This document shows, in pieces, positions 1 through 32,243 of a stretch of 32,243 bases of DNA (within the stretch, counting starts at the first letter, position 1; every line of letters starts with the position of its first letter). The notes beneath the pieces are model-generated. The model saw only the letters and a program-made list of their open reading frames with translations. It ran no database searches and was not told the DNA's origin. The stretch spans positions 1 to 32,243 of the forward strand of contig CAMATH010000098.1 in NCBI GenBank assembly GCA_945860955.1, read 5' to 3'. The position numbers and the translations under genes are program-made. The DNA is from Planctomicrobium piriforme. GTDB taxonomy: Bacteria > Planctomycetota > Planctomycetia > Planctomycetales > Planctomycetaceae.

Positions 1-63
1 GCAGGTCGACTTCGGAACAAAGAAAAGCGGGGATTCATTCCCGGCACTCCAAATTGGGAGTGC

Positions 64-84
64 CTCCGATGAATCGGAGTTTTT
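64..84 (+). terminator. Rho-independent terminator for a gene left of the window
   Basis: The 7-bp arms CTCCGAT (64-70) and ATCGGAG (73-79) form a tight hairpin followed directly by five T (80-84) on the plus strand. A second perfect 8-bp stem-loop lies just before it (43-50 paired with 57-64). There is no T-run on the minus-strand side, so the signal fits a plus-strand transcript that ends here and converges on the minus-strand gene ending at 139. Confidence 0.6.
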
Positions 85-138
85 CGTTCTTCCGCTATCT
101 TCCTCGGTTCTGCGATTCCGTGGAGAACAGTTGACCGC

Positions 139-2151
139 CTAGGGACTGACCGCGGGCGGCGGCGTGGGCTGAGCACCTGGCGGAGCGCCGGGGGCACCTG
201 CCGGAGGGCCGCCGGAGGGCGGGCCGCCCGCTGGCGAGGCACCGCCGGGAGGTGTTCCGGGAGCGCCACCGCGGAACACGCCACCCTGCTGGGGAGTGGG
301 GGCCTGACCGCCAAACGGGGCGGCTCCACCATCGGGGGGAGCGCCGAAGCTGTTTGGGTCGGCGGGCGCGCCGGGAGGGAGACCGCCAGCAGGGGGGCCT
401 CCAGCGGGGGGGCCACCTCCAAACGGATTGCCGCCAAAGCCCTTCAGGAAATCCATCGGGTTGATGGCGGCCGCCGGGCCGGGACCACCCGCCGCCTGCC
501 CCTGTTGCAGCGTCTTGACAAAGTCACTCTTGGCGAAGTTCTCAACGGCTGGCTTGATCGAGCCGGGAATCTTCAGTTTCACCGTCGCCATGGATTGATC
601 GCTTTTCGCTTCCGTGCTGCCGACGATTTGCTCGGCAATCGGCACAAATTCGCCGGCGCTCACAAAGGTCGCCATCATCTGCATTTGAGCCTTTTGCTGG
701 GCGAATTGCGCCTTCCCTTCCTGGAGGTTTTTGGCGATTTCCCCCGCGATCCCCGAGGCGGCCGTCGCGTCGACGCAATTGGCTCCAAACGTCAGATCAA
801 TGTCCTGCGTCAAATTCATCGAGAACTGAACCGCCTTGACCTTTCCTTTGGCGAGCGCAGGGAATCCGCCAGCCGCCGCCCCCGCTGGCGCGGGCATGCC
901 TGGCATCCCGGGCGGACCACCCCCGGGGCCACCCATCGTCATTCCTCCCGGGGGACCACCTGGAGGTCCACCGGGGGCTCCGGCAGGCATGCCTGCCGGC
1001 ATCGCTCCGGGAGGCCCACCGCCCGGAACAGCGGCAGGCTGTCCGCCGGCCGCTGCCGCCATCATGGGGTTGTCGAACAGCTTGTCAAACTTCGAGCGAT
1101 CTTTGGGAACGAACGCGACCGTGAGTTGTTGCGTGTTGTCAACGAAGTCCAGATCTTCGCGCCGGGCCATGTTCTTTCCCTTGTCGAGAATCCGTTTGAT
1201 TTCGGGCTCATCGGCAAGCACAATCCGAAGGGAGTCTGGATTGTACCGACAGGGTGCTTTCGTGAGTGTGTTCTTGGGTTTCAAATACGTTTTGCCGTTA
1301 TAGCTGACCGGATCATACGATTCGCCAGCGCGGAGCTGGTCATCGCTCAGCGGAAGCTTGGTACGAATGACCGCGACGAATTGTTCACCCGAATTCGCTC
1401 CGGCAGCCCCTGGCATTCCGGGAGCGGGACCACCGGGCATGGGCCCGCCCGGCATGCCACCGCCCGGCATTCCCGGCATCGCGCCACCCGGCCTACCGCC
1501 TACGCCAGGCAGTTCGGTCGAGCCAAAGTACCCCAACGTGATCATGTCGATATCCGTAAACGTCAACCCCGTGTCTGCCTTCATCTTCGCGAGAGACTGG
1601 TCCAGCTCGGGCTTGACCATCGGCATTGACAATATCCCTTGCGCGAACGGCGAACTCCACGCGTCGGCGACCCGCAGTTGGAAAAACACCTCCGTCTCCG
1701 GGTTCAGAAACACCGTGTCGAATTTGTTCGTCGGCTCCGCCTCCTCAAACATCGACATCGCGAAATAGCCGATCCCGCCGATCGCACCCATCACCATCAG
1801 CGAAATCGCGGCGATCAGCGCCGGCTTCTGCCAGTTGACCGGCTTAGATTTTCCCTTTTTCGCGGTCGACTTCTTGCCCGACGCGGCACCGCGGCGGGAA
1901 CCCGCGCGGCCCCGGGAAACGGGACGCTCGTCTTCGTCCTCCTCCTCTGCTTCTTCTTCGGGTTCATCCGGCTCGTCGGGTTCTTCGACGCTCATGAACG
2001 CCAGTTCTTCGTCTTCCTCCTCCGGCGGAGGCTTGATGACAAACGCGAACGAGCATTTGGGACAGGGGAGTTTTTTGCCGACCGCTGCCCGCGATTTGAT
2101 CTTCAGCTTCTGCTTGCACTTCGGACACTGAACCTGGAATGCGTCGCTCAT
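139..2151 (-). CDS. Zinc-ribbon, single-TM protein with long Pro/Gly-rich tracts (unknown function)
   Basis: The 670-aa protein starts with a zinc ribbon (C9-x2-C12 and C30-x2-C33). A very acidic Glu/Asp stretch (about 44-76) and a basic Lys/Arg/Ser stretch (about 79-107) follow. One hydrophobic segment (about 111-134) probably anchors it in the membrane, with the bulk of the protein on the other side. Two long low-complexity Pro/Gly/Met/Ala tracts (roughly 220-255 and 370-430) and a Pro/Gly/Ala-rich tail break up more ordinary sequence. The zinc-ribbon plus single-helix layout is common in planctomycete proteins of unknown role. I do not recognise a catalytic domain. The ATG at 2149-2151 is directly followed by the zinc ribbon, which supports this start. 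The repetitive GC-rich tracts also create long false frames on the other strand. Confidence 0.85.
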   Translation of the reverse strand: MSDAFQVQCPKCKQKLKIKSRAAVGKKLPCPKCSFAFVIKPPPEEEDEELAFMSVEEPDEPDEPEEEAEEEDEDERPVSRGRAGSRRGAASGKKSTAKKGKSKPVNWQKPALIAAISLMVMGAIGGIGYFAMSMFEEAEPTNKFDTVFLNPETEVFFQLRVADAWSSPFAQGILSMPMVKPELDQSLAKMKADTGLTFTDIDMITLGYFGSTELPGVGGRPGGAMPGMPGGGMPGGPMPGGPAPGMPGAAGANSGEQFVAVIRTKLPLSDDQLRAGESYDPVSYNGKTYLKPKNTLTKAPCRYNPDSLRIVLADEPEIKRILDKGKNMARREDLDFVDNTQQLTVAFVPKDRSKFDKLFDNPMMAAAAGGQPAAVPGGGPPGAMPAGMPAGAPGGPPGGPPGGMTMGGPGGGPPGMPGMPAPAGAAAGGFPALAKGKVKAVQFSMNLTQDIDLTFGANCVDATAASGIAGEIAKNLQEGKAQFAQQKAQMQMMATFVSAGEFVPIAEQIVGSTEAKSDQSMATVKLKIPGSIKPAVENFAKSDFVKTLQQGQAAGGPGPAAAINPMDFLKGFGGNPFGGGPPAGGPPAGGLPPGAPADPNSFGAPPDGGAAPFGGQAPTPQQGGVFRGGAPGTPPGGASPAGGPPSGGPPAGAPGAPPGAQPTPPPAVSP

Positions 2152-2309
2152 GGGGCAGGGGGTGCCTTTGTAGGCTGGAGGGCAATGGGGGCGCTATCGC
2201 TCTACGCGGAAACGGTTTCCGCAACCGGGATTCTAGCGGACGGTCCGACTGTTCACCATTCTGACAGGGAAGGGGAGAAAAAAGTTGAGCCAGGACTCAG
2301 ACCGAGCGG

Positions 2310-2720
2310 TCAGTTCCCTTCTTCCCGGCGGACATACCCCGCCGACGATTGAAAAAACCGCTGCCGCCGTTTCGCCACCTCGGCCTGCCCTTGATTCGCC
2401 GATCGCAAGTCGTCGAGATTGGCCGCACACACCCGGCAGCCAACCGTCCGCAGGTGGAACTCCACGTATTCCGCCAGTTCGTTCGATACCACTCCCAGCA
2501 GGAAACTGCCGAGCTGGTGTCGCGTCGGGCAGCTCAACCGATTCCGTCGCCAGATCTCGCTCACCGTATGACCATGGGCATCCTGCTGGCTGCGTAACCG
2601 GGCCAGCCGCTGGCGCAACGGTTCCGAGTCGCGCAACTGCTGCTCCAGCGCGGTCATCTTCTCGACAGGCAGCCCCTCATCGAGAAACGCCAGTAGTTCC
2701 GAATCCGTGGGAATGGCCAT
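2310..2720 (-). CDS. Small zinc-finger protein, anti-sigma-factor-like (zf-HC2 type)
   Basis: The 136-aa protein has a spaced Cys-His-Cys-Cys pattern: a CPT motif near residue 44, then HLRTVGCRVC near 88-97. This resembles the zf-HC2 zinc finger of anti-sigma factors and of the N-termini of some planctomycete kinases. The N-terminal 40 residues look helical and charged. No transmembrane segment is present, so it is not a classical membrane anti-sigma factor. It follows the lipid-modification operon on the same strand (49 bases after its stop codon at 2771), so read-through from that operon is possible. Whether it controls the sigma factor at the head of that operon is speculation. The gene call is good; the function is weak. 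Confidence 0.65.
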   Translation of the reverse strand: MAIPTDSELLAFLDEGLPVEKMTALEQQLRDSEPLRQRLARLRSQQDAHGHTVSEIWRRNRLSCPTRHQLGSFLLGVVSNELAEYVEFHLRTVGCRVCAANLDDLRSANQGQAEVAKRRQRFFQSSAGYVRREEGN

Positions 2721-2770
2721 GTGGCAATTCTACAACCCCCCCCAACCCAAAATCCAACCATCGGCAGTTG

Positions 2771-3820
2771 TCAGTTGTCAGTGGGCCTTTTCATCAGGTA
2801 ATGCCCCACCCCCCACTCTTCCCCGCCACCAAAGTCAAACAGTTCCGCGCACGCCATGAAGAACATTCGCCACCGCTGAAACCACAGCGACGCCTGGTCG
2901 GTTCCGTATGCCTCGGCCAGAATCGGGTAGACCGCCGCGCGGTTCGCATCCTGCCGGGCCAGCCACGCGTTGCACGTTCGCGCGTAATGCCGGCCATTCC
3001 ACCGCCAATGTCGCTCCAACTGCAAATCCCGCTGAAACCGCGCGATGAGTCCATCGGCCGGCATGATCCCTCCTGTGAAGAAGTACTGCCCCATCCAGTC
3101 ATCGGGACCGTCGGTCTCGAACGTGTACGCCAGCCGATCGTGCGTGAAGATGTGGATGAAGAGTTTTCCTCCCGGTCTCAGCCAGCAGGAAATCCGTCGT
3201 AGCAGCTCTTCGTAGTTTCGCATGTGTTCAAACATCTCGACCGAGACCACCCGGTCGTAGACACCGTCCGCCGCGAACTCGTTCATGTCGGCGGTCAGCA
3301 CGCGAACGTTCGTCAATCCCCGGCTCGCCGCCAGACGTTCGATCTCGCGACGCTGAGGAGCCGAATTCGACACGGCCGTGATCCGCGATTGGGGATACCG
3401 AGCCGCCATGAAGAGCGTCAACGAACCCCAGCCGCACCCCAGTTCGAGAATCTCTGCACCGTCAAACAGCTCGGCTCGCTCACAGGTGACTTCCAGCGCC
3501 CGCCGTTCCGCCGTTTCCAGGTCGGTCACCCCGGCATCCCACAGGCAGCAACTGTATTTCCGGTGTGGTCCCAGCACGAGTTCGAAAAAGGCGGGGGGAA
3601 CCTCGTAGTGCTGTTCGTTGGCTTTCTCGGGAACCAGCGCGACGGGACTGGCCCGCATCAAGTCGACGAATCGTTCGATCGATGCCTGATTCGCTTCGCA
3701 TTCCAACCGGTCGGGATGCAGCAGCCGTTGTCCGCAGAGTTGGCGGATCCCGCGACGGATGATCCAATCCGGCAGCCGACCCTGTTCGGCCAGTTTGGCT
3801 CCCCAGCTTGTCAAACTCAT
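2771..3820 (-). CDS. CFA-synthase-family SAM-dependent methyltransferase (second copy in operon)
   Basis: The 349-aa protein belongs to the cyclopropane-fatty-acid-synthase/mycolic-acid-methyltransferase superfamily. The HYEVPPAFFELVLGPH segment begins at residue 71, KYSCCLW at about 88-94, and the SAM-binding glycine motif LELGCGWGS lies at about 125-133. It lacks the N-terminal extension of the other CFA-type enzyme in this operon and is closer in layout to coclaurine-N-methyltransferase-like members, so the methyl acceptor may differ. Expected reaction: transfer of a methyl group from SAM to an unsaturated acyl chain or a related lipid. Its ATG overlaps the stop of the preceding gene by four bases (3817-3820), implying translational coupling. 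It is the last gene of the operon. The substrate is not shown by sequence. Confidence 0.85.
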   Translation of the reverse strand: MSLTSWGAKLAEQGRLPDWIIRRGIRQLCGQRLLHPDRLECEANQASIERFVDLMRASPVALVPEKANEQHYEVPPAFFELVLGPHRKYSCCLWDAGVTDLETAERRALEVTCERAELFDGAEILELGCGWGSLTLFMAARYPQSRITAVSNSAPQRREIERLAASRGLTNVRVLTADMNEFAADGVYDRVVSVEMFEHMRNYEELLRRISCWLRPGGKLFIHIFTHDRLAYTFETDGPDDWMGQYFFTGGIMPADGLIARFQRDLQLERHWRWNGRHYARTCNAWLARQDANRAAVYPILAEAYGTDQASLWFQRWRMFFMACAELFDFGGGEEWGVGHYLMKRPTDN

Positions 3821-4614
3821 CGGGTCGCCTCCTCCATCTTGGGGGGCCAGGGAAAGAAAACGCTGGTCGTTCTCTGGTAGTCGCGATAGGCGTCGCCCCG
3901 CGACTTCAGAGACTGTGCCTCAGTCGGCGGAATTCCCGTCACGCGCGTCAGAAAGAAGTACATCACGGTCGGTCCCAACAATGTCAGCCAGCCCCACGGG
4001 GCACCGAACGCAAATCCCACGTAGGCCCACCAGTGAATCCATTCGAAGAAGTAGTTGGGATGGCGCGAATAGCGCCACAATCCCGCGCGACACACTGTTC
4101 CCCGATTGGCCGGGTCGAGTCGAAACCGCTGCAACTGGCGGTCGGCGATCGATTCCCCCAGAAACGCGATTCCCCATACGGCCAGTCCCACCCAGTCCGC
4201 CGTCGTCATCGCGCTTTGGGGATTGGTCGCCGCGAGCAGAATCGGCAGCGCGAACAACACACTCCAAAACGCCTGCAATTGAAAGAAGCCAAACATCAGC
4301 CACTGGGCTTTTGGTCCCCATTGTTCTTTCAGGGTCTGATAACGACCATCCTCGGTCATTTTCATCAGTCGCCGTGCGATGTGCAGCGAGAGCCGCAGCG
4401 CCCACAACAGAATCAGAGCGGCGAGCAGTCCGCGTCGGGTCGGGTCGCCATCCGAGGCCACACCACAGAAAAACGCCCCGAGAACACCCACCCCGGTTCC
4501 CCAGGCGACATCGACAATTCCCGCGTCTCCACGAATGCGTTGCAGCAGCCACAAGGCCGCCATCAGCACGATCATCACTCCCCAGCCAGCCAGTACCGCG
4601 AGCCAGAGATTCAT
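3817..4614 (-). CDS. DUF1295 integral membrane protein (steroid 5-alpha-reductase-like fold)
   Basis: This 265-aa membrane protein has several hydrophobic helices (for example residues about 3-22, 34-52 and 62-80) and the family signature near the C-terminus: an RHPNYFFEW segment followed by further helices and RTTSVFFPWP. DUF1295 proteins are related to 3-oxo-5-alpha-steroid 4-dehydrogenases and isoprenylcysteine methyltransferases. They often sit beside CFA-type genes, which suggests reduction or modification of lipid double bonds in the membrane. A longer in-frame reading up to 4863 exists, but the ATG at 4612-4614 opens the first helix and overlaps the stop of the upstream gene by four bases, so I chose it. 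The downstream gene also overlaps by four bases. The exact reaction is unknown. Confidence 0.85.
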   Translation of the reverse strand: MNLWLAVLAGWGVMIVLMAALWLLQRIRGDAGIVDVAWGTGVGVLGAFFCGVASDGDPTRRGLLAALILLWALRLSLHIARRLMKMTEDGRYQTLKEQWGPKAQWLMFGFFQLQAFWSVLFALPILLAATNPQSAMTTADWVGLAVWGIAFLGESIADRQLQRFRLDPANRGTVCRAGLWRYSRHPNYFFEWIHWWAYVGFAFGAPWGWLTLLGPTVMYFFLTRVTGIPPTEAQSLKSRGDAYRDYQRTTSVFFPWPPKMEEATR

Positions 4615-5954
4615 ACGACTGACTCCACACGGGAGAACCGCGACTTGATTTTTGAAACTGCCGTTTCCCGAGGCGGCGGCGCGCAATCGATGACGCCACC
4701 CCGCCATCCCGATTTCGCGAACATCAGTTGCGACAAACCAATGTAGCGTTCCGTGAACGCCGCCTCGCAATAGCAGAAGTAGTATTCCCAAATCCGCAGA
4801 AATCGCTCGTCGAATCCCAACGCCCGCACCTCGTCGATCCGCTCGTGAAAGCGTTCCCGCCAACAGGCCAGGGTGCGGGCGTAATGCTGGGCGAAGTCCT
4901 CCAGATGCAATGGGTACAGGTCGCTGGTGCGGGCTGCCGCCCCCGTCAACGCCGCCGCCGTCGGCAGGCAGCCCCCGGGAAACACATACCGCTGGATGAA
5001 ATCGGTCGAACGCAGATACTCGGCGTACCGCTGTTCAAACATCATGATTCCTTGCAACAGCATCACCCCGTTGGGTTTGAGCAGTTCGCCGCACTTGCGG
5101 AAAAATGTCTCGAAATACTTGTGTCCCACCGCTTCAATCATCTCGATCGAAACCAGCTTGTCGTACGATCCGGTCAGGTCGCGGTAGTCGCACAAGACCA
5201 CATCGACGCGGTCTTCCAGTCCCGCTTCCCGAACCCGGCGCTTCGCCAGATCGAACTGCTCTTGAGAGATGGTCGCGGTCGTGATTCGGCAACCGTAATG
5301 CTCGGCGGCATACACCGCGAATCCCCCCCAGCCGGTCCCAATCTCCAGCAGATGATCCGCAGGGCACAATTGCAGCTTTCGACACACCCGGTCGATTTTC
5401 TCGATCGACGCCTCGAACAGCGTACTCTCCTCACTGGGAAAAATCCCGCTGGAGTACATCATCGTCTCGTCGAGAAACAACTGAAAGAAGTCATTCCCCA
5501 AGTCGTAATGCGCCGCGATGTTCCGGCGGCTGCCGGTTTTGGTGTTCTGCCGCAGCCAGTGCCAGCACCGTGCCCCGAAACCCGCGACCCGCGCCAGTCC
5601 GGAATCCATTCCCGCCAAGATGGACTCATTTCGCACCAGGAGGCGAATGAGCGAAGTCAGATCGTCGCATTCCCAATCGCCATCCAGGTACGACTCGGCG
5701 GCCGCCAGGCTCCCACCCAGCAACATGCGGCCAAAGAGCCGGGGATTTCGGACGGAAACCCGGCAGTCGAGATGTTCCAGCCCATCCGTCGCGGTGACAC
5801 CGAGATGACGGGTCGATCCATTTTCATCCAGCGTGATGTGTCCGCCACGCAATCGCGCCAGTTGGGTCACGACAAGATCGCGTGCCTTGCGATCCAGCCA
5901 GGAGGTTGGTGTCGAAGTCGGTTGAGAGGTCACTTGAAGGGTCTCTGATCGCAT
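4611..5954 (-). CDS. cfa: Cyclopropane-fatty-acyl-phospholipid synthase (CFA synthase)
   Basis: The 447-aa enzyme has full CFA-synthase layout: an N-terminal lipid-binding domain (about 25-130) and a SAM-methyltransferase domain starting at NIAAHYDLGNDFF (about 145). TMMYSSGIF (about 164-172), the SAM motif LEIGTGWGG (about 203-211) and VSIEMIEAVGHKYF follow. Known members move a methylene from SAM across the double bond of an unsaturated phospholipid acyl chain at the membrane surface. Some relatives make methylated or furan fatty acids instead. The ATG at 5952-5954 overlaps the end of the DUF1365 gene by 25 bases; a start further downstream cannot be excluded. The family assignment is firm; the exact product (cyclopropane or branched/methylated acyl chain) is not determined. 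Confidence 0.9.
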   Translation of the reverse strand: MRSETLQVTSQPTSTPTSWLDRKARDLVVTQLARLRGGHITLDENGSTRHLGVTATDGLEHLDCRVSVRNPRLFGRMLLGGSLAAAESYLDGDWECDDLTSLIRLLVRNESILAGMDSGLARVAGFGARCWHWLRQNTKTGSRRNIAAHYDLGNDFFQLFLDETMMYSSGIFPSEESTLFEASIEKIDRVCRKLQLCPADHLLEIGTGWGGFAVYAAEHYGCRITTATISQEQFDLAKRRVREAGLEDRVDVVLCDYRDLTGSYDKLVSIEMIEAVGHKYFETFFRKCGELLKPNGVMLLQGIMMFEQRYAEYLRSTDFIQRYVFPGGCLPTAAALTGAAARTSDLYPLHLEDFAQHYARTLACWRERFHERIDEVRALGFDERFLRIWEYYFCYCEAAFTERYIGLSQLMFAKSGWRGGVIDCAPPPRETAVSKIKSRFSRVESVV

Positions 5955-6721
5955 TCCGCGATCTCCTTTTCAGTTGTGGTTCCCGGATGGGGAACGTAGG
6001 GAACCTTTTTGAGCCACAGCCGCACAGCCTGCCAGTAAATCGCCAGGAACACCCGCATCGTGATCCAGGGAAATCGCAGCAGCAGCCAGTTCAACTTCCA
6101 CCCCGAGATTGCCTGCCGACGCAGATCGATCTTCGCGGTAAACAACAGATCGTCGCGCTGGCGGTTTTGAATCTCGACCGACAGCTCGATCCCCGGCGGC
6201 GTCACTTTCCAGGCATAGTCCATATCCATCCCCATGAACGGCGAGACATGAAAGTTTTTGGGATGGCGGTTTGTAAATTGCCGCGCGCCGGATTGTTCGC
6301 GAAAATCCAGAACGTAACAGTGTTCCTCTCCCCAGGGAGTGTTGTGAACTTCTGCAACAACCGATTCGACACGCAGATCGGCCGAGTCGAAGCAGTAGTA
6401 GAAGCTCACGGGATTCATGACGTAACCGTAGTAGCGAAGTTGTGTCAGGAGTCGGATCGGACCGGAAGGGCGGTTTCCGAGTTGGCGTTCCACCAGATCG
6501 CGGACGGACTGATCCAGCGGCTGGCTCGGATTCCCCAAATGGTCGGCTCGCCGAAACCACGCGAGGGCTGGACCGGTCGCCGACCAGAGCCATCGGCCTC
6601 GAAACACCAAGTCGAGTTCCGCCAGATCAAGATACATCAGGTAGAGTCGGTAATCGAACTCGTGGCGCCTCGGGCTGAAACGACAATGCCGGACGATCCC
6701 TTCGTAGATGGCGCTGTGCAT
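5930..6721 (-). CDS. DUF1365 family protein
   Basis: The 263-aa protein starts MHSAIYEGIVRHCRF and carries the DUF1365 pattern: RHEFDYRLYLMYLDL, then LLTQLRYYGYVMNPVSFYYCFD, and VAEVHNTPWGEEHCYVL. The family has no settled biochemical role. It is almost always found between an FAD-dependent oxidoreductase and a CFA-type methyltransferase, as here, which ties it to fatty-acid modification. The frame is open up to 6811, but the ATG at 6719-6721 begins the conserved part and leaves 14 bases to the stop of the upstream gene. The longer start would overlap that gene by about 75 bases, so I prefer the shorter one. Confidence 0.85.
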   Translation of the reverse strand: MHSAIYEGIVRHCRFSPRRHEFDYRLYLMYLDLAELDLVFRGRWLWSATGPALAWFRRADHLGNPSQPLDQSVRDLVERQLGNRPSGPIRLLTQLRYYGYVMNPVSFYYCFDSADLRVESVVAEVHNTPWGEEHCYVLDFREQSGARQFTNRHPKNFHVSPFMGMDMDYAWKVTPPGIELSVEIQNRQRDDLLFTAKIDLRRQAISGWKLNWLLLRFPWITMRVFLAIYWQAVRLWLKKVPYVPHPGTTTEKEIAECDQRPFK

Positions 6722-6735
6722 CGATCCGGCTCGGC

Positions 6736-7983
6736 TCAGAGGGTACGGCAAACTGCCAGCGCGCTTTTGACGCCATCTTCGTGAAAGCCATTCCCCCAGT
6801 AGGCACCGCAAAATGAGGTTCGGTTGTGGTTCAGCAGTTCCCCATGCCGCCGTTGGGCGGCGGCTCGACGGGTCGTATAGATCGGATGATGGTACACGTA
6901 TCGTCCAAGAATGCGTTGCGGATCGATCAGTGCGTCGGAATTCAACGTTACACAGTAGACATGTTTCTTCGTCAGCCCTTGCAGCAGATTCATGTTGTAG
7001 GTCAATGTCGCCTGGTCAGCCGGTCCGTTCGGAACATGGTAATTCCAGGCGGCCCAGGCCCCGCGACGCCGCGGCAGAACACTGGTATCGGTGTGCAGAA
7101 TCACGTCGTTTTTCTGGAACGGGAATTCGCCGAGAATCTCGCGTTCTGGACGCGACGCGTCGGCCAGCAGGCCCATCGCCTGATCGCTGTGACAGGCCAG
7201 AATCACATGGTCGAATGACTCGATTCCCCGCTGGCGGGTCTCCAGCTCGACTCGATCGGCGAACCGGCGGACCGCGGTCACAGGCGTACTGAGCAAAATT
7301 CGTTTCTCGATCGGCTGCGTCAGTTTTCGCACGTACTCGCGGGAGCCGCCGCGTATCACCCGCCACGTCGGTCGATGCGTGACACTCAGTAGGCCGTGGT
7401 TCTTGTAAAACTCGACAATGAAGCGAATCGGAAACTGGCTAAAGACCCCGGGAGGACACGACCAGATCGAGGCCCCCATGGGAATCAGGTAGCGATCTGC
7501 GAACGATTGCGAGTAACCATGGCGCTGCAGGTACTCTCCCACGGTCTGTGCGTCATCTGGCTTTTCCAGGAGTTGGGGCGATTCTCTATTGAAGCGCAGA
7601 ATATCGTAGATCATCCGCAGAAAGGCCGGTCGCAGCAGATTCCGTTTCTGGACGAACATTCCCCCCAGGCTTCCGCCGTTGTACTCCCAGCCAGTCTGGT
7701 CGCACCGGACACTGAAGCTCATGTCGGAATCCTGCCACTGGACACCCAGTTCCCCTAAGAGCCGAATGAAATTGGGATAGGTCCAATCGTTGAAGACGAT
7801 GAACCCGGTGTCAATGGTTGCCGACTCTCCCTCGAACACGACGTCCACCGTGTGGGTATGACCTCCCGCGTAGTCTCCCGCCTCGTAGACGGTGATGTCG
7901 TGTCGACCGTGCAAATTGTGAGCGGCGGTCAAACCAGAAATCCCTGATCCAATAATCGCAATTCGCAAAGGACACCCAATCAA
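6736..7983 (-). CDS. FAD/NAD(P)-binding amine-oxidase-like oxidoreductase
   Basis: The 415-aa flavoprotein has an N-terminal Rossmann motif: GSGISG at residues 12-17 and an acidic E34 at the end of strand 2 for the ribose. A YAGGHTHTVD segment typical of this oxidase/desaturase group follows. The C-terminal half includes TYNMNLLQGL and an FCGAYWGNGFHEDGV motif near the end. Relatives encoded beside DUF1365 and CFA-type genes are thought to oxidise or desaturate acyl chains; a flavoprotein desaturase step is known in bacterial furan-fatty-acid synthesis. The chosen start is TTG (7981-7983), overlapping the sigma-factor TGA at 7980-7982. No ATG lies between it and the Rossmann motif, so the non-ATG start looks real. 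It is the second gene of the operon. Confidence 0.88.
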   Translation of the reverse strand: MIGCPLRIAIIGSGISGLTAAHNLHGRHDITVYEAGDYAGGHTHTVDVVFEGESATIDTGFIVFNDWTYPNFIRLLGELGVQWQDSDMSFSVRCDQTGWEYNGGSLGGMFVQKRNLLRPAFLRMIYDILRFNRESPQLLEKPDDAQTVGEYLQRHGYSQSFADRYLIPMGASIWSCPPGVFSQFPIRFIVEFYKNHGLLSVTHRPTWRVIRGGSREYVRKLTQPIEKRILLSTPVTAVRRFADRVELETRQRGIESFDHVILACHSDQAMGLLADASRPEREILGEFPFQKNDVILHTDTSVLPRRRGAWAAWNYHVPNGPADQATLTYNMNLLQGLTKKHVYCVTLNSDALIDPQRILGRYVYHHPIYTTRRAAAQRRHGELLNHNRTSFCGAYWGNGFHEDGVKSALAVCRTL

Positions 7984-9140
7984 CCAGCCGCTTCGAGATG
8001 AACCACGCCGACCCCGCGCTGCATTTTTTCAATCGCCCGCATTTCAATCTGTCGGACTCGCTCTTTGCTCACTTGAAGCACGTCGGCGACAACCTGTAAT
8101 GTGGCAGGTTGGGATCCCGGTTGCAACCCAAACCGCAACGAGACCACCATCTGTTCCCGGTCGTTCAGCTCATTTTCCATCAGTTGCTTGACGGCCGCCG
8201 CCTGGCGGAGTTTCTCGGACTCAATCACCACCGGATCCGAATCATCCGGCGAATTCGCGAGCAATTCCGAAATCCCCAGTGTGCAACGCGATTGCTCCGT
8301 CCGCCGTTTACGGATGATGCGGAAAAAATCCCGCTGAACCGCGTGAGTGGCATAAGTGCTGAACCGAAATCCCCGGGCGAAATCGAATTTCTCGACGGCA
8401 TTGAGCAGCGCCACATTCCCATCGCTCACCAGATCGTCAAACGAACAAATCTCGTTCGCAAATCGCCGGGCGATCGAAACCACCAGCCGCAGATTCGCGC
8501 GAATGATCCGCTCTCTGACTTGTCCCGCCAGTTTCAGCAACTCTTCGATCTCCTCAGCCAATGCCCCATCGGGACGCGCTGCGTCCAGCCGAGTCCGCAA
8601 GGCGTTGGCCCGAGACTTGAACAGATTCATCAGCCGGAACAGCTTCTGTTCTTCGTCGGCCGTCAGCAAGGGGGTGTTGTAGAGTTCGGCGAAATATGCC
8701 GGGACATCCGGGGGGGCCATCCGCGTGCGACCGGCACCGATCGGAGACATCTCGGCGAACTCGGCTTTTGCGGCGAGCAGATTCGCCCGCGCGAACAGAC
8801 GATTGTGAATAAACCCGATCTCCTGACGCATCAATCGCTCGACGCGGGCCGGCAGAGTCGAATCGCCGTTGGCTTGGATGCAGATGGCCGATCGAGGTGC
8901 CCCGTCGTCGTCGCCGTTTGCGTTGAGCCCATACTGTGGCAGCGGCACATCCTCTCTGGACGTGGACGCTCGTGCAGTGCCGACGCTAGACTTCGACGTC
9001 TCGGAACCGGCACTCCGGGCTGCCGTCGACCGACTTTGTCCCGAGACTTTCCCTCTACCCGTCGCCGGTGATAACGGTTGTGCGATACCACCCCGCTTGT
9101 TTTGTGCGGCAGTGGGAACTTTGGCGGTGCGAGATTTCAT
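7980..9140 (-). CDS. RNA polymerase sigma-70 family factor (RpoD/RpoS-like), first gene of lipid operon
   Basis: From the ATG at 9138-9140 this is a 386-aa sigma factor. A low-complexity N-terminus (about 1-140) is followed by a region 1.2-like segment (about 146-185). Region 2 runs about 205-285, with ANLRLVVSIARRF, CSFDDLVSDGNVALLNAVEKFDF and FRFSTYATHAVQRDFF. Region 4 is at about 320-375, with NDREQMVVSLRFGL and QVSKERVRQIEMRAIEKMQ. Region 3 is short. Upstream of this ATG is a GGAG ribosome-binding site 8 bases away. The frame can be extended to a GTG at 9215, but that codon lies upstream of the predicted transcript start. As first gene of the operon it could direct its own operon as well as remote genes. 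It is not the housekeeping factor by context. Confidence 0.88.
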   Translation of the reverse strand: MKSRTAKVPTAAQNKRGGIAQPLSPATGRGKVSGQSRSTAARSAGSETSKSSVGTARASTSREDVPLPQYGLNANGDDDGAPRSAICIQANGDSTLPARVERLMRQEIGFIHNRLFARANLLAAKAEFAEMSPIGAGRTRMAPPDVPAYFAELYNTPLLTADEEQKLFRLMNLFKSRANALRTRLDAARPDGALAEEIEELLKLAGQVRERIIRANLRLVVSIARRFANEICSFDDLVSDGNVALLNAVEKFDFARGFRFSTYATHAVQRDFFRIIRKRRTEQSRCTLGISELLANSPDDSDPVVIESEKLRQAAAVKQLMENELNDREQMVVSLRFGLQPGSQPATLQVVADVLQVSKERVRQIEMRAIEKMQRGVGVVHLEAAG

Positions 9141-9190
9141 GGCGTGGACTCCAGATTCCTTGTCGCGAGTTGATGGTGCGAGAGTTCCGG

Positions 9191-9213
9191 CTCGAAAATC
9201 GTTCAATTCGTTC
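9191..9213 (+). repeat. Direct repeat copy 1, candidate operator
   Basis: CTCGAAAATCGTTCAATTCG followed by TTC matches the copy at 9382-9404 in 20 of 23 positions. It lies over or just after the predicted transcript start of the sigma operon, where a bound repressor would block initiation. A further AATTCGTTCA occurs at 9205-9214 (inside this copy) and at 9253-9262 just behind the -35 box. Confidence 0.5.
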
Positions 9214-9218
9214 ACCGC

Positions 9219-9248
9219 ATTATTCGCAGGTCGTTAACCGTATGGCAA
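9219..9248 (-). promoter_or_regulatory. Sigma-70-type promoter of the sigma/lipid operon
   Basis: On the minus strand TTGCCA (9243-9248) and AATAAT (9219-9224) are separated by 18 bases. Each box matches the consensus at five of six positions. Transcription would start near 9212, upstream of the ATG at 9140 and downstream of the alternative GTG at 9215, which supports the ATG. Confidence 0.5.
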
Positions 9249-9326
9249 GAGAAATTCGTTCATTTCGGGCTTCTTGCAAAAACTCACCGTAAGTGATTGT
9301 CGCATTTGTGATTGCGGACTTGTGCA

Positions 9327-9354
9327 TTGAATTTCCCACGGCCCGTCATACGAT
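9327..9354 (+). promoter_or_regulatory. Possible weak promoter of the MerR/B12-fold regulator
   Basis: TTGAAT (9327-9332) and TACGAT (9349-9354) are spaced by 16 bases and match the consensus at four positions each. The second copy of the direct repeat (9382-9404) lies between this and the start codon. The match is weak and could be chance. Confidence 0.25.
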
Positions 9355-9381
9355 ATTCCGGCGATTTTCGTTGAGCCTCCT

Positions 9382-9404
9382 CTCGAAAATCATTCAATCC
9401 ATTC
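9382..9404 (+). repeat. Direct repeat copy 2, candidate operator
   Basis: CTCGAAAATCATTCAATCCA followed by TTC; 20 of 23 bases match the copy at 9191-9213. It sits 28 bases before the GTG start of the regulator gene, a position suited to autoregulation. Paired copies near both ends of a divergent intergenic region are typical for the binding sites of a local regulator. Confidence 0.5.
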
Positions 9405-9432
9405 GTTTTTTCGAAGCGAGAGGACCCTGTCC

Positions 9433-10305
9433 GTGCAGGAGTTTGTGACTCCGAAACAGGTCGCCCGGGCGATCGACGTGAGCGAATCATCAGTGAAACG
9501 CTGGTGCGATCGCGGCATCATCCCCTCGTCGAAAACTGCGGGGGGACACCGCCGGATACCGATTTGCGCCGTCCTCTCTTATCTCCGGGAATCGCACCAA
9601 CTCATCATCTCGCCTGAGATCCTGGGGCTCCCCGCGACGAGTGGTCAGACCGATTGGGTCAATTGCCGGGCTCGCGACTGTTTAAGCGAGGCGCTGTTGA
9701 TAGGCGATGAAGATCGCTGTCGTCAGATTCTGTTTGACATCTGGCTCGCCGGCCAGTCAATTCCCACGATTTGCGATGAAGTGATCGCCGAATCGTTCCA
9801 ACAGATCGGGAAACGCTGGGAATGCCACGATGTCGACATTTATCAGGAGCGTCGGGCCTGCGAAATCATGGCCCGCATTCTTTACGAATTCCGCCAAGGG
9901 ACGCCTCCGGGCGATCCGTCTGCGTACGCATTGGGTGGCACCATCCCGGGAGATCAGTATGTGCTGCCGACGACAATGGTGGAACTGGTACTGCAATCCT
10001 GTGGCTGGACCGCGCGATCGATTGGCAACTCGGTCCCCTTCGAATCGATGGCCCAGGCGATTCGCGACCTGAGACCAAAAGTCTTCTGGGTCAGCATCCT
10101 CTACATCGCCGACGTTCGAGCGCTGGTCGAGGGCTTCCGTCTGATGAATCAAGCCGCCGACCAGGTCGGGGCGGCGATCGTCGTCGGTGGATTCGCGCTG
10201 CAGGAATCGATTCGCCAGAATCTGCGCTACACCGTGTTCTGCGACAGCATGCGCAACCTCGCCGACTTCGCCACAAAATTCAAAAGCACGTCGGCAACGC
10301 CCTGA
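9433..10305 (+). CDS. MerR/CarH-LitR-like regulator with degenerate cobalamin-binding domain
   Basis: The 290-aa protein has an N-terminal helix-turn-helix (about 3-55; VTPKQVARAIDVSESSVKRWC, then GGHRRIPI) as in MerR/excisionase-type regulators. A helical bundle (about 80-155) and a Rossmann-like domain (about 168-285) with the layout of the B12-binding photoreceptor CarH/LitR follow. The CarH cap motif W-x9-E-H appears as W129-x9-E139-R140. The cobalt-ligand motif D/E-x-H-x-x-G appears as D174-Q-Y176-V-L-P179, so the ligand His and the Gly are both replaced. Binding of B12 through His is therefore unlikely. It is divergent from the sigma/lipid operon, which it probably regulates. The start is GTG at 9433 with a GAGAGG site 8-9 bases upstream. 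Confidence 0.85.
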   Translation: MQEFVTPKQVARAIDVSESSVKRWCDRGIIPSSKTAGGHRRIPICAVLSYLRESHQLIISPEILGLPATSGQTDWVNCRARDCLSEALLIGDEDRCRQILFDIWLAGQSIPTICDEVIAESFQQIGKRWECHDVDIYQERRACEIMARILYEFRQGTPPGDPSAYALGGTIPGDQYVLPTTMVELVLQSCGWTARSIGNSVPFESMAQAIRDLRPKVFWVSILYIADVRALVEGFRLMNQAADQVGAAIVVGGFALQESIRQNLRYTVFCDSMRNLADFATKFKSTSATP

Positions 10306-10496
10306 GGCAACCGCCGCTGGGACTCCCTGGAGTGCGAGATCTTGATCCGGCCTTTCCTTTATCTGATATCGACTTGCAGCAGGCACTCCAAGCCCCCTCC
10401 AGCGACTGTTTATCGACGGGTTTGTAAAAAACTGAGCACATGTTCCAAGTACCATGCCCGGCGGTCCGCTGGTACAATGCGCCGTGGAGGGTTCCG

Positions 10497-11223
10497 ATGC
10501 CAATTCATGACTGGACCCGGGTCGAACCGGGGGATTTTCACCATTTTCACCAACGATGGATTCAAGATCTCGCTGCCGCTCTCAATGGCGGATTGCTGCC
10601 GCGCGACTACATGGCACTCGCGGAACAGGTCACAGGGCGCCCCATTCCCGACGTGGTGACGTTGAAGATTCAGTCCGCTCCCGACTTGGAGGGTGGCGTT
10701 ATGGTCGCGACCGCGCCGCCGACAGCAAAGCTGATCTCCCGGCTGGATCGCGTGAATTATGCCAGATGGGCCGATCGTGTGGTGATCCGACACGGCCGGG
10801 GACGAGTTGTCGCCATTATTGAGATCGTCTCGCCGGGAAACTAAAGACAGTCGTCACGCAATACGGTCATTCATCGACAAGGCGGTCGATATTTTGACTC
10901 AACGGGTGAATCTGCTGGTTGTCGATCTGTTCCCGCCGACACCTCGCGATCCGTACGGGATCCACAAAGCGATCTGGGATGAGTTCGCGGATCAGCCGGA
11001 TGAATTCCCGGCGGGGCAGGGGGGGACTGCGGCGGCCTATATGGCAGGGGACACACCAACCGCCTATGTCGAGCCACTGGAGGCAGGAGCCGAGCTCCCT
11101 TCGCTGCCGCTCTTCCTCTCGGAAGAGCGCTATGTCCCTGCCCCATTGGAAACCACCTATCAGCAGGCTTGGAGCGTTTATCCGGAGATCTTAAGACGAC
11201 TAGTGGAATCCGACGCCGGCTGA
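10497..11223 (+). pseudogene. DUF4058 family gene, frameshifted
   Basis: The first part (10497-10844) starts MPIHDWTRVEPGDFHHFHQRW and runs to IIEIVSPGN, then stops at TAA (10842-10844). The family sequence continues without a gap in the next frame from about 10843 (KDSRHAIRSFIDKAVDILTQ...) to 11223. Removing one base (the T at 10842) restores a single product of about 241 aa. DUF4058 proteins are abundant in planctomycetes and cyanobacteria and have no established function. A GGAGGG ribosome-binding site lies 5 bases before the ATG. Both halves keep family-like sequence, so the lesion is recent or a sequencing error. Confidence 0.75.
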
Positions 11224-11254
11224 GGTTTTCCCAGCGGAAAACACCCAACGACTT

Positions 11255-11277
11255 CCGCTTCCTGACCGGCGCGACTC
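11255..11277 (-). repeat. 23-bp dispersed repeat, copy with 2 mismatches
   Basis: This is an inverted copy of the 23-bp motif seen intact at 32221-32243 (begins GAGCCGCGCC, ends GGAAGCGG), with two mismatches. It lies in the gap between the DUF4058 gene and the nitroreductase gene. Confidence 0.55.
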
Positions 11278-11405
11278 CGCGTCGGTCCGTGGTTTTCAAC
11301 CGCGTGAAGTCTATACTGTCGCGGCGAACCGAATCGTCGATTTCCCCGTGTGCCCTGGCGATTCGAAGTCACCCTCCTCATTCTCAATCGGCTGAGTCAC
11401 CACAC

Positions 11406-12050
11406 ATGCCTCCTGTCTCCTCGGAAGTCGTTCTGGGTCAACTTCACTGGCGGTACGCCACGAAGAAATTCGATCCGACCCGCAAGATCTCTGCCGCCGA
11501 CTGGAACGCACTCGAGCAGGCGGTCACGCTGGCTCCTTCTTCGTATGGATTGCAGCCGTGGAAATTTTTCGTGATCGACGACCCGGCGGTTCGCAAATCG
11601 TTGCAGGCCGTCTCGTGGAATCAGCCGCAGATTGTCGACGCCTCGCATCTGGTCGTCTTCTGCGTCAAACAGAATCCCGGAACGGCCGATGTCGATCGGT
11701 ACCTCGATCGAATTTCCGAAGTGCGCGGCGCGCCGCGTGAATCGCTCGACGGATTCCGCAAGATGTTGCTCGGCTCGATGAATCGCCCAGGGGGCGAAGT
11801 CGACGTCTGGTGTTCCCGGCAAGTCTACATTGCGTTGGGGGTGTTTCTCTCCGCCGCCGCCATGCTGGGAATCGACGCCTGCCCGATGGAAGGGTTTGAA
11901 GGAGAAAAGTACGACCAGATTCTGGGGCTGACGGCGAAGGGGTACAGCGCGCGGGTCATCGCGACGGCGGGATATCGTGCCACAGATGACCGGGCGGCGA
12001 CGACGCCGAAGGTGCGGTTCCCGGTGGGTGAGGTGATCGAACACATTTGA
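11406..12050 (+). CDS. NAD(P)H-dependent nitroreductase family protein
   Basis: The 214-aa protein has the nitroreductase layout: RYATKKFD (about 16-23) for FMN phosphate contact, TLAPSSYGLQPWKF (about 41-54), and a C-terminal GIDACPMEGFE followed by the GYSARVIATAGYRATDD segment. It resembles NfsB/DrgA-type enzymes, which use FMN and NAD(P)H to reduce nitro compounds, quinones or pteridines in the cytosol. The open frame extends upstream to 11169, but the ATG at 11406 begins the homologous region, and the upstream part overlaps the DUF4058 gene. No clear ribosome-binding site is visible. It stands alone between unrelated genes; the natural substrate is unknown. Confidence 0.88.
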   Translation: MPPVSSEVVLGQLHWRYATKKFDPTRKISAADWNALEQAVTLAPSSYGLQPWKFFVIDDPAVRKSLQAVSWNQPQIVDASHLVVFCVKQNPGTADVDRYLDRISEVRGAPRESLDGFRKMLLGSMNRPGGEVDVWCSRQVYIALGVFLSAAAMLGIDACPMEGFEGEKYDQILGLTAKGYSARVIATAGYRATDDRAATTPKVRFPVGEVIEHI

Positions 12051-12212
12051 CTCGGGTTCGGATTCGGGTCGTTGCGGACGTGATCTCTGTCTGGAATTCG
12101 GATCTCGATTGGTGACAGCGACTCGGGTCGCTTCAAGAAACAGGATTGCCGCGCGCTCTGCGTTCGTCGTATCATCGCCACGCCAATCCGCAGTTCCTCC
12201 AGGATACTCCCG

Positions 12213-13160
12213 ATGTTGACCCGTCGTTCTCTACTCAAAAACGGTGTCGCCGCCATTGCTGCGAGTGCATTGCCCTTGGTCACTTCGTCAATGGCCCGAG
12301 CGGCCGGCCCCGATCTCGCCAAGCATCCGCTGATCGATGCCCATTCGCACATCTGGTCCCCCGATACCGACAAATGGCCGCTGGAGAAGGGGCAGACGAA
12401 GGCTGATCTCGCTCCCCCGAGTTTTACTCCCGAGGAACTGTTCGCGGTCGCTCATCCGGTTGGGGTCGGGCGAGTGGTTCTGATTCAGCATCACATCTAT
12501 CACGGCTGGAACAACACCTACCTCACCGACTCGGCGGCCGCTCATCCCGGCGCGTTTTCGGTTGTCGGCATGATCGACGACCAACAACCGCATGCGGATA
12601 CCAAAATGGATGCGCTGCTCAAGAAACACGTGCGCGGCTTTCGCATCACCCCGTTCATCTACAAGGACAAATGGCTCTCCAGTGACGGGATGTCTCTGAT
12701 GTGGAAGCATGCGGCGAAGACCGGTCAGTCGATGTGCTGTCTGATCGACGCCGAGCACCTGGAAGAGGTCGGCGCGATGTGCGCGAAACACCCTCAAACC
12801 CGGGTGGTGATCGATCATTTCGCCCGGATCGGTGAAGACCGTGAAGTCCGCGATGCGGACGTTGCGAAGTTGTGCGCACTGGCGAAGCACAAGCACACGT
12901 ATGTCAAGATCTCGGCGTACTACGCCCTGGGAAAAAAGAAGCCACCCTACCTCGATCTGGTGCCGATGATCCGCAAGGTCTTCGACGCGTACGGTCCCGA
13001 ACGGACCATGTGGGCCAGCGACGCTCCGTACCAGATTCAGGGGGAAAACACCTACCAGGCGTCGATCGATCTGGTGAAGGAAAAGCTCGACTTCCTGACG
13101 GCCGGCGACCGCGAATGGCTGCTGCGTAAGACGGCGGAAAAGGTGTTCTTTTCCGCTTGA
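12213..13160 (+). CDS. Tat-exported amidohydrolase (Amidohydro_2 family)
   Basis: The 315-aa protein begins MLTRRSLLKN with a twin-arginine (R4-R5) followed by a hydrophobic Ala-rich stretch ending near ARA (about 28-30), so export by the Tat system is expected. The mature part is a metal-dependent TIM-barrel hydrolase: H44-x-H46 (IDAHSHIW), H202 in VVIDHFARIG and D270 in MWASDAPYQ are the expected metal and catalytic positions. Related proteins act on lactones, decarboxylate aromatic acids or are of unknown role; many planctomycete copies sit near sugar-degradation genes, but none is adjacent here. A CTCCAGGA stretch lies upstream. The gene call is firm; the substrate is unknown. Confidence 0.88.
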   Translation: MLTRRSLLKNGVAAIAASALPLVTSSMARAAGPDLAKHPLIDAHSHIWSPDTDKWPLEKGQTKADLAPPSFTPEELFAVAHPVGVGRVVLIQHHIYHGWNNTYLTDSAAAHPGAFSVVGMIDDQQPHADTKMDALLKKHVRGFRITPFIYKDKWLSSDGMSLMWKHAAKTGQSMCCLIDAEHLEEVGAMCAKHPQTRVVIDHFARIGEDREVRDADVAKLCALAKHKHTYVKISAYYALGKKKPPYLDLVPMIRKVFDAYGPERTMWASDAPYQIQGENTYQASIDLVKEKLDFLTAGDREWLLRKTAEKVFFSA

Positions 13161-13468
13161 ACGCCCGAGGTTCGAATCCTTTCTCCTTTAAATCCTGTAA
13201 ATCCTGAAATCCTGTCCAAATTTTCTTTTTGTGGGAAGAATGGTGCAACCGGCTGAACACGCCAGGCAGATTCGGGAATCGAATGGAAGAGATGCGAACC
13301 AACGCCTCGACGCGCACCCGAGCGCTGGTCTGATTCACCTGCGGGTCCAGCCGGCAAGGGGTCTGCGCCCCGTGCGGGCACCCGATTGTTAGCCTCCGAT
13401 CTCATTCCCCTGCCCCTCAAGGGGACAGGGGTCTCGAGCGCGAAATGTCGCAATTGGTGCCGCCCGGC
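13161..13468. other. Convergent intergenic region with repeat remnants and a GC hairpin
   Basis: No gene is seen between these convergent genes. Near 13189-13218 there are tandem copies of AAATCCTG, a short motif whose complement (CAGGAT) recurs near 16243-16266 and 21657-21690. At 13407-13431 CCCCTGCCCCT and AGGGGACAGGGG form an 11-bp stem with one bulge and a 2-base loop. It lacks a T-run, so it may be a repeat element rather than a classical terminator. Confidence 0.5.
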
Positions 13469-14530
13469 CTAACGCGGCGTATAGTCCCCATCCGGAACCA
13501 CCGCCAAACAGAACTGCGCGATCAGCTTGGCCGCGTTTTCAAGATCGGTGAGCGAGATCACTTCGACGGGGCTGTGCATATAGCGGTTGGGAATTGCCAC
13601 GATGCCGGTCGCGACTCCTCCCCGGGTCAGTTGCAAGGCGTTGGCGTCGTTGCTGGCCGCCTTCGCCAGAGCACCGGGCTGGACCGGGATTTCATGTTTC
13701 CGGGCGAGTTCATTCAACTGCGCATGGACGACCGGGTTGATATTCGGACCGCGATACAGCACCGGTCCCGCTCCCACATCGATTTCGCCATACTGTTTGC
13801 AATCGAGCGTCGGGCAGTCGGTCGCGTGAGTCACGTCGACCGCGATTCCCAGTTGGGGATCGATGGTGAAGGCGCTCGTCTGAGCCCCCCGCAGGCCGAT
13901 CTCTTCTTGGACCGTCGAGACTGCGTAGACCGCCGCCAGGGGATTCTCGTTCGCGACAAGCCGCAATGCTTCGAAGACCACCCATGCCCCGACTTTGTTA
14001 TCCATGCCCGGGGCGCACGCCAGATTGTTTCGCAATTGTCGGAAGCCGAGTTCAAAGGTGACGGGATCTCCGACCGCGACCAGTTGTTTCGCTTCGGCCC
14101 GGTCCTTCACCCCCAGGTCGATCCAGAGGTCCTTCATCTCGGGAACCTTTTTCCGATCTTCGGGCGAGAGCAGGTGAATCGCTCGCCGCGCGATGACACC
14201 GGTGACCGGCCCGGTGCTTCCCCAAATCACCATGTTCTGCCCGATTAGCATCTGGATATCCCAGCCGCCGATGCCATCAACCCAGACGAATCCCCGATCG
14301 TCAATGAACTTCACCTGCAACCCGATCTGGTCGCAGTGCCCCGCCAGGACAATTCGCGGGAAGCCGGTCGGATTCACGGCGGCGATCACGTTGCCGTGCC
14401 AGTCGGTCGTAACCGAGTCGGCGAATTCCCCCGCAAAGGTGCGAACCACGTTTTGTACCGGTTGCTCGTAGCCCGAGGGGCTGGGGGCCAGGAGCATGTC
14501 TTTGAGAAAACGCAGCGAGTGGTCGTCCAT
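13469..14530 (-). CDS. M42 family metallo-aminopeptidase
   Basis: The 353-aa protein matches the M42 glutamyl-aminopeptidase/TET peptidase family. Expected metal ligands and catalytic residues are visible: H65 and D67 (AGHCDQIG), D177 (GMDNKVG), the Glu pair E209-E210 (STVQEEIG), D232 (IAVDVTHATD) and H319 near the C-terminus (NRYMHSPVEVI). Such enzymes form large cytosolic dodecamers that trim peptides left by the proteasome or other proteases. The open frame reaches 14599, overlapping the end of the ankyrin gene; the ATG at 14528-14530 opens the homologous region and leaves a 49-base gap. It may be cotranscribed with the ankyrin gene upstream, though their roles are not obviously linked. 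Confidence 0.92.
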   Translation of the reverse strand: MDDHSLRFLKDMLLAPSPSGYEQPVQNVVRTFAGEFADSVTTDWHGNVIAAVNPTGFPRIVLAGHCDQIGLQVKFIDDRGFVWVDGIGGWDIQMLIGQNMVIWGSTGPVTGVIARRAIHLLSPEDRKKVPEMKDLWIDLGVKDRAEAKQLVAVGDPVTFELGFRQLRNNLACAPGMDNKVGAWVVFEALRLVANENPLAAVYAVSTVQEEIGLRGAQTSAFTIDPQLGIAVDVTHATDCPTLDCKQYGEIDVGAGPVLYRGPNINPVVHAQLNELARKHEIPVQPGALAKAASNDANALQLTRGGVATGIVAIPNRYMHSPVEVISLTDLENAAKLIAQFCLAVVPDGDYTPR

Positions 14531-14579
14531 GGTCAGTATCCAAAGTCGAGTGAGGATTCGTCCGGAATTGTAAACGCTC

Positions 14580-16211
14580 TCACCCGGTCGCTCCAGCACG
14601 TTTCAGTATCTCGACAATTTCCGGATATCCCCGACGGCTGGCCCAGGCCAGCGGGGTCGCCCACTCCGGGTCGTCCGGCAGATTGGGCACCGCGCCCCGC
14701 CGCAACAGCAACTCGACCATTTCCTGTTTCCCGAACTTCGCGGCCCAGCCCAGCGGAGTGGAACAAATGTCGTCGTCGCGCGCGTGAATGTCTGCACCCT
14801 GATCAAGAAACAATGTCGCCATCGCGGTGTTTCCCGCGCGGGCGAAATGATGGAGCGGGGTGACTTCCAGCCAATTCCGCAGGCTCGGGTTCAACCCGTG
14901 TTGAAACAACAACTGATTGAGTTCCGGTGTACTCGCGCCGACCGCCCAGTCAGGAAACACCAGCCGTTTCGGCAGGTCGGGTACATATCGCAACATCAAG
15001 CGAACAAACGACTCTTTCCCCTCCGCCGCCGCTGCCGCCAGCGCGTCGGGATCTTCCGCTTTCGCCGGATCGGCCGCGAAAACCGCCGCCGCTGTCCGAA
15101 TGTCGCCATCGTATGCCAGTAGCTCCGTTTCCCGAGCGGCACCATACGAACAGAGCAGTTCGATCATTGCGTCGTCCCCGTTCGAGATTGCGCGACTGAG
15201 CGCGTCGGCCGAACTTTCGACCGCGGGATTGGGGTTCGCGCCCTGTTCCAGCAGCAGGCGAGCGACGGCGTGGTGTCCGCCGACGACTGCGAGGTACAGC
15301 GCTTGACCATGGGGCGCGATCCCCTCTTCCGGCAGGTTGGGGTCGGCTCCATGGTCCAGCAGCAACCGAACGATTTCGAGATGCCCACCGGCCGCCGCGT
15401 TCTTGAGTGGCGAACCCGAACCCAGATAATACGCGACATATTTCGTCGGGCGATTCGCCAGTGACGAATCCCGGTTGAGGAATTCGCGGGCCAATTCCAG
15501 ATCCCCGAGGTAACAGGCAGTGCAAAGGTCGACTTCCGCGCCACGCGCGCGCAAGTGCGCATGGACTTGCTGGTGTGTCGTCGGCCAGTCTTTGGGAACG
15601 TCGCGCCAACCACGGAAGTGGTAGTCGCCGTTCACGAGCTGAATCGGCCGGGCGCCGTCGGCCCGCTCGGCATTGATGTCGGCTCCCCGCGACAGCAATT
15701 CATCGATCACGTCGAGTTGCCGGGTCATTGTCCCCCAGTGAATCGGCTGATTCGACCGCTGGTCCCCCTGATGCAACAGCGCGGGATCGGCGTTGAGGAG
15801 TCGCTGCATGGTCGCCAGATCGCGGTTGCGAATCGCCTCGGCGACCGCATCCCCTTTGGCGGACGCCCGCTGCAAGGTCGCCAGCCGCTGTTCCAGCAGT
15901 GTCTCCAACTCGCGATATCCCCGATCGCGACAAATCACCAGCAGGCTGTCATGGACCACCAGACTCAAGGGGTCGGCCCCGTGCATCAGGAGGTAGTCCG
16001 CGACCTCGATTCGATTCTCGCGCACCGCGAAGTAGAGGGGAGTGCGATAGGCATATTGGGAATGAACGAGAGACGGATCCCGTTCGACCAGCGCACGGAC
16101 AGCCGACAGATCGCCGGCGACGCAGGCCTGAAACAGGTTCCAGACGTCGACGCCACGCCCCATCGACCAGAATTGCGGTTCGTTGGACTTGAGAATCTCG
16201 GGTTGCCACAT
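14580..16211 (-). CDS. Ankyrin-repeat protein
   Basis: The 543-aa protein consists largely of ankyrin repeats. Clear units include TPLYFAVRENRIEVADYLLM (about 57-76), QPIHWGTMTRQLDVIDELLS (155-174), SPLKNAAAGGHLEIVRLLLD (267-286), QALYLAVVGGHHAVARLLLE (303-322), TPLHHFARAGNTAMATLFLD (451-470), TPLGWAAKFGKQEMVELLLR (485-504) and TPLAWASRRGYPEIVEILKR (519-538). Such repeats bind other proteins; no enzyme domain or signal peptide is seen. The ATG at 16209-16211 was chosen because sequence upstream in this frame is repeat DNA. A long GC-rich repeat begins 30 bases before the start. The partner is unknown. Confidence 0.88.
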   Translation of the reverse strand: MWQPEILKSNEPQFWSMGRGVDVWNLFQACVAGDLSAVRALVERDPSLVHSQYAYRTPLYFAVRENRIEVADYLLMHGADPLSLVVHDSLLVICRDRGYRELETLLEQRLATLQRASAKGDAVAEAIRNRDLATMQRLLNADPALLHQGDQRSNQPIHWGTMTRQLDVIDELLSRGADINAERADGARPIQLVNGDYHFRGWRDVPKDWPTTHQQVHAHLRARGAEVDLCTACYLGDLELAREFLNRDSSLANRPTKYVAYYLGSGSPLKNAAAGGHLEIVRLLLDHGADPNLPEEGIAPHGQALYLAVVGGHHAVARLLLEQGANPNPAVESSADALSRAISNGDDAMIELLCSYGAARETELLAYDGDIRTAAAVFAADPAKAEDPDALAAAAAEGKESFVRLMLRYVPDLPKRLVFPDWAVGASTPELNQLLFQHGLNPSLRNWLEVTPLHHFARAGNTAMATLFLDQGADIHARDDDICSTPLGWAAKFGKQEMVELLLRRGAVPNLPDDPEWATPLAWASRRGYPEIVEILKRAGATG

Positions 16212-16240
16212 GGGGGGGGGATCGGGGGTGAGAAAGTAGG

Positions 16241-16510
16241 GACAGGATGAAAGGGATGGACAGGATGGGGTGAACTGTGGCAAAGCGCCCGCCCGGTGGT
16301 AAAGCGTAACCAGGTCGCGAAGCGACCCTCCCCCCCTTAGCAAGGGGGGGCAGGGGGGGGCGCATTGTCAGCGAACTGGGCGTGACTCGCAAATCGGAAT
16401 GTGTTTGACGCTCGCGTTATGGTTCTTGGCGGGTTGGAGAACAGTGTACTGACCGAGTGACCCTCCCTACCCCCCCTTCCTAATGGGGGGACGCCGTCGC
16501 AGCGCGACGG
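16241..16510. repeat. Long dispersed repeat, copy 1 (upstream of ankyrin gene)
   Basis: About 270 bp that closely match 21667-21914. Shared parts include AAAGGGATGGACAGGATG, the stretch around AACCAGGTCGCGAAGCGACC, a hairpin CCCCCCTT-AGC-AAGGGGGG, a TTGGCGGGTTGGAGAACAGTG stretch and a second C-tract/G-tract hairpin near the end. This copy carries an extra segment of about 20 bp. Each copy begins some 30-55 bases before the start of a minus-strand gene. There is no open frame of its own that looks like a gene. Confidence 0.75.
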
Positions 16511-16625
16511 AAGACTCTCATCACGCCTCGCGCCGGACCGAGATTCTGTGCGGAGTTCCGGTGACGCTCCGGGCGCGACGGGGATTCCGCCGTGCGCTCC
16601 GGCCGACTGCGCTGCGGTGCTAAAA

Positions 16626-16735
16626 AGGCACCTCCGCTGCGTGGCCTGCGCTCCCGGCTCCACCCCGGTCGCTCCCGCACGGTTCTTTGGTTTGTTACAG
16701 GGAGCTCAGCGAACTAGGAGGAGGCGGAAGCCAAG
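16626..16735 (-). repeat. 3' tail shared by both kinase-FGE genes, copy 1
   Basis: This 110-bp stretch covers the last codons and stop of the kinase gene and about 80 bp beyond. It matches 19779-19887. The innermost 34 bp (16702-16735), including the stop codon, are identical in both copies; the outer part differs at a minority of positions. Conservation of untranslated sequence past the stop is unusual and is discussed as a possible initiation site for retroelement-driven diversification. Confidence 0.7.
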
Positions 16736-18631
16736 GTGGTTACACCAGTAACCGTGTGAGCCCCATTCGCGGGACGCCGAACGGCAGATGCTGGCCGCAT
16801 CGGCCCAACTGCCGCCCCGTCTGACCCGGGTACAGCCTATCTCCGGGCCGGCGGGGTCATTCGTGGGAGAGCGCGTGTAATACTCCCCGCCGAACCAATC
16901 ACTGCACCATTCCGTCACATTGCCGATCAGGTCGTACAGTCCCAGCGTGTTCGGCTCAAACTCCCCGACCGGCGCGGTGTAGACGTATCCATCATTCGCC
17001 GCGATCGCCAACCGGTCGGTGAACTTCTTCTTGTATGCCGCGTCGGCCACATTTCCCAACCGGGCCAATTGCTCGGGATCTTCGCCCAAATAGTGCCAAG
17101 TGGACGTTCCCGCCCGACAGGCGAATTCCCAGATTGCTTCGGTCGGCAAGCGGTACTCCCGCTTTTCCACTTGACTCAGCCACTTGATAAACGCCTGCGT
17201 ATCATTCCAAGAAACGCAAACCACCGGATGGTCGTCCGATTGACCGAAGCCCGGTGTGCGCCAATTTGTTTTTGTTTCGTTCAGTTTCGATCCGCCCCAT
17301 TCCCAAACCCAGCTTCCCTTGCCTGTCTCGGCGTCCGTTCGAAAACCGGTCTGGGCGACAAACTGCGCGAACTGGCCGCGTGTCACTGTGTGGCAACCGA
17401 TCAAGCTCGGCTGCGTGATCCGCACGCGGTGCCGTGGCTGTTCCCAGGCCCCCCACTCGGGTTTGAACGCGCTGTTCGACTGAATCACCCGCTCGATTTC
17501 CGCAGGGGTCGATCCCATCGCGAATTCCCCGGGCGGAATCAACGCGAACCGCATTCCGAGCGAATTGGTCGTCTCGACCGGGACACCCAGAAACTCGCTC
17601 CAGGCACGCTGCGCACTCTTCGCCGCCGCCGCGTCGAACGGCGCGACCAAGAGCGCGGGCGCGGTTTTCACAACGGGCTGGACCGGCGCGACGCGGCCCC
17701 CCGCTTCGAGCGCCCGGATGAACTGTGTGCAGCCCTCAAACCGTGGCTCCCGCTCCTTCGCCAGCCCCCGCAACAGAGCGGCATTGGCCCCCTGGGGCAA
17801 CGCGGGAATGGGATCTGCCGGCTCATTGAGAATCGCCTCGCGCAATGCCGTGCCGACAACCGCCTCAAACGGCGGATGGCCCGCCAGCAGTTCATACGCC
17901 ACCACCGCCAGCGCGTACTGATCTGTCCGCCCATCCCACTGCGTCCGCTTCCCGCGCAACTGCTCGGGAGACATATACGTGGGGGTGCCGAACGTGTCGA
18001 GCTGCCCTTGCGAGTGCTGGGTCAGCGTACGCCGAATCTCGGCGGCCAGGCCAAAATCGACCAGCACGGTCCGGACGAATTTGCCGTCTTTGTCGACAAT
18101 GACCATGGTATTGTCGGGCTTCACATCGCGATGCAGCACCCCTTGACCGGCGGACTGTTCGAGCCGCGAGGTGGGTTCTGAATGCGCGTAATCGAGCGCC
18201 TCGGCGATCGGCCGCAGCAGCCGGACCACATCGTCGACCGTGAGCTTCCCCTGTTTGAGCCGCAAGCGGTGCACGTGTTCGGTCAGCGTGACCCCGGGGA
18301 CAAAATCGAGAACCACGAACGGTCCGAAAACAATGTCGTCTTCCATGTCGATCGTCTTGCAGATCGACGGATGCGTGAGCGGCTGGACGACGAGATACGC
18401 CTGGTGAACCTGCAAGACGGCGGCCTGAATGCCGCGCACCTCCCTCGGCAGCAGCTTGATCGCAACGGGGTGCCCCTTGGGGTGCCGGGCCTTCCAGGCC
18501 TGTCCCATACCGCCGGCCCCCAGGGGTTCGAGCAATTGGTATTTGCCGAGGTAATCGCCGGGGGTCGGATTGACGCCGAAACCGGCGGTCGGCTGGGGCC
18601 GGCGTTGGAAGGGGTCGAAGGGGTCGGACAT
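16706..18631 (-). CDS. Ser/Thr protein kinase fused to C-terminal FGE/SUMF1 (C-type-lectin-fold) domain
   Basis: The 641-aa protein has an N-terminal Hanks-type kinase: glycine loop GAGGMG (38-43), K59, catalytic HRDVKPDN (167-174), DFG (192-194) and GTPTYMSPEQL (about 216-225). A linker (about 310-352) leads to an FGE/SUMF1 domain (about 355-641) with LIPPGEFAMGS, HPVVCVSWNDTQAF, YRLPTEAIWEFACRAGT, IGNVTEWCSDWF and the terminal RGGSW...CRSA...LGFRL pattern. The Cys pair of true sulfatase-activating FGE enzymes is not evident, so the domain is more likely a binding or sensor module. No transmembrane helix separates the domains, so it is probably cytosolic. It lies downstream of a second kinase-FGE gene, sharing its 3' end sequence. 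Start ATG at 18629-18631. Confidence 0.92.
   Translation of the reverse strand: MSDPFDPFQRRPQPTAGFGVNPTPGDYLGKYQLLEPLGAGGMGQAWKARHPKGHPVAIKLLPREVRGIQAAVLQVHQAYLVVQPLTHPSICKTIDMEDDIVFGPFVVLDFVPGVTLTEHVHRLRLKQGKLTVDDVVRLLRPIAEALDYAHSEPTSRLEQSAGQGVLHRDVKPDNTMVIVDKDGKFVRTVLVDFGLAAEIRRTLTQHSQGQLDTFGTPTYMSPEQLRGKRTQWDGRTDQYALAVVAYELLAGHPPFEAVVGTALREAILNEPADPIPALPQGANAALLRGLAKEREPRFEGCTQFIRALEAGGRVAPVQPVVKTAPALLVAPFDAAAAKSAQRAWSEFLGVPVETTNSLGMRFALIPPGEFAMGSTPAEIERVIQSNSAFKPEWGAWEQPRHRVRITQPSLIGCHTVTRGQFAQFVAQTGFRTDAETGKGSWVWEWGGSKLNETKTNWRTPGFGQSDDHPVVCVSWNDTQAFIKWLSQVEKREYRLPTEAIWEFACRAGTSTWHYLGEDPEQLARLGNVADAAYKKKFTDRLAIAANDGYVYTAPVGEFEPNTLGLYDLIGNVTEWCSDWFGGEYYTRSPTNDPAGPEIGCTRVRRGGSWADAASICRSASREWGSHGYWCNHLGFRLLLVR
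16736..16816 (-). other. Candidate DGR-type variable region in first kinase-FGE gene
   Basis: These 81 nt encode GGSW through the residue before LGFRL. Compared codon by codon with 19888-19968, 24 of 81 positions differ: 11 in first, 6 in second and 7 in third codon positions, changing 14 of 27 residues. Eight differing codons end in C in both genes (for example ATC/GGC, TCC/GGC, GGC/CTC, CAC/GAC), as expected if both derive from AAC codons by adenine mutagenesis. The next 34 nt are identical. Confidence 0.5.
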
Positions 18632-18638
18632 GGCGGAA

Positions 18639-18701
18639 GGATGAAGGATGAAGGATGAAGGATGAAAGATGAAAGATGACGGATGACGGATGACGGGTGA
18701 C
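18639..18701. repeat. Heptanucleotide tandem repeat directly upstream of kinase start
   Basis: Nine consecutive 7-bp units: GGATGAA four times, then AGATGAA, AGATGAC, GGATGAC twice and GGGTGAC. On the coding strand they read (TTCATCC)n, ending 7 bases before the ATG at 18631, where a ribosome-binding site would normally be. A shorter run of the same unit lies before the SPFH gene (26417-26437). Confidence 0.8.
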
Positions 18702-19107
18702 GTGGGTACCCCGAAGGGGTTTTAGCGCACAGCCCAGGGTTGGTCGAGCGTAGCGAGACCTACCCTGGGTGACACGTTGACCCGGTACGTACCCTGAAAG
18801 GGTTCCATCCGGGGTGAGCGGGAGAAACACACGGGCAATCGATCTTTCGGTATCCGTTTGTGGCCCAACTTCTTTCCAACAATCATCGCAGATCTCCTTC
18901 GTAAAGCCTGGATGAAACCCGTTCAGGGTAGGGTTTGGGTGACGGTTCGCAAACCCAGGGTGGGTCTCGCTCCGCTCGACCGACTCTGGGCTTTGGTATC
19001 AAGCCCCGTTTGGGTAATTCCACTCGCACAGCCGGCTCTTCCCGCGCGCCGAATTCGTTGGCCATGGTGCAGGTTGGGCCTGAAGCCGAGTCGTTTCGTC
19101 CTTCCCG

Positions 19108-19198
19108 CCCATTGGACATCGGACCCATGCGTCAAAAAATCCCAGGGAGGTCTGGGGGGACAGAGTCCCCCCAGCTTGGATCCAACAGTGTCGCAATG
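19108..19198 (+). repeat. Dispersed hairpin element, copy 1
   Basis: CTGGGGGGAC (19152-19161) and GTCCCCCCAG (19165-19174) form a perfect 10-bp stem with an AGA loop. The flank on the left (CCCATTGGACATCGGACCCATG and an A-rich stretch before TCCCAGG) is shared with copies at 21936-22033 (inverted) and 22268-22355. Confidence 0.75.
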
Positions 19199-19273
19199 CT
19201 CCCAGACGAATCCGAACAACGTCGATTTCAATTCGGCCGCCGCGATTCGGTTGGCTGCCGGGCGCTGCCCCGC

Positions 19274-19326
19274 GAACGGTCTTCGGCGGTTGATTGCACA
19301 CTGGCGGCTCACGAGGACGTTCGCCC
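19274..19326 (+). repeat. 53-bp direct repeat, copy 1 (contains a 31-bp element)
   Basis: This matches 19714-19766 with two mismatches. Its 31-bp core (19296-19326; starts GCACACTGGCGGCTCACGAG) also occurs inverted at 19524-19554, so three copies lie within 500 bp. Confidence 0.75.
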
Positions 19327-19523
19327 TTCCGCGGTGTCGATGGCACCCCGGAGTGCGGTTATCGGCTTGCGGACGCACAGCGGTGGTGTCCCCGCGCGGT
19401 GGGAAGGGACCGCTGGACCCGCGTGGGGGACATCGCGCGGGCGGGGCGTCAAATTGGCGCAGGCGAACCCAATGTGCGTGCAACGGCAAAATGCGCGGAC
19501 GGGGCGCATTCCGCCCGATGGGA

Positions 19524-19554
19524 GGGCGAACGTCCTCGTGAGCCGCCAGTGTGC
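19524..19554 (-). repeat. 31-bp element, inverted copy
   Basis: Reverse complement of the core at 19296-19326 and 19736-19766. It lies midway between the two direct copies, so it can pair with either to form a long stem. Confidence 0.7.
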
Positions 19555-19713
19555 GTTCGAGCGCAACACAACGAACTCTGGGAAGCGCTCGACCCGAATT
19601 CCTCGGAAGCCGCCTGTGTCTTTTTCGCATTCCAAAATCCGTCGTCTGGGGTGCCGCCGACGCGCGTTTGAATCGGCTGACCAATGGCGGTTGTGTGTCC
19701 AGCACGGCCCGGC

Positions 19714-19766
19714 GGACGGTTTTCGGCGGTTGATTGCACACTGGCGGCTCACGAGGACGTTCGCCC
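19714..19766 (+). repeat. 53-bp direct repeat, copy 2
   Basis: This matches 19274-19326 with two mismatches and ends 12 bases before the shared 3' tail of the kinase-FGE gene. Confidence 0.75.
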
Positions 19767-19778
19767 TCCCGTGGGGAC

Positions 19779-19887
19779 AGGCACCTCCGCTGGTGGCCTG
19801 CGCTCCCGGCTCCACCCCGGTCGCTGCCGCACACGTCTTTGGTTTTCCACACCGAGCTCAGCGAACTAGGAGGAGGCGGAAGCCAAG
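19779..19887 (-). repeat. 3' tail shared by both kinase-FGE genes, copy 2
   Basis: Counterpart of 16626-16735. Bases 19854-19887 are identical to 16702-16735 and include the stop codon; the part beyond the stop matches with scattered differences. See the finding on retroelement-like diversification. Confidence 0.7.
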
Positions 19888-21613
19888 GTCGTAGTTCCAG
19901 TCCTCGGGCGAGAGCCTGTCGCGGCCCGCCGAGCGGCAGCCGCCGGCTGCATTCGCCCAACCGCCGCCCCGGGAGACCCGGAACGAGCCTACTTCTGGTC
20001 CCGTGGGATCGTCGCCTCCCTTGAGCGTGGCATCGTAGTGGTCGGCGCACCATTCCCAAACCAGTCCAGCCATATCGTGCAGGTTCCAAGGGTTGGGCTT
20101 CCGGGTGCCGACGGCTTGCAGCGTACCGCCCGAATTCGCAGTGTACCACGCGTAGTCCTTCAGAACCGCTTCGTTGGGGCCGCAAAACCACGGCGTGTCG
20201 GTTCCGGCCCGGCAGGCGTATTCCCATTGGGCTTCGGTCGGTAAGCCAACCCACCACCCTTCCGGCAGCAAGTTCTCTTTCCGCAGCAATTTCGTGAACT
20301 GTCGCGCGAAATTGTCGCACGTTGGCCCATCAACCTGGGTGACCGGATACTGGTCTCCCGTCTGGTTTTGATCCTTTGGAATCCCTCCCGAAATCTTTTG
20401 AAACAGCCCCTGGGTCACGGGAGCCTGGGCCATCCAAAAACCGTGCGTGATCCGAACGGCAACTTCATTCTCGTTGTCACTTCGTCCTGCTTCGACCGCC
20501 GGCGAACCCATCTCAAATTCGCCCGGCGGGCACCAGCAGAACGCGACCTCCAAACCGCGAAAGTTGATCTTTCGAATCTCCCCCGCCCGGCTGCCAATCC
20601 ATGGATCCTTTGGGGGGGAAGCCGCGCTGGGTGTCACCCGCACGGTGTCGCGACCAGCGACGGCACCGTCCTGGTTCGTGGTCACTTGCGGCTTTGCGGT
20701 CTCCCCGGCCAGCGCCGCAGCGAACGCGCCGCAACTCGTGAACCGGGCCTCCGGATTCCGGCTGAGCGCCCGCAGCAAGGCGCAGTTGACGTGATCGGGA
20801 ACACCCGCGATCGGGGGAACCGCCACATCGGAGTTGGTGATCTTGTAAATGATCTGATTCACGTCGCGCCCCGTGAACGGCAACTGGCCCGACTGAAATT
20901 CGTACAGGGCGACCCCGAGCGAATACAGGTCGCTCCGCCGGGTCGGCCGGTCGTCGGCCGAAGTGAACGCTTCGGGGGGCATGTAGGGAACCGACCCCTT
21001 GTCGTACGTCCGCTTGGAGATCGTGTTCATGGTCGTGCTGATTGTGGCCGCGATGCCGAAATCGACCACCTTGACCTTGGGTTGAGTGGTCCCCTTTTCC
21101 ATGACCAGAATATTCTGCTGCTTGATGTCGAGATGCAGAATTCCCTCGGCGTGCATGTAGTCGAGCGCCTCGGCCGACTGCCGGGCGATTGTCGCGAGCA
21201 GGCCCACCGTCGGCGGGGACTTGGTCTGCTCCAGAATTCGGACTCGATACTGGCCGAGTTCGACGCCGTCGATGAAGTGCATCACCAGAAACGGGCCGAA
21301 GGTGGGGTGATCGGTGATGTGCAGCACCGAACAGAGATGGGGATGGGCCAGGTGATGCACCAGGCTGAACGATCGGCGGACTTCATTACACGCCGCCTTG
21401 TGACCGCGGAATTTTGAGGGGCAGGAACTTGAGCGCGAGATCACGCCATCCCTGCGGATCACGGGCCTTCCAAACTTCCCCTTCGCCACCCTTGCCGCAA
21501 CGGGCGATCAGTTCGTAGCCGAAGGGGTCGATCGTGAGCTTCGGCCGGAGCGCGCCCATTGCCGTCGTTGAGCGGATGGAGTCGGACGGGGGGAGATCGA
21601 AGGGATTGGACAT
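19858..21613 (-). pseudogene. Ser/Thr kinase-FGE/SUMF1 fusion gene with a one-base frameshift
   Basis: Reading starts at ATG 21613 (MSNPFDLPPSDSIRSTTAMG) and holds the kinase glycine loop (GKGGEGEVW, about 40-48) and ALKFLPLK with K62. At the A4 run on the coding strand (21412-21415) the frame is lost; dropping one base continues as FRGHKAACNEVRRSF and gives a 584-aa product. Remaining motifs in that product: catalytic loop HLDIKQQN (160-167; Leu in place of the usual Arg), DFG (184-186), SVPYMPPEAF, then an FGE domain with CPPGEFEMGSP, GLPTEAQWEYACRAGT, MAGLVWEWCADHYD and a terminal RGGGW...CRSAGR...LGFRL. As written, the gene yields a 75-aa fragment and a kinase-FGE piece lacking the glycine loop. 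It could be a true lesion, a sequencing error or, less likely, recoding. Confidence 0.85.
19888..19968 (-). other. Candidate DGR-type variable region in second kinase-FGE gene
   Basis: 81 nt aligned without gaps to 16736-16816. It encodes GGGWANAAGGCRSAGRDRLS and seven further residues before LGFRL. It sits directly before the 34-bp identical block. The framework codons for GG, W, CRSA, R and W are kept while the positions between them differ from the other copy. Confidence 0.5.
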
Positions 21614-21666
21614 GGTGGGGGTGACTCTGGTTTTTTCAGGACGGGAAAAAGGGAGACAGGATTAAG

Positions 21667-21914
21667 AGGATGAAAGGGATGGACAGGATGAAACAAACTG
21701 TGGCAAAGCGCAACCAGGTCGCGAAGCGACCATCCCCCCCTTAGCAAGGGGGGCAGGGGGGGGGCGCGTTGTCAGCGAATTGGGCGTAACTCGCAAATCG
21801 GACTGTGTTCGACGCTCGGGTCATGGTTTTTGGCGGGTTGGAGAACAGTGCGCAGCCCGAGCGCCCCCCCCTACCCCCCCTTCCTAAGGGGGGGACGCCG
21901 TCGCTGCGCGACGG
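21667..21914. repeat. Long dispersed repeat, copy 2 (upstream of kinase-FGE gene)
   Basis: Counterpart of 16241-16510 with high identity over about 250 bp, including both C-tract/G-tract hairpins. It lacks the extra 20-bp insert of copy 1. It begins 54 bases before the kinase ATG at 21613. Confidence 0.75.
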
Positions 21915-21935
21915 CGGAGCCGTGACGGCGATGTC

Positions 21936-22033
21936 CCTACACATGACCACGCTGTTGGACCATAGCTGGAGGGGACTCTGTCCCCCCAGACCCCCCTGGG
22001 ATTTTTGAGGCATGGGTCCAGTGTCCAATGGTG
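21936..22033 (-). repeat. Dispersed hairpin element, inverted copy 2
   Basis: This holds the stem GTCCCCCCAG with an imperfect partner (CTGGAGGGGAC, one extra base) at 21966-21989 and the same flanks as the other copies in reverse order. With copy 3 it forms a facing pair about 230 bp apart. Confidence 0.7.
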
Positions 22034-22267
22034 GTTGCGGTGACTGTCGACTTCCGCTTCTCGACTTCCACCTCACGACTTCTGACTTCTGACTTCTGAT
22101 TTTCCTCCCCCGATTCCAATTGCGAAACGGGACAAAGTTTCGGTATCGTTGAGTCATCGGGAGAAGCGGCGCCAGGCTCTGCGGGGACGCAACCTGGCAA
22201 GGAATATCCCGATGTCCGGTGCGCCAACGGTGCATCAGGCCCTTGCCGGCCTGTGCTGGCAAGGGCC

Positions 22268-22355
22268 AATGTCTTTTCCTCCCATTGGACATCGGACCCA
22301 TGCCTAAAAAAATCCCAGGGGGGTCTGGGGGGACAGAGTCCCCCCAGCTCAGGCC
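22268..22355 (+). repeat. Dispersed hairpin element, copy 3
   Basis: Perfect 10-bp stem CTGGGGGGAC (22325-22334) and GTCCCCCCAG (22338-22347) with loop AGA, preceded by the shared CATTGGACATCGGACCCATG flank. It lies 65 bases past the end of the FHA gene and could act as its terminator even without a T-run. Confidence 0.75.
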
Positions 22356-22419
22356 CAGCAACGTCGATTTTGGAACGACGCCACCATGATAGCCAAGCGA
22401 AGCGAGGCCACGTGCGGTT

Positions 22420-23856
22420 CTACTCATATCTCAAATCCTGCTCACCCTCCCTCACCTCCAATCGATTACGTCCCAGGCACAACGTCATCCCCGGCTTCAG
22501 CGGTACCAATTCCCGCAGCACCGGTTCATACTCATCGACACGCACCGGCTGCGCATCCGACAGCCGTTCGAACCAGAAGCCGCCGGCGGCGTGCAGGATC
22601 CGCGCGACGTCGTCGGCTCCGTCGTCGTAACACAACGTAACCGCCGCGCTGTCACGCGGGCCAAGAATCGCCTGCCGACAGAGCAAGACGTACTCTTCCT
22701 CCACCAAATTGTTCATTCGGCGCACACGGGCCGAATCGAGATTCGCCTGCTTCGCCACCGCCCACAACGTCGGCTCGGTGGTCAGGCCGAGGACCGCGGC
22801 GTAGACCCGATCGGGAGGAGCGGCGCGATTCGGTTGGGTCACGCCATCGGGCGGACTCGACTGCAGATCGACTTGAAATTCCAACCCGTCCGCGATTCGC
22901 AACAACCCGGTCGGATCCCCCGCGCGGCACAGGACCGGGGTATTCGACAGCACCGGGTTGTGGTTGAACTGCGTGCCGTTTTTGCTGTTGGCGTCGCAGA
23001 TCAGGATTCCCTCGCGGTTCAACTGGAGTTCGCCATGACGGGCGGAGATGCGGTCCCACAACGCCCGATGCGCTGGCGTAAGCGGGATCCAGGCGAATAT
23101 CAGGTCGTTCGGCTCGCCGGTCTTGCTGGTGCGCATCCCGCCGTACCGCAATTCGTGCCTGGCAAAGAGCAACGTGCGCCGGCCTCCCCGGGGATCGAGA
23201 CACTGCAGAGACAGCGTGTCGCGCTGTGAGATTTCCGTAAATGTCCGAGAGGGGAACGGAGTCTGTTGAAGACGCTGGAGGTCAAACTTCAAGGGGAGCG
23301 AGTAATGCCGGCCACTGGACGCGGGGACGGGGCCGTTGGCAGGTCGGCTGCGCGACACCAGTCGCGAACTCTTTCCCATGACGATTGTGACGTCGCTGGC
23401 GCTGTCGGTGAGTTGACTCAGTTCGTCGACGTCGATGATCGACATGTCGGCCCCCTGAATCTCAACCCGCCGTTGGCCGTTCGCACCGTTCCCGGAATCA
23501 TTGGCGGGAACGTGCAGCCGCAATGTGGCGTGCAGAAACCGTTGCACCGGCTGACCGGGGACCGGGGGGAAGTCGATGGTGAAGTCAATCGGGTAATCGC
23601 CGCGAGCGCAGTCGGTGCCACCACTCGCGGCGCGGAGCAGGAAACTCTGGCGAAACTCCCAGACGCCGGGGGTGCCGGGCCGGGTCGGGGGGAATTCGAG
23701 CCAGTGGGTCTGCGTCAGGAGCGGACTGAGCAGGGCCTGGACAATGGGTGTCCCCAAATAGCCGGCGCAGTTCAGGCGGAAGTCGATGTGAACGGCGTCC
23801 CCGGCGCAGAAGTCGCGGCCGAGGTCAAAGTCCAGGTGGGGTGGGTCTGTCGTCAT
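22420..23856 (-). CDS. FHA-domain-like protein
   Basis: The 478-aa protein has an N-terminal part (about 1-120) that looks like a beta-sandwich and is not recognised. A central FHA-like domain (about 225-335) carries the motifs S271-A-R-H274-GEL and SKNGT (291-295) of phosphothreonine-binding FHA domains. The usual early Gly-Arg is Gly-Gly (around 239-240), so binding may be altered. The C-terminal part (about 345-478) contains a helical segment resembling a small winged-helix or helical bundle (WAVAKQANLDSARVRRMNNL). FHA domains read phosphothreonine, so the neighbouring kinases are likely partners. It is in the same orientation as the SPFH gene and both kinase-FGE genes. No membrane segment is seen. 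Confidence 0.75.
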   Translation of the reverse strand: MTTDPPHLDFDLGRDFCAGDAVHIDFRLNCAGYLGTPIVQALLSPLLTQTHWLEFPPTRPGTPGVWEFRQSFLLRAASGGTDCARGDYPIDFTIDFPPVPGQPVQRFLHATLRLHVPANDSGNGANGQRRVEIQGADMSIIDVDELSQLTDSASDVTIVMGKSSRLVSRSRPANGPVPASSGRHYSLPLKFDLQRLQQTPFPSRTFTEISQRDTLSLQCLDPRGGRRTLLFARHELRYGGMRTSKTGEPNDLIFAWIPLTPAHRALWDRISARHGELQLNREGILICDANSKNGTQFNHNPVLSNTPVLCRAGDPTGLLRIADGLEFQVDLQSSPPDGVTQPNRAAPPDRVYAAVLGLTTEPTLWAVAKQANLDSARVRRMNNLVEEEYVLLCRQAILGPRDSAAVTLCYDDGADDVARILHAAGGFWFERLSDAQPVRVDEYEPVLRELVPLKPGMTLCLGRNRLEVREGEQDLRYE

Positions 23857-23994
23857 TGTTGGGTTCTATCTTTCTCTCGCCCAGGCGAGCGGCCGGCGTA
23901 AGCCGGCTGTGCGTCGAATGGCCAGCAACGTCACGCGGTTCACATCAACCATCTTCGCCAGGACCGCGCCAGATCAGGCAGCGGTCGTCGATCA

Positions 23995-24017
23995 CCGCTT
24001 CCTGACGGGCGCGGCTC
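23995..24017 (-). repeat. 23-bp dispersed repeat, perfect inverted copy
   Basis: Exact reverse complement of 32221-32243. It lies between the FHA gene and the small helix-turn-helix gene, 8 bases past the stop of the latter. Confidence 0.7.
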
Positions 24018-24025
24018 GGATACGG

Positions 24026-24226
24026 TCACTGGCCTGCGATCCACGCGTCAATCTCGGATTTGCGGTACCGCCATTCCCCCAGGCCGGGGATCTTGAACGC
24101 CGGGAGCTTTTTGTTTTTGACCATCGACCAGAGCGTGGTGCGGGAAATCTGCAGGTAGTTCATCACATCCTCGGAGGTCCAGAGACGTTCGTCTTCAGGG
24201 CCTGGGGAGGTGGGTTCGGGGGACAT
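24026..24226 (-). CDS. Small helix-turn-helix protein (excisionase/AlpA-like, HTH_17)
   Basis: The 66-aa protein carries one helix-turn-helix of the excisionase type: LWTSEDVMNYLQISRTTLWSMVKNKKLPAFK followed by WRYRKSEIDAWI. Proteins of this size act as DNA-bending excisionases in mobile elements, or as small transcription regulators; many free-standing copies occur in planctomycetes with no mobile element nearby. No integrase is in the window. It lies between the SPFH and FHA genes, so it could regulate this cluster. The ATG at 24224-24226 has no clear ribosome-binding site. Confidence 0.8.
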   Translation of the reverse strand: MSPEPTSPGPEDERLWTSEDVMNYLQISRTTLWSMVKNKKLPAFKIPGLGEWRYRKSEIDAWIAGQ

Positions 24227-24316
24227 GCGGGAGGTTCACAGGGGAAGGGGAAATGGTGTTGGGACGCAGTGGGCATCAGATCGGAAAGTTGTCGTTCACG
24301 TCAAATCGACACCCAC

Positions 24317-24572
24317 GACCCCATCCGGCTTGTCCGGATGGTGAAGCAGATCGGTGGCTAGAAAAAGCGGGATCTTGATCGGGACCCCATCCACCTCGTG
24401 TGGATTGGTGAACAAGATCTTCGCTCTGTCGGACACGCAGCGGTTGAACGAGTGAATCGACAAATTCGCGTTCAGTGTGACGATTACGGTTTTCAAATTG
24501 TGATTGACGGCAGTCAGATTCAATTGACAGAGCGAGGATCTGATTCACCATCCGGGCGAGCCGGATGGGGTC
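24317..24572. repeat. Cassette of three related hairpins bounded by 36-bp inverted repeats
   Basis: The outer arms 24317-24352 and 24537-24572 are inverted repeats (33 of 36 matching). Each holds a perfect 8-bp stem CCATCCGG/CCGGATGG with a 5-base loop (24321-24341 and 24548-24568). A third, related unit lies inside in the same direction as the left arm (24383-24419; stem ATCCAC/GTGGAT). The 117 bp between the last two units are less GC-rich than the surroundings and hold only a TTG-started 75-codon frame that I do not accept as a gene. The rest of 24227-24655 holds no other feature that I can name. Confidence 0.75.
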
Positions 24573-24655
24573 TTTCTGGCAAATGACGCAGCAATACATG
24601 CTTGTCGGGGTTAGGGGACGGACGCAGGGGGCTGACGCCGCCCCGCTCGCCTGGG

Positions 24656-26407
24656 TTAGCCGCCGAGGCCGCAGCGCGGGCAGAAGCGATGGCTGGGCAG
24701 AATGACTGTGCCGCACTGGGGGCAATGTTCGACGGCCGGTGCCGGTTTTGGGGTCGCGGGGGGGCTTCCCGCTGTCACCTTGGTTTTTTCCAGGTCGGCC
24801 AGGATCGCCGCGTTGGTTGGATTCACCGCCGCGATCAGTTGTTCGGGAGTCAGGACGGCGTGGGCTTGAAGATGCGTGGTCGACTGCGCGCCGCGTTTCA
24901 ATTCATGTTCGCGTTCGGATTGCAACGCCCGCTCCTTTCGCGCGGCTTCGCGGTCCGCCAATTCCTGCTCCAGCCGCAACTCTTCCTGGTGACGGCGGGC
25001 GTTCCAGTCCGCCCCGTCCCGCAGTCGCTTCTCTTCGGCGTCGCGTCGCGCATTGTCCAGCTCCAGGTCAATGAGGCCAATCTGCCGGCGCTTTTCGGCG
25101 TCGCTGAGATCGGCATTCCCCAGAATGCCACGCACCTTCGCGTCGTGTTCCGACTGCGCCAACCCCTCTTCCCGTCGCAACTCCCCTTCCAACCGGGTGG
25201 TCGCGCGGCGATGCTCCAGTTCGTCAATCTCCGCCTTTCGCCGGGCGGTGCTTTCCCGGGCCTGGCGTTCGAGAGTGACCCGCGACTGCGCCCCGGCCAC
25301 CCCCGCCCCTCGCTCGACCAGTTCCAACTGCCGAGCGAGCGACTTGAGTTCCCGCTGGTGCGCCAATTCGGCCCGCAGCTCGTCGAGATCGTACTGCTGG
25401 TCGAGATCGATCTTCTTCAACAGGTGGTCCCGCTGGCTGGTGCGGTCTGCCGCTTTGCCGCGCAGCGTCGCCGCCAGTTCCGCGTGATCGGCCTCGGCGA
25501 CCAGCCCTTCCGCCTCCAGTTGCCGCAAGAACGCCTTGCGCGCCTCTTCGGTTCGCAAGGTGTCGAAGTTGTCGGCTTGAATCGTCAGTCGCCGTTGCGC
25601 TCGCAACGCGATCCGTCGGCGCAAGACCGCCTGCTTGGATGTCTGATGATCGAGTTCGACTTCGTCGTCCAGAATCTCCAGCTCGCCCCGCGTTTCCCGT
25701 TGCTGGATCTGGGCGTGCATCTGGTCGACCGCCAGTTGGGCGGCCGCCGCATCGAGTGCCATACCTTCGCGGGAGAGCCAGATCTGTCCCACCCGGCGTT
25801 GCTGTTCGTCGTATTGCGGTTGGGCGATCGAGACCGTTTGGACCCGCTCAAACCGCATTCCGTACGGCTCCAGCAGAGGCCGCAATGTTTGGCCAATCAC
25901 CGCGTCCAGGTTCCGGCGTCCCTCCACGACGGTGAGATCCTTCAGACTCAGCCGGCCGACCGACTCGGCGACCGCCTGTTCGACGATGGGGCGAAACCAC
26001 TCGGTCAACTCGGCACGGGTGAGAACATCACGGTCTTTGAGCAGCGCGGGGAGGAACCGCACAGGGTCATCGATCGCCAGAGTCGGCGTGAGCGTGACTT
26101 CGACCGACAGCCGTTCCGAGGTCTCGACTTGCAGTGTGGGAAACTCCAGCGTGACCGGCTCGTCGTGCAGCAACACAACGGTCACCTGTTTGCGATTCCA
26201 GAACGCCAGCTTTTCGCAAAACGTTTCGAGCGTGTAGCGCCCCGGGCCGATCACGCCGATGTAGCGACCGTTTTCAATGGTTACCGCACGCGTTCCCGGC
26301 TCAATGGTCAGCGACTTCTGGAAGAAACCGGAGAGTTCCGGCATTTCGAATCGATGGGCGATGTCGCTGGGGCTGGCTCGCCAGGTGTTGTTTGTCAGTT
26401 CGGTCAT
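24656..26407 (-). CDS. SPFH/band-7-like protein with long coiled coil and C-terminal zinc ribbon
   Basis: The 583-aa protein (from ATG 26405-26407) has an N-terminal SPFH-like domain (about 25-200): KSLTIEPGTRAVTIENGRYIGVIGPGRYTL, then SVEVTLTPTLAIDDPVRF and a helical LTRAELTEWFRPIVEQAVAES. Next is a very long charged helical region (about 200-530; rich in E, R, L, A, Q) expected to form coiled coils, and a final zinc ribbon C-PQ-C-x10-C-PR-C (about 562-579). There is no N-terminal membrane anchor, unlike flotillin. SPFH proteins build ring or cage assemblies, often at membranes. In this cluster it may be the scaffold on which the FHA protein and kinases act. The in-frame extension to 26512 is hairpin-repeat DNA, so I reject it. 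Confidence 0.85.
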   Translation of the reverse strand: MTELTNNTWRASPSDIAHRFEMPELSGFFQKSLTIEPGTRAVTIENGRYIGVIGPGRYTLETFCEKLAFWNRKQVTVVLLHDEPVTLEFPTLQVETSERLSVEVTLTPTLAIDDPVRFLPALLKDRDVLTRAELTEWFRPIVEQAVAESVGRLSLKDLTVVEGRRNLDAVIGQTLRPLLEPYGMRFERVQTVSIAQPQYDEQQRRVGQIWLSREGMALDAAAAQLAVDQMHAQIQQRETRGELEILDDEVELDHQTSKQAVLRRRIALRAQRRLTIQADNFDTLRTEEARKAFLRQLEAEGLVAEADHAELAATLRGKAADRTSQRDHLLKKIDLDQQYDLDELRAELAHQRELKSLARQLELVERGAGVAGAQSRVTLERQARESTARRKAEIDELEHRRATTRLEGELRREEGLAQSEHDAKVRGILGNADLSDAEKRRQIGLIDLELDNARRDAEEKRLRDGADWNARRHQEELRLEQELADREAARKERALQSEREHELKRGAQSTTHLQAHAVLTPEQLIAAVNPTNAAILADLEKTKVTAGSPPATPKPAPAVEHCPQCGTVILPSHRFCPRCGLGG

Positions 26408-26416
26408 GGTTTGGAA

Positions 26417-26437
26417 GGATGAAGGGTGAAGGATGAG
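26417..26437. repeat. Short heptad repeat upstream of SPFH gene
   Basis: Three units (GGATGAA, GGGTGAA, GGATGAG) of the same 7-bp repeat that lies before the kinase start at 18639-18701, here ending 9 bases before the ATG at 26407. Confidence 0.65.
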
Positions 26438-26447
26438 AACATCCCCT

Positions 26448-26579
26448 CGTTCCCAAGCTCTGCTTGGGAACGCATCGTCCGAAGCTCTGCTTCGTAAGGG
26501 CAGTGGCGGCACCGCTCAATTGTTTGCCGCCCGAAGCAGAGCTTCGGAAGGGGGCGTTCCCAAGGAGACCTTGGGAACG
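26448..26579. repeat. Array of four perfect hairpins with three-base loops
   Basis: Stem-loops: CGTTCCCAAGC with TCT loop (26448-26472), CGAAGC with TCT loop (26480-26494), CCGAAGC with AGA loop (26531-26547) and CGTTCCCAAGG with AGA loop (26555-26579). All stems are perfect (11, 6, 7 and 11 bp). The array is roughly mirror-symmetrical and fills most of the gap between the SPFH gene and the hypothetical gene upstream of it. Confidence 0.85.
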
Positions 26580-26612
26580 AGATCGGAAGGGGCTTGGAGT
26601 AAGACTCCACGG

Positions 26613-27632
26613 TCACCTGGACCCCGGCCGCAAGTCTCGACGATCTTTCAGATGCTGAATCAATCGCGACAGCGCAGCACGGCATTCTCCCATTCCTGTC
26701 GACCAGGCGGCTGACCCTGGATTCTGTGTGAACAGTCGATTGACATGGCTGGTCAACTCGGTCGAGGCGGCGGCCGCCTGATCGAGGGTGCGGAGCAGGT
26801 TGCGGGTGGTGTGGTTACTGAGCCGCAGGCTGCGGGTGTCGGCCACCAGCGGCGGAACATTGGCGAGGAGTTGGGAGGCTGATCGCAACTCATCTCCGAG
26901 GGAGCGAATGTCGCGGAGCGCGACCAACTGAGTCAGTCTGTCGGCGGCGTGGTCACAGGCGAGCCGGGTGCGGTGAGTCTGCCGGGTGATGTACTCGCGG
27001 TTGCGGGAATCCAACTCAGAGGGGGACAACAGCCACCATTGTGTCGGAGGTTTGGTCAAGGCAACGGAAACCGCGGGAGGTGCGTCATCTGGCGTGGCGA
27101 CTTCGTCATTGAGCCGATGGGCGACCCGTTCGCCGACACGGACGTCGTCGGGGGTGATGCCGGCCCGGGCCAGTGCCTGTTCGGTCAGCTCGACCACACT
27201 CTGAGCGGCCCGCCCGGGGGGAACGGTGCGGTCGAGGACACCCTGCTGCAATCGCCGCAGCTCGGCGAGGGAAGACGAGTCGAACACCGCTCCCGCTTCT
27301 TCGAGCGCCTTGAACAGCGCGGCCCAATCTGCAGGGGATTTCAGTCCTTTTTCGAGCAGCTCGGCGAGCGCTTTCGATTGGGGATTGGGGTCGGACTCGG
27401 TACCACGGGAAGAAGCGGGGGTGGTTTCCCCGTGTGGAACTGCAGGCGGTTCGCCGGCGGCATTCGGCGAACCAGAAGCGGGCGATTCGGTCAGACGCGA
27501 CTTGGGCGACCAAAGGGAAATCAACCGAAAAACCAGACCGACGCCGTATTGGATCATGGAATCAAAGAACCCGGAAGTCGCCCCTTTGGCGATCGGGTCG
27601 AGAAAGTCAAATTGATTGATTTGATCGAGCAT
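26613..27632 (-). CDS. Hypothetical helical protein, first gene of the kinase/FHA/SPFH block
   Basis: The 339-aa protein is not recognised. The N-terminus has an amphipathic/hydrophobic stretch (about 21-41; FFDSMIQYGVGLVFRLISLW) that may attach to a membrane. A Pro/Ser/Gly-rich linker (about 44-84) and a largely helical remainder rich in Leu, Ala and Arg follow (for example ALAELLEKGLKSPADWAALFKALEEAG). The ATG at 27630-27632 has an AGAGG site 8 bases upstream, a better start signal than most neighbours. It shares orientation with the SPFH, FHA and kinase-FGE genes and sits at their upstream end, so it may belong to the same pathway. Function unknown. Confidence 0.75.
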   Translation of the reverse strand: MLDQINQFDFLDPIAKGATSGFFDSMIQYGVGLVFRLISLWSPKSRLTESPASGSPNAAGEPPAVPHGETTPASSRGTESDPNPQSKALAELLEKGLKSPADWAALFKALEEAGAVFDSSSLAELRRLQQGVLDRTVPPGRAAQSVVELTEQALARAGITPDDVRVGERVAHRLNDEVATPDDAPPAVSVALTKPPTQWWLLSPSELDSRNREYITRQTHRTRLACDHAADRLTQLVALRDIRSLGDELRSASQLLANVPPLVADTRSLRLSNHTTRNLLRTLDQAAAASTELTSHVNRLFTQNPGSAAWSTGMGECRAALSRLIQHLKDRRDLRPGSR

Positions 27633-28320
27633 AGCGCAGGCCTCTTTGGGGAAGGGAACTCGAAGGACGACACACCCAAAACGGAAAACGGTTCGCAGAG
27701 GATCAAAAACTGCGTTATGATTTCATTTGAACGTATTTTAACACGTGAGAACAACAGAATCAACCCAGGCCGATGAAGTGTGAACAACGTAGCCGTCTTT
27801 CTCTGAAAGACTGGCCCATTGTGCGTCCACCGTCCAAACAACGCACTGGGGGCTGCCCCAAGACTCACGAAGAAGCACCCCGAGGATTCGGGTGATGACA
27901 TCATTTACGTACCGGGATTCAAGGGATTCGACGAGGGGTGACGCGGAATTTCGAGAGTCCCGGCGAAGAGGCGAAGCCCCGACGACGGCCCATTCTTTTC
28001 ACGACGGACGGCTCGACTGGGAGGTTGCGCCAGTCCGGAGTGCGTCCAGTGACGAAGAACGCACATCGGGCCGTGCATTTGGAAAATGCGGGCTACGTTC
28101 TCCGAAAGACTGCCAACGCTGCGGTGACGACGTCAAACCAGCGCCATGGGACGTCGGTCGGGGATCACGCCGAATGTGATATCAAAAAACTCAGGTTGAC
28201 TTTGAAAATCCGCAGAGTACAGTGGCCAATGTCCGGCGTTCCGTGTTCGGTTGCAGAGCCTTCCGAAGGGACGCAAGACGCGGACCACCGGTCGTCCATC
28301 ACCAACCAAGGAGGTGTAGA
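27633..28320. other. Divergent intergenic region; promoter area but no convincing gene
   Basis: These 688 bases separate the minus-strand block from the plus-strand BON-like gene. The region must hold the promoter for the block; a T/A-rich stretch near 27717-27745 (ATTTTAACACG) is a possible site but has no clear boxes. A candidate plus-strand promoter is at 28196-28223. The open frames here show no recognisable family. Confidence 0.5.
28196..28223 (+). promoter_or_regulatory. Candidate promoter for the BON-like gene
   Basis: TTGACT (28196-28201) and TACAGT (28218-28223) with a 16-base spacer. The -35 box matches at five of six positions, the -10 at four. It would give a leader of about 90 bases. 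Confidence 0.4.
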
Positions 28321-28551
28321 ATGGATTCGAGCATGTCCACCATGGCAGTCGACGCGCTGGCAGAGCGCGTGGAGGGAATGATCCTCGAGCGCTCGAACGG
28401 TGCGGTCCGAAACCTCAAAGTGATTCCGCTCCCCGGTGAGGTTGTTCTGACTGGGACATCAAGCTCCTACTACGGCAAACAACTTGCGACACAAGCGGCT
28501 CTCGACGCGTGTGGCAGTTTGCTGGTCACGAATGATATCGAAGTGCGTTAG
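28321..28551 (+). CDS. Small BON-domain-like protein
   Basis: The 76-aa protein is preceded by one of the strongest ribosome-binding sites in the window (AAGGAGGTG, 5 bases before the ATG), which fixes the start; a longer frame from 28222 is rejected for this reason. After a short N-terminus, NLKVIPLPGEVVLTGTSSSYYGKQLATQAAL fits the alpha-beta pattern of a BON domain, a small module thought to bind phospholipids or mediate contacts at membranes. There is no signal peptide. It has no same-strand neighbour nearby, so it is probably expressed alone, and the strong site suggests high translation. Confidence 0.75.
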   Translation: MDSSMSTMAVDALAERVEGMILERSNGAVRNLKVIPLPGEVVLTGTSSSYYGKQLATQAALDACGSLLVTNDIEVR

Positions 28552-28603
28552 TTGGCCGCGTGAGGGCGAATTGACTGCCGATGGTCGCTTGCCGTGGCAC
28601 TCA

Positions 28604-30163
28604 TCAGGGGTTGTCACGGCCGATTGACTTTATTGGTGCGCCAACGGTATCGGCGGGTTGATTCGACACCACGGTCACTTGTGTCCTCTCGGCCGAAGTC
28701 CCTCGAATGACAACCCGCCACAAACTTCCGCTGCGGTCGACTCCCATTCGCACCGCCCGGGTCGTTGTTCCTTGGAGTGACATCTCAACGCTTTCGTCCT
28801 CGACCTTCCAGACAACAGGATCGACAAACGGTCGGTTTTCAACATCTGACCGCGCGAGTGGCCCCTGGTTCCCGGGCTGAATGTCGGTGTGGCCGCAGTA
28901 CACGTTGATCGACCAGTCGCGAAACAACTCGGCGAATGACACACCGGTGGCCTGTTCGATTTGCGGAATCCCACGCGAGTCTCCCGTGACAAGTTTCCGC
29001 AGCACATCCGTGCCAAACCGCCGACACAGATAATCCATGAACAACGCGGTCGCTCCCCGACTTCCTGGATCGCGCCAGCCTGTCCGTCCATTCGAAGCCG
29101 GGACCACCAGCGGCGAGCGATGGGGGTCTGTGCGAAAGGCCTTTAGCCTATCGGCGAGATTCGACCAGTCGGAGGTGGCCCGCACTTCGACCGCATGGGC
29201 CAATCCTTCGTCGATCCATTCTTCGTCGCGAACTCGTCCGCTCGATCGGTGTCGCAGACTGAAAGCCGCCAAATGCGACACTTCGTGAGTGAGCACGACG
29301 TCCAGCCCCAGGTCGCTGATCCGGGCGGAGTTGACGTAGATGATGTCGGCGTGATTACTCGTGGGCAGTTCATCCTGCGCAAGAAAGTCGTGGCTGCGAA
29401 CAAACGCCCGCAAGGGAGTTGACCCGCACGGAATCGTTTCCAGCAGGGGGGTGATCAAAACCGTGAGCCGGCCGTCGCCATCAAGATCGTCCACCTCACC
29501 GAGGAGCCGTTCCACATCGGGCAGGACGCGGTGTTGCAGGTCTTGGGCAACACTCTCGACACTCGCTTTGGGTAACGCATCTTCAGGGATCCGCGGGTCG
29601 CAGTAGACAGCCACACGTTCATTCGCGACACGCAAGCGTGCAATGACATATTCCCCGGGTTCCTGCGCCATCGACGGGAGTCCCGGCGTGGGAACCCAAA
29701 ACCGTCGTTCTTGTGGAGGAGTCGTGTCGCCGTCTGCGCGTCCAGCCCGATATCCTGTTGTGTGCCGATCGCGGCCGGGAGATTCGAGGAATCGATTCAA
29801 CGCACAACCCGCCACATCCGCCGCAATTCGATAACGGACGATTGCAGGACTGGCGTTCCGTGGCTGTGGACGGTCTCGGACGGGATCCACCACACGTGTC
29901 GTCCTCAGTGCGAAAGTCGTCACTTCGGTGGCGGGAGCAATGGATCCGAATACCAGCGTCGCTTCGCCACCGGCCCGAAAATCAACGAAAAACTCGATCT
30001 CCTCGCCAATTGTTTTTGACGGGAATTCGGAGTGAGATGCGTGGGGTGAAATGTCGCCCAACGCACGCGGCGGACGATTCGCCGAATTCGCACCCCGCCC
30101 CCACACGACGCCCGCCGACAGCAACGCGAGCAGGAATAGTGTGATGAAGGCCCGCGGCGTCAT
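28604..30163 (-). CDS. Secreted HExxH metallopeptidase (M30/hyicolysin-like)
   Basis: The 519-aa protein opens with a signal peptide (about 1-25; TLFLLALLSAGVVWG). The zinc motif HEVSH (293-297) is followed by EEWIDEGLAHAVE, whose E319 is a plausible third ligand, as in gluzincins. Upstream, DDLDGDGRLTVLITPL (about 225-240) and ADIIYVNS match the hyicolysin (M30) pattern. The C-terminal part (about 415-510) looks like a beta-rich accessory domain. It is probably exported and acts on extracellular or periplasmic protein. The ATG at 30161-30163 gives the signal peptide directly. It is transcribed away from the alkaline phosphatase gene. The substrate is unknown. Confidence 0.85.
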   Translation of the reverse strand: MTPRAFITLFLLALLSAGVVWGRGANSANRPPRALGDISPHASHSEFPSKTIGEEIEFFVDFRAGGEATLVFGSIAPATEVTTFALRTTRVVDPVRDRPQPRNASPAIVRYRIAADVAGCALNRFLESPGRDRHTTGYRAGRADGDTTPPQERRFWVPTPGLPSMAQEPGEYVIARLRVANERVAVYCDPRIPEDALPKASVESVAQDLQHRVLPDVERLLGEVDDLDGDGRLTVLITPLLETIPCGSTPLRAFVRSHDFLAQDELPTSNHADIIYVNSARISDLGLDVVLTHEVSHLAAFSLRHRSSGRVRDEEWIDEGLAHAVEVRATSDWSNLADRLKAFRTDPHRSPLVVPASNGRTGWRDPGSRGATALFMDYLCRRFGTDVLRKLVTGDSRGIPQIEQATGVSFAELFRDWSINVYCGHTDIQPGNQGPLARSDVENRPFVDPVVWKVEDESVEMSLQGTTTRAVRMGVDRSGSLWRVVIRGTSAERTQVTVVSNQPADTVGAPIKSIGRDNP

Positions 30164-30362
30164 GGAACGGTTCCCAGATATTCAACGGTGCGCGAGACCC
30201 GACGGAATCCTTATCGGCGAATTGCCGCCGTTAAATTCACCCCAATCGATTTCATCGGTCCTTCATTCCAATTTCACCTGCGTGAGCGACAGGTGTCCGG
30301 ATGAATCGTGAATTCGCCCGCTGGAAGCTATACTCCGACACTGAAATCAAGACAAAGTTGCC

Positions 30363-30385
30363 GAGCCGCGCCGGTTAGGAAGCGA
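30363..30385 (+). repeat. 23-bp dispersed repeat, copy with 3 mismatches
   Basis: Degenerate copy of the motif at 32221-32243, in the divergent gap (30164-30460) between the metallopeptidase and alkaline phosphatase genes. No clear promoter boxes were found elsewhere in that gap. Confidence 0.5.
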
Positions 30386-30460
30386 CACTTCGCTTTCGGT
30401 CGTGCGGAGTCGAGTCAACGATTTCAGCCCCTTCCCTCATCCCCCCGCTCATCCCCCCTC

Positions 30461-32146
30461 ATGAAACACCAATTTGCCTGCGCAGTTTGGGCCACCCTGC
30501 TGGTTTCCACGATTCCGGTCGCGTCGGGGGCCGATCCGTTGAAGGAGCTTCAACTGTCGGCGGCCACCAGTGGACAGTCGCCCGCCGCCCATTGGGGGCC
30601 AAATCCCGCGAAGTACATCTCCTGGAGTTCCCATTCGCTCCGGCTGACTCCTGTCTATACGTTTGGTACGGCGGGCATGCCCGGGGGTGTGGACCTCAAC
30701 CAGTATCAAGGGGAACACAGCGTCTATCGAAATACGGCCGACGTCATCCGCCTCTACGAACGTCTCCCCTCGAACACGATCAACGCGACCGCCACGTATC
30801 TCGACCAGACAAACCTCGCCGCGATCCAGCGGGCGGCGATTCGCGCCGGCAAGAAAAACGTGATTCTGTTCGTGTTCGATGGCATGGACTGGCAAACCAC
30901 CCGGGCGGCGGCGATCTATCGCAAGGGGGAAGTCGCCTACTCGGAGGGCCGGGGAACCGGACTGCACTTCCTCGATTACACCGCCAACGGCACGACGCAG
31001 TTTGGCGCGATGGTCACCGCCCCGCACAACGACGGAACTCGCGTTGATGTCAACTTGCAACGTGTGATCAATCCGGGCGGAACACAACCCGGGGGCTACA
31101 ACACTGCGTCCGCCGGCGAGTTTCCGTGGAGTGTCGCGAAGGATCCCTGGTACATCATCGGCAAGGTGCCCAGTGACCAACCAGGGGAACATCCCTATCC
31201 CGATTCCGCCGCCACCGCCACGGCGATGTGTTCCGGGACCAAAACCTATAACGAAGCGATTAACGTCGATGCTCGGGGCGTGTTGCTGTCCACCGTGGCT
31301 CACGAGGCGCAGCACCTGGGCTACTCGATTGGCGTCGTGACCAGCGTTCCGGTCAGCCATGCGACCCCCGCGTGCGCTTATGCCCACAATGTCAGCCGCG
31401 ACGACTATCAGGACATCTGTCGCGATCTCCTGGGACGTCCATCAAAAACCCACCCCCGGGAACCGCTCCCGGGAGTCGACGTGTTGATTGGGGGCGGGTT
31501 CGGCGATCAGTTCAAACAAGACGATCTTGCCAAGCACCGCAAACAACAGGGAGAGAATTTTGAGCCGGGCAATCTTTGGCTGGCCGATTCGGACCTGTTC
31601 GCTTCTGCGGTGGAAAACGGCGGACGCTATGTAGTCGCCCAACGAACGGCCGGCGCAATCGGTCGTGAGGTTCTGCAAAAGGGGGTCGACCGCGCTGTGG
31701 CCGAGAATCGCCGACTATTTGGCTACTTTGGAGTGGGAGCCTACAGCGGCCACCTCCCGTTTCGGACGGCGGACGGCAACTACGACCCGGTTCGAGGAAA
31801 ATCCGAAAAGACGGAAAAATACGAGCCAGCCGACATCACCGAGAATCCCACCCTGGCTGACATGACGCGGGCGGCACTGGACGTTGTATCGCGGAATCCG
31901 AAAGGGTTCTGGCTGATGGTCGAATCAGGCGATGTGGACTGGGCGAACCACGACAACAACCTCGACAATTCGATCGGTGCCGTGATCAGCGGTGATCTGG
32001 CGGTGAAAGTCATCACCGACTGGGTCGAACTCAACAGTAACTGGAATGAGACGCTGTTGATCGTGACCGCCGACCATGGTCACTACCTGGTGCTGGATCG
32101 CCCGGAATTGTTGACGGGCAAAAATCCAGCCGCTGGCGGGGAGTGA
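30461..32146 (+). CDS. Secreted alkaline phosphatase
   Basis: The 561-aa protein has a signal peptide (about 1-23; ATLLVSTIPVASGA) and alkaline-phosphatase metal motifs: LFVFDGMDW (D140, D143), the nucleophile serine S249 in DSAATATAM, VSHATPA with H300, VESGDVDWANHDN and TADHGHY for the second zinc site. It hydrolyses phosphate monoesters outside the cytoplasm using two zinc ions and probably magnesium. An in-frame extension to 30308 contains repeat DNA and no homology, so the ATG at 30461, which opens the signal peptide, was chosen. It probably serves phosphate scavenging; no Pho-box was recognised upstream. Confidence 0.92.
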   Translation: MKHQFACAVWATLLVSTIPVASGADPLKELQLSAATSGQSPAAHWGPNPAKYISWSSHSLRLTPVYTFGTAGMPGGVDLNQYQGEHSVYRNTADVIRLYERLPSNTINATATYLDQTNLAAIQRAAIRAGKKNVILFVFDGMDWQTTRAAAIYRKGEVAYSEGRGTGLHFLDYTANGTTQFGAMVTAPHNDGTRVDVNLQRVINPGGTQPGGYNTASAGEFPWSVAKDPWYIIGKVPSDQPGEHPYPDSAATATAMCSGTKTYNEAINVDARGVLLSTVAHEAQHLGYSIGVVTSVPVSHATPACAYAHNVSRDDYQDICRDLLGRPSKTHPREPLPGVDVLIGGGFGDQFKQDDLAKHRKQQGENFEPGNLWLADSDLFASAVENGGRYVVAQRTAGAIGREVLQKGVDRAVAENRRLFGYFGVGAYSGHLPFRTADGNYDPVRGKSEKTEKYEPADITENPTLADMTRAALDVVSRNPKGFWLMVESGDVDWANHDNNLDNSIGAVISGDLAVKVITDWVELNSNWNETLLIVTADHGHYLVLDRPELLTGKNPAAGGE

Positions 32147-32220
32147 AGGCGTTCGGGACATGGCTCCCTCGATATCGGTTTACGGATGAACTCCGCGGCC
32201 GAATACGCGGTTTCCACACA

Positions 32221-32243
32221 GAGCCGCGCCCGTCAGGAAGCGG
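32221..32243 (+). repeat. 23-bp dispersed repeat, reference copy at window end
   Basis: Motif beginning GAGCCGCGCC and ending GGAAGCGG, perfectly repeated (inverted) at 23995-24017 and in degenerate form at 11255-11277 and 30363-30385. It lies 75 bases past the alkaline phosphatase stop; nothing else is seen in 32147-32243 apart from a weak CCGCG/CGCGG inverted repeat. Confidence 0.65.

Follow-up and report, generated by a model that had tools for sequence, protein, structure and literature searches.

Two adjoining planctomycete kinase-FGE genes as probable, most likely orphaned, DGR targets with a downstream hairpin

Gene content of the locus

The window, that is, the whole 32,243-nt stretch of DNA that was analysed, comes from an uncultured planctomycete and contains two adjoining kinase genes, A and B (Table 1). 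Both matched PF00069 (4.7e-29 for A, 5e-30 for B) and, above the cut-off, the FGE-sulfatase/C-type-lectin-like domain PF03781 (5.8e-52 and 1.5e-31, respectively). In gene A the sequences VAIK, HRDVKPDN and DFG, which we take to be the kinase motifs, are all read in one frame. In gene B the reading frame breaks past the kinase N-lobe, unless this reflects an assembly error. The two genes are homologous along their length (32% aa).

Table 1. Positions of genes, blocks and hairpin elements in the window
Feature	Position	Strand	Remarks
Gene A, Ser/Thr protein kinase with C-terminal FGE-sulfatase (C-type-lectin-like) domain	16706..18631	-	641 aa, apparently intact
Gene B, second kinase-FGE gene, longest open frame, without kinase N-lobe	19858..21489	-	543 aa
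Gene B N-terminal part, carried by a different frame that closes with a stop; has the glycine-rich loop and the lysine segment	21386..21613	-	
Variable-repeat-like block of gene A	16711..16829	-	GFR ends at 16724; block limits -105..+13 from there
Variable-repeat-like block of gene B	19863..19990	-	GFR ends at 19876; block limits -114..+13 from there
Constant tail of A after variable part, IMH-like position, spans stop codon	16702..16735	-	identical to B
Constant tail of B after variable part	19854..19887	-	identical to A
Complete structured hairpin of gene A	16579..16665	-	starts 58 nt after GFR codons
Half hairpin of gene B	19758..19817	-	5′ arm intact, 3′ half missing

Variation between the two C-termini

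The original prediction, that both genes end in DGR variable regions, rested on an ungapped comparison of 81-nt stretches, and its figures held on recounting. There are 24 differences, 17 at codon positions 1 or 2 and 7 at position 3; 14 of 27 residues are changed, and the eight codon pairs that had been listed retain a final C. The third base is unchanged in 11 of the 14 residue-changing codons, and four synonymous third-base differences occur within the stretch (4 of 18 unchanged residues). The 34 nt that follow are identical, as claimed, and similarity does extend about 80 nt beyond the stop codons (16626-16858 versus 19779-20010, 79% over 233 columns).

Equal-length pairs of FGE C-termini from the same genome (387) served as background. 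Setting aside 13 other pairs, grouped as variable-repeat families, left 373. None of these 373 equalled A/B jointly on third-base retention (11/14) and low synonymous change (4/18), a comparison that is partly circular because seven of the pairs set aside come from the same table, the other six belonging to families with a proven template. When the 13 pairs were restored, 13 of 386 other pairs equalled or beat A/B on both measures. As single measures, low synonymous change was reached by 10/373 background pairs and third-base retention by 29/373. That 15 of 24 A/B differences coincide with adenines in other templates was dropped as support, generic FGE pairs being nearly as high (median 53%, 136 pairs).

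The two genes might instead be ordinary FGE paralogues with a generally variable C-terminal loop, their identical tail being the product of duplication or gene conversion. This would agree with the homology between A and B, with the variation at the same codons in FGE pairs without a DGR link, and with third-base retention taken by itself; the RGGSW...GFR framework, which the prediction had set aside as general, is present across FGE genes of the genome. The joint measure, partly circular as it is, argues against such an origin, and further evidence on it is given below.

DGR machinery and the search for a template

The assembly (8.4 Mb in 282 contigs, completeness 98.9%) contains three DGRs with FGE-type templates, on contigs C49, C141 and C258. 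An SQ motif in the reverse transcriptase is typical of DGRs, and the three enzymes carry the variants IGALTSQ, IGSLMSQ and IGSLTSQ. They are complete on C49 and C141 and partial at the contig start on C258, and none is linked to A/B. Templates matched variable repeats (VRs) at non-adenine positions for C49, C44/C141 and C258, all mismatches being confined to template A (15/15, 16/16, 11/11 for C141 versus C44, and 17/17 for C258). As templates for A/B, C49, C258 and C141 (with one 6-nt gap) were ruled out by non-A mismatches, which numbered 23, 23 and 21 for gene A and 21, 20 and 18 for gene B. Pairs from the three proven-template families showed 0 synonymous differences, or 1 against a second template copy (C143). 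A and B differ at four synonymous third bases and therefore need not have one common template.

Other reverse transcriptases were ruled out as DGR enzymes: those on C74 and C29 are retron-like, and that on C65 is group-II-like, without the SQ motif, its protein matching PHROG 1423 (3.5e-34) far more weakly than the two DGR enzymes do.

A search for the 34-bp block beside a DGR reverse transcriptase had been proposed; allowing up to three mismatches, the 8.4-Mb assembly held the A and B copies only and no template. A degenerate template pattern, in which the variable sites were set to N, matched A and B only in the same assembly, and a looser pattern found only A, B and G164 in four genomes of the genus. 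By DNA similarity across 170 genomes of the family, matches outside the genome itself were limited to G164 and a weak one (68%) in G060. One exact-pattern scan of a collection of 84,980 species, from which own or near-own records may be absent, matched only the G164 contig, and an exact pattern had zero matches in viral contigs. With no template for the 34-bp block found in the assembly and with the conflict with known templates and the synonymous differences described above, the claim that both genes are targets of one retroelement was not upheld.

The prediction had been made to depend on a reverse transcriptase or template copy in the genome. DGR reverse transcriptases are present and a cognate template is absent, an absence that is not final, given how the assembly is split (282 contigs) and that contig ends cut close to several DGR pieces. 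The C141 reverse transcriptase starts 260 nt from the contig start, C143 begins within the final 12 nt of a C141-like enzyme, C258 begins inside its reverse transcriptase and ends 73 nt past the VR block, and the G164 contig terminates at the VR of its copy. A and B could thus be still-active remote targets, with template and reverse transcriptase in an assembly gap or in other strains, much as passages of PMC10907252 describe Thiohalocapsa VRs that have no template match in the reference yet show intact variants in reads. The completeness of the assembly weighs against this, as do the broken frame and halved hairpin of gene B, and the synonymous drift between A and B speaks against recent rewriting off one template. 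On balance, continued activity seems unlikely.

A third copy and the block limits

In the same-genus genome G164, a TIR-NACHT-FGE gene ends in a third copy of the variable stretch. This copy matched the block of gene B at 84.5% over 129 columns and that of gene A at 77.5% over 120 columns. Proven template/variable repeat (TR/VR) blocks have limits of -114..+15, -111/-112..+17 and -106..+21, with 84-88% over 129-130 columns, and the B/G164 block resembles them in its template size, constant 3′ end and unlike flanks. Between B and G164, 10 codons are changed, with the third base kept in 9/10, and there are 2 synonymous differences. The surrounding N-terminal parts differ (kinase in B, TIR-NACHT in G164). 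Template-block limits despite unlike N-terminal parts are difficult to reconcile with ordinary paralogues, as is the fact that the A/B tail belongs to an element found next to DGR variable repeats. We regard simple paralogy as quite improbable.

A hairpin downstream of the variable stretch

The similar tail of A and B is part of a hairpin of about 80 nt (~83). The gene A hairpin is complete, with a non-consensus loop, and scored 60 bits against covariance model R1 (E 1e-9; E 1.6e-8 in the 170-genome search), of which it is one of the 8 seeds. Only half is present in gene B (19.3 bits, E 0.38), where it breaks off at the start of an interspersed repeat (19688-19776; repeats D4/I2). Short single-strand DNA folds of the tails (16630-16720 and 19782-19872) were without signal (z 0.78 and z 0.28) because the windows chosen for folding cut the element. 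Rfam returned zero families at gathering score in the window and, at E ≤ 1 over seven loci (21.5 kb), one unrelated weak match only. An R1 match within the coding part of gene B (20686-20769) was weak and was taken as chance.

R1 identified 35 sites in 15 of the 170 family genomes. The 30 sites with a locus were examined, 8 of which are model seeds; an FGE C-terminus was directly upstream in 29, the remaining one being cut by a contig end, and with seeds excluded an FGE gene was upstream in 21/22. Over 84 sequence sources, R1 gave 29 matches at E ≤ 1. Ten own-genome matches had E < 1e-3 (gene A, C57, C221, C164, two on C8, C2, C198, C229 and C130), and weak ones fell on C225, C69, C12, gene B and C258 (cut). 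An 18-mer had an FGE gene upstream at 9/9 own-genome sites with at most one mismatch and at 2/10 with two; the reversed pattern had 8 sites. In relatives, a 22-mer occurred at 17 places outside the genome itself, 16 of which were examined (one overlapping place dropped), with an FGE gene upstream in 8/16 at first look and a ninth (G075:C101) added later.

Within other genomes, several hairpin-bearing FGE genes are VR-like, their changed codons keeping the third base throughout with 0 synonymous differences: G137 (10/10, 10/10 and 12/12), G076 (12/12), G102 (12/12) and the G075 C96 pair (10/10). Others were less clean, with 11/18 in G142 and, for the remaining nine pairs of G075, values between 10/16 and 14/15 and 1-6 synonymous differences.

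The element might, alternatively, be a transcription terminator or mRNA 3′-end structure of FGE sensor genes, independent of retrohoming. It is a strong hairpin close to stop codons, and R1 at E ≤ 1 found none behind four proven VRs that had been identified via reverse transcriptase or template (C49 twice, C44 and G164:C1025). The loops of 9 own-genome copies are unlike the published DGR loop, and among the 4 hairpins of complete DGR loci only that in G101 has the published consensus in its predicted fold. Against a terminator stands the placement of the hairpin in three complete DGR loci, a selected sample because they were found via the hairpin: it follows 4/4 VRs and 0/3 TRs, starting 37-60 nt after GFR. 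The VR-like own-genome trio C57/C164/C221 also bears it in full. Apical loops were GRNA/GRA in 14/32 elements (14/23 from relatives), a raw count without a chance level; this is the loop type reported for DGR target hairpins in passages of PMC3240598 and PMC4372165. A role restricted to transcript ends is unlikely in our judgement.

Interpretation

Reading the C-termini as DGR variable regions agrees with the observed variation pattern and block limits, the DGR reverse transcriptases and FGE-type templates elsewhere in the genome, and the VR-type hairpin; the single shared retroelement is the part that was not supported. It is quite probable that A and B are DGR targets that underwent past template rewriting, with the hairpin acting in target recognition and the pair most likely orphaned. 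In each FGE domain, the final ~115 coding nt would be a variable repeat, formerly rewritten from an adenine-rich template, presumably by mutagenic retrohoming, and the constant tail CTTGGCTTCCGCCTCCTCCT would mark where the rewritten block stops on its 3′ side. Target recognition may fall to the hairpin, whose start lies 58 nt past the GFR codons. The gene product would combine a kinase with a ligand-binding head that can be diversified, possibly a sensor like those described for DGR targets in multicellular bacteria. The pair is considered orphaned because the assembly has no cognate template, B is frame-broken, the hairpin of B is halved, and A and B drift at synonymous sites. They are probably partly decayed; of the two, only gene A may have stayed competent as a target.

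The hairpin is the newest part of the finding. More tentatively, with chances that we would put just short of even, the long hairpin dispersed among FGE genes is the target-recognition signal of a planctomycete DGR family whose targets include kinase-, NACHT- and TIR-linked genes. If so, the hairpin would turn each FGE gene into a mobile target addressable in trans, several target families could be served by reverse transcriptases from a single clade, and targets could outlast their templates. A large DGR survey states that its own method would miss remote-target DGRs in fragmented assemblies (PMC8144416). With no template needed, the hairpin covariance model picks out candidate targets that are remote or orphaned, and dispersed and relict DGR targets therefore become countable. 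It also offers a concrete element for target-recognition tests in bacterial chromosomes.

Relation to known systems

The closest parallels described in passages of a report on Thiohalocapsa PB-PSB1 (PNAS 2024, PMC10907252) are C-terminal lectin-type domains fused to kinase, NACHT and TIR, several DGR loci per genome with degenerate loci and trans targets, and variable repeats without a template match. Unlike that system, as far as those passages describe it, the host here belongs to Planctomycetota and the element downstream of the VR is a long, regular, conserved hairpin.

For BPP-1, the relevant passages (PLoS Genet 2011, PMC3240598) likewise place a hairpin/cruciform inverted repeat past the end of TR/VR homology, with a stem that varies in sequence while its structure is maintained, and with a GRNA/GRA-type loop. 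The phage-type hairpin is described there as a 7-10 bp GC stem with a 4-nt loop, 4-34 bp from the VR, whereas the planctomycete element is ~80 nt long and consists of several short helices with symmetric 3-nt purine loops between them. Hairpins of the nanoarchaeal DUSEL4 DGR have GRA triloops according to passages of its description (Nat Commun 2015, PMC4372165), and GGA loops are seen in several of the copies here. The DUSEL4 hairpin is placed there inside the target gene, whereas the planctomycete hairpin is located near the stop codon or beyond it.

Genes A and B share a block with the pattern of a variable repeat

The two kinase-FGE genes lie in tandem, and their proteins are 32% identical over the full length. 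Gene B is frame-broken, its glycine-loop segment (21613-21386) sitting in a different frame from the remainder. Re-alignment reproduced exactly the counts of the original prediction: 24 of 81 nt differ, 17 of them at codon positions 1 or 2, 14 of 27 residues are changed, and 34 identical nt follow. With the end of the GFR codons near the FGE C-terminus as zero point, the whole similarity block reaches from -134 to +98 and comprises 233 columns (79%).

Location of features in the window and of template-less FGE groups in the same genome
Feature	Position or contigs	Strand	Description
Gene A	16706-18631	minus	641 aa; Ser/Thr kinase and C-terminal FGE-sulfatase domain
Gene B	19858-21489	minus	543 aa; Ser/Thr kinase and C-terminal FGE-sulfatase domain
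Whole hairpin element of gene A	16579-16665		58 nt after GFR
Template-less group	C57/C164/C221		Trio
Template-less group	C177		Two FGE domains within one frame
Template-less group	C22		Two
Template-less group	C2/C69		Block -115 to +15, template size
Template-less group	C225/C8		

A TIR-NACHT-FGE gene in a same-genus genome (G164) ends in a third copy of the block. The part common to this copy and gene B runs from -114 to +13 (129 columns, 84.5%); the real template/repeat blocks of the window's own genome run from -114 to +15, -111/-112 to +17 and -106 to +21. One template-sized block is thus common to different effector modules. A second, short match between B and G164 (44 nt, 77%) lies farther upstream in the FGE domain.

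The third base was kept in 11 of 14 changed codons between A and B, with four synonymous differences, and in 9 of 10 between B and G164, with two. Pairs from families with a proven template kept it in every changed codon and had no synonymous difference, or one for the copy on contig C143. Mean retention among background FGE pairs was 0.52. None of 373 background pairs equalled A/B on both measures, although this background is partly circular, as 13 further pairs had been removed beforehand, six of them from families whose template is proven and seven picked out in the same table; with the set-aside pairs restored, 13 of 386 did so. Together these data provide good indirect evidence that the A/B pair is a DGR (diversity-generating retroelement) target. 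The proposal that both genes may be remote targets of one retroelement agrees with the variable-repeat pattern and the template-sized block, but poorly with the extra synonymous changes, which mean either drift since the last rewriting or writing from two related templates. Nor was a fitting template found in searches of the assembly and the genus genomes or by comparison with the C49, C258 and C141 templates.

Direct repeats of 215 nt (89%; 16296-16510 and 21700-21914) and 59 nt (81%; 16230-16288 and 21653-21711) bracket the pair, as if the A-B block had moved or been duplicated together with its borders. Interspersed repeats in both orientations lie between the genes (19248-19334, 19500-19591, 19688-19776). 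The stretches 21971-22006 and 22308-22343, separated by 301 nt, form a perfect 36-nt inverted repeat, of which a third copy (97%) lies at 19135-19170.

The genome carries three DGR systems

The expected DGR-type reverse transcriptases (RTs) were present in the genome on C49, C141 and, in part, C258; the expected template copy for A/B was not found in the assembly. Five RVT_1 loci were identified. The C49 and C141 enzymes match PHROG 1423 (5e-85 and 1e-91), as does the C65 RT (3.5e-34). The best solved relative of the C49 and C141 enzymes is 8ub7, the Bordetella phage DGR enzyme. The partial RT at the start of C258 (171 residues) is 59% identical to the C141 enzyme. Mismatches fell at template A in 15/15 and 16/16 cases for the two variable repeats of the C49 template, in 17/17 for C258, and in 11/11 for C141, whose template lies directly behind its own RT, has its target in trans on C44 and is duplicated at the start of C143. 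The FGE-type templates differ among the three systems. Four of the 61 FGE matches in the genome are templates, and the DGR targets identified are likewise FGE genes.

DGR templates, repeats and pieces of RT genes are located at or close to the ends of C141, C143, C258 and C221, and at the end of C870 in G164, as if hypervariation or duplication had broken the assembly there. Two retron-like RTs occur on C74 and C29 (PADLOC RT_other, 7e-130 and 4e-151), with look-alikes, judged by eye, in G164, G165 and G166.

A hairpin element follows FGE genes

The motif GGAGCCGGGAGCGNAGGC occurs at nine sites in 8.4 Mb with at most one mismatch, all just behind FGE genes, 28-56 nt beyond the Pfam match; two mismatches added ten sites, two of them behind FGE genes. 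In relatives the motif begins a hairpin of ~83 nt in which symmetric purine loops of 3 nt separate short helices; the apical stems vary in sequence among copies. A covariance model (R1) of eight sequences, gene A and seven from relatives, located 35 sites, which fall in 15 of the 170 family genomes and 12 of the 58 genera. An FGE C-terminus lay directly upstream on the same strand at 29 of 30 examined loci, the remaining one beginning at a contig end; without the eight seeds this was 21 of 22, the other being untestable. In 27 distinct rows the share of paired cells is 88.5%, compared with 26.9-55.9% after sliding, and double changes number 27, compared with 6.2 after shuffling; the alignment, being fitted to the model, favours these figures. 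The published GRNA/GRA loop consensus fits 14 of 23 relatives' copies and 0 of 9 own copies (chance level not computed); the gene A loop, CTTTTTA, falls outside it.

Gene A carries the full element. Gene B keeps the 5' half, and the interspersed repeat 19688-19776 begins in place of the other. This accounts for both the extent and the end of the similar untranslated tail of ~80 nt noted originally.

The element and DGR variable repeats

A DGR RT and a template were present in 3 of 20 stretches sampled around element sites (G076, G101, G045). Mismatches were at A in 17/17 and 14/14 cases for the two G076 repeats (best 90 nt), 15/15 for G101 and 21/24 for G045. All four variable repeats are followed by the element, which begins 37-60 nt after GFR; the three templates are not. 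Comparisons of FGE genes bearing the element, made inside G137, G076 and G102 and for a single G075 pair, showed only variable-repeat-type differences (10-12 codons changed, third base always kept, no synonymous change); nine other G075 pairs and G142 were less clean. RTs beside the element share 52-57% identity with the C141 enzyme and 36-39% with that of C49. R1 found no element behind the repeats identified via RT or template on C49 (two), C44 and G164:C1025, so the element seems to mark a subset of DGR targets. On C258 the contig ends within the element (19.1 bits).

In known DGRs, template RNA is copied with errors at A and the cDNA is pasted over the variable repeat. In BPP-1, a hairpin just beyond the repeat is required (PMC3240598). 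By analogy, the present hairpin may mark FGE sensor genes as DGR targets, and one template could thereby serve both kinase- and NACHT-type genes. A Thiohalocapsa study already describes kinase, NACHT and TIR lectin-type targets, activity in trans and template-less repeats (PMC10907252). The A/B pair resembles these targets in having a lectin-type domain on effector modules and repeats without a template, and so belongs to an already known type. The new aspect is the ornate hairpin, widely shared among targets, of which no recognised description was found in open-licence full texts.

Five further variable-repeat-like FGE groups in the genome have no known template in the assembly (see table). 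A separate DGR lies on G164:C1025 (L072), its RT carrying IGNLTSQ; its template/repeat mismatches were 17 at A and 0 other in the best 90 nt, and 19 at A and 3 other in the 93-nt register.
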